64,000 bases of DNA from Kordiimonas sp. SCSIO 12610 (GTDB lineage Bacteria > Pseudomonadota > Alphaproteobacteria > Sphingomonadales > Kordiimonadaceae). Positions 1-64,000 of the stretch are shown in pieces (positions within the stretch are counted from its first letter, which is position 1; every line of letters starts with the position of its first letter). The notes beneath the pieces are model-generated. The model saw only the letters and a program-made list of their open reading frames with translations, searched no databases and was not told the DNA's origin. The DNA is taken from contig NZ_CP073747.1 of assembly GCF_024398015.1 (NCBI RefSeq), forward strand, positions 186,001 to 250,000. The letters run 5' to 3'. The translations under genes were made by a program, and so were the position numbers.

Positions 1-469
1 CTTTATTACCGCGCATTGGCCATGTGATTGAGCCAAAAACTTTGCCTTCAAAACTTTCCATATGCCCATCAGGCCATGCAAGTGTGAGGGCACAGGTAAA
101 GTTTGCAGTACGGTTTTCATTGTTACCCATTGCTTCATTCACTTTGTGCATTGCAAGGGTGAAATCCTTCTCTGGCCCACCCCAGCGCGCGCTAAAAATT
201 CCAGGTTCTCCGTTTAGGGCAACTACCTCAAGGCCGCTATCATCTGATAGTGCGGGCAGGTTAGCGGCTTTTGCTGCCGCAATCGCTTTGATCTCAGCGT
301 TAGCAATAAAGCTATCACCGTCTTCAACAGGTTCTGGTAAATCAAGATCACCGGCAGAAATTGTTTTAACGCCAAAAGGCTCTAAAAGTTCACCAATTTC
401 GCGGACTTTACCTTTGTTGTGGCTTGCAATAACAAGTGTATTTCCATCAAAATGCCGATGATCTATCAT
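1..469 (-). CDS. rdgB: RdgB/HAM1 family non-canonical purine NTP pyrophosphatase (partial, 3' end beyond window)
   Basis: Hydrolyses dITP, XTP and similar damaged purine nucleotides to monophosphates in the cytosol, keeping them out of DNA and RNA. Reading leftwards from ATG at 469, the protein opens [20 protein letters not shown], and the family nucleotide-binding signature [11 protein letters not shown] follows at about residues 15-25. The second signature, SDDSGLEV, is at about residues 72-79. The first 156 codons are present and the C-terminal fifth or so is lost at the window edge. The start lies 10 bases after the rph stop, with an AAAGG ribosome-binding site overlapping that stop, so rph and rdgB form one operon, as is usual in Alphaproteobacteria. 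An open frame of 145 codons on the opposite strand is only its shadow. Confidence 0.95.
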
Positions 470-479
470 AATGAAACCT

Positions 480-1196
480 TTAAATGTTAAGTGCAGACGC
501 TTGTGCAGATTTGATTTGATCGCATCCAATACGGGCGAGCCTTAGAAGGCGAAGAAACTCTTCTTCTGAAAACGGCTCTTCTTCTGCTGTTGATTGAATT
601 TCAACAATGCCGCCTTTGCCGGTTAGCACAAAATTGGCATCGGTTTCGGCGGCGCTATCTTCATCATAATCAAGATCAAGAACCGGAGTGCCCTCATAAA
701 TACCACAGGAAATGGCGGCGATGCTGTCTGTAAACGGCATTTCCTTGATATGGCCATTTTCAAGCATCCAGCTAAAACATTGATGCAGGGCAACATATGC
801 CCCTGAAATTGACGCTGTACGTGTACCACCGTCGGCCTGAATTACATCACAGTCGAGGCGAACCTGACGTTCACCCAAAAGTTCAAGATCAACAACAGCA
901 CGCATTGCGCGGCCAATTAGGCGCTGGATTTCCTGTGTACGCCCAGACTGCTTACCTTTTGCAGCCTCACGCGGCATACGGCCATGTGTTGAGCGCGGTA
1001 ACATGCCGTATTCTGCTGTAATCCAACCCTTTCCTGTGTCGCGAAGCCAGCTAGGGGCCCGTTCTTCGAAGGTTGCAGTAATCAGCACATGCGTATGCCC
1101 AAACTTTACCATACAGCTGCCCTCTGCATGCTTGGCAAACCCCGGGGTCATTTCAATTGCACGCATTTCATCATTAGCGCGTCCACTTGGTCGCAT
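480..1196 (-). CDS. rph: Ribonuclease PH
   Basis: Phosphorolytic 3'-5' exoribonuclease that trims tRNA 3' ends using inorganic phosphate; it works as a hexamer of the RNase PH fold. The protein begins [12 protein letters not shown], the classic family start, and continues with [28 protein letters not shown] and [20 protein letters not shown], all diagnostic. The ATG at 1196 gives 238 residues, equal to the usual length, and has an AAAGGG site about 7 bases upstream. An in-frame start nine codons earlier (1223) has no such site and adds a non-conserved extension. It is the first gene of the rph-rdgB operon and is divergent from hrcA. Confidence 0.96.
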
Positions 1197-1343
1197 AATC
1201 TTGCCCTTTTTGTTTTTTATCAAATTTGTGGCTTCTTTTTACTCGGGCTTAAGGATGCAGTCAAAGAAGAAAGCACAAGATTTTAAAGCCTGATTGACGA
1301 TATGAATGGACCACAATAAAGTCAGCTTCTAAAGGAAGTAGTG

Positions 1344-2384
1344 ATGGATATTGCGCAGCTTAACGAGCGATCAAAAGAGATTTTTAAGCATATCGTTGAA
1401 ACCTATCTTGAGACGGGTGATCCTGTTGGTTCCCGGACCATCAGTAAGGTTGGCGGTATTGACCTTTCTGCGGCGACAATTCGTAATGTCATGGCTGACC
1501 TTGAGCAATCTGGTCTTTTGATATCACCGCATACTTCAGCAGGGCGAATACCAACGGATACTGGCCTTCGTCTATTTGTAGACGGGATGATGGAAGTTGG
1601 GAATTTAACCCATTCCGAACGAGAGAGTATCCAAGGTACCTGTGCAGCAACTGGCCGGGTTTTTGAAGACATATTAAGCGATGCAACAAAGGCACTTTCA
1701 GGCCTTTCTAAATGCACATCGCTTGTGATGGTGCCAAAACATGATCAGACCATTCAACATATCGAGTTTGTATCTATCGCCCCCGATAAGGCGCTGGTAA
1801 TTCTGGTGGGGCAAAATGGAACTGTTGAAAACAGAGTTATTAATTTACCCGCTGGATTGCCGCCAAGCACTCTTGTGCAGGCGAGTAATTATTTAAATGC
1901 GCGCCTGGCAGGTAAAAATATAGACGATGTTAAAAATCAGATTGCTTATGAGCTAAGTGCAAGACAGGCAGAGCTTGATGGCTTGACGAGCAAGGTTGTT
2001 GAAGAAGGGCTTGCAGTTTGGGCGGGAAATGACGTAGGCAGTCCGGCATCGCTTATTGTATCTGGTCAGGCAAATCTGCTCGAAAATTTGGAAGCCGCGG
2101 AAGACCTGGACCGTATTCGCGGTCTGTTTGATGAGCTGGAACAAAAAAAAGAGTTGATTCGTTTGCTGGATTTGGCAAAAGACGGGCGCGGTGTACGCAT
2201 GTTTATTGGGGCGGAAAATAATTTATTTTCGCTTTCGGGTTCATCTCTCGTTGTTTCTCCCTATATGAACGGTGCGAACAAAGTTGTAGGAGTGATCGGT
2301 GTGATAGGACCCACGAGGTTAAACTATGCCAGAATTATTCCGATGGTAGATTATACAGCACAGGTCGTCGGTCGTCTTCTATAG
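1344..2384 (+). CDS. hrcA: Heat-inducible transcription repressor HrcA
   Basis: Winged-helix repressor of class I heat-shock genes that binds CIRCE operators and is kept active by GroEL. The N-terminal helix-turn-helix region (about residues 1-75) contains the family signature GSRTISKVGGIDLSAATIRN and MADLEQSGLLISPHTSAGRI. The GAF-like and dimerisation regions follow, and the protein ends ARIIPMVDYTAQVVGRLL. Length is 346 residues. A GGAAG site at 1334-1338 is best spaced for the ATG at 1344; a GTG one codon earlier would sit too close. No CIRCE palindrome is visible in the rph-hrcA gap, so self-repression is not evident here. grpE follows 43 bases downstream on the same strand. Confidence 0.96.
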   Translation: MDIAQLNERSKEIFKHIVETYLETGDPVGSRTISKVGGIDLSAATIRNVMADLEQSGLLISPHTSAGRIPTDTGLRLFVDGMMEVGNLTHSERESIQGTCAATGRVFEDILSDATKALSGLSKCTSLVMVPKHDQTIQHIEFVSIAPDKALVILVGQNGTVENRVINLPAGLPPSTLVQASNYLNARLAGKNIDDVKNQIAYELSARQAELDGLTSKVVEEGLAVWAGNDVGSPASLIVSGQANLLENLEAAEDLDRIRGLFDELEQKKELIRLLDLAKDGRGVRMFIGAENNLFSLSGSSLVVSPYMNGANKVVGVIGVIGPTRLNYARIIPMVDYTAQVVGRLL

Positions 2385-2427
2385 ATGTATGACTGTGAAA
2401 CTGTGACTATAGAAATTAGAGGCTGTA

Positions 2428-3018
2428 ATGAGCGAGCAGGAAAAATTTGAAGAAGAACAAGCGCCGGAACTTGATGCTGCGAATGATGAAGTAGAGCAGC
2501 AGGAAACAGAAGCCGCTGAAGAGAGTGAAGATACGCTCATAGAGAAACTTCAAAGTGAGGTTGGTGAACTAAAGGACCGTTTGCTGCGCACAATGGCAGA
2601 AATGGAAAATGTCCGGCGGCGTGCTGAAAAAGATAAAGCGGACGCTAACGCGTATGCAGTCACTGGGTTTGCTCGTGATATGTTAAATGTATCAGATAAC
2701 TTACGCCGTGCTTTGGATAGTATGCCTGAAGAAGTTGCTGATGACATGAAAGCTTTCAGTGAGGGTGTTGAAATGACCGAGCGCGAGCTTTTGAACACGT
2801 TGGAGCGACATGGTATTACCAAAGTATCGCCAGAGGTTGGGGAAAAGTTTGACCATAAACTTCATCAAGCTATGTTTGAAGTTCCAACCGATGAACACCC
2901 CACAGGTACTGTGATGCAGGTTGTGGCGCCTGGATATATTATTAAAGACCGTTTGCTTCGCCCAGCAATGGTTGGTGTCGCAAAAGGTGGCGCCCCAAAG
3001 GTCGATACTGAAGCATAG
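2428..3018 (+). CDS. grpE: Nucleotide exchange factor GrpE
   Basis: Exchanges ADP for ATP on DnaK in the DnaK-DnaJ-GrpE chaperone cycle. It is 196 residues with an acidic, Glu-rich N-terminus (about residues 1-35), a long coiled coil containing the signature [19 protein letters not shown] (about residues 52-70), and a C-terminal beta domain with [20 protein letters not shown] and [18 protein letters not shown]. An AGAGG site lies 8 bases before the ATG. It forms a heat-shock operon with hrcA, and a strong intrinsic terminator follows 24 bases after the stop. Confidence 0.97.
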
Positions 3019-3042
3019 TAGCAGATAAAAACGTAACTTTCC

Positions 3043-3072
3043 AAAACCCTGTTTTTACGCAGGGTTTTTTTA
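3043..3072 (+). terminator. Rho-independent terminator after hrcA-grpE
   Basis: AAAACCCTG (3043-3051) pairs with CAGGGTTTT (3060-3068) across an 8-base loop, followed directly by a run of T. It sits 24 bases after the grpE stop and separates the heat-shock operon from the hydrolase operon. Confidence 0.9.
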
Positions 3073-3096
3073 TGTCTATTAAAATGACAAATAAAC

Positions 3097-3141
3097 TTGA
3101 CAAAATATCAAGCAAGCTTATATGTAAAGTGTATTTTACAT
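3097..3141 (+). promoter_or_regulatory. Candidate sigma-70 promoter with overlapping palindromic operator
   Basis: A perfect TTGACA hexamer (3097-3102) is followed after 16 bases by TATATG (3119-3124). Overlapping and just downstream is a perfect inverted repeat, ATGTAAA (3122-3128), spacer GTGTAT, TTTACAT (3135-3141). Covering the -10 and start region is the usual place for a repressor site. The operon ends in a small XRE-type regulator, the obvious candidate binder; that link is inference. The ribosome-binding site AAGGAGGG follows at about 3161-3168. Confidence 0.55.
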
Positions 3142-3172
3142 AATAATAAGTAAACTTGATAAGGAGGGTTTT

Positions 3173-4036
3173 GTGATACGATTTCTAATACAAAAAGCCA
3201 TTCTCATAATGGTGTTGTTTGGTGTGTCCTTAATGTGTCAGGCACTAGACGTTCGAAAATATGGTGATTATTCCAAGCCTGCTCTTGTTTTTCTGCCAGG
3301 ACTGGCCTCGGATGGAGCATTATGGGATCGGTGGGTTGAAAAGTATAAAGACACTCACGCTATTTTTGTTCTACATGCGCCAGGTTTTGCGGGAACAGCT
3401 GCAAAAGAAGAAACCGAGGGTTTCCTGGGTTTACGAGTTGAAGAACTAGCAAACGTATTACGAGAGAGTAATGTTCAGGAGGCTTATGTTGTTGGCCACT
3501 CAATTGGCGGTTTAATGTCTCTGATGTTGGCTGAAAGGTACCCCGATCTGGTTAAAAAGACACTTGTGGTCGATAGTATTCCTTTTTTGGCGGGTTTGTT
3601 TGTGCCGGGAATTTCGCCAGAACAAGCGGGGGGCCAGGCTAAGTTTCTGGGTAAACAAATGCAAGCTTTGCCAAGGGATACCTTTTTAGCACAACAACGA
3701 CAAAGCCTGACAACTTTATTAAAGTCACAAGACTTCCTACCTACGCTTATAAAATGGTCAGAAAAGTCGGATCAGGCAACAGTTGCTAAAGCCTTTATGG
3801 AAACCTTTGGCCTTGATTATCGCCAAAACCTTAAAAATATTCGAAGTGATGTCACTGTTCTTGCCGCTTATGCGCCCGAAATGCCGCTCTCTAAAGTAGA
3901 TTTACAAAATATATACAGGGAACAATATGCCGATCTGGATACTGTTGAGATAAGAATGGTCGATGACAGTTTTCATTTCATTATGATTGATCAAGAGAAC
4001 ATATTTGATCAAATATTGACTGAATTTTTGAAGTAA
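3173..4036 (+). CDS. Secreted alpha/beta-hydrolase fold protein
   Basis: Predicted periplasmic or secreted hydrolase of unknown substrate. A signal peptide occupies about residues 1-24 (hydrophobic AILIMVLFGVSLMCQA). The oxyanion-side motif VFLPGLASDG comes at about residues 39-48, and the nucleophile elbow VGHSIGG places Ser at about residue 110. The likely catalytic His is in DDSFHFIMID near the C-terminus. The usual Asp after strand 7 is not seen (the position reads AAYAPEMPL); an Asp after strand 6 (VVDSIPF, about residue 134) may substitute. The start is GTG with a strong AAGGAGGG site. It is the first gene of a three-gene operon with a membrane protein and an XRE regulator. Homoserine- or lactone-type hydrolases and esterases are all possible. 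Confidence 0.85.
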   Translation: MIRFLIQKAILIMVLFGVSLMCQALDVRKYGDYSKPALVFLPGLASDGALWDRWVEKYKDTHAIFVLHAPGFAGTAAKEETEGFLGLRVEELANVLRESNVQEAYVVGHSIGGLMSLMLAERYPDLVKKTLVVDSIPFLAGLFVPGISPEQAGGQAKFLGKQMQALPRDTFLAQQRQSLTTLLKSQDFLPTLIKWSEKSDQATVAKAFMETFGLDYRQNLKNIRSDVTVLAAYAPEMPLSKVDLQNIYREQYADLDTVEIRMVDDSFHFIMIDQENIFDQILTEFLK

Positions 4037-4047
4037 GGGGCTAAATC

Positions 4048-4431
4048 ATGAAACCAGCAGCAAAACAATATTTCAAAGACCTGCTTATCGGCATCGGGTT
4101 ATACATCGTTATTTTAATTTCTACCAATATTGCCATCAAAGTCTGGGAACTATCCATAGAGGTTAAAACACTAATGGCATTTTCATGTGCTGCGCCCGCA
4201 TTATTGGTTATTCGAGCTGTGCTGAAGTTTTCAACAACATGGGATGAACTACAAAGAAAGAAGGCGCTTGAAGCGACGCTGATTTCGTTTTTGCTTGTTG
4301 GAATGGGAACCTTCACATATGGGTTTATGGAAATGATTGGCTTCCCTCATCTTCCAATGGTTTGGGTTTTCCCAATACTATATATGACACAAAGTTTGGC
4401 CATGATTTACGTGACAAGGAAATATCAATGA
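4048..4431 (+). CDS. Small integral membrane protein paired with an XRE regulator
   Basis: A 127-residue protein with about four transmembrane helices (around residues 12-30, 40-58, 75-92 and 100-120) and a conserved-looking cytosolic stretch TTWDELQRKKALEA between helices 2 and 3. I do not recognise a named domain. Membrane proteins of this size bearing a W-D-E-x-Q-R-(K/R) motif commonly sit immediately before a short XRE-type regulator, as here, suggesting that the pair acts together, for instance by membrane sequestration of the regulator. That function is inference. An AAGGGG site precedes the ATG, 11 bases after the hydrolase stop. The stop overlaps the next start as ATGA. Confidence 0.82.
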   Translation: MKPAAKQYFKDLLIGIGLYIVILISTNIAIKVWELSIEVKTLMAFSCAAPALLVIRAVLKFSTTWDELQRKKALEATLISFLLVGMGTFTYGFMEMIGFPHLPMVWVFPILYMTQSLAMIYVTRKYQ

Positions 4432-4619
4432 AAAACCGTATCAAGGTTTTACGTGCTGAACGGGATTGGAGCCAACAGACATTGGCAGACAGATTGGATG
4501 TTTCAAGGCAGACGATAAATTCAATTGAACGAGGAAAATATGACCCTAGCTTGCCTTTGGCGTTCAGTTTAGCGCGGATTTTTGAGTGCAATATTGAAGA
4601 TATTTTCCAACCGGAATAA
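4428..4619 (+). CDS. Short XRE/Cro-type helix-turn-helix regulator (YozG-like)
   Basis: A 63-residue DNA-binding protein consisting of a single HTH_3 domain. Residues MKNRIKVLRAERDWSQQTLA start the fold, the recognition helix lies in DVSRQTINSIERGKYDP, and it ends LARIFECNIEDIFQPE, typical of this widespread small regulator group. ATG at 4428 overlaps the preceding stop (ATGA), implying translational coupling, with AAGGAA upstream; a longer in-frame reading from 4362 lacks a site and overlaps the membrane protein. It may bind the palindrome at 3122-3141 and autoregulate the operon (inference). Confidence 0.92.
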   Translation: MKNRIKVLRAERDWSQQTLADRLDVSRQTINSIERGKYDPSLPLAFSLARIFECNIEDIFQPE

Positions 4620-4646
4620 TCATATTTTCTTTAAACCTAATAAGAT

Positions 4647-4679
4647 AAGCCTTGGACCGATATCGTTGGGCCAAGGCTT
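4647..4679. terminator. Hairpin between convergent genes, likely bidirectional terminator
   Basis: AAGCCTTGG (4647-4655) and CCAAGGCTT (4671-4679) form a perfect 9-bp stem with a 15-base loop between the XRE gene (+) and the fasciclin gene (-). The T-tract is modest on the minus strand (TTATCTTATT) and poor on the plus strand. Confidence 0.6.
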
Positions 4680-4702
4680 GTCTATGATTGGCGTTTATTT
4701 AC

Positions 4703-5206
4703 CTAGTTAGGCAATATTACGCTGTCGATGACATGGATAACGCCGTTCGATGTTGCAATGTCGGCTGTTACAACATTGGCACCATCAACTTTTACACCGC
4801 CACCTGTTGCGTCGATAGCAACCTTTTGGCCCTGTGCTGTCGCTGCCTCAAGCTTTTTACCAATTAAGTCGCCTGACATAACTTTTCCTGGAACCACATG
4901 GTACGTGAGTACCGCGATAAGCTTATCCTTGTTCTCTGGCTTTAAGAGGCTCTCTACTGTGCCAGCAGGCAGTTTCGCAAAGGCGGCATCTGTTGGTGCG
5001 AACACAGTGAAAGGCCCATCGCTTTTCAATGTATCAACAAGACCTGCAGCCTTCACAGCAGCAACAAGCGTGTTGAAACTACCTGCGCTGACGGCTGTAT
5101 CAACAATATCGGCAGACTTTTTGCCGTGATGGTCGGCGGCTAGTGGTGCCGTAAAAAATGCTGCAATCACAGTTAGGGCTAGTCCAAGTTTTTTGATCGG
5201 TGTCAT
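4703..5206 (-). CDS. Secreted fasciclin (FAS1) domain protein
   Basis: A 167-residue exported protein made of a signal peptide (about residues 1-23, cleavage after APLA) and one FAS1 domain. The H1 motif [15 protein letters not shown] is at about residues 66-80, the YH motif in [10 protein letters not shown] near residue 102, and the H2-type ending [13 protein letters not shown] closes the domain. FAS1 domains are extracellular adhesion or matrix modules; in proteobacteria the exact partner is generally unknown. An ACGAGGATAG site precedes the ATG. It lies 68 bases after lysK on the same strand, but an unusual inverted repeat surrounds its start (see 5191-5254), suggesting separate control. 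Confidence 0.94.
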
Positions 5207-5254
5207 AATTCTATCCTCGTTTGTTATGGATAAAACTACCTACGCCGATCAAAA
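5191..5254. repeat. Perfect 10-bp inverted repeat bracketing the fasciclin start codon
   Basis: TTTTGATCGG (5191-5200, inside codons 2-5 of the fasciclin gene) is exactly complementary to CCGATCAAAA (5245-5254) in the leader. The 44-base loop contains the ribosome-binding site and the start codon, so the transcript could fold with its translation start in a hairpin loop. Confidence 0.6.
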
Positions 5255-5274
5255 CCTACTGGATCAAAATCAAT

Positions 5275-6858
5275 TTACGAGAGTTTTTCACCGGAAAGGA
5301 TTTTATCAATCATTTCAAGTGTTTGCGGAATCCCATAAAGTGCAATAAATCCCCCCATCCGAGGTCCTTGACTTTGGCCAAGAAGAACTTCGTAGCACGC
5401 TTTGAACCATTCACGGAGGTTTTCAAACTCAGCATCTTTGCCGGCAGAATAAACCTCGGTCATGATTGTTTCAGCATCATTTTCAGCGAGGTCAAACGCT
5501 TCAAGTCTGGATTTTAAGCTTTCAAATGCTGTCAGTTCTTGGTCATTTGGCAGACGATAGGATTTTGATGGTTTAACAAAGTCCTCAAAATACTTGAGGG
5601 CATAATCCATCAATCGATCCAGTGCCGGGAATTTTTCTGCGTTTGCGCCGTCAGCATATTTTGCAACGAAGCCCCAAAGGGTTTCTTTATCTTCGGCGTT
5701 GGCAGCTGATACTAGATTCAATAGTAATGCAAAACTAATCGGCAAGGTCTCACCTGGCACCATGCCGCCATGAATGTGCCATGCGGGGTTTTTATACTGA
5801 TCACTCAGTTCCTGACCGTTGTATTTATCTACAAACGTATAATATTCATCAACAGCCTTTGGTATCACATCAAAATACAAACGCTTTGCTTTGCGCGGGT
5901 TTTGATACATGTAAAGCGAGAGGCTTTCGGGGCTTGCATATGCAAGCCACTCTTCTATTGAAATACCATTACCTTTGGATTTCGAAATTTTCTGACCTTT
6001 CTCATCCAAAAATAGCTCGTAACTAAGTGCTTCTGGCGGTTGACCGCCAAGAATACGGCGAATGATTGAAGAAAGTTTCACACTTTCATCCAAATCTTTG
6101 CCGGCCATTTCATAGTCAACATCCAGTGCGTCCCAACGCATTGCCCAATCAACCTTCCATTGGCATTTTACATTGCCGCCGGTAACCAATGTTTCGACCC
6201 GCTCGCCGTCACTGTCGTTAAAGGAAATTGACCCTGTTTCCGCATCTTCGATTGTTACAGGAACTTGTAAAACCACACCTGTTTTCGGGCAAATGGGCAG
6301 GAATGGGCTGTAGGTTTGGCGCCGTTCTTCACCAAGGGTTGGTAAAATAACCTTGATAACCTTATCGTATCGCTGACAGATTTTCAAAAGCGTTTCATCA
6401 AACCGGCCTGATTTGTAGCAGTCAGTTGATGATAAAAACTCGTAATCAAACCCAAACTGGTCAAGAAATGCCTGAAGGCGTGCATTATTATGCTCACCAA
6501 AACTTGGGTGTGTGCCAAACGGGTCTGGCACTTGCGTCAACGGTTTCCCAATGGCTTCCGCCAAAAGGTCTTGGTTGGGGACATTTGTCGGGACCTTGCG
6601 TAGTCCGTCCATGTCGTCTGAAAAACAGATCAGTTTTGTTGGTATGTCAGAAATTTCCTGAAAGGCGCGCATAACCATTGTGGTTCTCGCAACTTCACCA
6701 AAGGTCCCAAGGTGTGGAAGTCCTGATGGGCCATATCCAGTTTCAAAGAGCACAAAACCTTTGTCTGGTGCGCCTGATTTATAACGTTTGACAAGCTTCT
6801 CTGCCTCTTTGAAGGGCCAGGCGTTACTAGCAAGAGCGAGATCAATATCTTTCGTCAT
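5275..6858 (-). CDS. lysK: Lysyl-tRNA synthetase, class I
   Basis: Charges tRNA-Lys with lysine in the cytosol. This is the class I (Rossmann-fold) enzyme, unrelated to the class II LysS of enteric bacteria and typical of archaea and Alphaproteobacteria. The HIGH-type motif is GPSGLPHLG (residues 43-51) and the KMSKS-type motif is KISKSKGNG (about residues 289-297). The 527-residue length matches the family. Start ATG at 6858 has an AAAAGG site. Divergent from the helicase gene across 169 bases; the fasciclin gene follows. Confidence 0.96.
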   Translation of the reverse strand: MTKDIDLALASNAWPFKEAEKLVKRYKSGAPDKGFVLFETGYGPSGLPHLGTFGEVARTTMVMRAFQEISDIPTKLICFSDDMDGLRKVPTNVPNQDLLAEAIGKPLTQVPDPFGTHPSFGEHNNARLQAFLDQFGFDYEFLSSTDCYKSGRFDETLLKICQRYDKVIKVILPTLGEERRQTYSPFLPICPKTGVVLQVPVTIEDAETGSISFNDSDGERVETLVTGGNVKCQWKVDWAMRWDALDVDYEMAGKDLDESVKLSSIIRRILGGQPPEALSYELFLDEKGQKISKSKGNGISIEEWLAYASPESLSLYMYQNPRKAKRLYFDVIPKAVDEYYTFVDKYNGQELSDQYKNPAWHIHGGMVPGETLPISFALLLNLVSAANAEDKETLWGFVAKYADGANAEKFPALDRLMDYALKYFEDFVKPSKSYRLPNDQELTAFESLKSRLEAFDLAENDAETIMTEVYSAGKDAEFENLREWFKACYEVLLGQSQGPRMGGFIALYGIPQTLEMIDKILSGEKLS

Positions 6859-7027
6859 AATCGGTACCTTTTCTGAATTTATGTATCAGTTGGTTTACAG
6901 TAAATTGGCAGCGGACACTAGGGTTTCTGCCCGCTTCCGTCAAGCAATGCCTTTTAGTTAGCATTTATTTTTGACGCAATTGTTATTCGCACTGTTTTTT
7001 AAGCTGTGACCTTACTATGTTCCTGTG

Positions 7028-9856
7028 ATGGAAGATTTAATCCTAAATGCCGAAGCAGAGGTTTCAGACCTTTATACAATACCAATAATGGTTGTTGGTG
7101 TTCGAGATGCTTTTACGCTCTCGGAAGACGGCGTTTTTGAAACTCTTTCACTTGAAGTTGCCGCTGAGCGAATATCGAAAACGCCGCACCTTCTCATAAA
7201 CCGTGTTCTAACTGCAAAGCGATTGGGCCTGCCGCGCATTATCGCTTTTGATGTGCTAGAATTATATGCGTTTGTGCGTCCGGCCCGGTTTTGCTTGCCG
7301 ACTTTGTCAGGTTTGCTCAATGCGTTAACCCTTAACGATACGATTGAAAGCGATGATGATGCGTGCCTTGCTATCCAAAAGGCTGCGGAACGCCTACTTG
7401 ATGATATTTGCTCAGAAACATATCGATACCGGGAGGGGGCAGTATCGGTTGCAACAATGATGGCAAAGGCAGGTTGGCCGTGGGGAGTGTATGTCCTCTC
7501 CGCTTTCGCTGAGACGAAGGGCGCCAATACCAAGCGAGAGCGTGATGGTTTAGCGGTTTGGCACCTTTTAGAAGAATGGGAAGATAATATACCGCCCCCA
7601 CCTGCGGGTGACGAACCTGTTTTGCCCGAAGAGTCAAAAAGTCGTTTAGCACAAATATTGGGCACAAATTCTGAAAGCCGCGAGGCACAGGTACGCTATA
7701 GTGCTGCTGCTACTCATGCCTTCAAACCGCGTGAGTTAGTGGATGGGCCGAATTTACAAATTTTGGAGGCGGGAACAGGAACCGGAAAAACCCTCGGATA
7801 TATTGCCCCCGCAAGCGTATGGGCTGAAAAAAATGATGCACCTGTTTGGCTTGCGACCTACACGAAAAACCTTCAACGCCAGCTTGATCAGGAACTGTCT
7901 AAACTATTCCCTGATCCGGTGATCAAATCTAAACGAGCGGTTATTCGAAAAGGCCGGGAAAATTATGCGTGTCTGCTAAATATCGAAGAAACATTGCGGG
8001 CAGTGATGATGCGCGGTGTATCTGACAGGGCATCAACCAATATGCCCGTGATTGATAGTGATAAAGTTCTGATGGGCTTGGTTACACGCTGGGCGCGTTT
8101 TAGCCGTGACGGAGATATGATTGGCGGTGATTTCCCCAGTTGGCTTGGTGGTCATTTTGGTTTGGGGCGCATTGCAGGATTAACCGACCGGCGTAGTGAG
8201 TGTTTATATTCAGGGTGTCAGCATTTCAGGAAATGTTTCATTGAAAAAGTAAACCGTAAGGCCCGACATGCTGATCTTGTTGTTGCAAACCACGCGCTTG
8301 TTATGGCGCAGGCTGCAATGGCTGCTGATGATCCGGATAGTCCCAAGCGGTTTGTATTTGATGAAGGGCATCATGTGTTTGATGCGGCGGACAGCGCGTT
8401 TTCTACTCATTTGTCAGGTATGGAAGGGGCTGAATTGCGGCGGTGGCTGCGCGGTAAAGAAAGTGGTGGTTCAACACGTGCAAGAGGAATACAAAACCGA
8501 ATAGAAGAATTAATTGCTGACGACCAAGAAGCACAGGAATTAATGAAAGCAGTTATTAAGGCGGCGCATATTTTGCCAACAGATAATTGGTTGGGGCGTG
8601 TAGCCTCTGCTGCGCCGAGTTCGCGGTTTGAAACCTTTCTGATGAAAGTACGCGAACAGGTTATGGCGCGCTCTGATGCTCTGGGCCCATATGGTCTCGA
8701 GGTGAGCACCGCAGATCCAGTTGAGGGGTTAACCGAAGCGGGGCTTGAATTACAGGATGCGTTGCTTGGTTTATCAAAACCGATGCTTGCACTCGCTGCA
8801 AAGCTTTTGAATAAGCTGGACGAGGAAGCTGATAGCCTTGATAGCTCGTCAAGAGGGCGGTTAGATTCGAGTGCTCGCTCCCTGAAACTGCGTGCAGATA
8901 TGGTCTCTCTTTGGGCGTCGATGGCCGAAGGAATAGGACAAAAAACGCCAGACGACTTTGTAGATTGGTTTTCTGTAGAGCGATTTGATGGGCGTGAGCG
9001 TGATATTGGCATGCATCGTCATTTTATTGACCCTAGCAAACCTTTCGCTGAGGTTGTTTTGGAACGTGCACATGGTGTGGTGATTACATCAGCAACGCTT
9101 CGTGACCGCGGGGATAAAGCCATTGACAGCGAAAATGATGAAAGCTGGAAAAGTGCAGATGCGCGGGTTGGCCTAGAGCATATATCCATAGCACCAAAAC
9201 GCCTTATGGTGCCATCGCCGTTTGATTATAAAACGCAGACAAAGTTTTTGATCGTGACTGATGTAAACAAAATGGATGCCGAACAGGTGGCTAGCGCTTA
9301 TCGCGGTCTGTTTTTGGCGTCAAATGGCGGTGCATTGGGGCTATTTACAGCGATTTCCAGATTACGTGCAACATATGACAGGTTGGCACCTCCCCTTGAT
9401 GATATGGGGATTGATCTTTACGCACAGCATGTCGATCCAATTGATACAGCGACACTTGTAGATATCTTTAGAGAAAATACAGATAGCTGTTTGCTGGGCA
9501 CCGATGCCGTACGGGACGGTGTTGACGTACCTGGCAATAGCCTGCGTTTAATTGTTTTTGACCGCGTTCCCTGGCCGCGTCCTACAATATTGCACCGCGC
9601 CCGTCGGGCGCATTTTGGTGGCCGTCATTATGATGAAATGCTCACAAGACTTAAGGTCGCACAAGCTTTTGGTCGTTTGGTAAGGCGCGCGGACGATCGG
9701 GGTGCATTTGTTATGCTTGATGGCCAGACTCCGAGCCGGATCCTAGAAGGATTGCCTGATGGTGTAGAACCGCTTCGGGTTGGTTTAAAAGATGCTATTC
9801 AAATTGTAAAAACAATGACTGAGAATAATTCAGACAGGAATGATGATTTAACTTGA
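7028..9856 (+). CDS. DinG/XPD-like superfamily 2 ATP-dependent DNA helicase
   Basis: Predicted 5'-3' DNA helicase of the Rad3/XPD/DinG group, 942 residues. An N-terminal region (about residues 1-130) with VGVRDAF, LLINRVLTAKRLGLPR and AFDVLELYAFVRPARFC resembles the alphaproteobacterial version, possibly a decayed nuclease-like domain. Walker A is GTGTGKT (about residue 249). Cysteines NYAC (about 315) and SECLYSGCQHFRKC (about 392-405) are spaced as an Fe-S cluster site. The DEGH box is at about 444, and motif VI AFGRLVRRADDRG lies near the C-terminus. GTG at 7025 and ATG at 7028 are both possible; neither has a clear ribosome-binding site. terB follows 45 bases downstream, a common alphaproteobacterial pair. 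Confidence 0.93.
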   Translation: MEDLILNAEAEVSDLYTIPIMVVGVRDAFTLSEDGVFETLSLEVAAERISKTPHLLINRVLTAKRLGLPRIIAFDVLELYAFVRPARFCLPTLSGLLNALTLNDTIESDDDACLAIQKAAERLLDDICSETYRYREGAVSVATMMAKAGWPWGVYVLSAFAETKGANTKRERDGLAVWHLLEEWEDNIPPPPAGDEPVLPEESKSRLAQILGTNSESREAQVRYSAAATHAFKPRELVDGPNLQILEAGTGTGKTLGYIAPASVWAEKNDAPVWLATYTKNLQRQLDQELSKLFPDPVIKSKRAVIRKGRENYACLLNIEETLRAVMMRGVSDRASTNMPVIDSDKVLMGLVTRWARFSRDGDMIGGDFPSWLGGHFGLGRIAGLTDRRSECLYSGCQHFRKCFIEKVNRKARHADLVVANHALVMAQAAMAADDPDSPKRFVFDEGHHVFDAADSAFSTHLSGMEGAELRRWLRGKESGGSTRARGIQNRIEELIADDQEAQELMKAVIKAAHILPTDNWLGRVASAAPSSRFETFLMKVREQVMARSDALGPYGLEVSTADPVEGLTEAGLELQDALLGLSKPMLALAAKLLNKLDEEADSLDSSSRGRLDSSARSLKLRADMVSLWASMAEGIGQKTPDDFVDWFSVERFDGRERDIGMHRHFIDPSKPFAEVVLERAHGVVITSATLRDRGDKAIDSENDESWKSADARVGLEHISIAPKRLMVPSPFDYKTQTKFLIVTDVNKMDAEQVASAYRGLFLASNGGALGLFTAISRLRATYDRLAPPLDDMGIDLYAQHVDPIDTATLVDIFRENTDSCLLGTDAVRDGVDVPGNSLRLIVFDRVPWPRPTILHRARRAHFGGRHYDEMLTRLKVAQAFGRLVRRADDRGAFVMLDGQTPSRILEGLPDGVEPLRVGLKDAIQIVKTMTENNSDRNDDLT

Positions 9857-9901
9857 GGGAATTTCATCCTCGGTCTAGCTTGCGAAAAAAAGGAGTGTGC
9901 A

Positions 9902-10318
9902 ATGTCCACAATTACCCCTGAAACTGCCCTTGTTTACACAATGGTTGTTGTCTCGGCTTCTGATGATGAAATGACCGATAGCGAGCTTACCCGTATGACG
10001 GGTCTTGTTGGTTATTTACCAGCATTTACAAATTACAATGTTGAACGTTTGCGGATTGATACTGCAAGCTGCATAGAAATCCTTCAAAGCGAAGAGGGTT
10101 TGGATGCTGTGCTTGGCCTTATTGAAGAGGCGATTGATGATACGCATACTGACTTGGTGTATGCGCTTGCCTGTGAGATTGCGGCATCGGATGGCGCGCT
10201 TAGTCAGGAGGAGTTAAGGCTTCTCGAAATGTTCCGTCATTATCTGGATATTGACCGTTTGACAGCAGCAGCGATTGAACGCGGTATTGCAGCGCGGCAA
10301 AAAACATTTGCTGCCTAA
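9902..10318 (+). CDS. TerB-family protein
   Basis: A 138-residue all-helical protein of the TerB (tellurite-resistance B-like) family, probably cytosolic. It shows the acidic helix-loop repeat typical of TerB: ASDDEMTDSELTRM near residue 20 and ASDGALSQEELRLLEM near residue 100, Asp-rich loops that can bind divalent metal. No other ter genes are nearby, so tellurite resistance should not be inferred; TerB-like proteins are general metal or stress scaffolds. An AAGGAG site precedes the ATG. Probably co-transcribed with the upstream helicase; a hairpin terminator follows. Confidence 0.88.
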   Translation: MSTITPETALVYTMVVVSASDDEMTDSELTRMTGLVGYLPAFTNYNVERLRIDTASCIEILQSEEGLDAVLGLIEEAIDDTHTDLVYALACEIAASDGALSQEELRLLEMFRHYLDIDRLTAAAIERGIAARQKTFAA

Positions 10319-10328
10319 TAGATAGTAA

Positions 10329-10355
10329 GGGGCTGGAGTTAACCAGCCTCTTTAT
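10329..10355 (+). terminator. Hairpin terminator after terB-like gene
   Basis: GGGGCTGG (10329-10336) and CCAGCCTC (10343-10350) form a GC-rich stem with a 6-base loop, followed by TTTAT. It overlaps the last codons of the convergent TPR gene. Confidence 0.7.
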
Positions 10356-11148
10356 CAAAATCATAAGCCGGTTGCTTGGTACCCCATTTGGTAATTCCAA
10401 AAAATGGACTTAATTGGTCAAGCATTTTCTTGATAGCTTTTGACTTTCCGGCTTCGATAACAGGACGCAATTGTTTCGCACGTTCCTGCACCATTTCCTC
10501 AAAAGCAAAACCGGGCTTTAATTCTAATAATGTATCAATTTCCTGAAGGGCTTGAGCGCGTTCCGCTTTTTTTCCGCGTGCAAGATAACGGATATATTCG
10601 AACTTCAATGGAATATCGAGTGTTCCTGAATTAACGGCTTTATCAAATTGTGTCTTGGCTTTGCTTCTTCTTGCACCCAAGGCAACGCGCGCAAGAAATC
10701 CTGCCGCAGCAACTTCTGAGTGCCAGCCGCCCAGCGCGCCATTAGCGAGTGCATGATCAGGGTTTTTCTCTAGGATTTGTTCAATCTGTTTTCTCGACTT
10801 TGTCGCAAGTGAAGGGCTGTTTAATCTTTTACCTTCAAAACCAAGCGCCATTGCGTAACTCATACGCGCGATAACATGGTCAGGGTCTTTATCTATGGCT
10901 TTCTGGCAGGATGTAATTGCCTCATGAAGCGCTGATATTGCTTCGTCACCTTGTCTTTGAAAGCCACCGATGACCAGGTTTGACCTACAGTTTAGTGTTA
11001 AGCTATCAGCACTATCATCAGTTGCCGATGCGGCAACCGCGGCTTCAAAGTTACCGTCTCTAAATTCGTTCCAACCGACAGCATTTTCTTGCGCCAAAAC
11101 AGATGTTGATAAAATACCAATTAGTGATGCGGTGATAAATACTTTCAT
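10339..11148 (-). CDS. Periplasmic TPR-repeat protein
   Basis: A 269-residue exported protein of unknown specific role. Signal peptide about residues 1-19 (hydrophobic core then SVLAQ). Helical TPR-type repeats occupy about residues 25-230, for example SCQKAIDKDPDHVIARMSYA and QIEQILEKNPDHALANGAL, with the D/N-P-D-H-turn consensus. The tail is basic and lacks a membrane anchor. TPR proteins of this type are usually scaffolds in the envelope. A GAGG site lies 8 bases before the ATG. No evident operon partner; it faces terB and follows trkH on the same strand. Confidence 0.85.
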   Translation of the reverse strand: MKVFITASLIGILSTSVLAQENAVGWNEFRDGNFEAAVAASATDDSADSLTLNCRSNLVIGGFQRQGDEAISALHEAITSCQKAIDKDPDHVIARMSYAMALGFEGKRLNSPSLATKSRKQIEQILEKNPDHALANGALGGWHSEVAAAGFLARVALGARRSKAKTQFDKAVNSGTLDIPLKFEYIRYLARGKKAERAQALQEIDTLLELKPGFAFEEMVQERAKQLRPVIEAGKSKAIKKMLDQLSPFFGITKWGTKQPAYDFDKEAG

Positions 11149-11214
11149 GGTTCATGCCTCAATATTCATATTGCTAGCATATAAGGTACGCGAAAAAACA
11201 TGAACATGATCATA

Positions 11215-11233
11215 ACGAAACCGCGGGTTTCGT
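11215..11233 (-). terminator. GC-rich hairpin downstream of trkH
   Basis: ACGAAACC (11215-11222), loop GCG, GGTTTCGT (11226-11233) form a perfect 8-bp stem 19 bases after the trkH stop. There is no immediate T-run on the minus strand, so it may be a weak terminator, an mRNA-stabilising hairpin or a protein site in the TPR-gene promoter. Confidence 0.4.
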
Positions 11234-11251
11234 AACAATTGCGTTAGTTTG

Positions 11252-12700
11252 CTATCCGCGCCAGAAGGTAGGTGTGAAAAGAACGAGTACAGCAAACAGC
11301 TCTAGCCTGCCAATTAACATCGTAAATGACAAAAGCCATTTTGCAGTATCCGGGAGCGGTTTAAACGTTCCTGCTGGTCCAATAATATCCCCGAGGCCAG
11401 GTCCAACATTTGCGAGTGCCGTCCCCACGCCTGAAAATGCAGTAACCCAATCGACACCGGTTAAGGATATTAAAAACGTTAGTGCAATCAAAATAACAAA
11501 AAATAATATTAAAAAGCTTAAAACTGAGCTTTGGACGTCTCTCGCTATGGGGCTTCCGTTGTACCGTGGGATAAAGACACCATTTGGTTGGATTGTCTTA
11601 TTGATCCATGCCTTCATGGACTTAAAAAGTACCTGAAAGCGGAAGATTTTAATGCCACAGCTCGTTGAACCCGCGCAGCCGCCAATGAACATAACAAAGA
11701 AAAATAATGTAACGGAAAAGCTGCCCCATTGACCGTAGTCTGTGCTGGCATAGCCTGTGCCTGTCATAATGGAGACAATATTAAACCCGCCATAACGAAG
11801 GGCTTCGGTAATGGTGAAACCCTTAAAAACCATCAACCAAACAGCCACTACAAGAATGAGGGTGAGCAGCGCGATAAGAAAGGTTTTAACCTGTTGGTCT
11901 CGCCATAATGCCAGTGTTCGTCCCCTTAAAACTTGAAGGTATAAAATAAAAGGTAGTGAGCCTATTAGAATAAAAGTCATCGAGACCATCTCGACAGCAA
12001 CACTATCATATTGGCCAATGGATGCATCAGAGGTGGAGAAACCGCCTGTTGCAATCGATGTCATGGCGTGAACGATGGCGTCAAACGGGCTTAGGCCCAC
12101 GAGCATCATCAAAATTGCGCAAATGGCGGTAAAGGCAACATAGAGACCAGAAATTGCACCAGAAATTTGCCCGGCGCGGGGTAATATTTTTTCGGACGTG
12201 TCAAAGCTTTCGGTTTTAAAAAGCTGCATCCCACCGATTTGCAGCATTGGTAATATTGCAATTGCCATCACCACAACGCCAATACCCCCAAGCCATTGAA
12301 GAATAGCCCGCCATAACAAAATTCCAGGGGGAGCGTCATCAAGGCCAACAATGACCGTAGAGCCTGTGGTTGTGAGGCCGCTCATGGCTTCAAAATAAGC
12401 GTCAGTATAACTAAGGTCCAAGATAGAAAAGGCCATCGGTAGTGCGGCAATAGCGGGTAGAATAATCCATACGGAAATTGTTAAAAGAAAAGCCTGCCGA
12501 AGGTTTAATTGTTTGTTGCTGCCCTGTGTTGCCAGCATCATCATAATGCCAAATGATCCACTGACGAACATCGCAATCAAAAATGTAGGCCAATCCGGGT
12601 GGCCAAAAAACAAATCAACAAGAGCCGGTATCAGCATACTAACGGCAAGCATGCAAACAAAGGCACCAAGTGCATAAAAAACTGGTCTTAAATCCAGCAA
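11252..12700 (-). CDS. trkH: Trk-type potassium uptake protein, membrane subunit TrkH
   Basis: Potassium-translocating subunit of the Trk system in the inner membrane, 482 residues with about ten transmembrane helices. The four selectivity-filter-like segments are visible: SGLTTTGST, SIATGGFST, GTGYASTD and NVGPGLGDI. It needs a cytosolic TrkA subunit, which is not in this window. The start is TTG at 12700: the next Met is inside helix 1, and TTAGGGAAG lies 7 bases upstream, overlapping the apaG stop. It lies 11 bases after apaG and is probably co-transcribed with it. Confidence 0.95.
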   Translation of the reverse strand: MLDLRPVFYALGAFVCMLAVSMLIPALVDLFFGHPDWPTFLIAMFVSGSFGIMMMLATQGSNKQLNLRQAFLLTISVWIILPAIAALPMAFSILDLSYTDAYFEAMSGLTTTGSTVIVGLDDAPPGILLWRAILQWLGGIGVVVMAIAILPMLQIGGMQLFKTESFDTSEKILPRAGQISGAISGLYVAFTAICAILMMLVGLSPFDAIVHAMTSIATGGFSTSDASIGQYDSVAVEMVSMTFILIGSLPFILYLQVLRGRTLALWRDQQVKTFLIALLTLILVVAVWLMVFKGFTITEALRYGGFNIVSIMTGTGYASTDYGQWGSFSVTLFFFVMFIGGCAGSTSCGIKIFRFQVLFKSMKAWINKTIQPNGVFIPRYNGSPIARDVQSSVLSFLILFFVILIALTFLISLTGVDWVTAFSGVGTALANVGPGLGDIIGPAGTFKPLPDTAKWLLSFTMLIGRLELFAVLVLFTPTFWRG

Positions 12701-12711
12701 ACAACGCTTCC

Positions 12712-13137
12712 CTAATTGATGTTCATTTCGCAGTGGGGGCTATCTAGTGAAAATGTTGGAACAGTGACGTCAAAGAGGTCACGGTCACCGCGCCGCATTT
12801 GGTAGCTACCCCGCATAAAGCCAGTTGGTGTTTCAAGCGGTGTACCGCTTGTGTAAATAAACTCCTGGCTTGGCTCAAGATACGGTTGCTCGCCGATAAC
12901 TCCAGGCCCCTGCACTTCCTTTGTGACGCCTTGACCATCTGTTATAATCCAATGCCGGTTCAAAAGCTGGACAGTTTCATCACTTTCATTGATGACTTTG
13001 ACACGGTAAGCCCAAAAATACTCGTTATTTTCAGGCTTTGAATGTTCTGTCAGGAAATAGGATTGTACCGCAACCCTGATGTTTTCGGTTACTTCTTCAA
13101 ACGTTAAAACGCCGTCGATATGGTCTTCATTATCCAA
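12712..13137 (-). CDS. apaG: ApaG (Co2+/Mg2+ efflux-associated) protein
   Basis: A 141-residue DUF525 protein with an immunoglobulin-like beta sandwich; the name comes from linkage to apaH in enteric bacteria and its biochemical role is unsettled. Diagnostic stretches are FWAYRVKVINES, VQLLNRHWIITDG, QGPGVIGEQPYLEP and TPTGFMRGSYQM. The start must be TTG at 13137: no Met occurs before the C-terminal third, and a GGAG site sits 7 bases upstream. It lies between metZ (17 bases upstream) and trkH (11 bases downstream), all leftward, so the three look like one transcript. Confidence 0.95.
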   Translation of the reverse strand: MDNEDHIDGVLTFEEVTENIRVAVQSYFLTEHSKPENNEYFWAYRVKVINESDETVQLLNRHWIITDGQGVTKEVQGPGVIGEQPYLEPSQEFIYTSGTPLETPTGFMRGSYQMRRGDRDLFDVTVPTFSLDSPHCEMNIN

Positions 13138-13154
13138 CGCAATTCTCCGTGCCT

Positions 13155-14363
13155 TTAAAGGCCTGCCTTTTCAAGTGCCTGCATAACATCATTCACTAAA
13201 TCATCACCGTCTTCAAGGCCGCAGGAAAAACGAATTAAACCGGGTGTTATCCCGAGCTCTAGCCGTGCGTCTTCTTGAAGTGCCTTATGGGTCGTGCTCC
13301 ATGGGTGGGTGGCGATTGACCTTGCTTCCCCTAGATTGTTAGAAATATCAACAATTTCAAGGCTGTTCATAAATTTGAAGGCCTGGTCCCGTCCGCCAGG
13401 TAGTTCGAACGCGATCATAGTGCCGCCCCGCGTCATTTGTTGTGCAGCCAGGTCACGGTCACGGAAGGTGGTGAGCGATGGATGGCGAACATCATCTAGT
13501 TTGTCGCTAATATTTGCAGCGATTTGTTCCGCATTATCACACATTGCATTGACCCTGAGGCCCAATGTTTCAAGTCCTTTTAGCATTATCCATGCATTGA
13601 ACGGTGACATAGCACACCCTGTGTGCCGGTAAAATGGGTATAGAAATTCTTCGTCAAACGCATGATCTGTCAGGATCATACCGCCCAAACAGCGTCCTTG
13701 GCCGTCAATATGTTTTGTTGTGGAGTAACAAACAATATCAGCGCCAAAATCCATTGGTTTTTGCAGGATCGGTGTTGCAAATACATTATCAACAACCAAT
13801 TTAGCACCATTTTCGTGCGCAATATCAGCAACAGCCTTAAGGTCAACAATTTCAAGTGTTGGATTAGCAGGGGTTTCCAGAAACAAAACCTTGGTGTTGC
13901 TTTGAACGCCGTTTTTCCAAGCGTCAATATCAGTACCGTCGATTACGGTAGTTTCAATACCATACCGCGGCAACAATTCATCCATTAACCACCGGCAAGA
14001 CCCAAAAAGGGCACGAGCACCAAGCACATGATCCCCCGCCTTTAATTGGCAGAGAAGTGCAGCGGTCATAGCGGCCATGCCAGTAGCTGTAGCGCGGCCA
14101 ATATCCGCCCCTTCGATAAGGGCCATACGCTCTTCGAACATGCTAACTGTTGGATTAGTCTGCCGTGAGTATGTGAACCCTTCTGAGCGTCCATCAAATC
14201 GTGCTTCGGCTTCCTCGGCGGTTTCATAGGCAAATGCAGATGTCAGGAATAATGCCTCGCCCATTTCATCAAAGTTCGATCGCATAGACCCTGCCCGCAC
14301 CAATTGCGTTTGGTTTGACCATTTTGATGTGATTTTGCGATCTATCGCTGATCTATGTTTCAT
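13155..14363 (-). CDS. metZ: O-succinylhomoserine sulfhydrylase
   Basis: PLP-dependent enzyme that makes homocysteine directly from O-succinylhomoserine and sulfide in methionine synthesis. It is 402 residues of the Cys/Met-metabolism fold. The PLP phosphate site is in ATATGMAAMTAAL (about residues 91-103), the ring-binding Asp is in LVVDNVFATP (D192) and the Schiff-base lysine is K217 in YSTTKHIDGQGR. The sequence SRQTNPTV and GQGRCLGG favour MetZ over cystathionine gamma-synthase or beta-lyase, though paralogue specificity cannot be proven. AAGGGAA precedes ATG. No recognisable SAM riboswitch is seen in the leader. Confidence 0.92.
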   Translation of the reverse strand: MKHRSAIDRKITSKWSNQTQLVRAGSMRSNFDEMGEALFLTSAFAYETAEEAEARFDGRSEGFTYSRQTNPTVSMFEERMALIEGADIGRATATGMAAMTAALLCQLKAGDHVLGARALFGSCRWLMDELLPRYGIETTVIDGTDIDAWKNGVQSNTKVLFLETPANPTLEIVDLKAVADIAHENGAKLVVDNVFATPILQKPMDFGADIVCYSTTKHIDGQGRCLGGMILTDHAFDEEFLYPFYRHTGCAMSPFNAWIMLKGLETLGLRVNAMCDNAEQIAANISDKLDDVRHPSLTTFRDRDLAAQQMTRGGTMIAFELPGGRDQAFKFMNSLEIVDISNNLGEARSIATHPWSTTHKALQEDARLELGITPGLIRFSCGLEDGDDLVNDVMQALEKAGL

Positions 14364-14509
14364 TGGGATATTCCCTTACGTATACCTATAAGTGGCTGTA
14401 ATATTTTGAGGCGACTAAGTGGCCTTGTTCGCAGGCGTTCGTCAAGCGTTGTTATTTGTTTTTTTTCCGATTATATCGAAAGCATAGTGTTTTTATCAGG
14501 ATGAAGAAA

Positions 14510-14854
14510 ATGAGTTTAACAATCTGGCATAATCCCCGTTGTAGTAAATCCCGTCAAACCCTCGCTTTGATTGAAGAAAAAGGCCTAACACCTGAGGTGC
14601 GTTTATATTTAGATGATGCACCAACAGCGGAAGACATTAAAAATGTCCTTGATATGCTTGGTATAGAACCTCGGGCATTGATGCGAACAGGCGAAGCAGA
14701 TTATAAAGACCAAGGTCTCTCGAGTGTGTCTGATCATGATGCCTTGATCGAGGCTATGGTTAAAACACCTAAGCTGATTGAGCGGCCTGTTGTAATTAAG
14801 GATGGGCAAGCGCGCCTCGGCCGCCCACCAGAAAATGTTCTCGAAATTCTCTGA
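14510..14854 (+). CDS. ArsC/YfgD-like glutaredoxin-dependent reductase
   Basis: A 114-residue thioredoxin-fold protein of the ArsC (arsenate reductase, glutaredoxin-linked) family. The catalytic Cys is C11 in WHNPRCSKSRQ, and three arginines expected in the arsenate site are present in ALMRTGE (R59), LIERPVV (R92) and ARLGRPPE (R102 or R105). Without other ars genes nearby, it is more like the housekeeping YfgD group, and arsenate may not be its true substrate. The ATG at 14510 is chosen because AGGA lies 8 bases upstream and the fold starts there; longer in-frame readings have no site. Confidence 0.9.
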   Translation: MSLTIWHNPRCSKSRQTLALIEEKGLTPEVRLYLDDAPTAEDIKNVLDMLGIEPRALMRTGEADYKDQGLSSVSDHDALIEAMVKTPKLIERPVVIKDGQARLGRPPENVLEIL

Positions 14855-14875
14855 TTTTTATAAGAACAATTTTGT

Positions 14876-16213
14876 TCAACTCAGTCCTGATTTCAGTTTT
14901 GGATAGTGAACTGCTTGAGCCAATCCACGTGAGAGCATAAATATCCCGAGGGCGAACCATATCCCGCAAAGACCAAAGCGCGTTGAGAGTGGGAATACGA
15001 CAATCAGGAAAACAAAAAAGGCAATAGCCATGGTAATCATCATGGCTTTGCTTGCTGTGGCGCCGATATATATTCCATCAAACTGAAAGCACCAAACCGA
15101 GGCAATTGGAAGCGCGATTATGGCCGGCATGGCAGTCGTGGCAACGTTTTTTATTGCGCTGATATCAGTAAGGGTGTTGATGATATAGTGCCCAAGACCC
15201 CAAAAAATTACTGAATATAACAGTGCAGCAATAATAGCCCAGAAAAAGCCTAAGCGAACCCATGTTTCGAAGGCTCGTTTCTTTCTTGCTCCAAACGCAG
15301 CTCCAGCAAGTGCTTCTGCTGAATAGGCAAACCCGTCTAACCCCAAACTGATCAGCATAAAGAATGTTGAGAGAATTTGACTCGCTGCCAATTCTACTGA
15401 ACCGATCTGCCCGGCCTGCCTTGTTACAATAGAGAGCACCGTGATCAGAAGAAGTGTCCTGATCATCAGGTAAAAATTTGTGCTCATGAGGGCTTTAAAG
15501 GCGTTGTAATTCCAGATTAGTTTCGACGATATGGGTTTGCTGAGCGATTTAAAATTAATATGCTTAACGATAAGGCCTAGGGCAATTGAGGCCGTGATGG
15601 CTTCAGCGATTAACGTTCCAAGAGCGACGCCAGCAACATCCATTTTAAGGCCAATGACAAAAATCAGGTTAAGGCACATATTGCTTATGTTCAGAACCAG
15701 CTGAAGAACGAGAACTGATTTGGCTTTTGATACACCAATTAAAAACCCATTTGCAGTATATAAGAAAAGGGTGAAGGGTGCTGCCCAGATGCGAATATCA
15801 TAATAGGCAGTCACGGATATATGCACAGTTTCGGGTGGGTGCAGCGCCCATAGTGCAGCTTTAAGAATAAGCGGCTGAAATAGAAGCAGCACTATTGCAA
15901 TTACCAGTCCGATTATTGATGATCGAATGAAAAGTTGCGCCAGAAGATTTTTGTTTTTCTGACCATATGCCTGTGCTGCGTGCCCCGTGGTTCCCATACG
16001 CAGAAATCCAAAGGCCCAGAATATATAGGTAAAAATTGTTGACCCGATAGCAATCGCCGCAAGATATTCTGCCTTGGGCAAATGCCCAATTGCCCATGTA
16101 TCAACTAACCCGACGATAGGAGCTGTTGAGTTAGCAACAATAGCGGGACCCGCAATTTGCCATATTTTCTTATGTGGGTTAGCAGTGTCAGTCAAATTAT
16201 CAATCCGACGCAA
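14876..16213 (-). CDS. MATE-family efflux transporter, DinF type
   Basis: Inner-membrane multidrug and toxin extrusion transporter, 445 residues and 12 predicted transmembrane helices. The N-terminal IAGPAIVANSTAPIVGLVDT followed by GHL is characteristic of the DinF subgroup, driven by H+ or Na+. The internal repeat (AGPAI-like halves, with the second half near residue 235) supports the MATE fold. The substrate is unknown. The start is TTG at 16213: no ATG or GTG occurs before helix 3 in this frame, an upstream stop limits it, and CAGG lies 5 bases before. Convergent with the ArsC-like gene, divergent from the deacetylase-like gene. Confidence 0.93.
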   Translation of the reverse strand: MRRIDNLTDTANPHKKIWQIAGPAIVANSTAPIVGLVDTWAIGHLPKAEYLAAIAIGSTIFTYIFWAFGFLRMGTTGHAAQAYGQKNKNLLAQLFIRSSIIGLVIAIVLLLFQPLILKAALWALHPPETVHISVTAYYDIRIWAAPFTLFLYTANGFLIGVSKAKSVLVLQLVLNISNMCLNLIFVIGLKMDVAGVALGTLIAEAITASIALGLIVKHINFKSLSKPISSKLIWNYNAFKALMSTNFYLMIRTLLLITVLSIVTRQAGQIGSVELAASQILSTFFMLISLGLDGFAYSAEALAGAAFGARKKRAFETWVRLGFFWAIIAALLYSVIFWGLGHYIINTLTDISAIKNVATTAMPAIIALPIASVWCFQFDGIYIGATASKAMMITMAIAFFVFLIVVFPLSTRFGLCGIWFALGIFMLSRGLAQAVHYPKLKSGLS

Positions 16214-16331
16214 TAAAACCTGACGGCATACAATATCGTATCAACCTAGATAGTTTCCTGCATACATGCATTTGATATAAGAATAAACTCGATAACGTCC
16301 TGAATAAACGATTTTTGAAAACAGATACAGC

Positions 16332-17240
16332 ATGCTTCCTATTGTACATCACGCCGGATACCGCGTTTCGCTCTCTAAAACGGGGTCGCATGAAGAAAGC
16401 AAGTATGCGGCCTTAATGGATTTGATTGTGGCTAGTGAATTGGTGGGTAAAACCAAAGTTTTCGAGCCAGAGCCGATCCCTGTTAAAAGTTTAAAACTCG
16501 TACATGATACTGCGTATGTTGATGACGTGATTAACCTAGCACTAGATCCGTCATCATTAAGAAGGATCGGGTTAGCAGCGACCGATCAATTGCATATAAG
16601 GCCACGGCTTGGCACCGGGGGTACATATTTGGCGGCTAAATTGGCATTAGACTATGGGCTGGCTTGTAATACGGCAGGTGGTAGTCATCATGCACATGCA
16701 GGTTTTGGTTCTGGCTTCTGTGTGTTTAATGATGTTGCGGTGGCTATCGCGCAATTGCGATTGGATGGTTTGATTAAACGTGCCCTGATTATTGATTTGG
16801 ATGTTCATCAGGGCGACGGCACTGCCTCAATTTTTGCTAGGGAGCCAGGTGTTTATACATTTTCGGTGCACTGTGAAAAAAATTTCCCATTTCGAAAATC
16901 CTCTAGTGATCTGGATATTGGCCTAATGCGCGGCGTAGGTGACGCGGTATATATGGAAACACTCAGGTCAAACCTTTCGGTTCTGCTGGATGGCCATAAG
17001 CCAGATATTGTTTTTTATAACGCAGGTGTTGACCCTCATATCGATGATAAATTGGGGCACCTAAACCTCAGTGATGACGGGCTGTGCGCACGCGAAAAGT
17101 ATGTATTTGACCAGGTTTGTGGACGATCCATTCCGTTGGTAACAGTTATGGGCGGTGGATACGGTGACGACCGTTATGAAGTTGCTCGTAGGCATTATAT
17201 ACTGTTTGAACAAGCAGCGACTTATTATGGACAGGGCTAA
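16332..17240 (+). CDS. Histone deacetylase-like (class IV/AcuC-type) metallohydrolase
   Basis: A 302-residue arginase/deacetylase-fold enzyme, predicted Zn-dependent amidohydrolase of acetylated lysines or polyamines in the cytosol. The active site looks intact: His pair in GGSHHAH (H119, H120), metal ligands D157 and H159 in DLDVHQGDGT, D234 in AGVDPH, and the transition-state Tyr Y277 in GGGYGDD. The true substrate of bacterial members is usually unknown. The ATG has no clear ribosome-binding site. The ECF sigma gene follows 60-70 bases downstream on the same strand; a functional link is not established. Confidence 0.93.
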   Translation: MLPIVHHAGYRVSLSKTGSHEESKYAALMDLIVASELVGKTKVFEPEPIPVKSLKLVHDTAYVDDVINLALDPSSLRRIGLAATDQLHIRPRLGTGGTYLAAKLALDYGLACNTAGGSHHAHAGFGSGFCVFNDVAVAIAQLRLDGLIKRALIIDLDVHQGDGTASIFAREPGVYTFSVHCEKNFPFRKSSSDLDIGLMRGVGDAVYMETLRSNLSVLLDGHKPDIVFYNAGVDPHIDDKLGHLNLSDDGLCAREKYVFDQVCGRSIPLVTVMGGGYGDDRYEVARRHYILFEQAATYYGQG

Positions 17241-17302
17241 AATATATCGAAGGGTAAAGGGTAGTTTAAACGTACATTAGGAAACGACAGCACAGAGATG
17301 TG

Positions 17303-17308
17303 TATAAT
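17303..17308 (+). promoter_or_regulatory. Consensus -10 hexamer abutting the sigma-factor start
   Basis: TATAAT lies immediately before the ATG at 17309 and six bases before the ATG at 17315. If it works as a -10 element the transcript would start near 17315 and be leaderless. No good -35 is visible 17 bases upstream (sequence GGAAAC). It may be chance in A+T-rich DNA. Confidence 0.3.
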
Positions 17309-17884
17309 ATGGCGATGAACGCTTTAAACATGACAGACGAAGAACTGGTGGAAGCAATTGTTTCTGGCAACCGGCAAGCATATGCGAAGCTGGTTGATAA
17401 ATATGCACGCCAGTTCCGCATGATTGCGTATCGACTGCTTGGTGATATGTCATTTGCAGAAGATATGGTGCAGGAAGCGTTTATAAAATTATGGACAAAT
17501 GCGCATAGTTTTGATGCCCGTCAAGCAAAGTTTTCTACGTGGTTTTACCGTATTGTTGTGAACAAATGTTTGGATGAAAAACGAAAAAAACGCCCGTCAG
17601 CACTGCCTGAAAATTATGATGAGGTTGATACATCGGAACGTGTAGATAGTATGCTGGAAAAACAGGGGCGAAATAAACTGTTGAACACTGCGCTTGAAAA
17701 TTTGCCCGAGCGGCAGCGGATAGCCGTTACTTTGAGTTACATGGATCAATTAAGTAACATGGAAGCTGCTGAGATAATGGACTTAAACATAAAAGCGTAC
17801 GAGTCGCTGCTGGTGCGTGCACGTGCGGCCCTTAGGAAACTTTTGGCGCAGGAAAAGGCCCAGCTATTGGAGACATTGGTTTAA
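17309..17884 (+). CDS. ECF-family RNA polymerase sigma factor
   Basis: Group 4 (ECF) sigma-70 factor, 191 residues from ATG 17309. Region 2 runs from YAKLVDKYARQFRMIAYRLL through FAEDMVQEAFIKLW (-10 recognition, core binding) to FSTWFYRIVVNKCLDEKRKK. Region 4 is LENLPERQRIAVTLSYM with the helix-turn-helix SNMEAAEIMDLNIKAYESLL (about residues 140-180). Start choice is uncertain: GTG 17300, ATG 17309, 17315 or 17330, none with a strong site. It heads a three-gene unit with a membrane-anchored protein and a periplasmic sensor-like protein, the usual sigma/anti-sigma layout. Confidence 0.93.
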   Translation: MAMNALNMTDEELVEAIVSGNRQAYAKLVDKYARQFRMIAYRLLGDMSFAEDMVQEAFIKLWTNAHSFDARQAKFSTWFYRIVVNKCLDEKRKKRPSALPENYDEVDTSERVDSMLEKQGRNKLLNTALENLPERQRIAVTLSYMDQLSNMEAAEIMDLNIKAYESLLVRARAALRKLLAQEKAQLLETLV

Positions 17885-17892
17885 AGGTGTGA

Positions 17893-18390
17893 ATGATGGC
17901 AATTATGGATGCAGAAAAATATGAGGAACTGGAATTGTTGCATGGCACCGATATTCATTCGTGGTCAGCGGGTTTAAGATCAAGTGCACGGTCTTTTTTA
18001 TCATCAACTGAGGGCAAACAGTATCTTTCCGAACGTGCTGAAATGGATAGACTTTGGGTAGAGAGTGGTACTTCTTTTGATGATGAAACGTCTTTCATGA
18101 AGCAGCTTAAAAATGTACCTGATCATTATACTCAACCAAAATCGGTGGTTGATATAGAGCCAAGAGGCTTTTTGGGGTCGCTTTTTGATATGCGGTTTTT
18201 AATGTCGCCGGGCGGGTTTATGACGCAAGCAGCGATGGGTTTAGCGGTGATGGTTGTTGGTGTTTTCATTGGATCAGAAGGCATGCTTGATGCAGGTGTT
18301 TATGAAGACAGCTATGATATTAGCAGCGAATATTTTGTGAGCGCAGAGGACCATGATGACTGGGTTGGGGGAGATGATTTATGGAATTAA
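17893..18390 (+). CDS. Putative single-pass anti-sigma factor
   Basis: A 165-residue protein with no domain I can name. An acidic, soluble N-terminal region (about residues 1-100) is followed by one transmembrane helix (MTQAAMGLAVMVVGVFIG, about residues 108-127) and a short, strongly acidic periplasmic tail. Position directly after an ECF sigma gene (8 bases) and before a periplasmic sensor-like gene makes a membrane anti-sigma factor the best reading; this is context inference. An AAAGG site precedes ATG 17893. Its last ten bases overlap the next gene. Confidence 0.75.
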   Translation: MMAIMDAEKYEELELLHGTDIHSWSAGLRSSARSFLSSTEGKQYLSERAEMDRLWVESGTSFDDETSFMKQLKNVPDHYTQPKSVVDIEPRGFLGSLFDMRFLMSPGGFMTQAAMGLAVMVVGVFIGSEGMLDAGVYEDSYDISSEYFVSAEDHDDWVGGDDLWN

Positions 18391-18884
18391 AATCAAAATG
18401 GATTTATGCGGTTTTAGTTGTCTCTGTCGCCTTTAATATCTTCGTCTTAGGTGTTTGGATTGGTAAGGGGAAGAAAGACTATAAGCACCCCCCACCTTCT
18501 GGCCGATTAGAGTTTAACCTAAGAGAAATAGCAAGATACCTACCGCCAGATGCACGAGGCGAAGTTCGGGAGTTTATGCGTGAGAAACGGCCTATTTTGC
18601 GTGATACACTTCTGGCGCGCCGTGAAGCTGAACAGGAAATCAGAAATCTGCTGGCTGCAGAAACTGTTGATAAAGAGGCCCTGCGTGCAGCGCTTGATGC
18701 TCATGCTTCCCACTCCCTAAGATTACAGGCCCCTGTGCGTGAGGTTCTTCTAGGAACCGTTGTTGAACTTGATCACGAAACCCGCAAAAAAATTGCGGAC
18801 AATATATTTAGGCGCAGGGGTGAAGGTCGACCTCGCGAACGCTTAAGAAGAGAGCGAGATACCGAACGCCCTCGTATACGTTAA
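18381..18884 (+). CDS. Periplasmic heavy-metal-sensor-like (CnrX/Metal_resist) protein
   Basis: A 167-residue membrane-anchored periplasmic protein. An N-terminal signal anchor (about residues 7-28) is followed by a four-helix-hairpin region with REIARYLPPDARGEVREF, RREAEQEIRNLLAAE and LDAHASHSLRLQAPVREVLL, resembling the CnrX/Spy-like metal-resistance family. The strongly Arg-rich C-terminal tail (about residues 145-167) is unusual. The His pattern of CnrX metal ligands is not convincingly conserved, so metal sensing is only a hypothesis. Start ATG overlaps the preceding gene. The order sigma, anti-sigma, sensor mirrors the Cnr/Ncc logic, but no efflux pump is adjacent. Confidence 0.78.
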   Translation: MELKSKWIYAVLVVSVAFNIFVLGVWIGKGKKDYKHPPPSGRLEFNLREIARYLPPDARGEVREFMREKRPILRDTLLARREAEQEIRNLLAAETVDKEALRAALDAHASHSLRLQAPVREVLLGTVVELDHETRKKIADNIFRRRGEGRPRERLRRERDTERPRIR

Positions 18885-18924
18885 AGGCCGCTTGATGGAT
18901 AACTGTATAGGGCATTGTTAAAAA

Positions 18925-19992
18925 TTAAACACCAGATCCAACAGCCTCTTTAACAGAGTTAAAGCCGTTTTCGCGCAGCAGTACTGCCAACTCCTTGTTG
19001 ATTTGATTAACAAGTCCTGGGCCTGAATAAACAAGCGCAGAATATAACTGCACGAGGGATGCTCCGGCGCAAATTTTTTCGAAAGCATCCTTACCGCTTG
19101 ATACACCGCCTACCCCGACAAGTGGAACTTTTCCTTCTGTCGCACTGTAAATTGTGCGCAATGTTTCTGTTGAGGGTTCCATCAAAGGTTTTCCGGACAG
19201 TCCCCCGGTCTCATGTTTATGCTGAGAGCGTAAACTATTGGGTCTGGTTATTGTTGTATTGCTGACGATTAGGCCATCAATTTCATACGATCTAGCGACA
19301 TCTGATATATCATCGATATCGTCAGTGGTCAGGTCGGGGGCAATTTTGACCAGAATAGGCGTATAAGCGGCGCCGTTGTTGATCTTCTCTGACCGGACAG
19401 TCAGAACGCGCTCAACCAAATCAACTAGCGACGCCTTTGATTGTAAGGCCCTAAGCCCAGATGTGTTGGGGCTTGATATGTTGATCGTAAAATATGAGCA
19501 AAGCCCATAGAGGCTCTCTACTCCATTTACATAGTCTTCTGTACGGTCTGTCGCCTCTTTATTTGCGCCAACGTTCGCGCCAATAATGCCAATATTCTGT
19601 GCTGATTTTAATCGCTTTTTGAAAGGGTCTAATCCCTCGTTATTAAATCCAAAGCGATTGATAACAGCCTTATCTTCGCTAAGGCGAAATAACCTTGGTT
19701 TTTCATTACCGTCTTGTGCTTTAGGTGTAACAGTTCCTGCCTCTACAAAGCCGAAACCCATGGCAAGCATGGCGCGCATAACCTCTGCGTTTTTATCAAA
19801 GCCTGCTGCCAACCCGATAGGGTTATCAAAGGATAACCCAAACACATTGGTATTCAGAATGGTGTCTTTAACGCTGTGTCCTGCAAAAAGGCCACCTAAT
19901 CCCGCTTTAAGTGACCGGATTGTCAGGTTATGTGCTTTCTCCGGATCAAGGCTATGAATGAAGGGTTTTACAGAATTAAAAATTATCGACAT
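18925..19992 (-). CDS. pyrD: Dihydroorotate dehydrogenase (quinone), class 2
   Basis: Oxidises dihydroorotate to orotate in pyrimidine synthesis, passing electrons through FMN to membrane quinone. It is 355 residues; the amphipathic N-terminal helices (FNSVKPFIHSLDPEKAHNLT) mark class 2. FMN-barrel motifs include NPIGLAAGFDKNAE, GFVEAGTVTPKAQDGN and the catalytic-Ser loop TINISSPNTSGLRALQ; the C-terminus has GVGGVSSGKDAFEKI. It follows the DUF952 gene by 31 bases, the standard alphaproteobacterial DUF952-pyrD pair. Confidence 0.96.
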   Translation of the reverse strand: MSIIFNSVKPFIHSLDPEKAHNLTIRSLKAGLGGLFAGHSVKDTILNTNVFGLSFDNPIGLAAGFDKNAEVMRAMLAMGFGFVEAGTVTPKAQDGNEKPRLFRLSEDKAVINRFGFNNEGLDPFKKRLKSAQNIGIIGANVGANKEATDRTEDYVNGVESLYGLCSYFTINISSPNTSGLRALQSKASLVDLVERVLTVRSEKINNGAAYTPILVKIAPDLTTDDIDDISDVARSYEIDGLIVSNTTITRPNSLRSQHKHETGGLSGKPLMEPSTETLRTIYSATEGKVPLVGVGGVSSGKDAFEKICAGASLVQLYSALVYSGPGLVNQINKELAVLLRENGFNSVKEAVGSGV

Positions 19993-20023
19993 TCTCTTAT
20001 CCAGATTATGTAATCGAGTGTAT

Positions 20024-20398
20024 TTATATGATTAAGGTAGTAGGACTGTCATTCTCGAGAAATGAAAAGTCGTGCAGCCCACTTTCGGTGGTTTGTAGCG
20101 ACCACACTTGCGATACCATTTCTATTTTAAGGCTTGCATATAAATGGGGAAACAGGTCGTCATTTCGCGACTTTTCCCATTTCAGTGTTTCATCGGGCAA
20201 ATCGGAAACATCAACCTCTAAAAGATAAAGATTATACTCACCAGCGAAATGCTTGTTCGCTGTTTCCTGTACCTGTTTCTTTGTAGAAAAATGAATGAAA
20301 CCATCTTCTATATCAACAGGCGCTCCAACAAGCGTCCCTGACTGTAGCGCGCCTGTCCACTCGTCTTCGCGGAGGATTTTATAAATCTTGTCTTCCAT
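20024..20398 (-). CDS. DUF952 family protein
   Basis: A 124-residue cytosolic protein of the DUF952 family, whose function is unknown; structurally it relates to ADP-ribosyl-type folds. Characteristic parts are IYKILREDEW, DIEDGFIHFSTKKQVQETANKHF, LYLLEVDVSDLPD and FPHLYASL. No ribosome-binding site is obvious before the ATG at 20398. It is located directly upstream of pyrD on the same strand, a very common pairing in Alphaproteobacteria. Confidence 0.9.
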   Translation of the reverse strand: MEDKIYKILREDEWTGALQSGTLVGAPVDIEDGFIHFSTKKQVQETANKHFAGEYNLYLLEVDVSDLPDETLKWEKSRNDDLFPHLYASLKIEMVSQVWSLQTTESGLHDFSFLENDSPTTLII

Positions 20399-20551
20399 GG
20401 CTGTTCAATAAGCTGGTTTTTATGCGGTTTCAAGCTTTATGGGGTGGTGGTTTAGGATAGACCCTTGTTTTTTGCGTCAATATACCGACATTATATATAA
20501 TAAACAGCTCAAACATGAAGCATAAACAAAGACAGAATATTATATTTTGCC

Positions 20552-20577
20552 CCAATATATAGGGCCAATATATAGGG
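20552..20577 (+). repeat. Exact tandem 13-bp duplication upstream of DUF2333 gene
   Basis: CCAATATATAGGG occurs twice in tandem (20552-20564 and 20565-20577), ending just before the GAGGAAG ribosome-binding site of the gene at 20593. It may be a regulator site pair in the leader or a recent slippage duplication. A TATAAT at 20496-20501 could be the -10 of the same promoter. Confidence 0.6.
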
Positions 20578-20592
20578 GACGAGGAAGTACAT

Positions 20593-21606
20593 ATGTTTAA
20601 AGAACTTCTTATATGGGTTCGAGAGAGGTTTGCGGCGTTTTTTGCCTTTTTTAGGGCAAAATTACGAGTGTTATGGCACTGGTTTACAGGCTGGATTAGC
20701 AGTGTGTCTGGAGGAACCTGGCGAAGGGTTTTAATTGCCATTCCGCTGGTGTTTTTCTTCTATATCCTTATTGGAATGATGTTTGTTAATCGTATCGACG
20801 ATAACCTATCGCCAGCTGTTGCGCCGCCGCCAGGTGGTTCAAACGCGGTTTCCTTGATGGCATACCTTGTTAACCGAGAGACAGTTGAACATAACTGGAC
20901 GCCTAATGACCCTGTGTTTTTGCCTGGATGGTGGGTGGATAATACGCCTGCTTTTCAAAAGGGAATGTTTGGTGCTTTTTCACGCTTTTCCCTTGAGCTT
21001 CGTGATCAGCTTGGGCGTTCCCGTGGATCGAGTGCTGTGGACGCGGACCTAGAGAAAGCCGCTGGTAATTTGGCGATCGAGCCAGAACGCTGGGTTATAG
21101 AATCGTGGCTTCCCACAAAGGCATCCGATCATTTCTACAGGGATGCGGCAAAAGATTTTATCACTTATAATAACCGTGTCAGCAGCGGCGATGCGGTATT
21201 CGAGCGCCGCGCCGACAATTTACGCATGACTTTAGAGCGTATTGCCTCTGATCTTGGGGCGTCGTCTGCAAAAATTGAAAAATACATAGGTGATAATGCA
21301 GGTGGGTTTGTCCCCGACTTCGGTGTTGATAATGTTTTTTATGAAGTGAAAGGCCAAGTTTATGCCTACACGTTGCTTTTGAAATCACTGCGGGTTGATT
21401 TTGCGAGCGTTGTTGAAGACCGTGAACTTGCAAAAGTCTATGATGAGCTTTTGAGGTCGCTTGAGGCAGCAGCGGTTCTGAACCCAACGGTTGTTACGAA
21501 CGGTGCTGTTGACGGTATTGTTGCTAATCATTTATCCATTCAGGGTTTTTACCTTTTACGTGCACGGACGCAGTTAAAGGAAGTGACCAATATTCTTTTA
21601 AATTAA
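20593..21606 (+). CDS. DUF2333 family membrane-anchored protein
   Basis: A 337-residue DUF2333 protein of unknown function. A cytosolic, aromatic/basic N-terminus (about residues 1-45) precedes a single transmembrane helix (VLIAIPLVFFFYILIGMMF, about residues 46-65). A periplasmic domain follows, with family features SLMAYLVNRE, WTPNDPVFLPGWWVDNTPAFQ, KAAGNLAIEPERW and VKGQVYAYTLLLKSLRVDF. A GAGGAAG site precedes the ATG. The universal stress gene follows 71 bases later. Confidence 0.9.
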   Translation: MFKELLIWVRERFAAFFAFFRAKLRVLWHWFTGWISSVSGGTWRRVLIAIPLVFFFYILIGMMFVNRIDDNLSPAVAPPPGGSNAVSLMAYLVNRETVEHNWTPNDPVFLPGWWVDNTPAFQKGMFGAFSRFSLELRDQLGRSRGSSAVDADLEKAAGNLAIEPERWVIESWLPTKASDHFYRDAAKDFITYNNRVSSGDAVFERRADNLRMTLERIASDLGASSAKIEKYIGDNAGGFVPDFGVDNVFYEVKGQVYAYTLLLKSLRVDFASVVEDRELAKVYDELLRSLEAAAVLNPTVVTNGAVDGIVANHLSIQGFYLLRARTQLKEVTNILLN

Positions 21607-21677
21607 GCGATAGAATTCGCGCTTCGTAATCGCACTTTATGCTTGTCAGCAGGTGAAACTGCTGCCAAGCTAAGATT

Positions 21678-22202
21678 ATGACAGATGATAATATTATTAA
21701 TGAAGATGACATCAAGGCACCGGCACGCCCAATTAAAAAGCGCAGCCGAAAACTTCTTGTTGTTGTGGACGATTCCCCAGAATCTAAAGTTGCCATTAGG
21801 TTTGCTGCTGCGCGTGCAGGGCATATTACTGGTGGGGGATTAATTCTGTTTCACTGTATTCGCCCTGGTGAATTTCAGCACTGGGTTGCTGTTGCGGATC
21901 GAATGCGTGAAGAAGCCTATGATGAAGCGAGAACGCTTCTAGGCGACATGTCTACCAGATTGGAAGCCTATTGCGGTGTAAAACCTGAAACGATTATCGC
22001 AGAGGGTGAACCAAAGGATGCGCTTCGCAACTTCATAGAAGACCGTAATGACCTGTTTGGGCTTGTACTCGGTGCAGGGTCAGAAGGTGGGCCTGGGCCA
22101 CTTGTGGATTATTTTGCAAGTGAGTTGGTTGGCAATATGCGGTGCCCTGTAATATTGGTGCCCGGAACCATGACATATGATCAGGTTGATGCGATTGCAT
22201 AA
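21678..22202 (+). CDS. Universal stress protein, UspA family
   Basis: A 174-residue single UspA domain with a 25-residue charged N-terminal extension. The domain starts KLLVVVDDSPESKVAIRFAA (ATP-contact Asp) and carries the ATP-loop-like motif LGAGSEGGPGPLVDYFASELV, then CPVILVPG. It is therefore probably an ATP-binding Usp. A 6-bp hairpin (CAGCAG/CTGCTG, 21647-21664) ends 13 bases before the ATG; ribosome-binding site weak. Convergent with the SDR gene. Confidence 0.93.
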   Translation: MTDDNIINEDDIKAPARPIKKRSRKLLVVVDDSPESKVAIRFAAARAGHITGGGLILFHCIRPGEFQHWVAVADRMREEAYDEARTLLGDMSTRLEAYCGVKPETIIAEGEPKDALRNFIEDRNDLFGLVLGAGSEGGPGPLVDYFASELVGNMRCPVILVPGTMTYDQVDAIA

Positions 22203-22222
22203 ATTTATATATGCATAATGCC

Positions 22223-23098
22223 CTACAGTTCCGTTTTAAGGAGTTCCTGAAGTCCTGTTCTGTATGATGGGTATTTTAGTGTAATTCCGAGTGTCGATTT
22301 GATTTTATCGTTCTTCACTCTTTTGCTCTCAAGGTAAAAACTACGCGCCATGGGACTTAGGTCTGCAGTTTCCCAATCCTGTGCTTCTGGAACCGGCATG
22401 TTTGTTAAGTCTGCCGCCATGGTAATAACATCCTGTGGCGGGCACGCCTCATCGTCAGCGAGGTTAAAAATATTGGTTGGGTAATTCCCTGTTGCGGCCT
22501 CTACGACCGTTTGACAAATATCTTCGACATGTATGCGACTGAAAACCTGACCTTCTTTAATGATGCGTTTCGCCTTTCCAGATAGAAGCGAGCGTATAGC
22601 ATTTCGCCGCGGCCCATATATGCCAGCAAGCCTAAATATATGAAGCGTAGCACTGGCCTGTTCACTAAAGTCGTGCCAGCTATTTTCTGCAAGTAAGCGG
22701 TTTTTTCCTCGTTCCAAAGAAGGACTGCAAGCGGTTGTTTCATCAACCCAGTTTCCACTGTGATCCCCGTAAACATTGGTGCTTGATAAATAGCCGATCC
22801 AGCTTATCTCAGGCATATGGGCACGCCATTTTTCCAAAATTGGCAAAATCGGATCTGGTCCATTTTTGGGAGCAATAGATGTGAGAATATGCGTTACATC
22901 CTGAATGTTTTGGCTCTGAGGGGTAACAGCTTCATCCAGTTCAATTGGGTTAAACCCTTCTTGTTGCAGGCTTGTTCTAGCCTCTTCCCTACGCCAGCTT
23001 GCGCTAACGTTCCAGCCAAGTGATAGAAAATGTTGCATAATTGGCATGGCACTATAACCGGGCCCAAAAACAAGAAGATGTGGTTTTTTAATTGTCAT
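22223..23098 (-). CDS. SDR-family NAD(P)-dependent epimerase/dehydratase-like protein (YeeZ-like)
   Basis: A 291-residue extended-SDR protein with an N-terminal Rossmann motif in variant form (LVFGPGYSAMPIMQ instead of GxxGxxG) and the segment GYLSSTNVYGDHSGNWVDE in the active-site region, where the SDR Tyr is present but the usual YxxxK lysine is not. IFRLAGIYGPRRNA and RIHVEDICQTV are typical of the YeeZ-like group. Substrate unknown. ATG at 23098 is preferred over a GTG at 23137, because homology starts there. Divergent from the TPR gene at 23161. Confidence 0.86.
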   Translation of the reverse strand: MTIKKPHLLVFGPGYSAMPIMQHFLSLGWNVSASWRREEARTSLQQEGFNPIELDEAVTPQSQNIQDVTHILTSIAPKNGPDPILPILEKWRAHMPEISWIGYLSSTNVYGDHSGNWVDETTACSPSLERGKNRLLAENSWHDFSEQASATLHIFRLAGIYGPRRNAIRSLLSGKAKRIIKEGQVFSRIHVEDICQTVVEAATGNYPTNIFNLADDEACPPQDVITMAADLTNMPVPEAQDWETADLSPMARSFYLESKRVKNDKIKSTLGITLKYPSYRTGLQELLKTEL

Positions 23099-23160
23099 TA
23101 ATTTTAGTTCTCTCAAATTATGCCTTGAAATTGCCACGACGATTATAGAGGGTAGCCGCC

Positions 23161-23994
23161 ATGATGAAACATATAGTAATTCTTTTTTGTAAAATTAGCA
23201 TTGGCTTTCTGATTATATCAGTTCCCTTATCTGCGATGCAGGATGAGTTCCAATCAGACGAGCAACGGTATGCTAAATGTCTGGATATGACAGAGAAAGC
23301 CCCAGATAATGCGGTCAATGAGGCCTTGATCTGGAAAGGTCAGGGAGGCGGTGTCCCTGCCCGTCACTGTGAGGCGTTAGGCTTATTTTATCTCGGAGAA
23401 CACGAAGAAGCCGCGGTGCGCCTTGAAAGACTGGTCGATGATATGCGTGTGGGGCGTGATATGCCTGTTCGCCTCGGCAAAAGAATTGTAGCGAATGCGT
23501 TTTTACTCGCTGAGATTTATAATCAAGCAGCAAATGCCTGGTTAGTTGCTGGCGAAATTGTCCGCGCTGAAGAGGCAATTGATAATGCGCTCTCTCTAAC
23601 AACTGAAAACTCGCCGCAGGAGCGTGAGTTTCTAATCGATCGGGCACGTATTGCTGCGGCCGACGATAATTTTGAACAGGCCTATACTGACTTGAAAGCC
23701 GTTTCTGCCGCTGACCCTGGGCGGATCGATATAATGTTGTTGCTTGCGTCCGCTGCTCGTGGAACAGACAGGTTAGATGAAGCGTCGCAGGCCCTTAGTA
23801 TTTATCAAAAGGTTTACCCTGACGACCCGTCAGCATATTTGGAATACGGTAATTTAAAACATGCCCAAAATGACTTTGATGCGGCAAGGCAAGCTTGGTT
23901 AAAGGTGCTTTTACTGCAAGGTGATGGTGCGAATGCAGATGCTGCGAGATCAAACCTTGAGGCGCTTGATTTAAATGTCGATAAAAACCCATAG
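23161..23994 (+). CDS. Exported TPR-repeat protein
   Basis: A 277-residue protein with a signal peptide (about residues 1-25, ending PLSAMQ) and TPR-like helices from about residue 60 to 265: AANAWLVAGEIVRAEEAIDNAL, FEQAYTDLKAVSAADPGRID, AYLEYGNLKHAQNDFDAARQAW. A short Cys-containing N-terminal region (KCLDM and ARHCEALGL) may hold a disulfide. Role unknown; probably a periplasmic scaffold. GAGGG precedes ATG. Its stop (23992-23994) is one base from the stop of the convergent Mur-ligase-like gene. Confidence 0.82.
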   Translation: MMKHIVILFCKISIGFLIISVPLSAMQDEFQSDEQRYAKCLDMTEKAPDNAVNEALIWKGQGGGVPARHCEALGLFYLGEHEEAAVRLERLVDDMRVGRDMPVRLGKRIVANAFLLAEIYNQAANAWLVAGEIVRAEEAIDNALSLTTENSPQEREFLIDRARIAAADDNFEQAYTDLKAVSAADPGRIDIMLLLASAARGTDRLDEASQALSIYQKVYPDDPSAYLEYGNLKHAQNDFDAARQAWLKVLLLQGDGANADAARSNLEALDLNVDKNP

Positions 23995-23995
23995 A

Positions 23996-25717
23996 TTAAA
24001 GCGTTACATCGGCTTCATATATATCAGGCAGGTTATTCTCGAATAAAACAGCATCCTCTGGTTTCCAGTTGTTTCGTGCCCAAGTTTCGGCTGCTTCTTG
24101 GGTGTCGAAGGTCATAACCGTAACGCTGCCATCATTGGCCGCTTCCAACCCTTTTAGAAACGATGGTATTCTGTTCGGTGTGACAGCAAGAATAATATCG
24201 CAGTATTTTGCTGCAATTTTGCCAAGGCGTTCATGCTCAGCATCGTGTTTTTCGCCTAATTCAACCATCCCGGGGGTAATCAGTATTCTTCGACCATTTT
24301 CGCCTTTAAGAACGTCAAGACATTCCAGGGCCGCTGCAAACCCAATAGGATTGGAATTGTAGGCATCGTCGATGATTGTAGGGTTGTTCACGGATTTTGT
24401 AACTTCAAGCCGATGTCTGATCTGGGGTGTTGATAGCAACGCCCCCTTTATTGTTGACCAAGGCATTCCGATCGCATGGGCGCATGCGGCCGCCAGCGCA
24501 ATATTTTCACCCTGATGTTCCCCAAAAAGAGGGGCCTTCAATATATGTTGTTCGTCGTTAACTTCGATCTCAACACTAAGGCCACCTGCATCCATAGTTA
24601 TTTCTTTTATGGCTAGGTCACTATTGGTATTTCCAACCTTAAGATAAGGCCCCTTTACATGCTTAAGTCTATCTTCAAGCAAGTGTTCAGGGATGCCGTT
24701 TTGGTTGATAATGGCTTTCCCACCATTATTGAAACAGGCTTCTGCAATTTCAAATTTTGCCTTGGCGACAGTTTCAAGGGATTTAAAGCGCTCATAGTGC
24801 GCGGCGCCAACCGCTGAAATCATAGCAATATTAGGCGGTGTTAGCTGGCATAATTTAGCGATAGACCCGGGGCCATAGGCCCCCATTTCTACGATAAAAT
24901 ATTGATGCTCTGGGGTTAGCGATTCCCGAATAACACGCGTTATCCCCATGTCCGTATTTACGCTTCCGGGGGTCGCAAGTGTTGGTGCCGCGTTCGACAG
25001 AATGTGGCTGAGTATATGTTTGGTTGATGTTTTTCCAAATGAACCGGTAATCGCAATGATCGTTGGTTTGAGCGCTGCGAATTTATCGATAGCCTCTTGT
25101 CTAAACTTGGCTTTCACTCTTTCCTCTGCGGGTTCGAGTAGTTTGTTTGCGCTTACCAATATAAAAGGCAATCCTTGGATAAGTAGCACTAAAAGGCCAG
25201 CAAATGCAGCTATTCGCCAATCGTATGCAATTAAACCAATATCAAATTCATCGATACTCATATTGATTGCAAAATGACTTCCCTCTGGCGCAAAGCTAGT
25301 AATAATTACGATAAGAACGGTTAGGGCTAATGACAGCAGCATATAGACACTTAGGATACGCTTTACACGCGTTGTCAGAACGAGCTTCTTCTTGGATATT
25401 TTCCGGCCTTGGCGCGATATAAAAATACCGTGCAATAACCCCACACAAATAAAAGGCCACACAACAAAGGATAGCTTATTCAGGAGTGTCGTTTGCGATA
25501 GGCTTCCTGCAAAGAGTGCCAGTATAAGCCAAAAGCTGGCACGGATATCATAGGCCTTTTTATTGTGTAACCATTTAATAAAGCGTGGCCCATCATATTC
25601 TTCCTGCTGGAAAAACTTTGTGAGCGTTAAGCCCCGCTCTAGAAGAAACCAAAAAATAATTGGCCCGCCGATAGCAAAAACGATCAGACTAAAAGGCAGG
25701 TTATCAAAGGATATCAT
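23996..25717 (-). CDS. Membrane-anchored MurF-like Mur ligase
   Basis: A 573-residue protein whose C-terminal two thirds is a Mur ligase, closest in motifs to MurF (the enzyme that adds D-Ala-D-Ala to the UDP-MurNAc-tripeptide). P-loop TGSFGKTST is at residues 224-232; VEMGAYGPGSIAKL, the probable carbamylated-Lys region TVAKAKFEIAEA, DDAYNSNPIGFAAALE and ITPGMVELGE follow. The usual UDP-substrate-binding N-terminal domain is absent and is replaced by five predicted membrane helices (about 7-25, 60-76, 82-100, 120-141, 168-190). This suggests a membrane-bound, perhaps lipid-linked or non-nucleotide acceptor (inference). ATG 25717 overlaps the hydrolase stop as ATGA. Confidence 0.88.
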   Translation of the reverse strand: MISFDNLPFSLIVFAIGGPIIFWFLLERGLTLTKFFQQEEYDGPRFIKWLHNKKAYDIRASFWLILALFAGSLSQTTLLNKLSFVVWPFICVGLLHGIFISRQGRKISKKKLVLTTRVKRILSVYMLLSLALTVLIVIITSFAPEGSHFAINMSIDEFDIGLIAYDWRIAAFAGLLVLLIQGLPFILVSANKLLEPAEERVKAKFRQEAIDKFAALKPTIIAITGSFGKTSTKHILSHILSNAAPTLATPGSVNTDMGITRVIRESLTPEHQYFIVEMGAYGPGSIAKLCQLTPPNIAMISAVGAAHYERFKSLETVAKAKFEIAEACFNNGGKAIINQNGIPEHLLEDRLKHVKGPYLKVGNTNSDLAIKEITMDAGGLSVEIEVNDEQHILKAPLFGEHQGENIALAAACAHAIGMPWSTIKGALLSTPQIRHRLEVTKSVNNPTIIDDAYNSNPIGFAAALECLDVLKGENGRRILITPGMVELGEKHDAEHERLGKIAAKYCDIILAVTPNRIPSFLKGLEAANDGSVTVMTFDTQEAAETWARNNWKPEDAVLFENNLPDIYEADVTL

Positions 25718-26496
25718 AGGTTCAAATCCTTGAAAAATGTCCGAATAAGAGCTTCGCATTGATAAGCACCACGATCAAGAATATCCCAATGATCAAATCC
25801 TTCAAGTTCTTCATACCGTGCGATCGCAATGGCTTCTTCGTACTTTTTACCAATCTCAGGCGGAGCTTCTGTGTCATCACTCCCATATATCAACAAAGCT
25901 GGTACTTTAATCTGCTTCGCAATATTGGTCAGGTTTTCAGTAACAGCCTTCACGAATGTTGTGCGTAAGGTACCAGCATTTCTATAATCGCTACTCCCGA
26001 ACCGTTTGGAATAGCGCTCCTGAAGGTTACTCTTGAATAGAGAATCAATAAGTCGTGCCGCGCGACCCAATTGTTTTAAGAAGGCAGCTTTAAGCTTAAA
26101 CGCTAAACTGCGCGTGCGCGGAATACCAGCACCCCCAATTAAGACAATTGCTTTGATAAGTTCCGGGTGACGCGAAGCCATCTGGATAGCAACTCTTCCA
26201 CCATAGCTGTGACCAATAATTATATGGGGCTGATCAGGGCTTAATTGCTTTGCAAGATTATCAGCATAATCAGCTGTTCCGCCATCAACTATCAGGGGGG
26301 TTTTTCCAAATCCAGGCTGATCATAAATTTTATTGATGTGATCCGCTTTGAATAGATTTGCTAACCGCGACAGGGCGGTGTGGTTCTGGCCCCAGCCATG
26401 CAACCATATTAAAGATTGGCCGTTATCGCCAAGGGTTTGATGATACCAATCACTCGTATTGTCTTCGGCTTTAAGGATAGTTGGGTCACTGGTCAT
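25714..26496 (-). CDS. Cytosolic alpha/beta hydrolase of the Ddl/MurF-like operon
   Basis: A 260-residue alpha/beta-hydrolase without signal peptide. The HGWGQN oxyanion motif is at about residues 33-38, the nucleophile Ser S97 in IIGHSYGGR, the acid D207 or D208 in LIYGSDDTEAP and His H236 in EGFDHWDIL; the triad looks intact. Substrate unknown; it sits between a D-Ala-D-Ala-ligase-like and a MurF-like gene, 8 bases after the first and overlapping the second by 4, so an ester or amide product of that pathway is a reasonable guess. Ribosome-binding site weak, suggesting coupling. Confidence 0.88.
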   Translation of the reverse strand: MTSDPTILKAEDNTSDWYHQTLGDNGQSLIWLHGWGQNHTALSRLANLFKADHINKIYDQPGFGKTPLIVDGGTADYADNLAKQLSPDQPHIIIGHSYGGRVAIQMASRHPELIKAIVLIGGAGIPRTRSLAFKLKAAFLKQLGRAARLIDSLFKSNLQERYSKRFGSSDYRNAGTLRTTFVKAVTENLTNIAKQIKVPALLIYGSDDTEAPPEIGKKYEEAIAIARYEELEGFDHWDILDRGAYQCEALIRTFFKDLNL

Positions 26497-26504
26497 TAAG
26501 GATA

Positions 26505-27734
26505 CTAGCTTTCAACAAAAATGGTTGCACCGCCAATATGGGTTCCTGTATCGCCAAGGCGTTTGGCAGATAATGCAAACCCTTCCTCTATGATGTCGGA
26601 TGTAAGAGCAAGAAAGCTTGTGGCCTCTTCAGCGGCTTCCCAAAGAAAATAGGCGAATGACCCTGGTATGGTATTAACTTCATTAAGCCATATCTCACCG
26701 GTTTTCTCATTCGAGAGAAAGTCAATTCTTACGCTGCCAGCCAGGTTGAGAACATCAAAGATTTTACTACTGCTATTTCTAATAATATCTATCTGATCGG
26801 TATTCAGGTTCGATGGGTTTAATTCGCGGTTTAAGGATGCCATCCCTTCACTATTGCCGCCAGATTTTGCTTTTGGTGCGCCGGGCTCGTTGCCGCCCAG
26901 GTATTTATTTTTGAAGTCTAATAATTCTGCATTTCTTAAAGGGCGCTCAATTGCGGATGTAATAATCGTGCCATCCAACTTACGGCGCACTGAAATATTA
27001 TATTCAACAAGATTTTCCACGAATGGCTCAATGATCACTTCGCTATCAAGTTTAAACGCAGTCATCAAAGCACCGATTAAACTGTCAATATCGTCAGCCT
27101 TACCAACACCCACGCTGGAGCCAAGGTTACAGGGTTTAACAATATAAGGATACCTGATAGCTCCAAATACAGAAGTAAGCTCGTTTTCAATCGCTTCTGG
27201 ATCAAGGAAAGTACCAGTTTTAGGCCTGGCCATAATCATTTCGTCCAAAACGTTGATATTATTTTGGCGCGCTTGCTTCTTTGTAAATTCTTTATTCATT
27301 GTTGCTGCTGCACCAAGTGTTCTACAGCCAGCATATGGGATATTTGCGAATTCAAGCAGCCCTTGAAGCGTTCCATCCTCACCGTTTGATCCATGAATAG
27401 CTGGAACCATTAGGTCAAACGGAATGGCTTCCCGTTTTTCGCCCATCAACCCCTTTTTAAATGTTGTGAGGGACGGTCGTCCATTTGCATTGGTAGCCAG
27501 TTCTAACTTCACTTCAGACAGGGTTTTTTGCTTGCTATCATTGACAGGATAATAGCTTCGTTTCTTTAAAGCGTCACCTGTCCACCACTGCCCGAGAGGG
27601 TCAACATAAACCGGAAGGCCAGTGTATTTCCCAGGGTCTAAGGCTTCTAGAAATTGAAGCCCGGTTAAAACGCTCACATCATGCTCTACGCTTCTACCGC
27701 CAAATATTACTGCGATGACCTTCTTTTCGGCCAT
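26505..27734 (-). CDS. D-alanine-D-alanine ligase-like ATP-grasp enzyme
   Basis: A 409-residue ATP-grasp ligase of the Ddl family, which joins two D-amino acids (or a D-hydroxy acid) with ATP. IFGGRSVEHDVS (E17), CNLGSSVGVG (S206/S207) and the omega-loop FKNKY (K277, Y278) preserve the Glu-Ser-Tyr triad of D-Ala-D-Ala ligases; RIDFL and NEVNTIPG supply metal and substrate ligands. It is longer than DdlB (306) and DdlA (364), with an extra 15-20 residues after the omega loop rich in Gly, Pro and Ser. It opens the operon with a hydrolase and a membrane MurF-like ligase, not the cell-division cluster, so it may be a paralogue. AAAGGGGG precedes ATG. Confidence 0.9.
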   Translation of the reverse strand: MAEKKVIAVIFGGRSVEHDVSVLTGLQFLEALDPGKYTGLPVYVDPLGQWWTGDALKKRSYYPVNDSKQKTLSEVKLELATNANGRPSLTTFKKGLMGEKREAIPFDLMVPAIHGSNGEDGTLQGLLEFANIPYAGCRTLGAAATMNKEFTKKQARQNNINVLDEMIMARPKTGTFLDPEAIENELTSVFGAIRYPYIVKPCNLGSSVGVGKADDIDSLIGALMTAFKLDSEVIIEPFVENLVEYNISVRRKLDGTIITSAIERPLRNAELLDFKNKYLGGNEPGAPKAKSGGNSEGMASLNRELNPSNLNTDQIDIIRNSSSKIFDVLNLAGSVRIDFLSNEKTGEIWLNEVNTIPGSFAYFLWEAAEEATSFLALTSDIIEEGFALSAKRLGDTGTHIGGATIFVES

Positions 27735-27783
27735 AAGGCCCCCTTTACAAAGAATTTACACTGAATTTGATCTTGTATCATAC

Positions 27784-27799
27784 AGATTTAGATAAATCT
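27784..27799. promoter_or_regulatory. Palindrome in the divergent Ddl-like/MBL promoter region
   Basis: AGATTTA (27784-27790), GA, TAAATCT (27793-27799) is a perfect 7+7 dyad, 50 bases upstream of the Ddl-like start and next to a TATGAT hexamer on the minus strand (about 27778). A candidate operator; A+T-rich dyads also arise by chance. Confidence 0.35.
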
Positions 27800-27957
27800 C
27801 AAGTCTACATCAAAATGAAAAGAATAAAAGTTGCAAGCATGACCATATCATGGCGATATCGTGGCCTATCGCTTCACTGCCTTGTCATTTGATCATAAGC
27901 CGTGACAGTTTTATTGTCCGGGTAATTTCATTGGATAATGTATCAAGGGAGGGATCT

Positions 27958-28845
27958 ATGAATTTGAAAAAGGTATTAAGCTCGCTCGCAGCTGCCACGA
28001 TATTGACCGGAACTGCTTTTTCACAGGATGATCGGTTTGCAGGTGTTGAGGTCACCGCGGAACATGTACGCGGCAACATTCATGTCTTGTTTGGCGCAGG
28101 TGGTAATATCGGCGTTTCGCTCGGTGAAGACGGTGTCTATATCGTTGACGATCAGTTTGCGCCACTGTCTGACAAAATACGCGCAGCTATAAAAGGCTTA
28201 AGCGACAAGCCAATTAAATATGTGATTAACACTCATTTTCATGGTGACCACACGGGCGGAAACGAAAACTTTGGTAAAACCGGCTCAGTGATCGTCGCGC
28301 ATGACAATGTTCGGGTCAGAATGGCGCCTCGCGTATTTGAAGCCACCGAAAATAAACTAGGCGAAAAGTCGCTACCTGTTGTCACGTTCAACGATGAAAT
28401 GTCATTGCATTTAAACGGTGAGGAAACCCGTATTGTTCATGTGTCCCGCGCCCATACAGACGGCGACAGTTTGGTATATTTTAAGGGTAATAATGTTCTT
28501 CATATGGGCGATACATTTTTTGCCAATAGATTCCCATTTATTGACACAAGAAGCGGTGGGACGATTGGCGGTTTAATAGAAACAATCGCTACAGCAATTG
28601 ATATCTCTAATAGCGATACACTGATTATTCCTGGCCATGGGCCGGTTTCGAAAAAACCTCTCTTGATAGAATATTATCAGATGCTGATAGAAAGCCGTGA
28701 CCGTGTGGTTAAGCTTAAAAATGAGGGAAAATCTCTGGAAGAGATCGTTGCGATGAAACCGCTGGCGGATATGGATGCTCGTTGGCAAACCGATAATGCA
28801 GAGTGGCCAGACCGTTATGTTGGTTTCATCTATTCCAGCCTCTAA
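27958..28845 (+). CDS. Periplasmic metallo-beta-lactamase-fold hydrolase
   Basis: A 295-residue exported MBL-fold hydrolase. Signal peptide about residues 1-22 (TAFSQ). The zinc motif HxHxDH is NTHFHGDHTGG (H93, H95, D97, H98); further ligands lie in VSRAHTDGDS, HMGDTFFANRFPF (Asp) and IIPGHGPVS. This resembles the broad group of cyclase- or subclass-B-like hydrolases often annotated as MBL fold metallo-hydrolase; beta-lactamase activity is not implied. ATG 27958 is selected because a GGGAGGG site precedes it and a signal peptide follows directly; a reading from 27850 has neither. Confidence 0.92.
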   Translation: MNLKKVLSSLAAATILTGTAFSQDDRFAGVEVTAEHVRGNIHVLFGAGGNIGVSLGEDGVYIVDDQFAPLSDKIRAAIKGLSDKPIKYVINTHFHGDHTGGNENFGKTGSVIVAHDNVRVRMAPRVFEATENKLGEKSLPVVTFNDEMSLHLNGEETRIVHVSRAHTDGDSLVYFKGNNVLHMGDTFFANRFPFIDTRSGGTIGGLIETIATAIDISNSDTLIIPGHGPVSKKPLLIEYYQMLIESRDRVVKLKNEGKSLEEIVAMKPLADMDARWQTDNAEWPDRYVGFIYSSL

Positions 28846-28888
28846 AAGCAACATTCTACATAGTGATTAGAATGCATCAAGCAAGACA

Positions 28889-28928
28889 AAAGCCCAGAAC
28901 TATAGTGTTCTGGGCTTTCTTAGTTTTT
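28889..28928. terminator. Strong bidirectional intrinsic terminator
   Basis: AAAGCCCAGAAC (28889-28900) pairs with GTTCTGGGCTTT (28907-28918), a perfect 12-bp stem with a 6-base loop, and CTTAGTTTTT follows. Serves the MBL gene (+). On the minus strand the A-rich flank gives only a short T stretch, and the upstream minus-strand gene ends at 28947, so it may terminate both. Confidence 0.9.
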
Positions 28929-28940
28929 AAACTATAGTGT
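28898..28940. repeat. Direct repeat AACTATAGTGT
   Basis: The 11-mer AACTATAGTGT occurs at 28898-28908 (terminator loop and stem) and again at 28930-28940 between two convergent genes. Significance unknown. Confidence 0.4.
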
Positions 28941-28946
28941 CGAGGT

Positions 28947-29639
28947 CTAACCCTCTTTTTTAGGTTCCAAAACCACTTTGCGAGTAACACCGCTTTGACC
29001 CGGGAAGTCTGCAAATAATGCCTCGGCTAAAAGGGGTAGTGTGGTTGGAAGGTCCTTTTTCCGTGTTTCAGTTTCTGCACGGCCCTCGAACAATTTTTCG
29101 CCGTCTTTTGTACGAACTTCCATTGTCAGGGTTGCTTTATAGACCGTACGGGCAATAACCTGATCACCAGCAAAACCGCCGAAGCCGCCAAACCCACCGA
29201 ATCTACCGAAGCCACCAAATCCGCCAAACCCAAAGCCGGGTCTTATAAATCCACGACGGAAACCAGCACGGTGGAAACCCCAATAACCAAATCGGCTATA
29301 TCCGGCCCAGTATGGAAAACCACCATAAAACCCATAGGGTCCAGGGCGTGTAATTAATTTTTCACGGCCATCATCAATTGTAACGTCAAAACCAACGATT
29401 AGGTCGGGTTCACTATCCCCAGCTTCACGGTAACCTTGGCTTTCCAGGTGGTTACCAATAACACTTGCATATTGCGCAAATTCTAGGCTGTCCTGTTTTT
29501 CTTCCAACATTGGAATGAGAGCGAGTTTTTCGCCTTGTGGTGCAGGTAGTGCGTGAAAAGTAGCGACATCACTTTTAAATTTTGACGCACAAGCACTCAG
29601 TAAAATGACGGCAGATAGTACAAAAACCTTTTTCAACAT
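28947..29639 (-). CDS. DUF4136 lipoprotein with Gly/Phe-rich repeat
   Basis: A 230-residue lipoprotein. The signal peptide ends in a lipobox LLSAC (Cys at about 17), so it is lipid-anchored, probably to the outer membrane. The first half (FHALPAPQGEKLALIP, EFAQYASVIGNHLESQGY, DLIVGFDVTIDDG) and the end (TLTMEVRTKDGEKLFEGRAE) match the DUF4136 pattern. An inserted low-complexity section at about residues 120-158 alternates Gly, Phe and Arg with GGF units. Function unknown. An AGGAG site lies 7 bases before the ATG. Confidence 0.85.
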   Translation of the reverse strand: MLKKVFVLSAVILLSACASKFKSDVATFHALPAPQGEKLALIPMLEEKQDSLEFAQYASVIGNHLESQGYREAGDSEPDLIVGFDVTIDDGREKLITRPGPYGFYGGFPYWAGYSRFGYWGFHRAGFRRGFIRPGFGFGGFGGFGRFGGFGGFGGFAGDQVIARTVYKATLTMEVRTKDGEKLFEGRAETETRKKDLPTTLPLLAEALFADFPGQSGVTRKVVLEPKKEG

Positions 29640-29756
29640 GCGATAACTCCTACTCGATGTTTTCCCTAGAGAAATTCAACATAAATGCCCCGCCAAGACA
29701 AAATACTTTCATAACTTAACTTAACATATGCTGAACATTTAAAGGAGACATTTCTT

Positions 29757-30785
29757 TTATGTCAAAAAGCCAACAGTTTTCTTGATTTCAGCAATGATTG
29801 GTTCAGCGATTGCTTGCGCGCGCTCAGAGCCATTCTTTAGAATAGAATCAATATAAGCATTATCATTTTGCAGCCGTGCCATTTCTTCAGTGATGGGGGC
29901 GAGTTTTTCCACGGCTAAGTCGGTCAGGCCGCGCTTGAAATCACCAAAGCCTTTTCCTTCATATTCGGCGCAAACTGCATCACGGCTCATATCGGCAAGT
30001 GCGGCATAGATGCCAACAAGGTTGATTGCCTCAGGACGCCCTTCAAGCTGATCAGCAGTCGCTGGGAGCAACTCAGCATCTGTTTTGGCTTTTCTAATTT
30101 TTTGCTGAATTGTATCTGCGTCGTCATTTAGGTTGATGCGGCTATATTCTGACGGGTCAGATTTCGACATTTTTGCGGATCCGTTCCGCAAACTCATAAC
30201 ACGAGCCCCTTCCCCCTGAATAATTGGCTCTACTTCTGGGAACAGATCGGTTTTAAAGTCATTGTTGAATTTCTGCGCGATATCACGTGTGAGTTCCAAA
30301 TGTTGCTTTTGGTCTTCACCGACAGGAACATGTGTTGCTTGATACAGCAGGATGTCAGCGGCCATTAAGTTTGGATATACATACAGGCCAACCGATGCTT
30401 TTTCCCTGTTTTTTCCGGCTTTGTCCTTAAACTGTGTCATTCTGTTGAGCCAGCCAAGGCGAGACACACAGTTAAAAATCCATGCCAGCTCTGCGTGCCC
30501 AGGAACCTGACTTTGATTGAACAATATTGATTTTTCCGGGTCTACACCAGCAGCGATATAGGCTGCGGCAGCTTCACGAATTTGCGCCCGCAGGGTTTCC
30601 GGGTCTTGCCACACAGTAATAGCGTGCATGTCAACGACACAGTATATACATTCAAATGTATCTTGAAGCTTCACCCAGTTTCTAAACGCTCCCAAATAAT
30701 TGCCAAGGTGCATATTGCCGCTTGGCTGTGCACCAGAGAAAACACGGCCGTTTTGCTTAGTTTGGGTATTGGTATTGTCGCTCAC
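29757..30785 (-). CDS. trpS: Tryptophanyl-tRNA synthetase
   Basis: Class I synthetase charging tRNA-Trp, 342 residues. HIGH-type motif [16 protein letters not shown] lies at about residues 17-32, KMSKS in [12 protein letters not shown] at about residue 205, and [20 protein letters not shown] and [20 protein letters not shown] are diagnostic. The start is GTG at 30785, with GGAG 8 bases upstream; an in-frame ATG at 30833 has no site and adds a non-conserved extension. It follows murJ by 112 bases on the same strand, as in many Alphaproteobacteria. Confidence 0.96.
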
Positions 30786-30897
30786 AATTATGTCTCCGCA
30801 GACTAGTGGGATGATTACACCGGAAATTTTCATTATCCATGGTATTTTGACGCCTTATGGCAATAAGAACCTTAAGTGGTCAAGAGATATGAGTATA

Positions 30898-32460
30898 TTA
30901 ACGTTCTTTTGAAAGTAACTTGCGCATATCACCAACCGTGACAGTTCGTGTCAATAAAAGCCCCGCGAAATAAAATACTACGCCGAAAAGAATAAGGGTA
31001 ATCAGGGCAAATGTGCGCGTTATTTCGCCTTCTTCAAAATAGACATTGAAAACACCGGATAGGTAATAAAGGCCAACTCCCATTAAAATAGCAAATGCCA
31101 TATATTTTGCAGAATTAATGAGACTTGTCTTTTCAAAGTAAAAATTGTTATCGCGCCTGAGGCCTAAGTATAACAATAGGATATTAACCCATGCGGCAAT
31201 AGCTGTTGCTGCTGCTAATCCCACATGCCCAAATGGTCCGATGAAAGCGATGTTCAGACTTGTGTTTACCAACAAGGCGATCGCAGCAATTTTAACAGGC
31301 GTTTTGGTGTTGCCGCGAGCGAAATATCCTGGGATCAGTATTTTTCCAATAATATAGGCCGGTAAACCGCAAGCGTAGGCCACGAGTGCTGCTGAACTTG
31401 CTTTCGTCGCCACAGCGTCAAAGTTACCGCGTTCAAACAGGGTTGTTATTAAAGGTTCTGCGATTGAAACAAAAGCAACGGCTGCTGGTAGGGTAATGAG
31501 CATTGAAAACTGGAATGCGAGGTTTTGCTGGTTAATTGCAGATGTATGGTCGTTGTCCGCTAAACTCCGTGAAATTGTTGGCAACAATACTGTTCCTACG
31601 GCAACACCAATTATCCCGATTGGTAGTTGATTAAGCCTGTCTGCAAAAAACAGCCATGATACCGAGCCTTCTGGTAAAAATCGTGCGGCAAGAATTGTAT
31701 CAATAAGGAGGTTAATCTGGGTAATACCGGCACCAATTGCTGCAGGTCCCACCATTTTAATAAACTTTTTAAAATCATCGCTGATGTGTGGCTTGGGCAA
31801 TTTGAGGCGTATTCCCGCCCTGCGAGCCGCAATATATAACCATAGAAATTGTGCACCGCCTGATAGCGATACCGCGATAGCAAGGTAACGTGCTGCAGTA
31901 ATGTCGTTATCGGGGGCCAGGATCAGTGCACTGATCATAAAAATATTTAAAAGAACAGGAACAAAGGCAGCTGCTGCAAATCGACCATAAGCATTCAGCA
32001 TGCCGCCATAGAGTGCCACCAAAGAAATAAGGGAAAGATAGGGAAAGGTATACCACCCAAGCTCTACCAGAAGGTTGAATTTAACGGTGTTTCCTTCAAA
32101 CCCGCCAGACAGCCCTAGCATTACAGGGACCATCGCAACTTCCATAAGGATTAGGAAAATTGCCAAGATAGGGAGAAACCATGCAAGAACATTTGCCGCA
32201 AATGCCTTTGCTTTCGCTTCGCTTTCGGCTGTGATGCTCTTTCCCAGTAGTTTGGAAAAAACAGGAATGAAGCCCGCAGAAAAAGCACCTTCCGCAAATA
32301 GTCTGCGAAAAAAGTTTGGCAATTTAAAAGCAATGAAAAAAGCGTCAGATGCCATGCCAGCACCGAGGAAGCGCGCCATAAGAATATCGCGCGTAAACCC
32401 TAAAATACGACTGATCAGGGTCAATCCCCCAACTTCTGATACCCGCCTAATAAGCTTCAC
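30898..32460 (-). CDS. murJ: Lipid II flippase MurJ
   Basis: Moves lipid II from the inner to the outer face of the cytoplasmic membrane for peptidoglycan synthesis. It is 520 residues with about 14 transmembrane helices. The family N-terminus SRILGFTRDILMARFLGAG and AFFIAFKLPNFFRRLFAEGA (with the essential Arg residues) is intact. The start is GTG at 32460, its GTGA overlapping the glnD stop, indicating translational coupling. In E. coli this was called mviN. Confidence 0.96.
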   Translation of the reverse strand: MKLIRRVSEVGGLTLISRILGFTRDILMARFLGAGMASDAFFIAFKLPNFFRRLFAEGAFSAGFIPVFSKLLGKSITAESEAKAKAFAANVLAWFLPILAIFLILMEVAMVPVMLGLSGGFEGNTVKFNLLVELGWYTFPYLSLISLVALYGGMLNAYGRFAAAAFVPVLLNIFMISALILAPDNDITAARYLAIAVSLSGGAQFLWLYIAARRAGIRLKLPKPHISDDFKKFIKMVGPAAIGAGITQINLLIDTILAARFLPEGSVSWLFFADRLNQLPIGIIGVAVGTVLLPTISRSLADNDHTSAINQQNLAFQFSMLITLPAAVAFVSIAEPLITTLFERGNFDAVATKASSAALVAYACGLPAYIIGKILIPGYFARGNTKTPVKIAAIALLVNTSLNIAFIGPFGHVGLAAATAIAAWVNILLLYLGLRRDNNFYFEKTSLINSAKYMAFAILMGVGLYYLSGVFNVYFEEGEITRTFALITLILFGVVFYFAGLLLTRTVTVGDMRKLLSKER

Positions 32461-35222
32461 GCAGCGGTCTCCTTCGCGCTTTTCTTTTTACGATTAAAGA
32501 TCGGCTCGTTTCGTGCTGCTTTTAGAAGTTTATCCTCAATATTTCGTAATCTGACTTTGTTGCTGATTTTCTGGCCTGTAAGGTCTTTGACATAAAAAAC
32601 GTCAACAGCTCTTTCCCCGTATGTCGCAACATGGGCTGAAAACAGGGATAGTTTCAAATGATAGAGTGTATATGCCAAGTCATACAAGAGGCCCGGGCGG
32701 TCCTTGGCATTCACTTCAATAACGGTAGATTGGTTTGATGCCCGGTTATCTATTAAGACAACAGGTTCTATGGTAAATGCGTCTTGCTTGGCGGCAAAAA
32801 CCGGTTTTTTATCGAGCTCTTGTTTGGACTTAATGGAACCATTAAGAGCCCCTAAAATTGTTTCTTCTAGTCGGTCTAATGATCGGCGGCTATCAAAGGC
32901 GGAACCATCCAGGGTTTGCAAGGTAAAATTCTCGATTGCCATTCCGTCTAATGAGGTATGAATTTTAGCGTCAACAATACTGGCACCGGCCACCCTAAGT
33001 GCCCCAACAACACGGGCAAACATGCCGGGGTGATCAGCCATATATACAGCTAGGCGCGTCATATCTTTTTCTACTTCAATACGCGCCGTAACACCAAAAG
33101 ACTCGTTGTTTTCATCAACGCGTTTGGTAAGCCGCGCATTTAAGGTATGCGTGTCGGTATTTTCTGCAATCCAATAGGCATCAGCCATACGTTTTGTAAA
33201 CGTAGTAACAGTGTCTTCTGGCCAATCATCCAGTCGTTCAGCGAGTGCGCTTTTTTTCATGTTCACTCGTTCAGAACGGTGGGTGTTTACGTGACCTGCT
33301 ACCAGAACTTCTTCGGCTGCTGAATATAAATCACGGAGAAGTTGCCCTTTCCAGGCGTTCCAGACGCCTGGGCCAACAGCGCGGATATCCACGACCGTTA
33401 AAACAAGCAATAACCTGAGCCGCTCAGGGCTTTTCACAATATCGCAGAAATCGAGAATTGTTTTATGATCCGAGAGGTCACGTTTGAATGCGGTATGGCT
33501 CATGAGTAAGTGATGAAGTACAAGCCACGCAACGGTTTCTGTTTCGCTGGCGTTTAACCCCAATCGCGGACAAAGAGACTGTGCAACCTCAGCACCAATA
33601 ACAGAATGGTCACCACCACGCCCTTTTGCAATGTCATGCAATAGCACCGCAACATACAAAACTCGTCTGGAGACGACTTTGTTAATAATCTTCGATGCGA
33701 GGGGATGGTCTTCCTCGAGCAGACCAGCTTCAATTTTTGCCGTAAGCCCAATCGCGCGAATGGTATGCTCGTCCACCGTATAGTGATGGTACATGTCATA
33801 TTGCATTTGGGCAACGACGCGTCCAAAATCGGGGATTAACTGGCCAAAAACTCCGGCTTCGTTCATTCTTCGCAGATTAATTTCTGCTGCATTTCTGGAG
33901 GTTAGAACCTCAATAAAATCCTGGTTGACGGAAGGGTCTTTTCTTATTTGATTATTCAACCGATTAAGGTTTTGTTTTATGGTCCGAATGGCGCTTGGAT
34001 GAATATCTAGCTTATGTTTGTCAGCGACTGCAAATATTCGGACCATATTTTCGGGTTTTTCGATCAGGTCGGACTCTTTGGAGACGTTTAAACGACCTTT
34101 TTGATTTATAAAACCGCTCACTCGTACTGTCCGTTTAAAACGATCCAAAAAAGCTGGTTTTTGCTGACGTTCTTCAAGGACCGCACAGAAAATACGTGTC
34201 AGGTCTCCGACTTGCTTGGCCACGAGAAAATAGTGTTTCATGAACCGTTCAACACCAGATGTACCTGGGTGATCTTTATAATTTAGTATTTCTGATAATT
34301 GTCGCTGCATATCGAAGCTCAACCGTTCTTCAGCCCGGTTGGCAATGAAATGCATGGCGACGCGAACGGTCCAAAGAAAAGACGTTGCTTTGTTATATTG
34401 GCGGTTCTCGTTTGCGGTTAGAATATTATTATCTACAGGGCTGTTTTCAGCCTTAGCACCATAAAGGTATCTGGCAATCCACCACATGGTTTGAAGATCC
34501 CGCAGGCCCCCCTTGCCATCCTTGATGTTCGGCTCAACTACGTATCGACTATCACCGAGTTTTTTATGCCTTTGGTCGCGCTCCGCTAGTTTTTCTTCAA
34601 CGAATTGCTTTCCTGTTGGTGCGACAACACGCCGGATAAATTTTCTTTCTGCTTCTTTGAATAGTTTTTGATCGCCCCAAAGATAACGGGCTTCCAGGAG
34701 TGAGGTTCTGATTGTCAGGTCTTCTTTGGCAAGTCGAACACAATCTGCGGGGGTCCGGGTTGCATGCCCGACTTTCAAGCCTAAATCCCACAAGACATAT
34801 AACATATACTCAACTACATTTTCGGCCCACGCGGTTGATTTGTATGGAATGATAAACAATAGATCCACATCAGAATAAGGAGCGAGCTCCCCGCGGCCAT
34901 AGCCACCAGTAGCAACAAGGCATAGACGTTCTGAAGCTGTGGCATTAGCGAGTGAAAAGACCTTTTCAGTTGTGAAGTCATAGAGGATACGTAACGTTTG
35001 GTCTGTTAAATATGATAAGGCAACAGCAACCTTTCGGCCGTTTTCCGCATCTTCATCAAAACGCCTTTTTACTTCGTTCCATCCGGTTTGGTAGTTGGTT
35101 TTAAGAATTTTTGTTAATTCGGTTTGCCATAAATGCGGTGCTGAGGTTTCGCACATTACATCGAGCTGAGTTATCATGTTTTTTCGATTGATAATTGCTC
35201 GGCGATTACGAATGTCAGACAT
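32457..35222 (-). CDS. glnD: PII uridylyltransferase/uridylyl-removing enzyme GlnD
   Basis: Cytosolic nitrogen sensor that adds UMP to PII proteins when glutamine is low and removes it when high; 921 residues. The nucleotidyltransferase motif is GGYGRGELAPYSDVDLL (about residues 106-122), the HD hydrolase motif LLHDIAKGRGGDH is at about 527, and two ACT domains start near 720 (LAVYMADHPGMFARVVGAL) and 832 (IEVNAKDRPGLLYDLAYTL). ATG 35222 is 10 bases after AAAGGTG; an in-frame TTG at 35231 is too close. mutS ends 21 bases upstream. Confidence 0.96.
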   Translation of the reverse strand: MSDIRNRRAIINRKNMITQLDVMCETSAPHLWQTELTKILKTNYQTGWNEVKRRFDEDAENGRKVAVALSYLTDQTLRILYDFTTEKVFSLANATASERLCLVATGGYGRGELAPYSDVDLLFIIPYKSTAWAENVVEYMLYVLWDLGLKVGHATRTPADCVRLAKEDLTIRTSLLEARYLWGDQKLFKEAERKFIRRVVAPTGKQFVEEKLAERDQRHKKLGDSRYVVEPNIKDGKGGLRDLQTMWWIARYLYGAKAENSPVDNNILTANENRQYNKATSFLWTVRVAMHFIANRAEERLSFDMQRQLSEILNYKDHPGTSGVERFMKHYFLVAKQVGDLTRIFCAVLEERQQKPAFLDRFKRTVRVSGFINQKGRLNVSKESDLIEKPENMVRIFAVADKHKLDIHPSAIRTIKQNLNRLNNQIRKDPSVNQDFIEVLTSRNAAEINLRRMNEAGVFGQLIPDFGRVVAQMQYDMYHHYTVDEHTIRAIGLTAKIEAGLLEEDHPLASKIINKVVSRRVLYVAVLLHDIAKGRGGDHSVIGAEVAQSLCPRLGLNASETETVAWLVLHHLLMSHTAFKRDLSDHKTILDFCDIVKSPERLRLLLVLTVVDIRAVGPGVWNAWKGQLLRDLYSAAEEVLVAGHVNTHRSERVNMKKSALAERLDDWPEDTVTTFTKRMADAYWIAENTDTHTLNARLTKRVDENNESFGVTARIEVEKDMTRLAVYMADHPGMFARVVGALRVAGASIVDAKIHTSLDGMAIENFTLQTLDGSAFDSRRSLDRLEETILGALNGSIKSKQELDKKPVFAAKQDAFTIEPVVLIDNRASNQSTVIEVNAKDRPGLLYDLAYTLYHLKLSLFSAHVATYGERAVDVFYVKDLTGQKISNKVRLRNIEDKLLKAARNEPIFNRKKKSAKETAA

Positions 35223-35243
35223 GTTTAACAAACACCTTTTAAA

Positions 35244-37973
35244 TTACTCGTCCTCAGACAAGCTAATGAGAGTGTATAATACGTCAAGAGCTTCGCGAGG
35301 CGATAGTTGATCCGGGTTAATATCTGCGAGCGTTTCCCTCAATGGATCATTTCCTGCTATTTGTGGCTCTTCATGGTCTGTAATAGTTTGAAATAACGGC
35401 AAATCGGTGACCAGACCGCGAACCTTGTCCCCTTTGTCACTAACCTCAAGGTGGGCGAGGACCTGACGTGCGCGTGTGATTACCCTTGGTGGAAGACCTG
35501 CCAGTTTTGCGACCTGAATTCCATAGGAGCGATCTGCGGCACCCTTTCCAACTTCGTGAAGAAAGATCACTTCGCCTTTCCATTCGCGAACTTGCATACT
35601 GTGTAGGGATAGCGCTTCCAAGGTTTCTTTGAGCGCGGTTAGTTCGTGATAGTGCGTGGCAAATAAAGCGCGGGATTGGTTGATATTGTGAAGGTTTTCA
35701 ACCGCTGCCCAAGCAATTGACAGGCCATCGTATGTTGCTGTTCCTCGACCAATTTCATCCAAAATCACTAATGATCGTGGACCTGCCTGATTGAGGATCG
35801 CGGCGGTTTCAACCATTTCTACCATGAAAGTAGATCGGCCATGCGCCAGATCGTCTGCTGCACCAACACGGCTGAAGAGTTTATCAACCACACCAATATG
35901 AGCGCTCGTTGCAGGAACATAGGCGCCTATTTGAGCTAATATAGCAATCAGGGCATTTTGTCTTAGAAAAGTACTTTTACCTGCCATGTTAGGCCCGGTA
36001 ATCAGCCAAAGTCTTTCATCGGGGTTTAAGTCGCAGTCATTTGCAATGAATTGACTGTTGTTACTTCTCTCTAGCGCATTCTCGACAACAGGGTGTCTAC
36101 CACCTTGTATATCAAACGCTAAACCGTCATCAACAACTGGGCGTGTGTAATTTTTAATGTCTGCGAGGTGCGCAAGCGCAGATAATACATCAATATTTGC
36201 GGTGGCTTCAGCCGCTAACGAAATTGGGTATGACTCTGCTAAAACTTTCGTTGCCAATTGTTGGAAGATATCCTGCTCGAGCGCCAGGGCACGGTCTGCG
36301 GCCTCAGAAATTTTTCCAGCCAACTTCGAGAGGTCAGTCGTTGAAAACCGTACGGCATTTGCAAGCGTTTGTCGGTGAATGAAGGTTTCATTCAGCGGTG
36401 GCGCCATTAATTTATCAGCTTGTTTAGCTGGTAAATCTACATGATATCCAAGCACATTATTATGTTTGATCTTTAGGGAATTAATACCGGTTTCCTGCTG
36501 ATAGCGCCCTTCAAGGTTAGCGATCAGTTGGCGGCTTTCATCTCGGAGTGTTCTAAACTCATCAAGCGCGGCGTTATATCCTTTTGCAATGAAACCACCA
36601 TCACGCGTTATTAACGGAGGATCCGTTACTAATGCATGATCAAGTTCATCACTAAGCACATAGTGTGTGCCCAGATCTTCCTGGATAGCGGCAATTATGG
36701 AAAGTGCCTCATCAAAATTATTAGCGCTATTATTCAGTAACGTACCTAATTGGTGCGCGGCCTCTAATCCATTCTTTATTGCCAATAGGTCGCGCGGCCC
36801 GGCGCGCTCCATCGCAACTCTTGCAAGCGCCCTTTCCATATCAGGCGTGGATTTCAAAATATCTCTAACATCCTGAATTAAGGGTAAGCGTTCGATAAAA
36901 TATTGAACCGCATCAAGGCGCTCATTAACTCTTACAGGGTCTGTCAGGGGGGCTGACAGGCGCTTGGACAATAGGCGGGCGCCAGGTCCGGTTACGGTTT
37001 GATCAATGGTCGAAAGCAAGCTGCCTGCTGTGTCACCGGTTTGTGTCCGAACAAGCTCCAGGCTGCGACGGGTAGCGACATCAATCAGCATACTTCCATC
37101 GCTTGATAGCCGTTTAGGAGGATATAGTTTGGGTAGGTTGCCTTTTTGCGTGTCCTCTAGATATGCAATTAACCCTGCGGCGGCTGTTAGGTCAGCACGG
37201 GTAAAAGAAGCAAAGCCATCTAGTGTGGAAACGTCAAATATTTGCTCCAGTTTTTTAGTGCCTGTCTGGCTACTGAAACTTGATGCAGTGTACGGGCTAA
37301 CAACTGACCTCCAGTCAAATAGAGCCGTGTTAAACTCTTCATGATCCATCAGTGTTTCACTGATTAGGATTTCGCCCGGGTTCAACCGCGCTAAATCACC
37401 GTCGAGCCTTGATATTTTTGTTGGGAGAATAAAAAATTCCCCTGTTGATATATCTGTAACCGCGAGGCTTATGAAATTCTGTGCTTGGCCGATAGCGACA
37501 AGATAATTATGGCTTCGGGCATCGAGTAAATTATCTTCCGTTAATGTGCCTGGTGTAACTAAGCGTACGACTTCCCTACGGACTACAGATTTTGACCCAC
37601 GTTTTTTTGCTTCTGCCGGGTCTTCTGTTTGTTCGCAAACTGCTACTTTAAAAGACTTTTTTATAAGTCGTGCCAGATAATTTTCAGCAGCATGCACAGG
37701 AACACCTGCCATAGGGATATCTGCACCTGCGTGTTTTCCCCGTTTGGTTAATGTAATGTCGAGAGCGCTTGCGGCTCGCTCTGCATCGTCAAAAAACAAC
37801 TCATAGAAATCGCCCATGCGATAAAAAAGCAGACAATCAGGATAGTCCGCCTTAATTTGCATATACTGGGCCATCATTGGTGTTGCGCTCGGGTCTTCGG
37901 ACGCTATGTGCCATTTGTTTTTCTTTTGAGCACTGTTGTTTGTCTCAGATACAGTATTTGTGGCCGCAGTCAT
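35244..37973 (-). CDS. mutS: DNA mismatch repair protein MutS
   Basis: Recognises mismatches and starts methyl-directed or nick-directed repair. About 909 residues from ATG 37973. The mismatch-binding start [13 protein letters not shown] and [17 protein letters not shown] (Phe of the F-x-E motif) is present, as is the ATPase Walker [14 protein letters not shown] (about residue 658), [18 protein letters not shown], and the His-containing FATHYHELT. An upstream ATG at 38006 gives an 11-residue extension; neither start has a strong site. Divergent from the malic enzyme gene; glnD and murJ follow. Confidence 0.95.
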
Positions 37974-38180
37974 ATTTTTGATTATCTCACAGATCAAAAT
38001 GTCCATACCATCTTGTGATTAATTACAAAATGGAGTGTGTTTTTTCTGACTATTATCTATGGTGCCCCCATGGTAACAATCAATATATTTTGTTTTAAAT
38101 CATTCTTCTATATATCGCCAGTCTGGATAATGCGATTTCTTGAATTGAATGCAGTTAGATCGACACTTTAAGGATAAATA

Positions 38181-40466
38181 ATGGTTGATAAATCATCCAA
38201 ATTTACAGACGCAGAAGCCCTTCGTTTTCATAGTTCTGGACGCCCTGGAAAGCTGGAAGTAACACCGTCTAAGCCCATGGCTACGCAGCGTGATTTGTCG
38301 CTTGCCTACAGCCCTGGTGTTGCGGTGCCAGTGAAGGAAATCGCGGCAGACCCTGACACGGCGTACGATTATACCAGCAAAGGTAATTTGGTTGCAGTTA
38401 TTTCTAACGGTACTGCAATTCTGGGGCTTGGTAACCTTGGTGCGCAAGCGTCTAAGCCGGTTATGGAAGGGAAAGCCGTTCTCTTTAAGCGTTTTGCTGA
38501 TGTGGACTCAATCGACCTTGAAGTTGACAGTGAAGACATTGATGAATTTATCAATTGTGTGAAATTATTGGGGCCGAGTTTTGGCGGCATCAATCTGGAA
38601 GATATTGGTGCACCGGCGTGTTTTATAATTGAGCAACGCCTGCGGGAGATGATGGATATCCCGGTATTTCATGATGATCAGCATGGTACTGCAATCATTA
38701 CAGCGGCTGGCTTTATAAATGCACTGGATTTAACGGGCCGCGACATGAAAAACACCAAAATTGTTGCCGTTGGTGCGGGTGCTGCCTGTATTGCCTGTAT
38801 CGAACTTATTAAAGCGATGGGTGTCCCGCATGAGAATGTAACGATAATCGACCGCACGGGCGTGATCTATGAAGGGCGAAGTGAAGGCATGAATCAGTGG
38901 AAGTCTGCTCATGCTATTAAAACTGATGCACGTACGCTTGATGATGCGATTAAAGGCGCTGATGTATTAATTGGTTTATCGGCAGCCGGCACTATTTCGC
39001 AGGATATGGTTTTAGAAATGGCGGAAAAGCCTATTATTTTTGCGATGGCAAATCCTGATCCCGAGATTACACCAGAAGATGTTAAAGCCGTGCGTCCGGA
39101 TGCAATTGTTGCTACTGGGCGCTCTGATTATCCTAATCAGGTCAATAATGTTCTTGGCTTTCCTTACATTTTCCGCGGTGCTTTGGATGTCAGGGCACGT
39201 ACTATTAATGAAGAAATGAAAATTGCCGCGGCCAATGCCCTTGCAGAGTTAGCAAGAGAGGATGTCCCTGATGAAGTTGCTGCTGCCTATGGTACACGCC
39301 CGCATTATGGTGCCGACTATATTATTCCTGCGCCGTTTGATCCGCGCCTAATTCGCGCTGTACCCCTGAAGGTTGCCAAAGCCGCGATGGATACGGGTGT
39401 CGCGAGAAAACCAATAGAAGACCTAGATGCCTATGCGCGCTCGCTTTCAGCACGTTTGGACCCAACGGTTGATACACTGTCTTCTATGTTTGAAGATTTG
39501 AAACGTAAAGCACCACGGCGCGTTGTTTTCGCAGAAGCTGAGGAAGATAAGGTTTTACGGGCTGCAGTTAGTTTCAAAAACGAAGGATATGGAATACCGG
39601 TATTGGTGGGGTATGAAGCCCCTATTCGTGAAAAACTCCGGGATATGGGAATTGAAGCAGATGGCTTTGAAATCAGGAACGCAGCAAATACCAAGCGCAG
39701 TGACTATTACATTGAGTATCTCTATGAACGTTTAAATCGCAGAGGTTTTCTACTGCGTGACATCAAGCGATTGGTTAACCGCGACCGAAATGTGTTCTCT
39801 GCTTGTATGGTTGCTACAGGCGATGCGGATGCGATGGTAACAGGGGTTACCCGTCATTATTGGCGTGCGTTGAAAAATGTTCGGCGGGTGATTGATCCGC
39901 TTCCGGGTAAACGGCCGTTTGGAATGTCAATCATTGTCACCAAAGGGCGGACTGTCTTTATGGCTGACACGACTGTGAATGAAAGCCCGACAGCAGAAGA
40001 TTTGGCTGAAATCGCTGAAGTGGCTGCTGATTATGTACGCCGATTGGGTCATGATCCACGTGTTGCCTTTTTATCCTTCTCAAATTTCGGTAACCCGCCG
40101 TCCAAAAAGACAAAACATATTCAGCGTGCAGTAGAAATCCTCGATGAAAAAGGTGTTACATTTGAATATGATGGTGAAATGCAGGCGGATGTTGCTTTAA
40201 ACGAGGAGTTGCGTGAGTTATATCCGTTCAGCAAACTTTCTGGGCCGGCCAACTTGTTGATTATGCCAGCACTTCATTCTGCCAATATTGCTTATAAATT
40301 ACTTGCTGAATTAGGCGGCGGTAAAGTGATTGGTCCTGTATTGCTGGGGATGAGCCATTCAATTCAGATTGCCCGTGTGCAATCAACAGCATCAGACCTT
40401 GTCAATATTGCAGGTTTTGCTGCAAGTACCGCAGGTGTGCTTGAGCAAATCAGGGAAGACAGCTGA
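38181..40466 (+). CDS. maeB: NADP-dependent malic enzyme fused to a phosphotransacetylase-like domain
   Basis: Decarboxylates malate to pyruvate, generating NADPH, 761 residues. Malic enzyme domain about residues 1-430: SLAYSPGVAVPVKEIA, DIGAPACFIIEQRLRE, FHDDQHGTAI and VAVGAGAACIACIEL (NADP fold), MANPDPEITPED. The C-terminal half (from about 445, RRVVFAEAEEDKVLRAA) resembles phosphate acetyltransferase and is regulatory, binding acetyl-CoA, in MaeB relatives. A TTAAGGA site precedes ATG. Convergent with the sigma-54 activator, with 12 bases between stops. Confidence 0.95.
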   Translation: MVDKSSKFTDAEALRFHSSGRPGKLEVTPSKPMATQRDLSLAYSPGVAVPVKEIAADPDTAYDYTSKGNLVAVISNGTAILGLGNLGAQASKPVMEGKAVLFKRFADVDSIDLEVDSEDIDEFINCVKLLGPSFGGINLEDIGAPACFIIEQRLREMMDIPVFHDDQHGTAIITAAGFINALDLTGRDMKNTKIVAVGAGAACIACIELIKAMGVPHENVTIIDRTGVIYEGRSEGMNQWKSAHAIKTDARTLDDAIKGADVLIGLSAAGTISQDMVLEMAEKPIIFAMANPDPEITPEDVKAVRPDAIVATGRSDYPNQVNNVLGFPYIFRGALDVRARTINEEMKIAAANALAELAREDVPDEVAAAYGTRPHYGADYIIPAPFDPRLIRAVPLKVAKAAMDTGVARKPIEDLDAYARSLSARLDPTVDTLSSMFEDLKRKAPRRVVFAEAEEDKVLRAAVSFKNEGYGIPVLVGYEAPIREKLRDMGIEADGFEIRNAANTKRSDYYIEYLYERLNRRGFLLRDIKRLVNRDRNVFSACMVATGDADAMVTGVTRHYWRALKNVRRVIDPLPGKRPFGMSIIVTKGRTVFMADTTVNESPTAEDLAEIAEVAADYVRRLGHDPRVAFLSFSNFGNPPSKKTKHIQRAVEILDEKGVTFEYDGEMQADVALNEELRELYPFSKLSGPANLLIMPALHSANIAYKLLAELGGGKVIGPVLLGMSHSIQIARVQSTASDLVNIAGFAASTAGVLEQIREDS

Positions 40467-40478
40467 CATTAAAATTGG

Positions 40479-41894
40479 TCAGGACTGATTCCAGGATTTA
40501 ATTTTGCGGTAGAGTGTCGATGGGTTCACATCGAGTTTCTCTGCCGCAGCACCAACCTTACCATCACATAATTTAATTGCATGCTCGATAAGTTTTCGCT
40601 CCGATAGAGCGAGAGGCCAAATATCTTGTGCAGTTTTAGGAATAGGGATCAGATCGTTTGGTGTTACTGTTGATGTTTGCGGTGACTGTAACGTGCTTTT
40701 GTGGCTGGCAACCGGACGGGTGGGACCAATAAGAGGGGTCAACATCTCGCCCGTTAATGTTGGTCCGTGGTTTAAGACAACTGCGCTTTGAATTACGTTA
40801 CCAAGCTCCCGAACATTTCCGGGCCAAGAATGTGATAACAGTCGGTCTTTGGCGCTATTGTCGATGCCGTCAAACGACTTCCCTTCTTCTTCCGCGTAGG
40901 CTTTCAATAGGCTGTTTGCGATCAGGATCACATCATTTTCACGCTCTCTAAGCGGAGGCAGATGAATTGGAATAACATGTAATCGATAATAGAGATCTTC
41001 ACGAAAACGTCCGGCAAGCACCTCTTCCCAGGGTAGTCTGTTGGTTGCGCACACAAATCGGACATTGACCACCTGTGTTACATTACTGCCAACAGGGGCT
41101 ATTTGCCCGGTTTGGATGAAGCGCAATAATTTGGCTTGTAAATCCATCGGCATTTCGCATATTTCATCGAGAAATAAAGTACCACCATCAGCGCGAAGGG
41201 CAGCACCTTCCCGGTCTTCGGTGGCTCCTGTAAACGCCCCGCGTTTGTGTCCAAAAATCTCGCTTTCAATTAAATTGGCCGGAATGGCGGCACAGTTTAA
41301 GGCAACAAAGTTTTTATTGGTGCGCGGACTGGTTTGATGAATAGCTTCTGCACACAGTTCCTTACCAGTACCAGACTCCCCAACAATAAATACGCTTGCT
41401 TTTGAGGGGGCGGCATCATTAATCATGCGGTAAACAGCAGCCATGGGAGAACTATCACCGATAAATCGACCCAATGTTTTTGGTTTCTGTCCTTCATACT
41501 TTTCCACCAGTGAAGCCAGGCGATAGATTTCAAGGGCATTTTTAGCGGTCGTGCTTAGTCGGTCTGCGTTAAAGGGCTTGAGGATAAAGTCGCTTGCTCC
41601 CTCTTGCATAGCTTCAACAGCGATTGCAACAGACCCATGCGCTGTTATCACAATGATCTGGGCCTTATTCCCTTCTTGCTTTAGGCGGCGTAATATATCG
41701 AGGCCATCCATATCTGGTAGCTTGAGGTCGAGAAAAATTACCGGCGGGTTATGGTTCGCGATTTTCTCAATGGCGTCCTTTCCGGTTTCTGCAATGAGTA
41801 CCTCATGGCCTAGTGGTTTCAGGTAGGCTTGATAGGTGAGTGCGAGAGTTGGACTATCCTCGACGATCAGAATTGTTGCATCTTGGTTTTGCAC
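40479..41894 (-). CDS. Sigma-54-dependent response regulator (NtrC/LuxO-like)
   Basis: A 471-residue two-component activator. Receiver domain about residues 5-120 with phosphorylatable D56 in VIFLDLKLPD, AAA+ domain about 145-370 with Walker A GESGTGKE (172-179) and the sigma-54-contact loop GAFTGA (219-224), arginine finger region FREDLYYRL, and a C-terminal FIS-type HTH (KVGAAAEKLDVNPSTLYRKI). Activates RpoN promoters; the rpoN gene is 6 kb away. No histidine kinase is adjacent, so it is an orphan. GTG 41894 has GAGAG 7 bases upstream. Targets unknown. Confidence 0.92.
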   Translation of the reverse strand: MQNQDATILIVEDSPTLALTYQAYLKPLGHEVLIAETGKDAIEKIANHNPPVIFLDLKLPDMDGLDILRRLKQEGNKAQIIVITAHGSVAIAVEAMQEGASDFILKPFNADRLSTTAKNALEIYRLASLVEKYEGQKPKTLGRFIGDSSPMAAVYRMINDAAPSKASVFIVGESGTGKELCAEAIHQTSPRTNKNFVALNCAAIPANLIESEIFGHKRGAFTGATEDREGAALRADGGTLFLDEICEMPMDLQAKLLRFIQTGQIAPVGSNVTQVVNVRFVCATNRLPWEEVLAGRFREDLYYRLHVIPIHLPPLRERENDVILIANSLLKAYAEEEGKSFDGIDNSAKDRLLSHSWPGNVRELGNVIQSAVVLNHGPTLTGEMLTPLIGPTRPVASHKSTLQSPQTSTVTPNDLIPIPKTAQDIWPLALSERKLIEHAIKLCDGKVGAAAEKLDVNPSTLYRKIKSWNQS

Positions 41895-42003
41895 AAAATG
41901 GCTCTCTTACAGATTTCAAAATACGTTTCGTATAATATTCAAAACAATAACGCGTTGTTTAATCGGCTGCAAAGATTTATACGTTTCATTTACATTTACC
42001 CAC

Positions 42004-42009
42004 TATAAT
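42004..42009 (+). promoter_or_regulatory. Candidate -10 for the PilZ gene
   Basis: A perfect TATAAT lies 40 bases before the PilZ ATG at 42050; no convincing -35 hexamer is seen at 17 or 18 bases (ACGTTT). Confidence 0.3.
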
Positions 42010-42049
42010 GCGGTATTAGTCCAAAGAACATTATGCATGATGAAATTTT

Positions 42050-42391
42050 ATGACGACTCAAGATATGCCTGATATTGAAGCTGATAATGATGCAGCTAAT
42101 CGCAGGGGGTTCAAGCGACGGTCAGTTTTGTGGCCAGCGACAATCTCGGTAGCGAGTTATGATTTTTCGTGTCAGGTATGGAATCTGTCGCTGGGCGGCG
42201 CTCGGGTTCGGGTTGATATACCACTTCGTGTAGGCGCGGAAGTTTCCTTGTCTGTAATGTCTCGCGCTTCAATTCCTGCCGTAATCGCCTGGACCGAAGA
42301 CGAAGCTCTGGGGTTAGCGTTTCAAGCTGACTCAGATGAAATTCGCTCGCTATTTGAAGACCGGTTACATATTCTGGGAATCGATGGTTAA
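42050..42391 (+). CDS. PilZ-domain c-di-GMP-binding protein
   Basis: A 113-residue single PilZ domain, a receptor for cyclic di-GMP. The two binding motifs are present: RxxxR in RRGFKRR (R19 to R23) and N-x-S-x-x-G in NLSLGG (45-50). Acidic N-terminal 17 residues. Such stand-alone PilZ proteins act on motility, adhesion or polysaccharide systems; the target is unknown. Divergent from the sigma-54 activator. A c-di-GMP phosphodiesterase is encoded at 53-55.5 kb. Confidence 0.88.
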   Translation: MTTQDMPDIEADNDAANRRGFKRRSVLWPATISVASYDFSCQVWNLSLGGARVRVDIPLRVGAEVSLSVMSRASIPAVIAWTEDEALGLAFQADSDEIRSLFEDRLHILGIDG

Positions 42392-42405
42392 TACCCTACT
42401 TTGAT

Positions 42406-42738
42406 TTGGAGTATCCTCCTATTCGTCTTGCTTCAAAATTATGGATCGATGCCCATATCCGTGCCTGTTTTGGCAAAGGACTTCCTGCATTTGTTGTTCA
42501 CAAAGGTGATGTGGAACGCGGTGGGGTCATAATCAAAGTCGATAGATTTGACGCGGGTATCCTTGTATTTGAACGCACAACAACCTTCGAAGGGGACACC
42601 GTTTGGGCAAAACGCGGGCCTGATAACGGTATGAACGCCCAAGAAGCTCAGCAAATAATCGATAAACGACTTAAATTCGACAGTGACTGTTGGGTTGTTG
42701 AAATTGAAGACATGAGGAGTGTCTATCATTTGGAATAA
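42406..42738 (+). CDS. DUF1491 family protein
   Basis: A 110-residue protein of DUF1491, restricted mainly to Alphaproteobacteria and of unknown function. Family features: LASKLWIDAHIRACFGKGLPA, VVHKGDVERGGVIIKVDRF, ERTTTFEGDTVW and CWVVEIEDMR. The start must be TTG at 42406; no Met precedes NGMNAQ and the frame is closed at 42355. It precedes def, a common neighbourhood in the class. Confidence 0.88.
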   Translation: MEYPPIRLASKLWIDAHIRACFGKGLPAFVVHKGDVERGGVIIKVDRFDAGILVFERTTTFEGDTVWAKRGPDNGMNAQEAQQIIDKRLKFDSDCWVVEIEDMRSVYHLE

Positions 42739-42824
42739 GCGGCCTTGAATTCCGCAGAAAACTTGACTAATCATTTCCATATACCTAGTTACAGCCTTGT
42801 AAAACAGGTAAATATGGAAAGCCA

Positions 42825-43343
42825 ATGTCGAAACTTGATATTATCTCGGTACCAGATCCACTTTTAAAAACGGTTTCAGATCCGATTGGAACTGTTGATG
42901 ACGATCTGCGGAAATTCATGGATAATATGCTGGAAACTATGTATTCAGCGCCTGGTATTGGCCTGGCCGCTATTCAGGTTGCAGTTCCAAAACGTGTCAT
43001 CGTTGTTGATACAGAAGGTGACGCAGAAAACCCTCAGCCTCTTTTTCTTGTAAATCCGGAAATCACATGGTCTTCGCCAGAATTCAACATCTATAATGAA
43101 GGGTGTTTGTCTGTGCCCGAACATTATGCAGAGGTTGAAAGGCCAGAAAGCGTTAAAGTTAAGTATCTGGATTATAATGGGAAAGAACAAGAACAGCTAA
43201 TGGATGGCCTCACCGCTACATGTGTCCAACATGAAATCGATCATTTAAACGGTGTTGTTTTTATCGACTATTTATCACGGCTACGCAGAAATATGATCAT
43301 TAAGAAGGTGGCCAAAGCAACAAAAGAAACGGTGGCGCTTTAA
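42825..43343 (+). CDS. def: Peptide deformylase
   Basis: Removes the formyl group from nascent N-formylmethionine, 172 residues. Metal-site motifs: GIGLAAIQ (44-51), EGCLS (92-96, Cys ligand) and HEIDH (136-140). GGAAA precedes the ATG. It heads def-fmt-truA, with the fmt start 44 bases later. Confidence 0.97.
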   Translation: MSKLDIISVPDPLLKTVSDPIGTVDDDLRKFMDNMLETMYSAPGIGLAAIQVAVPKRVIVVDTEGDAENPQPLFLVNPEITWSSPEFNIYNEGCLSVPEHYAEVERPESVKVKYLDYNGKEQEQLMDGLTATCVQHEIDHLNGVVFIDYLSRLRRNMIIKKVAKATKETVAL

Positions 43344-43387
43344 ATCTGACCCTGTTTCTAGAATTACAACACTAAAGGGAAAATATT

Positions 43388-44302
43388 GTGCGAATAGCTT
43401 TTATGGGAACACCTGACTTTGCTGTTCCAACGCTGGCAGCGTTACTTAGCGCTGGGCACGATGTTGTGGCAGTATATTCCCAACCCCCCCGACCAGCTGG
43501 TCGCGGTAAGGTCGAGCGCAAAAGCGCAGTACATAATTTTGCGGACCAACATACTTTGCCAGTTTTCACACCGCAAACTATGCGCAGCCCCGAAGAGCTT
43601 ACTAGGTTCCAGTCACACGAAATAGACATTGCTGTTGTTGTTGCATATGGCCAAATTCTACCACAATCCATACTAGATACGCCGAAGTTTGGATGTGTGA
43701 ATGTGCATGCATCCTTATTGCCGCGCTGGCGCGGTGCAGCACCCATTCATCGTGCTATCATGGCGGGAGACCAGGAAACAGGCGTTTGCATTATGGTTAT
43801 GGAGGCAGGTCTTGATACCGGGCCTGTTATTACCCGCGTGTCTACGCCGATCGCTCCCACCGATACAACTGCACTATTGCATGATAAATTGGCGACAATG
43901 GGCGCTGATATCATTGATCAAGCAATCTGTGATTATGCGGCGGGTGAAGTTGTGCCTGAACAACAGGCAGAAGAGGGTGTTACCTATGCCAGTAAAATTG
44001 ATAAGGCAGAGGCGAGGATTGATTGGACCAAGCCTGCTTTGGAAATTGACAGGCAAATTCGCGGCCTTTCCCCTTTTCCTGGTGCCTGGTGTGAACTCAA
44101 TGGTTCTCGTATAAAAATTCTTGATAGCGAAGTGTGTGACGGTTCGGGGCAGGCAGGGATTGTTCTTGATGACAATTTAACAATTGCATGCTCCAAAGGG
44201 GCTTTGAGGCCAAAATTTTTGCAGAAAGCGGGGAAGGGTGTAACCGACCGCGCAAGCTTCTTGTTAGGTACCTCTGTACCTGCTGGAACAATAGTTAGCT
44301 AA
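43388..44302 (+). CDS. fmt: Methionyl-tRNA formyltransferase
   Basis: Formylates initiator Met-tRNA with 10-formyl-THF, 304 residues. N-terminal MRIAFMGTPDFAVPTLAAL and the folate-binding loop HASLLPRWRGAAPIHRA, including the SLLP motif, are canonical; IDWTKPALEIDRQIRGLSPF marks the C-terminal oligonucleotide-binding portion. The start is GTG at 43388, with AAAGGGA 8 bases upstream. Between def and truA. Confidence 0.97.
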   Translation: MRIAFMGTPDFAVPTLAALLSAGHDVVAVYSQPPRPAGRGKVERKSAVHNFADQHTLPVFTPQTMRSPEELTRFQSHEIDIAVVVAYGQILPQSILDTPKFGCVNVHASLLPRWRGAAPIHRAIMAGDQETGVCIMVMEAGLDTGPVITRVSTPIAPTDTTALLHDKLATMGADIIDQAICDYAAGEVVPEQQAEEGVTYASKIDKAEARIDWTKPALEIDRQIRGLSPFPGAWCELNGSRIKILDSEVCDGSGQAGIVLDDNLTIACSKGALRPKFLQKAGKGVTDRASFLLGTSVPAGTIVS

Positions 44303-44306
44303 GTTT

Positions 44307-45047
44307 ATGCAGAGGTTTAAGCTAACAATCGAGTATGACGGTCGGCCTTTTGCTGGATGGCAACGCCAGAAGGACATTCTGACGGTTCAGGAGGTATTAG
44401 AAAACGCCCTCTCTGCATTTCTTCCTAGTGAAAATGCTGTTGTGTCTGGTTCTGGTCGCACTGACGCTGGTGTGCATGCAATCGGTCAAGTAGCGCATGT
44501 TGATGTTATGCGTGATATTGGCCCTGATGAGCTTCAGGGCGCGCTTAATTATCACTGTCGTCCACATCCCGTTTCTGTATTGGCTGTTGAGCCAGTAGAC
44601 AGTGAATTTCATGCACGATTTTCAGCTGTCAGGCGCCACTACACCTATAAAATTTGCAATCGACGGGCACCGCTTACCTTTCATAGCGGCCTTGAATGGC
44701 ATGTGAAAGCGCCGCTCGATGTTGAAAAAATGGATAAAGCGGCTCAATATTTAGTTGGCCAGCATGACTTTACAAGTTTTAGACATATTCATTGTCAGGC
44801 ACAAAGTCCAATAAAAACAGTCGATTATGTGAAGGTAGAGCGTACTGGTGATGTGGTGCTAATCCATGCTGGTGCCCGGTCATTTCTTCATCATCAGATC
44901 CGTTCTTTTACAGGTACATTGCAGCAGGTTGGTATTGGTAAGCTGCAACCAAATGCTGTCAAAGACGTTTTAGAAGCCTGTGATCGTTCGGCCTTGCCGC
45001 TGAATGCCCCACCGGATGGTTTATACTTTCGAAGTGTAGAATACTAA
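44307..45047 (+). CDS. truA: tRNA pseudouridine(38-40) synthase
   Basis: Isomerises uridines 38-40 in tRNA anticodon arms, 246 residues. LTIEYDGRPFAGWQRQ opens the fold, the catalytic Asp D53 is in GSGRTDAGVHAIGQ and RSFLHHQIR near the C-terminus contacts RNA. Begins 4 bases after the fmt stop, so in the same operon. Confidence 0.97.
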   Translation: MQRFKLTIEYDGRPFAGWQRQKDILTVQEVLENALSAFLPSENAVVSGSGRTDAGVHAIGQVAHVDVMRDIGPDELQGALNYHCRPHPVSVLAVEPVDSEFHARFSAVRRHYTYKICNRRAPLTFHSGLEWHVKAPLDVEKMDKAAQYLVGQHDFTSFRHIHCQAQSPIKTVDYVKVERTGDVVLIHAGARSFLHHQIRSFTGTLQQVGIGKLQPNAVKDVLEACDRSALPLNAPPDGLYFRSVEY

Positions 45048-45079
45048 ATCGCAATATATATCGGATAGTGGTGGAGTGA

Positions 45080-45523
45080 TTAAGAAAACAGCTTAAACAC
45101 GGTTTGCTTATTGTCTGTATCTCTTAGTTTTGTTCGTATGGTTTCCTGACGCAGTATTCGTGAAATTTTTGCAAGCGCCTTCAGGTTTTCTGCGCCAGCT
45201 TCCTCTGGCATCAACAACATGAAAATCAAGTCTACTTGCTTGTCATCAATTGATTCGAACGGGATAGGCTTTTGTAAATGCGCGTAAAGCCCAGTAATCG
45301 AAGTGAGGCCAGACAGCCGTGCATGTGGTATCGCGACCCCGCCACCTACACCGGTACTACCCAGTCGTTCTCTGTCATGAAGGGCTGCGAGAATTTCATA
45401 ATGATCAATATTTACGCTTTTACTTATATGAATTGAAAGTGCTTCAAGTATCTGTTTTTTACTCGAGGCGGCAAAACTTAGAAGTATATTATCTGCGTTT
45501 AGAAACTCTTCTATTTCCATCAT
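45080..45523 (-). CDS. ptsN: PTS IIA-type nitrogen-regulatory protein
   Basis: Phosphorelay protein EIIA(Ntr) of the nitrogen PTS that affects potassium transport, RpoN-linked functions and cell-envelope homeostasis; 147 residues. Phosphorylated His H67 lies in GVAIPHARL; the mannitol-type IIA fold has DRERLGSTGVGGG and DLIFMLLMPEEAG. The start could be either adjacent ATG (45523 or 45520). A strong terminator separates it from hpf upstream, so it probably has its own promoter. Confidence 0.95.
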   Translation of the reverse strand: MMEIEEFLNADNILLSFAASSKKQILEALSIHISKSVNIDHYEILAALHDRERLGSTGVGGGVAIPHARLSGLTSITGLYAHLQKPIPFESIDDKQVDLIFMLLMPEEAGAENLKALAKISRILRQETIRTKLRDTDNKQTVFKLFS

Positions 45524-45552
45524 TTTGCCAGTAAATTATTGAATGAATTCAG

Positions 45553-45605
45553 CGTAAAAAATAATACTAACGATAGCATCTAATGAAAAGCTCTATCGTT
45601 AGTAT
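45553..45605 (-). terminator. Strong intrinsic terminator between hpf and ptsN
   Basis: ATACTAACGATAG (45564-45576) and CTATCGTTAGTAT (45593-45605) form a perfect 13-bp stem with a 16-base loop. On the minus strand it is followed by TATTTTTTACG, a good U-tract. It begins about 57 bases after the hpf stop and ends about 30 before the ptsN start. Confidence 0.88.
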
Positions 45606-45661
45606 GGTATGTTATCTGTTGCTAATGTTTAATGCCATTAGCGTTTCTATATAGTCAAGTT

Positions 45662-46234
45662 TTAGGAACTAGGGCTGATCCAGCCGATATTACCATCAGG
45701 CCGCCTATACACAACTTCGAGCGAATCGTTACGGTCGTTCCTGAACATGAAAGCGCTTGCATCAGCAAGATCCATTAGCATAACAGCGTCACCTACGCTT
45801 ACGCTTGGGATTTCCTTCTTTGATTCGGCAATGATGATAGGCTGATCGTCTTGCTTGTCATCAGCATCGTCGCTTTGGTCTTCAGGTGCGATTACCGTAT
45901 CGTTTGCAAGTTCAACTGCAGCATCCCGGCTTGGCGAATTATGGTGATTTTTTATTCGTCGCTTATATCGCCTCAGCTGTTTTTCAACTTTTTCCGCTGC
46001 TGCTTCGAAAGCGACATAAGGGTCTTCTGCTTCGCCTCGACTTTGGAGGTTAATGCCTTGATTTGCGTGTAGAGATACATCGCACCGACAGGTATGTCCT
46101 TCTTTTGAGAATGTAGTTGAAGCATCAATGGAGCGGGTAAAGTATTTGTCTGCAATGGCGTAAAGCTGAGTTTCTACATGTGTTGTTAAAGCTTCGCCAA
46201 CATTCATTTTTCTTCCGGTAACATTGATTTCCAT
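45662..46234 (-). CDS. hpf: Long-form ribosome hibernation promoting factor
   Basis: Dimerises 70S ribosomes into inactive 100S particles in stationary phase. 190 residues: an N-terminal HPF/RaiA domain (MEINVTGRKMNVGEAL through KVEKQLRRYKRRIKNHH, about residues 1-100), a variable acidic linker (DQSDDADDKQDDQ) and the C-terminal dimerisation domain (SVGDAVMLMDLADASAFMF, RRPDGNIGWISP). ATG at 46234 has GGAAG about 10 bases upstream; the ATG nine bases earlier (46243) is too near. Lies downstream of rpoN, and a long structured leader precedes it. Confidence 0.95.
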   Translation of the reverse strand: MEINVTGRKMNVGEALTTHVETQLYAIADKYFTRSIDASTTFSKEGHTCRCDVSLHANQGINLQSRGEAEDPYVAFEAAAEKVEKQLRRYKRRIKNHHNSPSRDAAVELANDTVIAPEDQSDDADDKQDDQPIIIAESKKEIPSVSVGDAVMLMDLADASAFMFRNDRNDSLEVVYRRPDGNIGWISPSS

Positions 46235-46258
46235 AAGGGCCATTCTTCCTTTCTTTAG

Positions 46259-46344
46259 GGGTAGAGTTTATCAATCTACCCGGTACTAGGGACGTGTGAT
46301 ATCCCCGAGGAGGCTCGGGATAATGCACGTTTTAGAATGGTGCA
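46259..46344 (-). promoter_or_regulatory. Structured hpf leader with two or three hairpins
   Basis: In the rpoN-hpf gap, GGGTAGA (46259-46265)/TCTACCC (46275-46281), CCCGAG (46304-46309)/CTCGGG (46314-46319, loop GAGG) and TGCAC (46324-46328)/GTGCA (46340-46344) can form consecutive stems. The first ends about 10 bases above the ribosome-binding site. The middle one has no T-run, so an RNA regulatory leader is as likely as a terminator. Confidence 0.5.
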
Positions 46345-46509
46345 CTATCCGTGCGTGCTAATCTTTGCGATTAGTCAAAAACAGCCTAGCACATATCGGG
46401 CTATGCTTGCCTCATAAGAAATATCACTATTACTAATCTATTGATATTAAATGACATTTCAAGGTTGATTAGAAATTAAATAGGGTTAATATATTTGCGA
46501 CTCGGAAGA

Positions 46510-48096
46510 TTAAGCCATGTTTTTCTGACGTCGGCGTTGAACCGATGATGGGATTTTCATCGCTTCCCGGTATTTTGCAACGGTTCGCCTCGCAATATCG
46601 ACACCTTCAGCCTTCATGAGTGCCACAAGCTTGTCATCAGATAAAATTTTCTTTGGGTCTTCCTGGTCTATCAATTCTTTCAACCGATATTTAACAGATT
46701 CTGCTGAATGGGCGTCACCGCCGGACGCAGAAGAAATCGCTGAGGTGAAGAAATATTTAAGTTCAAACATCCCCCTGGAGCACGACATGAATTTATTATT
46801 TGTCACGCGTGAAACCGTTGATTCGTGCATATCAATTTCTTCGGCAATATCCTTTAAGATCAGTGGTTTCATATAGCGAACACCATGCTCGAAGAACATT
46901 TCCTGTTTTTTAACAAGCGCAGTTGCGACCTTAAGGATAGTTTTGGCCCGTTGATCCAATGCTTTCACAAGCCAGTTAGCATTAGATACACAATCAGATA
47001 CAAATGTTTTGGCTTCTTTTTCGCCCGTAACGCCTTCAAGCTCAGCTAAATAGTGGCTGTTTAGAAGTACTTTTGGCAATGTATCTGTATTTAATTCAAC
47101 AATCCATGCGCCGGCTTTGTTCTTGGATATGAAAATATCAGGCACAACGGGTTGCACGGAATCAGAACTATAGAGTAACCCGGGTTTTGGGTTGAGCGTT
47201 CTGATCTCTTTAATCATATCAGTCAGATCTTCTTGATCCGTACCACATGCTTTTTTTAATCCCGCCATGTCTCGTTTTCCGAGCAGGTCTAGGTTGGCGA
47301 GAAACTTTTGCATAATCGGGTCTAATCGGTCTTGCTCGGCTAACTGGATAGCAAGGCATTCGGCCAAGTTACGGGCGAATACCCCAGATGGCTCCATTTT
47401 CTGCAATTGAACAAGAACAGCCTCGACATCCTCTTGGTCACAACCAAGTCTAGGCGCAATTTCATAGACGTTTTCTTGGTCGACATATCCGGCTTCGTCC
47501 ACCATATCGATCAAGTGCATGGCGATCATGCGATCACCTTGCGTTTTCAATAAGGTTGTCATCTGACGCGTTAGAAAATCATGTAAATTTTCACTTTCTT
47601 CGAGGGTCTGCTCGAAACTTCGGTCGTCATTAAAGCTACCGGATGAACTTGTTTGGCTTGACCCATCATAAGATAGTGAACCAGATGCGTTTGTGTCCGA
47701 GATACTGCCTGCCTTATCGGCAACAGCATCGTTATTGAAGACATTATCCTGATAATCAGTGTCAAGCGCGGTGTCATTACCGCTTGTTGTATCAATCGCC
47801 GTGTTCATACTGGTATCGGCGGCAATCATACCGTCGTTATTATCGTTTCCCGTTCCGTCTTCACGGAGGTAACTATCATCAGCGGTTCCACCACCCTCGC
47901 CGTTATCAGGATTTATTTCAGTGAGGGATGCACTCTCGCCAGCGTTTTCCAGTAAGGGATTGCGTTCAATTTCCTCGGCTACATAGTCCGCTAGTTCCAG
48001 ATTACTAAGTTGAAGGAGCTTAATCGCTTGTTGCAACTGGGGCGTCATGACCAGTTGCTGGCTTTGTCTTAGGTCTAATCTGGGAGTAAGTGCCAT
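46510..48096 (-). CDS. rpoN: RNA polymerase sigma-54 factor
   Basis: Alternative sigma factor recognising -24/-12 promoters and needing an AAA+ activator; 528 residues, longer than many (about 480-500). Region I (LRQSQQLVMTPQLQQAIKLL, about 9-28) and the RpoN box ARRTVAKYRE (about 502-511) are intact. An acidic Asp/Ser/Thr/Gly/Asn-rich region II (about 55-165) accounts for the extra length. ATG 48096 is 9 bases after the lptB stop; same transcript as lptB. An activator gene lies at 40.5 kb. Confidence 0.96.
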   Translation of the reverse strand: MALTPRLDLRQSQQLVMTPQLQQAIKLLQLSNLELADYVAEEIERNPLLENAGESASLTEINPDNGEGGGTADDSYLREDGTGNDNNDGMIAADTSMNTAIDTTSGNDTALDTDYQDNVFNNDAVADKAGSISDTNASGSLSYDGSSQTSSSGSFNDDRSFEQTLEESENLHDFLTRQMTTLLKTQGDRMIAMHLIDMVDEAGYVDQENVYEIAPRLGCDQEDVEAVLVQLQKMEPSGVFARNLAECLAIQLAEQDRLDPIMQKFLANLDLLGKRDMAGLKKACGTDQEDLTDMIKEIRTLNPKPGLLYSSDSVQPVVPDIFISKNKAGAWIVELNTDTLPKVLLNSHYLAELEGVTGEKEAKTFVSDCVSNANWLVKALDQRAKTILKVATALVKKQEMFFEHGVRYMKPLILKDIAEEIDMHESTVSRVTNNKFMSCSRGMFELKYFFTSAISSASGGDAHSAESVKYRLKELIDQEDPKKILSDDKLVALMKAEGVDIARRTVAKYREAMKIPSSVQRRRQKNMA

Positions 48097-48105
48097 CCTG
48101 AATAC

Positions 48106-48888
48106 CTATAGACTAAACGATTCACCAAGATATACACGGCGCACGTCAGGACTTTTAAGAACTTCGTCTGCAGTGCCTTCAAAAAGAACATGACCGTCGT
48201 AAATAATGTATGCACGATCAATGATATCTAGTGTTTCACGTACATTATGGTCTGTAATCAAAACGCCGATACCCCGATCTTTCAGATGATACGTAAGGTC
48301 GCGAATATCGGAAATGGCAATTGGGTCAATACCGGCAAAGGGTTCATCTAGAAGAACAAAGCTTGGCCTTGCAGCGAGCGCACGAGCGATTTCACAGCGG
48401 CGTCGTTCACCACCAGACAACGCCAGTGCCTGAGTATTTCTTAAATGCGTGATAGAAAACTCTTCTAATAATTCGTTGAGCATAGCGTCCCGAAGGGCTC
48501 TGTCTTCTTCCACAATCTCTAGGACGGCACGGATATTTTCTTCGACTGTCATGCCACGAAAAATCGAAGTTTCCTGCGGTAGGTAACCGATGCCAAGGCG
48601 TGCCCTTCGATACATTGGGAGATGGGTAATATCATTTCCATCAAGCGAAACCCGACCATGATCAGGTGCAATCAACCCGGTAATGCTATAAAATGTTGTT
48701 GTTTTTCCGGCTCCATTAGGGCCTAGAAGGCCGACTACCTCGCCTTTGTGGACAGAAATGGAAACATCGCGCAAGACTGGTCTACCATTATAGGACTTCC
48801 CAATCCCTTCTACATGTAAGCCGCCTCGTTTCTGCGTTTGATCAGCTTTAGTATTCGAAGTTTTATCGCTCTGTTTCATATCGCTCAT
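48106..48888 (-). CDS. lptB: LPS export ABC transporter ATPase
   Basis: Cytosolic ATPase of the LptBFGC complex that extracts LPS from the inner membrane. 260 residues: Walker [10 protein letters not shown] (56-64), signature [15 protein letters not shown], Walker [14 protein letters not shown] and H-loop [11 protein letters not shown]. The N-terminal ~23 residues (Ser/Lys/Thr/Gln) are an extra, variable tail. ATG 48888 is used; ribosome-binding site weak. A 176-base gap separates it from lptA, so a promoter for lptB-rpoN may lie there. Confidence 0.95.
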
Positions 48889-49064
48889 GAATATTTCTTA
48901 TGATTAGTTTCTAATCTCAATTTCAATAATATCAGCTGATTTCTATTCTGGCTCATTTTATGCATGTATATATGCAATAAACCACTATTATTGGTTAACA
49001 GCCAGTTAAAATAATGAAATTTCAGTAATTTTATCTGTGATATCAAATATTGCTGGAATAGAGG

Positions 49065-49583
49065 CTACTTGTTCTGGCCATCTTTTTTCGGGACGGAAAA
49101 GCTGCCGCGAACACGGCCATCATTTTTTCCAGTTTCACCATCCAGCTTTGTCAGACCACTGACTAAATCCAGTTCCAGGCGTTCACCGTTTAAAGTATTT
49201 TGACCTTGGGTCAGTTTGACATTCCCTCCAAAGGTAACCAGACGACGATTGACATCATACACACTCCACTCGCTAATCACTTCTTCGCTTGATGATGAAA
49301 GTTTTACACCGCCACGGGCATCTAGTCGTTCTATCGACGGGTTAAGGCCTTCGCCGCTTGATGTGTAGAAAACAGTTAGAGAGTCCGACGTTAATATCAA
49401 CTTTCCTTGCGTAACTTTTACGGTGCCGGAAAATACACCTTGCCCTTGTTTTTGACGTAGTTCAAAGCGCTCTGCGTCAATATCCAATGGTTGATAGGTA
49501 TCATGATTTTTCAGGTCAGATTGAGCGTTAGCTACACCGGAGGCTAGAACTATAAGTATGAATAGAGATAGGGCGCGGGTCAT
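49065..49583 (-). CDS. lptA: LPS export periplasmic protein LptA
   Basis: Periplasmic bridge of the LPS transport machine; 172 residues. Signal peptide about residues 1-20 (ASGVANAQ). OstA-like beta-strand repeats: PLDIDAERFELRQKQGQGVF, GTVKVTQGKLILTSDSLTVFY, GGNVKLTQGQNTLNGERLELDL. ATG 49583 has AGGAAG 5 bases upstream and begins one base after the lptC stop. Confidence 0.93.
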   Translation of the reverse strand: MTRALSLFILIVLASGVANAQSDLKNHDTYQPLDIDAERFELRQKQGQGVFSGTVKVTQGKLILTSDSLTVFYTSSGEGLNPSIERLDARGGVKLSSSSEEVISEWSVYDVNRRLVTFGGNVKLTQGQNTLNGERLELDLVSGLTKLDGETGKNDGRVRGSFSVPKKDGQNK

Positions 49584-49584
49584 T

Positions 49585-50310
49585 TTAGCTTCCTGTGGTT
49601 GATAACGGTTTAGACGGTTCGGGACGGTCATTATCTGGTCTTTGGGGAAGGATACGCATTTTGACACCTCCTTCAAATAATCCAATTTGTTCTTTGACCT
49701 GAATAGTCATTCTGCTTGCGCGAATTTCACCCAAATCGGATGTACCCAGTATGGAGCCTTGCCCTTCAGCTGATCGGGTGCTGAGGTCAACATCTGCGCC
49801 CAGCATATCCAGTGTGTAGCCATTTCCTGTTTCCAGATGGACACCGCCAATTAAAGAGAGTGTTCGCTCTTTCATTCGGTAGATACCTGTTCGGGCGTTT
49901 ACGATCGCAGGCACATCTGGTTCGACTTCCATTTTTGCGGTAATAGCGGTCAGTTTCACACGTTCGGCATTGGGGTCAGCCTGCTCACCGCTTTCCGCTG
50001 TAACTGTAAATAGTCGATTATCATTATCTGTTCCTACATACTGCAGATTGGTCATACGAACACGACCATCACCTTGGGCGACTTCGTCTTTTGATAGTGT
50101 GAAACTAACCTCTTTCTCATTGATGAAGGGCCATAATATTGTAATTGCGCCCAGTATCAGGGCAAAAACAGGCAAGGTAATTCGCATTAAAGAAACGAAT
50201 TGATCCCAAAATGGCCCTTCTTTGATGATTGGTTTGGGCAAAAGCGCGTTTCGGGCATCATCTTTTGCCCGTTCTTCGCTGTCATAATGATCTGTAACTG
50301 TTTTTGCCAT
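49585..50310 (-). CDS. lptC: LPS export protein LptC
   Basis: Inner-membrane-anchored, periplasmic partner that takes LPS from LptBFG and passes it to LptA. 241 residues: cytosolic N-terminus, one transmembrane helix (MRITLPVFALILGAITILWPF, about 42-62), then beta-jellyroll (VRMTNLQYVGTDNDNRLFTV, NGYTLDMLGADVDLSTRSAEG). Pro-rich tail. AAAGGCG precedes ATG. Between rnd-like and lptA. Confidence 0.9.
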   Translation of the reverse strand: MAKTVTDHYDSEERAKDDARNALLPKPIIKEGPFWDQFVSLMRITLPVFALILGAITILWPFINEKEVSFTLSKDEVAQGDGRVRMTNLQYVGTDNDNRLFTVTAESGEQADPNAERVKLTAITAKMEVEPDVPAIVNARTGIYRMKERTLSLIGGVHLETGNGYTLDMLGADVDLSTRSAEGQGSILGTSDLGEIRASRMTIQVKEQIGLFEGGVKMRILPQRPDNDRPEPSKPLSTTGS

Positions 50311-50328
50311 GAGTCGCCTTTTAGCAGC

Positions 50329-50940
50329 TTAATGAGAGAAAATGTCCATATTTTCAAATCCCATTAAATCGAGTTTCGCGCGTATTGGTAAAAAATTAAA
50401 CGCTGCTTGAGCTTCTAAAGTTCGACCTTCGCGCTCCAGCATGATATCGAGCTTTGTTTTTAGCTGATGGAGATACAGAACATCAGAAGCGGCGTATGTT
50501 TGTTGCGCTTCAGATAATGTTGGCGCTCCCCAGTCGCTACTTTGTTGTTGTTTATCAAGCTCGATGCCAGCCAGTTCGCGGCACAAGTCCTTTAGACCGT
50601 GGCGATCCGTGTATGTTCTAACGAGTTTTGAGGCGATTTTGGTGCAGTAAATGGGGGTAACTTCTACACCCAGGTAATGCGATAAAACGGCCACATCAAA
50701 CCTGGCAAAATGAAAGAGTTTAATAACGTTTGGGTCAGCCATCAGTTTTTTCAGATTTGGCGCATCGTAAGAAATACCGTCAAACTTTACCAAATGTGCA
50801 TTTCCATCACCGGATGATAGCTGGACAACACATAGCCGGTCTCTGTGCGGGTTTAAACCCATTGTTTCGCTATCAACCGCGACCATGCTTCCAAAGTCAA
50901 GATTATCCGGCAGGTCACCGTCATGAACAAAAACAGACAT
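50329..50940 (-). CDS. RNase D-like DEDDy 3'-5' exonuclease
   Basis: A 203-residue stand-alone exonuclease of the DEDDy group; probably trims RNA 3' ends. Motifs: AVDSETMGL (D, E), FHFARFDVAVL (second Asp), YAASDVLYLHQL (Tyr and fourth Asp). It lacks the HRDC domains of full-length RNase D, as the alphaproteobacterial short form does. TTTGGAGAT precedes ATG. First gene of rnd-lptC-lptA. Confidence 0.92.
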   Translation of the reverse strand: MSVFVHDGDLPDNLDFGSMVAVDSETMGLNPHRDRLCVVQLSSGDGNAHLVKFDGISYDAPNLKKLMADPNVIKLFHFARFDVAVLSHYLGVEVTPIYCTKIASKLVRTYTDRHGLKDLCRELAGIELDKQQQSSDWGAPTLSEAQQTYAASDVLYLHQLKTKLDIMLEREGRTLEAQAAFNFLPIRAKLDLMGFENMDIFSH

Positions 50941-51022
50941 CGTATCTCCAAATATAACGAATTATTTTCACACTCTTATATCATGCTTGTGGCAGAAAAA
51001 AGAAGAGCGTGCGAGGGTTTAT

Positions 51023-51145
51023 TCACATATTAATGCAATGGATATGGTTTCAGGCTAGTTGGGTAAAAGCTGAGGAAGATATGTAGTCGTATTTTTGCGT
51101 TTACCTTTGGATGAAACATGATAGCATGAAATCACATATTAATGC
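51023..51145. repeat. 14-bp direct repeat upstream of thioesterase-like gene
   Basis: TCACATATTAATGC occurs at 51023-51036 and 51132-51145, 95 bases apart, in the divergent rnd/thioesterase promoter region. The second copy ends 31 bases before the gene start. A regulator site pair is possible. Confidence 0.45.
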
Positions 51146-51176
51146 CTTACATTATTTTGGCGTGGAGGTTCAGACA

Positions 51177-51965
51177 ATGCAGTCGTTGCAGGAAATATTT
51201 GATTATATATACGAAAACAAAGCCGAGAAAGTATTGATTCCTGAAGGCTGGTCTCAAGGACGAGCCGCGTACGGCGGGCTTGTTGCAGCGGCTGCTTCCA
51301 GTTCGATGATTAGCATGTTGGGCGATGATGCTCCTCCTATTCGTTCGTTTATGGGGTCTTTCGTTGCCCCCGCATCCCCTGGCGACTGTATGCTTGATGC
51401 CAGATTGGTCAGGCAAGGCAAGAATGTTAGTCAGTTGGCGAGTAATGTGATTGCCAACGATAAGGTTTGTTTTCAGTCAATGGCCCTGTTTGGTGCGAAC
51501 CGTGATACGAAAAGTGTTGTGCCTAACTTCTCCTTTAATCCTGAACCACGTGACAGTGTACCGCCTCTGGTACCCAACCCAATGATGCCTCCGTTTCTAT
51601 CTAAATTTGATTGCCATTGGTCAGGCGGAGGGATTCCGCTGTCGGGCTCTAAGGATCGACGATTGGGGTTATGGGTGCGTCACCGGTCTGATATGAGTAG
51701 GTACCCGGTTGAGAAAATCATTTCTATTTGCGATTTCCCGCCCCCTATTATGCTGTCACACTATACGAAGCCTGTAATGGTAAGCTCTTTAAGTTGGTCG
51801 TTGGAGTTTTTGATGCCGGTTCAAGATATTAAAAGCGACTGGTTCTATCTTGATTTTAATCTGGATGCGGCTGCGAACGGTTATTCGCAGCAATCTGGGT
51901 ACGTCTTTACAGAAGATGGCCAATTATGTGCCCTATCGAGGCAGTGTATGGTTTACTTTGAGTAA
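51177..51965 (+). CDS. Acyl-CoA thioesterase-like double-hotdog protein
   Basis: A 262-residue protein of the TesB-like thioesterase family, predicted to hydrolyse acyl-CoA. N-terminal hotdog: QGRAAYGGLVAAAASSSM then IRSFMGSFVAPASPGDCMLDA; C-terminal hotdog: SLSWSLEFL, DWFYLDFNLDAAANGYS and the ending GQLCALSRQCMVYF. Substrate chain length cannot be told. ATG 51177 follows a GGAGG site by 8 bases; an earlier in-frame ATG (51111) lacks one. Convergent with the outer-membrane gene. Confidence 0.88.
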   Translation: MQSLQEIFDYIYENKAEKVLIPEGWSQGRAAYGGLVAAAASSSMISMLGDDAPPIRSFMGSFVAPASPGDCMLDARLVRQGKNVSQLASNVIANDKVCFQSMALFGANRDTKSVVPNFSFNPEPRDSVPPLVPNPMMPPFLSKFDCHWSGGGIPLSGSKDRRLGLWVRHRSDMSRYPVEKIISICDFPPPIMLSHYTKPVMVSSLSWSLEFLMPVQDIKSDWFYLDFNLDAAANGYSQQSGYVFTEDGQLCALSRQCMVYFE

Positions 51966-51975
51966 AATACTATTC

Positions 51976-53196
51976 CTAGAACACTAACCGATAGGCCAAT
52001 TGGAATACATTTTCATTAAAACTTGCAGGCTGGTTTGCTGTTGCGCCTTCCCGGTCTGAACTTACATGCAGGTATTCACCGATGAAACGATGGTGATCAC
52101 CTAGCCGATAGGTCGCTGCGACGGTTAAAGCCTCTCCTGTTTCACCTAGAAACGGGCACGGGCAATCGGATGTATCATTCTGATCAAAAAGTTCGCCTCT
52201 TGTAGCAAGTTGCAAATCACCGATTTCTTTTGCGAGCAATAAAGAGATCGTTGAGAAATTGGTCCCAAGCGGGCCGCCATTTGCAATTGTTTCAGTGGTT
52301 CCCACCAAACCTTGTAGGTTGACGAAAACACCGCCTGGAAGGTCATGATTGTAGGACGCTGTCAGAAAACGTGTGTCCCAGGCTTGTCCTCCATTTGAGA
52401 AGGGCTCTCCAGCAGTGGCTCCGTTATCTGAGTAGTATGCAATAAATTCACCGTAATCTTCACTGCTTAAGCGTGCTGAGACCGCAAAGCCAGGGCTATC
52501 ATCGCCTTCACGGAATGGAGCTTGTGTTTGGCCAATCCTCATGCCGACATCTGGTATTCTAACTTCACCAAAAATACCCACATTTTGATCGTTTAGTACA
52601 AATCCTCTTAAAGCCAGTCCAGCACCGGAATTATCGTTGTTGATAAATACACTTGCGCCAACTTCAGCGTCGAATGTATCGCCTCTATACTCGGCTGTGA
52701 AATCAAGTCCTAACGGCCTGACCTCCTCAGCAATCCATGTATTGGCGGCAGAATTTGTAAGTGTGAATAAATTTGTCCAACCACGCCCTTTGTTTTCCGC
52801 TGAAACATGGGGAATGAAGGCACCTAACTTGGTTGTGTAGCGTACTCTGCCTGTTGAAACAGGGCGATAGCGCAAAAAGGCTTCAAAAATATCAACTTCA
52901 TCCTGAAGGTCAGGGTTATATTGAATATGAGCAACCGCAGATAAACTTGGTGTCAATTGACCAAAACCAATTAGGGCTGCCTGACTCAGGCGAACATTGG
53001 TGCCGTCTCCTTCGCGGGTTTTCCCAAACCCACCATCAAATGTGCTTAGTTCAGTGTCGCCAAATGATATTTTGACATCTGCCAGCCCAGAGATATCAAA
53101 AAAAGGTTTAAAGTCATCAGCGTTCGCTGTGGTTGAGGACAGCAATACACCGCTAATGGCAGCAGTCAGATAAACGTCTCTCAAAATCCTATTCAT
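51976..53196 (-). CDS. Putative outer-membrane beta-barrel (porin-like) protein
   Basis: A 406-residue exported protein, signal peptide about residues 1-26 (ending TTANADD). Alternating beta-strand pattern throughout, frequent aromatic girdle residues (AVAHIQYNPDL, FIAYYSDNGA, TAEYRGDTFDAEVG) and a C-terminal Phe strand VFQLAYRLVF, the BamA-recognition hallmark. I recognise no named porin family. Translation probably starts at 53196 inside the end of the GGDEF-EAL gene (stop at 53189), indicating coupling. Could be a substrate-specific channel. Confidence 0.82.
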   Translation of the reverse strand: MNRILRDVYLTAAISGVLLSSTTANADDFKPFFDISGLADVKISFGDTELSTFDGGFGKTREGDGTNVRLSQAALIGFGQLTPSLSAVAHIQYNPDLQDEVDIFEAFLRYRPVSTGRVRYTTKLGAFIPHVSAENKGRGWTNLFTLTNSAANTWIAEEVRPLGLDFTAEYRGDTFDAEVGASVFINNDNSGAGLALRGFVLNDQNVGIFGEVRIPDVGMRIGQTQAPFREGDDSPGFAVSARLSSEDYGEFIAYYSDNGATAGEPFSNGGQAWDTRFLTASYNHDLPGGVFVNLQGLVGTTETIANGGPLGTNFSTISLLLAKEIGDLQLATRGELFDQNDTSDCPCPFLGETGEALTVAATYRLGDHHRFIGEYLHVSSDREGATANQPASFNENVFQLAYRLVF

Positions 53197-55561
53197 CATC
53201 GGTATCCACATTGAGATTTGTTTGCGAAGAAATTCCATATTCACTGGTGTTCATAAAGCTATTGAAATCGGCTTCATTGACAGGCCTGTTGATAAAATAA
53301 CCTTGTGCTTTATCACAGCCTAACTGTTTTAAGATATTTAAAGACTCTTCATCCTCGACACCTTCCGCCGTAACCGTCATGCCAAGACCATGTGCCAGAT
53401 CAATAGCAGCCTTGACGATGACTTTATCGCCGTCATTTTCTGGAAGATGCTGAACAAAGGATCGGTCAATCTTAATCTCATTGACAGGAAGTTCACGTAA
53501 ATATTCAAGGGATGAATAGCCGGTTCCAAAGTCGTCTATTGAAAGGTCAACATTAATATCACGTAAACGGTTTAAGACGCGCAAAGCTTGTGCAGGATCA
53601 GCCATCAAAGCACTTTCGGTGATTTCCATTATGAAATCTTGCGCACTCAGGTTGTATTTCTTTAGCAGATTAATAAAGCGGCCTGGTAATGTATCGTCAG
53701 CGAGATCCTTTACAGAAAGATTGATCGCCAACCTGGTGTCCAAACCATTATCGCGCCAGTTCCTGATAATTTCACACGCACGCACTAAAACCCAACTTGT
53801 AAGCAAGTGTATTTTACCAGTTTGTTCAGCGATTAAAACAAACTCATCCGGTGGCATAAAACCACGTGTGGGATGGAACCAACGAATTAACCCCTCGGCC
53901 TGAATAACTTTCCCGGATTCCAGGCTTATTTTCGGCTGAACGAAGAGTTGGAACTCATCAGATTGTAAGCCTCGTCGCATCTCGCTCATTAGAGTGAGAG
54001 AGTCTTCATTCGGTTCGTCTTTATCCGCCTCATACTCGGCGGTTTCCAAGTTGTTTTCTTCTGCGCGGTATAAAGCAGCGCGTGCGCGTTGTAGGGCATC
54101 TTCTGGCGGTAGGTCTTCGGCATTATGTGATATGCCAAGTGTAAAGTTGATATCAATCTCATAATCATCGTGGGTGAGGGGCACAGATAAAGTATCGCTA
54201 ATCATCTGAACACCCATCATGCCGCTATTATGGGCTACAGCAAATAATGTATCGCCTAAACGCGCGCATTCAGTTTGGTTTGGCAGTTTTTTCAAACGTG
54301 CGGCAACCATAGATGTGACATCACGTGTGATATCATTTCCCAAAACATAATTGATCTGACGGATTGTTGAAATCTGGATAACCGTGATTGAATAAGGCCT
54401 TGAATGTTTCGCTAACAATATTTCCAATCTGTTTAAGAATTCACTTCTGTTAGCAAGGCCTGTATTCGGGTCATATTTCACCCTATATGATAGCTCGGCC
54501 TCTCTTTTCTGAATGCGTGAGATCATGGTCGCAAATGACAGCGATAGCTCTCCAAATTCGTCCTTGCGAACATCATTTGGAACGGAGGAATAGTCGCCTT
54601 CCTGAACGCGCCTCGCAAGCTCAGTTAAGCTGGTAATTGGTTTACTAAGGCCGCTAGAGAAGAAGACAGCACCGATTACTGCAAACACCAAGGCTCCGAT
54701 TAGCAAGACGGCAAGCGAAGTAAAGAGCGCCCCTTCCTGCGCGAGGGCATTGTCTAATGAGTATGATAAAAGCAGATAAATACGTGGTTCGTCATCGCCA
54801 GCCCCTGGTAATGGCAGGAATGTAACAGCAAATCTAACTCCATTTGAGCTTGTTTGCTGAATTTGCATGGAATTGACATCATCGATGGACGATTGGTTCA
54901 GTATATCAGCAATGTCATTATCGGCGATCTGGCTCTGAATAACTTGCTGAGTTGCGGGAACAACTAACGCTGCCTTGACGTTGATAGACATCTGTTCAGA
55001 AACGTTTGTGATAAACCGTTCATCCAAACTGAAACCACCAACAAAATAGCCAATAGTCCGAGGGGTATCAACTGCCACAAGAGTAAGCAAATGCACAGAA
55101 TCGTCAATCAACCCAACACCGTATGTTGTACCATCATCTGCGAGTTCTGCTTGATCGATTAAGCTAACAAAAGGAAAGGGTGAATTCTCTTGGATCGGAG
55201 CATCGTATGTGGTGATTTCCGTCTCCAAGTCTAACGTAAGGTATGCGCTCCAATCGGCCTGAATACGGTTTGTTACGTTGTTAACAACTGAAGTTTTCGT
55301 GGCCAAGTCTGTATTTGGGTCAGCTAAATATTGCTTAATAGCAAAGTCTCGCAGCGATACAGCACTGGTATTAGACGCGAGCACCGCTGTATGATTTACA
55401 AATCGCTCAACATTCAATTGAGCTAAGTGAAGGTCCTCTTGGGCATTTTCGAGGATACGTTGCCGAGTAGAGCTGGCAACGGTCAGAAAGTTTATTGCCT
55501 GCACAACGGCAAGCAATATTCCTGTAAACAGTATCAGTTTTGAACGATAACTAAGGTTCAT
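53189..55561 (-). CDS. Membrane sensor with HAMP, degenerate GGDEF and EAL domains
   Basis: A 790-residue c-di-GMP signalling protein. Helix 1 (about 8-27), an extracytoplasmic sensor domain (about 30-275), helix 2 (about 280-302), HAMP (about 303-350), GGDEF domain (about 365-510) and EAL (about 530-770). The GGDEF position reads RLGDTLF, so cyclase activity is unlikely. EAL motifs look catalytic: AEGLIRW (E556, variant EGL), NLSVKDL, DDFGTGYSS, IKIDRSFV, TAEGVE. Prediction: c-di-GMP phosphodiesterase with sensory input. It lies between a cupredoxin gene and a porin-like gene, starting right after the cupredoxin stop. Confidence 0.92.
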   Translation of the reverse strand: MNLSYRSKLILFTGILLAVVQAINFLTVASSTRQRILENAQEDLHLAQLNVERFVNHTAVLASNTSAVSLRDFAIKQYLADPNTDLATKTSVVNNVTNRIQADWSAYLTLDLETEITTYDAPIQENSPFPFVSLIDQAELADDGTTYGVGLIDDSVHLLTLVAVDTPRTIGYFVGGFSLDERFITNVSEQMSINVKAALVVPATQQVIQSQIADNDIADILNQSSIDDVNSMQIQQTSSNGVRFAVTFLPLPGAGDDEPRIYLLLSYSLDNALAQEGALFTSLAVLLIGALVFAVIGAVFFSSGLSKPITSLTELARRVQEGDYSSVPNDVRKDEFGELSLSFATMISRIQKREAELSYRVKYDPNTGLANRSEFLNRLEILLAKHSRPYSITVIQISTIRQINYVLGNDITRDVTSMVAARLKKLPNQTECARLGDTLFAVAHNSGMMGVQMISDTLSVPLTHDDYEIDINFTLGISHNAEDLPPEDALQRARAALYRAEENNLETAEYEADKDEPNEDSLTLMSEMRRGLQSDEFQLFVQPKISLESGKVIQAEGLIRWFHPTRGFMPPDEFVLIAEQTGKIHLLTSWVLVRACEIIRNWRDNGLDTRLAINLSVKDLADDTLPGRFINLLKKYNLSAQDFIMEITESALMADPAQALRVLNRLRDINVDLSIDDFGTGYSSLEYLRELPVNEIKIDRSFVQHLPENDGDKVIVKAAIDLAHGLGMTVTAEGVEDEESLNILKQLGCDKAQGYFINRPVNEADFNSFMNTSEYGISSQTNLNVDTDDE

Positions 55562-55563
55562 GA

Positions 55564-56232
55564 TTAATATGGTCGCTCATCTGTACGTCTTCGCGTGGAA
55601 CGTTTTCTGTCCCTGCGTATAGAAATTTTGACTGCGATTTCTGTGCTACCTGTTACCGAAATCTTTTGATTTTTTGTTTGTGACCTTGGAACCCTGTGAT
55701 GCCAATAAGACAGGTTATAATCACCGCTCGGCAAGTTTGAAAACTTGACTTGACCGTCAGCATTGGTGATGCCATTCACTGGGGATGGCGCTACATAGAT
55801 AAATGCTGCCATGTGGTCATGAATGTTACACCCAACTGCGACAACACCCTGTTCATCGAATTTAAAAGCCTCTGAGTTTTGGCGAGCAGGGACAATTATA
55901 TTGATCGGTTTGATTTTCGAAAATGAATAAACATGATGTGTTATTGGGTCAGTATTATGAAACTCAAGCGAATCGCCGACGCTTAGTGCTGTTACAAACG
56001 GCGAAAATTGCTCGCCTTTCTGATCAATGATTTTGACATCATCATCTTTCGTCCACGCGATCGGTTGACCATCTGTACGCTCCAGGTAAACAACGGCGCC
56101 CTCTAACTGGTCGCCAACCTGGTCTGTTACTGAAATAACAACATCTTCGCCCTGTGCCACTGACCCCCAAGCCATTCCTGTGACACAGATGGATATTGCA
56201 AGGTGTTTCAATACATTGGTGTATTTCAACAT
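55564..56232 (-). CDS. Periplasmic cupredoxin-like (plastocyanin-type) protein
   Basis: A 222-residue exported protein, signal peptide about residues 1-27. A type 1 copper site is suggested: His ligand in ITHHVYSF (H99 or H100) and the C-x-x-H-x-x-M cluster GCNIHDHM (C135, H138, M141). The sequence resembles proteins labelled methylamine-utilisation protein in marine bacteria. A C-terminal carbohydrate-like or carboxypeptidase-regulatory beta unit (GQVKFSNLPSGDYNLSYWHH) and an Arg-rich tail follow. AAAAGGG lies 9 bases before ATG. First gene of the operon with the EAL protein and barrel. Confidence 0.87.
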   Translation of the reverse strand: MLKYTNVLKHLAISICVTGMAWGSVAQGEDVVISVTDQVGDQLEGAVVYLERTDGQPIAWTKDDDVKIIDQKGEQFSPFVTALSVGDSLEFHNTDPITHHVYSFSKIKPINIIVPARQNSEAFKFDEQGVVAVGCNIHDHMAAFIYVAPSPVNGITNADGQVKFSNLPSGDYNLSYWHHRVPRSQTKNQKISVTGSTEIAVKISIRRDRKRSTRRRTDERPY

Positions 56233-56275
56233 TGTACTCGACCCTTTTAACTATAGATAGTGCTGCATAAAACGG

Positions 56276-56306
56276 ACACCAATCTGAACGACAGATTAAC
56301 TGGTGT
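56276..56306 (-). terminator. Hairpin downstream of acyl-CoA ligase gene
   Basis: ACACCA (56276-56281) ATCTG (56282-56286) pairs with CAGAT (56292-56296) TGGTGT (56301-56306), with a small internal loop. On the minus strand CCGTTTTA follows. It lies 110 bases after the acyl-CoA ligase stop and 44 bases before the cupredoxin start; terminator or leader element. Confidence 0.5.
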
Positions 56307-56417
56307 TGTTTTACGTTTACCCATCTATGCTCTATAAATAGTTATCATCACCTTAAGACTATAAAGCAAAACCTCACAGCATATAGATTAATTCAGGTAA
56401 CACCTCTGTGATGATCG

Positions 56418-58208
56418 TTAGGGTTTTTTATAGAGTGCCTCCAGTTTATCGCCGTAAACACTGTTTACAGCATGCCTTCTTACTTTAAGTGTTGGCGTCA
56501 TCTGTTCGTTTTCGATGGAAAACGCTTCATGCGCAATTGTGAACTTTCGGACTTTCTCTACATTTGCTAGCCGGTTGTTGATTCGGTCCACAGCATTGGC
56601 GAGTGCTTTTTTAAAGTCTGAATCATCTATGACTTCAGCTAGTTTAGCAGGCTTATTGTGCTTTTTTGCCCATGTTATGAGCCACTCGGTGTCTGGCACA
56701 ATCAGGCCGACCAAGTGCGGTTTTCTGTCACCGTAAACCATTGCTTGAGCAATTTCGTCTTCCAGGGCCAAAAGGCCTTCAATTCTTTGCGGCGAAATAT
56801 TATCGCCTTTGTCGTTAACAAGAATATCTTTTTTCCGATCCGTTATCTCCAGATATCCGTCGTCAATCTTGCCAATGTCCCCAGTGTGTAGCCAACCATC
56901 GATAATTGTTTTTTCAGTGGCACTTTCGTTTTGCCAATACCCTTTCATAACAAGCTCGCCCTGAATTAAAATTTCACCATCATCGGCAATTTTAACTTTT
57001 GTCTTGTCCAGAATTTTCCCAACGGTGTGCATCCGTGCAGCACCAGGCGGGTTCACGGAAACCACAGGCCCTGATTCGGTTTGGCCATATCCCTGAAGTA
57101 ACGGAAGTCCGAGCGCGGTAAAGAAATATCCAACATCAGGTGATAAGGGAGCGCCCCCAGAAACAAGGGCTTTAACACGGCCACCAAATTTTTTCTTAAC
57201 TTGCTTGCGTACAGTGAGGTCCAAAAAGAGATTAGTAATCTTTTCGATGAGAGAAAGTGGCTCATCGCCTTTGGCTTGCTTACTACCGATCTCTATACAG
57301 CGGTTAAACAGTTTTTGTTTTAGTTTGCTCTCTTTTTCTATTTGTCGAGTCAGGCGTGTGCGCAACATCTCGAACAGGCGCGGCACAACGACCATTATGG
57401 TAGGTGAGGCTTCTTCCATATTGTTGGCTAGTTTTTCAATGCCTTCCGCGTACCATATTTGTGCACCGATAGAGATGGGCAGGAACTGTCCTGCAGTGTG
57501 TTCATAAGCATGACTTAATGGCAGAAATGAAAGAAACACATTATTTTTGAGGCCGATACTCTCAATAATTTGAGCCGCACCCTCACAATTATGCAGGATA
57601 GCTCCATGATGAATTTTAACACCCTTGGGTGCCCCGCCTGTGCCACTGGTATAAATCAGGCACGCAATATCTTCGCGTGAAATGGATTTTGCTTCATTTT
57701 GCCAAAAATCAATATCAGCGTTAGTTTTTGAAAGAAGGTCAGCCCAGGAATGGACTTCAACATTCAGGCTTTGTTCGAGTTTAAAGTCATCAATGATGAT
57801 TGCATTTTTTAAATCGTCTGACTGATGGGCAGCTTTAAGAAATGTGTTGGCCAAGCTTTTGGTCGATATCAGCGCGAGCGATGCACGGCTATTCTCAATT
57901 ATATGCAGATAGTCACGGGCTGTATATGTTGTATAGGTTGGAACGGATATGGCGCCTGCTGCCATAATTGCCATATCAGCAATTAACCATTCAGGCCGAT
58001 TTTCACTAACCAGAACGACACGGTCGCCCTTCTTCACGCCCAATTGGTTAAGTGCTGTTGCTAACTTACAGACTTTTTCTGCAATTTGCTGCCAAGTTTG
58101 ATCTTGCCATTGTTTATCTTGTTTATTGAATAGAAATTTTTGGTCTGCATATGTTTTTACTTGCTCGAAAAACATCGCAGTCAGGCTTTCCCACTGCTTA
58201 ATCGGCAT
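56418..58208 (-). CDS. Long-chain acyl-CoA synthetase (AMP-forming)
   Basis: Activates fatty acids to acyl-CoA through an acyl-adenylate, 596 residues. AMP-binding motif IYTSGTGGAPKGV (about residues 185-197), LSFLPLSHAYEHTAG, QGYGQTESGPVVSVN, WLHTGDIGKIDDGYLEITDRKK and TPTLKVRR mark an FadD15-like long-chain ligase. An AGGAG site lies about 10 bases before the ATG. A perfect 12-bp palindrome lies about 80 bases upstream of the start. A thioesterase gene is 5 kb away. Confidence 0.94.
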   Translation of the reverse strand: MPIKQWESLTAMFFEQVKTYADQKFLFNKQDKQWQDQTWQQIAEKVCKLATALNQLGVKKGDRVVLVSENRPEWLIADMAIMAAGAISVPTYTTYTARDYLHIIENSRASLALISTKSLANTFLKAAHQSDDLKNAIIIDDFKLEQSLNVEVHSWADLLSKTNADIDFWQNEAKSISREDIACLIYTSGTGGAPKGVKIHHGAILHNCEGAAQIIESIGLKNNVFLSFLPLSHAYEHTAGQFLPISIGAQIWYAEGIEKLANNMEEASPTIMVVVPRLFEMLRTRLTRQIEKESKLKQKLFNRCIEIGSKQAKGDEPLSLIEKITNLFLDLTVRKQVKKKFGGRVKALVSGGAPLSPDVGYFFTALGLPLLQGYGQTESGPVVSVNPPGAARMHTVGKILDKTKVKIADDGEILIQGELVMKGYWQNESATEKTIIDGWLHTGDIGKIDDGYLEITDRKKDILVNDKGDNISPQRIEGLLALEDEIAQAMVYGDRKPHLVGLIVPDTEWLITWAKKHNKPAKLAEVIDDSDFKKALANAVDRINNRLANVEKVRKFTIAHEAFSIENEQMTPTLKVRRHAVNSVYGDKLEALYKKP

Positions 58209-58286
58209 AGTGGTTGCTCTCCTAATGTATCAAGTTCCCCTACCAGTTTGGGTGTAAAATAGACTGGCTTAAAGCGGCTGACAAAT

Positions 58287-58298
58287 GTTTCATGAAAC
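58287..58298. promoter_or_regulatory. Palindrome upstream of acyl-CoA ligase gene
   Basis: GTTTCATGAAAC is a perfect 12-bp palindrome in the divergent promoter region between the acyl-CoA ligase and the PAS_5 gene. It may be an operator for a fatty-acid-responsive regulator, but matches no consensus I can assign with certainty. Confidence 0.4.
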
Positions 58299-58454
58299 TT
58301 TTATGAAGTACAGGATTAGTTTGGATGAAATATACTGGTATTTTAGTAACGATTTAGTAAAAAGTTGTCTTTATCTTCATAGTTGTCTTGAGTATCATAG
58401 AGTGACTATTGAAATAGAACGTCTTAGATCGAGAACGTTACGGAATGTTTGAGA

Positions 58455-59630
58455 ATGACTGAGCATCCAGACCAAGATAATAATACCCAAGCAAATACTA
58501 ATGCAATATTGCGTGAGCGTCGAATGCATCTGCGTGCCTTCGATTACTGGGAAGGGTTACGAGGTGATCGGGAATTCCCTGATTTTGACGATTTAAAATC
58601 TGAAGACCTTAATCCGTTCAAAGATTGTTGCCTATTACTTGATGTATCCAGCGACCCCGGCGGTATTATCAGGTTCATAGGGGACCGTATTGATCAATTG
58701 ATTGATGCTCCGGCTATGGTTGGTGTTCCCTTGTCAGCATTTCCCCATGCGTCCTTTGCGACTGCCCTGGTAGATCAACTGAGTGATGAACAGGGTCATT
58801 ATCGAGCAGTAGAATTTGAATTTATCGAGGATTTAACAGACAGCAGAGGTATATTGCTGCCTTTTACGCGGTACGGTGAAGGCCAAGACCATATTCAGTT
58901 TGTTCTGGTAGTTGCTAATTTTCGAAACCGTGTGCCAGATGTTATTATTCCGATCGATGAAATTGCTGGGTTTGACGAGGAACCTGAACTTGATCCGCAA
59001 TTGACAACGGAGGCGGATACTGAATTTGAATCACAACTGATGCAGGTTCAGAATTTGGCTGGTACAATTGTTCATCCAGATATAGGTACACGGGAAAGTT
59101 TGTATCGGGCTCTGGAGCACGTATACAGGCTCTATTACGACGCACAGGATAATGTGGATAAATATAAAGATATCCTATCGGCACAGGGATTAAAAGTACA
59201 GGCCCGGGCCCCATTTACGCCTTTGCTCAAGCTAATTTTTGGCAAAACTTACGATAAAACACGACTTACAGAATATGCGTCTGCGCTTGCTTATGCGACC
59301 AGGATGCAAGTGCCTGTAGAGGGTTTTGCTGACTTTTTGATGGAGCAGCCCGGGGGCATAAAAGGGTGTGTGAAAGCGGAGCGTGCTGCGAGACGCGGCG
59401 AAAGTGGTACCAAAGCTTATGATCGCCAGGAAAAAGCGTTAACACATTTAAGACAAGTCAAAGGAATTGCGAATATCAAGTTAGATAACTTGGAAAGATC
59501 AGAGGAATTTATATTGCTTTTAGCGCGCAAAAAATCAGACACCCAATATGAGGTTATTGGCCCATCTGATATCGGCGAAGAAACATTAGATGCGGCAATC
59601 CGGCGATATGCTGCAATCCCCAAAAAATAA
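58455..59630 (+). CDS. PAS_5-domain protein with uncharacterised C-terminal region
   Basis: A 391-residue soluble protein. The N-terminal part (about residues 23-160) resembles the alphaproteobacterial PAS_5 domain: HLRAFDYWEGLRGDREFPDF, CLLLDVSSDPGGIIRFIGDR and GILLPFTRYGEGQDHIQFVL. The region from about 200 is unrecognised, with helical segments DIGTRESLYRALEHVYRLYY and LTEYASALAYATRMQVPVEG. ATG 58455 is chosen: GGAA lies about 9 bases upstream; a TTG six bases earlier is unlikely. NAD-glutamate dehydrogenase follows by 40 bases on the same strand. Confidence 0.82.
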   Translation: MTEHPDQDNNTQANTNAILRERRMHLRAFDYWEGLRGDREFPDFDDLKSEDLNPFKDCCLLLDVSSDPGGIIRFIGDRIDQLIDAPAMVGVPLSAFPHASFATALVDQLSDEQGHYRAVEFEFIEDLTDSRGILLPFTRYGEGQDHIQFVLVVANFRNRVPDVIIPIDEIAGFDEEPELDPQLTTEADTEFESQLMQVQNLAGTIVHPDIGTRESLYRALEHVYRLYYDAQDNVDKYKDILSAQGLKVQARAPFTPLLKLIFGKTYDKTRLTEYASALAYATRMQVPVEGFADFLMEQPGGIKGCVKAERAARRGESGTKAYDRQEKALTHLRQVKGIANIKLDNLERSEEFILLLARKKSDTQYEVIGPSDIGEETLDAAIRRYAAIPKK

Positions 59631-59670
59631 AGAATTTATATAGTTACCCAAGAGTGAAGAGGCATTCACA

Positions 59671-62600
59671 GTGACAAACAACGAATATAGAAAACAAGCA
59701 TTGGCAGAAATTAAACGCTTGGCAGAAGAAAGCCTTAAAGGCGACCAGTTAAAAGCTTTTCTAAGCTTTATGGAAGATTTCTTGCCTGTTTCAACCCCAG
59801 ACGACTTTTTTGACAGAGAGGCAACCACGCTCTTTGCGATTACAAAAGGGTTCTGGGAGGCATCTTCCAAACGGGTAACAGGCAAGCCTTTCGTGAAAAT
59901 ACTCAACCCTCGTTTCCCGAAAGAGGGCTGGAGCAGCCATCACAGTGTGCTGATGATTATAACCGATGATATGCCTTTTCTGGTCGATTCAATCACAGGC
60001 GGATTAACATCCACTCTTAAGAGTCGCATTCACATGATGCATCACCCTATTTTATCAACAATGCGCGACAAAAAAGGGTTACGTGTACATGATGGTGGTG
60101 AAGAAACACGCGAATCTTTCATGTTTATCGAAATCGACACGCTATCTGATAAAAACCAGATTGCTGAGTATCAGGCGGTTATTACATCTATTTTAAGCGA
60201 TGTAAGCGGTGCCGTTAGCGATTGGCGTGGAATGTTGGCAAAAATTGATGAAACTGTTGCTTCGCTTACAGTTAACCCACCACCAATCGATAATGACGAA
60301 GTTGACGAGGTTATTCGTTTTTTGCGTTGGTTAGGTGCGGATCATTTCACGTTCCTTGGCTTCCGCGAGTATCGTTTTGATTTACAGAAGAAGTCTCTTA
60401 AATTTACTCAAGTGGAAGGCTCTGGTCTCGGCATTCTGCGGGATGTTGATCGAAATGTTCTGCGTAACCGCGATGGGTTGACACCAATGTCGGATGAAAT
60501 CCGGCACTTTTTAGCGCAACCTGAACCTGTGATCATTACTAAAGCGAATGTAAAATCTACCGTTCACCGTGTTTCTCATCTCGACTATATTGGTGTTAAA
60601 ATTTTCGACTCGGAAGGCAATGCAATTGGCGAGCGCCGTTTCGTCGGATTGTTTACTTCGCTGTCATACAGCCAGTTTGCTCATGATGTGCCGCTTTTGA
60701 GAACAAAAGTTGCTAATATCCAGTCACGAAGCGGTTTTGCACCCAAAAGCCACGCAGGCAAAGCAATCGCACATATTATGGAAACGTTCCCACGGGACGA
60801 ATTGTTTCAGATTGCGGAAGACAATTTATTTGAAACAGCAATGGGCATTCTCCAGTTGACGGAGCGACCACGCCCACGTGCTTTTATACGGCGCGATAAG
60901 TTTGAAAGGTTTGTCTCTGCGCTCGTTTATGTGCCCCGCGAGAATTATAATTCCAGTTTGAGGGCAGCCGCAGCGCGTATTTTATGTGAAGCCTTCAATG
61001 GTGAAGTTTCTGTTTATTACGCAATGTTGAGTGAAGAATCACTCGCGCGCTGGCATTTTATTATTCGCACCAAACCTGGTCAGGTTCCAAATGTTGACGA
61101 GGGTGATATCAACCAACAAATTGCTGAGGCAGCTCAAGGTTGGCCCGATCGTCTGCATTTTGAATTGGTTTCACGTTACGGTGAAGAACATGGTAATCAA
61201 TTAAATCATGCGTACCGCGGACGTTTCTCGGTTGCGTACCGCGCAGCATTTTCGCCAGCACAGGCCGCTTATGATATTGCGAAACTTGAGGAATTAGCAG
61301 GTGCAGATGATTTGCGAGTTGATTTCTATCATCACCTTGGTGACGGTGATAATCGTTACAGGCTTAAGATCCATCATGGTTGCCGTTTGGTTCCATTATC
61401 TAGTTGTATGCCAGTATTGGAAAATATGGGTTTCCGGGTCCTCAGCGAGCACTCATATGAAGTCAGGTCAGAGCAGCCGAGTTACATTCACGACTTTGCT
61501 TTAGAGCTTGAGGAAGGCTGTGCATTTTCTATGGAGCGTATCAAGCCGGTTATTGAGGATTTATTCCTCATGGTTTGGAAAAACGTCGTAGAAGATGATG
61601 ATTTTAATCAGCTTGTGCTTGCGAGTGCGATGGCATGGGATGAGATTGTTGTTCTACGCGCGTACGGAAAATATCTGAGACAACTTGGGCTTGGCTATTC
61701 ACCGGATTATATCGCCGATTGTATGGTAGAGCATCCACAAATTGCTAGTCAGCTGATCGCCCTTTTTGCCGTTCAGTTTGATCCAGAGTATTCAGGCGAT
61801 AATCGTGACACTATTGCTGAAACGATAATACAAGGCCTGAAAAAATTGATGGAGAGCGTTTCCAGCCTTGATCAGGATCGTATATTCCGTGCATATGTTA
61901 ATGTTATCAGATCTACGCTTAGAACCAATTTCTACCAGTCTGGTGTTAAGCTTGGTGCTGACGAACGTGCTCTTGCCTTTAAAATTCGCTCAAACGAAGT
62001 TGAAGAAGCACCACTTCCAAGGCCGCACGCTGAAATATGGGTTTATTCCCCACGTGTGGAAGGTGTGCATCTGCGCGGTGGCCCTGTTGCCCGTGGTGGT
62101 CTGCGTTGGTCCGATCGCCGTGAGGATTTCAGAACCGAGGTACTTGGCCTGGTAAAAGCGCAGCAGGTGAAAAATGCGGTAATTGTTCCACAGGGTGCGA
62201 AAGGTGGCTTTTTCCCTAAACAATTAACCCCTTCAATGAACCGTGATGCTTTCATGGAAGAGGGCGTTGCGTCTTATCGCTCATTCATATCCAGCCTACT
62301 CTCAGTTACTGATAATCTTGTAAAAGGCAAAGTGAAACCCCCACAAGAGTTAGTGCGCCGCGACGGCGATGACCCGTATCTTGTTGTTGCAGCCGACAAG
62401 GGAACAGCGACCTTTTCCGATATTTCGAACGGTATTTCCGAAGGCCAAGGGTTCTGGCTGGATGATGCATTCGCGTCAGGTGGGTCCAATGGCTATGACC
62501 ATAAGAAAATGGGTATTACGGCCAAAGGTGCGTGGATCAGCGTCCAGCGTCATTTCAGAGAAATGGGTGTCAATGTTCAGGAAGATGTCTTCTCGGTTGT

Positions 62601-64000
62601 TGGTGTCGGCGATATGGCGGGTGACGTTTTTGGAAACGGAATGCTGCTCTCCAAAACCTTGCATTTGAAGGCGGCCTTTAACCACATGCATATCTTTATC
62701 GACCCGGAAGCAGGAGACAGCAAAGCCAAGTGGAAAGAGCGTAAGCGCCTCTTTGATTTGCCGCGCTCAAGCTGGGAAGACTATAATAGCAAACTGATTT
62801 CCAAAGGCGGCGGGATTTTCTCTAGGGCCGCGAAGTCAATTGATCTATCGCCTGAAATTCAGGCTTGGTTAGGGACAGAAGAGACGTCCATGGCTCCTAA
62901 TGTCCTTATTAATACAATCCTGAAAGCTGAGGCCGACCTCTTGTGGTTTGGTGGTATTGGTACATACATTCGTGCAACCACAGAAACAGATGCCGATGTT
63001 GGTGACCGTGCGAACGATCCGCTCCGCGTTACCGCACCTGAGGTTAAAGTAAAAGTTATCGGTGAAGGTGGTAACTTGGGCATGACACAGGAAGCGCGGA
63101 TCGAATACGGTCGTTTGGGTGGTCGCTCAAACACTGACTTTATCGATAATTCGGCGGGTGTGGATTGTTCTGATAAGGAAGTGAATATCAAGATTTTGCT
63201 TGCTGATGTTATTTCCAAGAAAAAACTTACCCGCGAGGACCGCGATAGCTTACTCGTCGAGATGACTGATGAAGTTTCTGATATTGTTCTCTCGGACAAC
63301 TATTTGCAAACGCAGGCTATTTCCCTAGCTGAGGCAGAGGCTGTCAATTCGCGTCAATATCATTTGGGCCTTATCCGTACATTAGAGCGTGATGGTGGTT
63401 TGAACAGGGAAATTGAGAACCTACCGTCTGATGAGGGCTTTTTAGAGCTTGAAGCGAATGAAAAAGGTCTCAGCAGGCCAGAAATTTCAACCCTGCTTGC
63501 GTATGCGAAAATGTCACTTGTTGATATTTTGATGAAGGGGTCTTTAATTGATGATCCTGTTCTGGAGCCCGAGCTTGAGTGGGGGTTCCCGACGACGCTT
63601 CGTAAACGGTTCCCTGAAGAAATTCGGTCTCATAGACTACGGAGAGAAATTGTTGCTACAGTTCTTGCGAACGAGGTTGTCAACTGGGGCGGTTTGACCT
63701 TTGTATACGAAGTGAAAGAAGAAACCGGGCTTGGTGTTGAGGATATTGTGGCGGCTTTTGTTGCAGTTCGCGGCATCTATGGGCTTCAAGGCATGTGGGA
63801 TGCAGTTAACGCGCTTGATTACAAGGTTGATGCTGCGCTTCAGTATGATATGCACCGTTCGCTTTCAAACTCCTTGAAAGATCAGGTGTTATGGGTGCTT
63901 AGAAACTTGCCGCGTCCTTATAATATCGTCGATTTGATCGATCGTTTTGCGACGCCTGTGAAAGCGCTCTTTAATATCAAGCAGGAGATACTGAGCAAAC
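59671..64000 (+). CDS. gdhB: NAD-specific glutamate dehydrogenase, large (180 kDa) type (partial, 3' end beyond window)
   Basis: Deaminates glutamate to 2-oxoglutarate with NAD+, feeding amino acids to the TCA cycle. 1443 codons are open to the window edge, of about 1600 expected. N-terminal regulatory/ACT-like region: MIITDDMPFLVDSITGGL and FLRWLGADHFTFLGFREYRF. Catalytic domain near residue 805: VHLRGGPVARGGLRWSDRRE, VKAQQVKNAVIVPQGAKGGF (catalytic Lys), and NAD-binding VVGVGDMAGDVFGNGML near 976. Start GTG 59671 has GAAGAGG about 8 bases upstream. It is downstream of the PAS_5 gene in the same direction. The symbol follows common use for this type. Confidence 0.95.
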   Translation, partial: MTNNEYRKQALAEIKRLAEESLKGDQLKAFLSFMEDFLPVSTPDDFFDREATTLFAITKGFWEASSKRVTGKPFVKILNPRFPKEGWSSHHSVLMIITDDMPFLVDSITGGLTSTLKSRIHMMHHPILSTMRDKKGLRVHDGGEETRESFMFIEIDTLSDKNQIAEYQAVITSILSDVSGAVSDWRGMLAKIDETVASLTVNPPPIDNDEVDEVIRFLRWLGADHFTFLGFREYRFDLQKKSLKFTQVEGSGLGILRDVDRNVLRNRDGLTPMSDEIRHFLAQPEPVIITKANVKSTVHRVSHLDYIGVKIFDSEGNAIGERRFVGLFTSLSYSQFAHDVPLLRTKVANIQSRSGFAPKSHAGKAIAHIMETFPRDELFQIAEDNLFETAMGILQLTERPRPRAFIRRDKFERFVSALVYVPRENYNSSLRAAAARILCEAFNGEVSVYYAMLSEESLARWHFIIRTKPGQVPNVDEGDINQQIAEAAQGWPDRLHFELVSRYGEEHGNQLNHAYRGRFSVAYRAAFSPAQAAYDIAKLEELAGADDLRVDFYHHLGDGDNRYRLKIHHGCRLVPLSSCMPVLENMGFRVLSEHSYEVRSEQPSYIHDFALELEEGCAFSMERIKPVIEDLFLMVWKNVVEDDDFNQLVLASAMAWDEIVVLRAYGKYLRQLGLGYSPDYIADCMVEHPQIASQLIALFAVQFDPEYSGDNRDTIAETIIQGLKKLMESVSSLDQDRIFRAYVNVIRSTLRTNFYQSGVKLGADERALAFKIRSNEVEEAPLPRPHAEIWVYSPRVEGVHLRGGPVARGGLRWSDRREDFRTEVLGLVKAQQVKNAVIVPQGAKGGFFPKQLTPSMNRDAFMEEGVASYRSFISSLLSVTDNLVKGKVKPPQELVRRDGDDPYLVVAADKGTATFSDISNGISEGQGFWLDDAFASGGSNGYDHKKMGITAKGAWISVQRHFREMGVNVQEDVFSVVGVGDMAGDVFGNGMLLSKTLHLKAAFNHMHIFIDPEAGDSKAKWKERKRLFDLPRSSWEDYNSKLISKGGGIFSRAAKSIDLSPEIQAWLGTEETSMAPNVLINTILKAEADLLWFGGIGTYIRATTETDADVGDRANDPLRVTAPEVKVKVIGEGGNLGMTQEARIEYGRLGGRSNTDFIDNSAGVDCSDKEVNIKILLADVISKKKLTREDRDSLLVEMTDEVSDIVLSDNYLQTQAISLAEAEAVNSRQYHLGLIRTLERDGGLNREIENLPSDEGFLELEANEKGLSRPEISTLLAYAKMSLVDILMKGSLIDDPVLEPELEWGFPTTLRKRFPEEIRSHRLRREIVATVLANEVVNWGGLTFVYEVKEETGLGVEDIVAAFVAVRGIYGLQGMWDAVNALDYKVDAALQYDMHRSLSNSLKDQVLWVLRNLPRPYNIVDLIDRFATPVKALFNIKQEILSK

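Follow-up and report, generated by a model that had tools for sequence, protein, structure and literature searches.

A conserved trio of Ddl, hydrolase, and membrane-embedded MurF-like ligase genes as a likely replacement for ddlB and murF in peptidoglycan synthesis

RESULTS

Three tightly packed genes in Kordiimonas

The window analyzed here is a stretch of 64,000 nucleotides from Kordiimonas sp. SCSIO 12610 (contig NZ_CP073747.1, positions 186,001 to 250,000). Three minus-strand open reading frames (ORFs) in its ORF listing (26505-27734, 25714-26496, and 23996-25759) match the Pfam families Dala_Dala_lig_N/C, Abhydrolase_1, and Mur_ligase_M/C, respectively (Table 1). The initial annotation had described them as tightly packed, and the coordinates, the 8-base spacing between the Ddl and hydrolase genes, and the ATGA overlap of the hydrolase and MurF-like genes were all confirmed, the overlap applying if the latter gene starts at 25717, which is the likelier start.

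Table 1. Features of the trio locus (positions in the window)
Feature	Coordinates	Strand	Basis
Ddl, 409 aa, H. pylori-type clade	26505..27734	-	Pfam/NCBIfam; sole PF01820 match; tree with 2pvp
PGSFAYFLW, altered second-D-Ala site	26640..26666	-	Alignment mapped onto E. coli DdlB
Alpha/beta hydrolase, 260 aa	25714..26496	-	Pfam/NCBIfam; Ser97-Asp208-His236
Membrane MurF-like ligase, 573 aa; frame open from 25759	23996..25717	-	Pfam/NCBIfam; AlphaFold2
Predicted membrane domain, five helices, replaces UDP-binding domain	25070..25717	-	Models; hydropathy; positive-inside loops
Predicted cytoplasmic-face motif FFQQEEYDGPRFIKW (Bacillota form QxxxY...W)	25571..25615	-	Conserved alignment columns and Bacillota members
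Predicted cytoplasmic-face motif SKKKLVLTTRVKR (family KKPLVxTxRxxR)	25358..25396	-	Conserved alignment columns and Bacillota members
P-loop GSFGKTS, Mur ligase core	25025..25045	-	Invariant in family alignment
Mur ligase middle and C-terminal domains	23999..25069	-	Pfam; K432-G433 of E. coli MurF replaced by E-N

Both Ddl Pfam domains score above their cutoffs in the first protein, which has the Glu15-Ser150-Tyr216 triad as well as Arg255, Asp257, Glu270, and Asn272. For the hydrolase, the closest NCBIfam model is "EstV family lipase," with a score below the cutoff. The catalytic triads of these two proteins, which had been read as intact, are invariant in all 46 trios compared, from two phyla.

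The MurF-like protein had been described as lacking the UDP-binding N-terminal domain and having five membrane helices instead, and Pfam, NCBIfam, and AlphaFold2 agree with this. Pfam lists no Mur N-terminal domain, and the match to TIGR01143 (NCBIfam murF) starts at model position 63 and reaches 228 bits; all membrane forms score below the cutoff of 288.6 bits. The AlphaFold2 model (mbc2958e2722a; pLDDT of 92), built with a 42-row alignment, predicts membrane helices at residues 9-38, 58-73, 80-107, 116-141, and 167-216, the last of which continues into the Mur core, and the membrane domain modeled alone reached the same confidence as the full-length model. Hydropathy and charge analysis indicated that the charges of the membrane domain fit the positive-inside rule, with the N terminus outside, and both conserved motifs, QQEEYD..RF..W and KKPLVxTxRxxR, are predicted to lie on the cytoplasmic face. 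In comparisons with the PDB, the membrane domain alone gave no match at an E value of <0.001 (best VIA Z of 5.4, to POT transporters, within noise). Structure prediction, which the initial annotation had suggested as a check, thus returned membrane helices for the N-terminal region and a core whose best structural neighbors are PDB MurF structures (VIA Z of 36).

The core of the membrane form keeps the P-loop, the carbamylated-Lys position, and the YNxN motif; the Mur middle and C-terminal domains are present, and the equivalents of MurF Lys202, His188, and Asn334 are kept in the alignment. The UDP-binding residues of E. coli MurF (D30, R32, G37, and G45) have no counterpart in any membrane form, and the K-G of the C-terminal loop (K432-G433 in E. 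coli MurF) is E-N. A recent duplication of murF as the origin of the Kordiimonas gene was ruled out, as the membrane form is an old clade separate from canonical MurF in the tree (support 100*, branch 2.3).

The trio is a conserved module in at least two bacterial phyla

The hydrolase and membrane MurF genes are adjacent in nearly all carriers, and the Ddl gene, the position of which varies (in line, divergent, or elsewhere), is still retained after rearrangements. Across the 46 loci with all three genes, their pairwise distances correlate at 0.91 to 0.96. A survey of the gene neighborhoods found no recurring fourth gene beside the trio beyond local synteny.

Among 199 Bacillota genomes centered on a Clostridia genome, 11 encode a full-length membrane MurF (342 to 434 bits, versus ≤223 bits for the others), each with a trio-type Ddl beside it. 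In ten of these the hydrolase, membrane MurF, and Ddl genes are contiguous, in a gene order unlike that of Kordiimonas; the contig of the eleventh genome (L213) stops immediately before the place of the hydrolase gene. The co-occurrence that the initial annotation had proposed to look for thus holds in both Alphaproteobacteria and Bacillota, with the hydrolase as part of the set, and because it extends across families and phyla, the trio is not a chance arrangement. The Ddl and membrane MurF are a conserved pair, plausibly making and attaching a D-dipeptide at the membrane, as first suggested.

By published description, Campylobacter jejuni has the same three functions in one locus, with MurF Cj0795c, hydrolase Cj0796c, and Ddl Cj0798c together; Cj0798c and Cj0795c are described there as an ordinary Ddl and MurF (PMC5530802). 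An attempt to delete Cj0796c failed, and the gene is perhaps essential (PMC5530802). Apart from these C. jejuni gene names, we found no description of the membrane MurF or the trio in the openly licensed literature, and searches of viral contigs, plasmids, and phages for more homologues or a Campylobacterota copy yielded nothing useful.

The trio Ddl is the only Ddl of its genome and takes the place of DdlB

The Kordiimonas genome consists of a single 3.5-Mb contig. Its dcw cluster has an intact canonical murF and lacks only ddlB, with no such gene between murB and ftsQ. A PF01820 search of the genome gave a single match, the window Ddl, and other PF07478 matches were weak and mostly within longer frames. 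The initial annotation had called for a search for a separate dcw murF and ddl, the absence of which would make the trio enzymes the housekeeping ones; the murF was found and the ddl was not. Since the window Ddl is the only Ddl of the genome, it is a housekeeping rather than an accessory enzyme.

The same exchange is seen across the family, order, and class. All 29 sampled Kordiimonadaceae genomes carry the trio-type Ddl and no other (in one metagenome-assembled genome [MAG], a further fragment lies at the end of a contig). The membrane MurF occurs in 42 of 99 genomes of the order, and 40 of these have the long Ddl and no DdlB; of the remaining two, one has a fragmentary Ddl at the end of a contig, and no Ddl was found in the other, which is 71% complete. 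Of the 57 genomes without membrane MurF, 52 have only the short DdlB and 5 have no Ddl that was found, so that none of the 92 genomes with a detected Ddl (40 with membrane MurF and long Ddl, 52 with DdlB only) is mixed; many genomes are MAGs, and some absences may therefore be gaps. Exactly ddlB is missing from the dcw cluster in eight membrane MurF carriers from four families, whereas it lies between murB and ftsQ in five noncarriers of the class. Class-wide, the membrane MurF occurs in 23 scattered genomes among 385 (a weak match in G312 was discounted), 22 of which have the trio-type Ddl, the exception being G168 (78% complete); G131 (84% complete) has a trio-type Ddl, with no membrane MurF found. 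A carrier-type HMM scored trio Ddls at 286 to 507 bits, versus <180 bits for all others tested in the class.

Canonical murF is lost or broken in most carriers outside the order

We searched for canonical MurF in 33 trio carriers outside the order of Kordiimonas. None was found in 22, and in 8 others only broken or truncated copies were present, so that an intact canonical murF was not found in 30 of the 33. In G416, G1009, G149, G120, G251, and G348 the P-loop, catalytic Lys, or C-terminal domain is lost, and G317 and G264 show site losses. G1009, counted among the 30, has an ambiguous second MurF that is intact, with 839 amino acids, on a different contig and may represent contamination. Only G214, G296, and G480 have a largely intact canonical MurF, with two site changes in G480. 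In 16 dcw clusters that were read directly, murE and mraY are contiguous and murF is cut out, and several of these genomes are 99 to 100% complete; other dcw clusters still contain catalytically broken remnants of murF. In G335, G416, and G480, the trio or the MurF and hydrolase genes adjoin dcw murB.

The pentapeptide must be completed in these carriers, and the only candidate for this step is the membrane MurF, in which the catalytic residues are kept. Genome content thus makes it very probable that this enzyme works as a true MurF, and the loss of intact canonical murF in most carriers outside the order points to peptidoglycan rather than another envelope polymer.

The initial annotation had favored a membrane-bound acceptor over UDP-MurNAc-tripeptide, and the first reading was of an accessory route in which a D-dipeptide is joined to a membrane polymer or lipid other than peptidoglycan. 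The membrane domain found where a UDP-binding domain is expected and the intact canonical MurF of Kordiimonas would fit such a pathway, but 30 of the 33 carriers outside the order, in which the pentapeptide still needs completing, have either no canonical MurF or only a broken one, the window Ddl is the only one of its genome, and trio genes stand beside dcw murB in three carriers, and we consider it very unlikely. In Kordiimonas, the trio provides the only Ddl while canonical MurF is kept alongside, and because of this second MurF the membrane form may have a special or different role there.

The altered Ddl pocket is shared with Helicobacter pylori

In E. coli DdlB, Ser281 binds the carboxylate of the second D-Ala (PMC5717164). 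The aligned residue is Phe or Tyr in 46 of 46 trio Ddls; Lys215, Tyr216, Arg255, and Gly276 are all retained. H. pylori Ddl (2pvp) falls inside the trio Ddl clade with support of 99/97 and likewise lacks Ser281 at this site. It shares L210, F212, S277, L278, and Y281 with the trio Ddls, although its sequence is divergent, with at most 35% identity. Its Km for the second D-Ala is tabulated as 627 mM, equal to the top concentration of the assay, compared to about 0.07 to 5 mM for other Ddls (PMC6899670).

The altered second-substrate pocket of the Ddl and the change from KG to EN in the ligase mean that the dipeptide could differ from D-Ala-D-Ala, for example, D-Ala-Gly or D-Ala-D-X, and the Km of the same-clade H. 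pylori enzyme would agree with this. However, the enzyme with the same pocket was assayed as a D-Ala-D-Ala ligase, 42% pentapeptide monomers were reported for the H. pylori wall (PMC3310797), and the four residues named above are kept. A novel dipeptide was therefore downgraded and is unlikely; sharing of pocket and clade with the Ddl of a species whose wall is rich in pentapeptide suggests that D-Ala-D-Ala is the likely product. The weak second-D-Ala site may, hypothetically, reflect partners that are missing in vitro.

DISCUSSION

We propose that the trio replaces ddlB and murF as a module of peptidoglycan synthesis, with a MurF embedded in the membrane, and the comparison of gene content makes this likely. 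The trio Ddl would make D-Ala-D-Ala for the whole cell, and the MurF in the inner membrane would act on the cytoplasmic side, extending the stem tripeptide by this dipeptide, with either a lipid-linked tripeptide (lipid I or II) or UDP-MurNAc-tripeptide as the acceptor. The hydrolase appears to be an obligate partner; our guess is that it edits wrong or stalled ligation products.

Because the UDP-binding domain is lost and motifs with basic and aromatic residues are conserved at the membrane surface, the acceptor may be lipid-linked. If so, the order of MurF and MraY would be reversed in many bacteria, with MraY (perhaps also MurG) handling the tripeptide and the membrane MurF then finishing the pentapeptide on a lipid carrier (lipid I or II), in concert with a dedicated hydrolase and a Ddl that binds its second substrate very weakly; we advance this idea tentatively. 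It is a real possibility that the tethered MurF still uses UDP-MurNAc-tripeptide and that the role of the membrane domain is limited to bringing the enzyme to MraY. Nothing is missing from the MurF core, and the alignment columns of MraY, MurG, and MurE showed no convincing switch between groups that would track a changed acceptor, including the conserved MraY and MurE columns in genomes with only the membrane MurF. The lack of counterparts to D30, R32, G37, and G45 of E. coli MurF and the strong conservation of the motifs on the cytoplasmic face speak against a UDP-linked substrate.

MurF and Ddl are textbook cytoplasmic enzymes and essential antibacterial targets. In most carriers, the membrane MurF is the only candidate for an essential step that textbooks assign to the cytoplasm. 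If the proposed replacement is correct, the site and the carrier of pentapeptide completion would change for many bacteria, and MurF inhibitors directed at the UDP pocket could not work in them. It would also be a reason to reexamine the weak second-D-Ala site of H. pylori Ddl and would give the possibly essential C. jejuni hydrolase Cj0796c a candidate pathway.

Canonical MurF (TIGR01143; E. coli, A. baumannii, and T. maritima) has the Mur middle and C-terminal domains, P-loop, carbamylated-Lys position, and YNxN in common with the membrane form, which differs in having five predicted helices for the UDP-binding N-terminal domain and EN for KG and in forming its own clade. MurT/GatD, which amidates lipid II, is a precedent for a Mur-family ligase working at the lipid stage and is among the fold matches of the MurF core; unlike the trio, it has no membrane domain and works with a glutamine amidotransferase partner, and no gene of that kind recurs beside the trio. 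In archaeal pMurC and pMurE, the Mur ligase fold is reused for another wall, pseudomurein, but Table 1 of that study gives no transmembrane segments for them (PMC11915815), and they are not paired with a trio-type Ddl or hydrolase.

Conserved neighbors of the trio

On the membrane MurF side of the trio (ddl, hydrolase, and membrane MurF genes), a protein without a Pfam match and a TPR protein keep their position in 14 loci, mostly from Kordiimonadaceae. On the ddl side, the metallo-beta-lactamase-fold protein has a homologue at 17 of the sampled trio loci of the order.

Neighbors of the trio and additional MurF copies
Feature	Location	Strand	Context
Protein without Pfam match	window 22223-23137	-	beside trio
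TPR protein	window 23161-23994	+	adjoins trio
Metallo-beta-lactamase-fold protein	window 27850-28845	+	divergent to ddl
Second membrane MurF copy (G059)	L084:730-2415		adjoins trio
839-aa frame containing MurF (G1009)	L250:3634-6153		

Additional MurF homologues

The second membrane MurF copy of genome G059 is decaying (33.8% identity, YNxN motif altered), and the G1009 frame is possibly a MurF fusion out of a contaminating genome. In four carriers outside the order (G120, G251, G348, and G149; loci L240 to L243, respectively), remnants of the canonical MurF are fused to MurE; they keep the N-terminal side, lack the P-loop, catalytic Lys, and C-terminal domain, and might be retained pseudoenzymes. 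On several Streptomyces plasmids (plasmid search records H4, H7, H17, and H21), a gene annotated as murF matches the membrane MurF in the ligase core.
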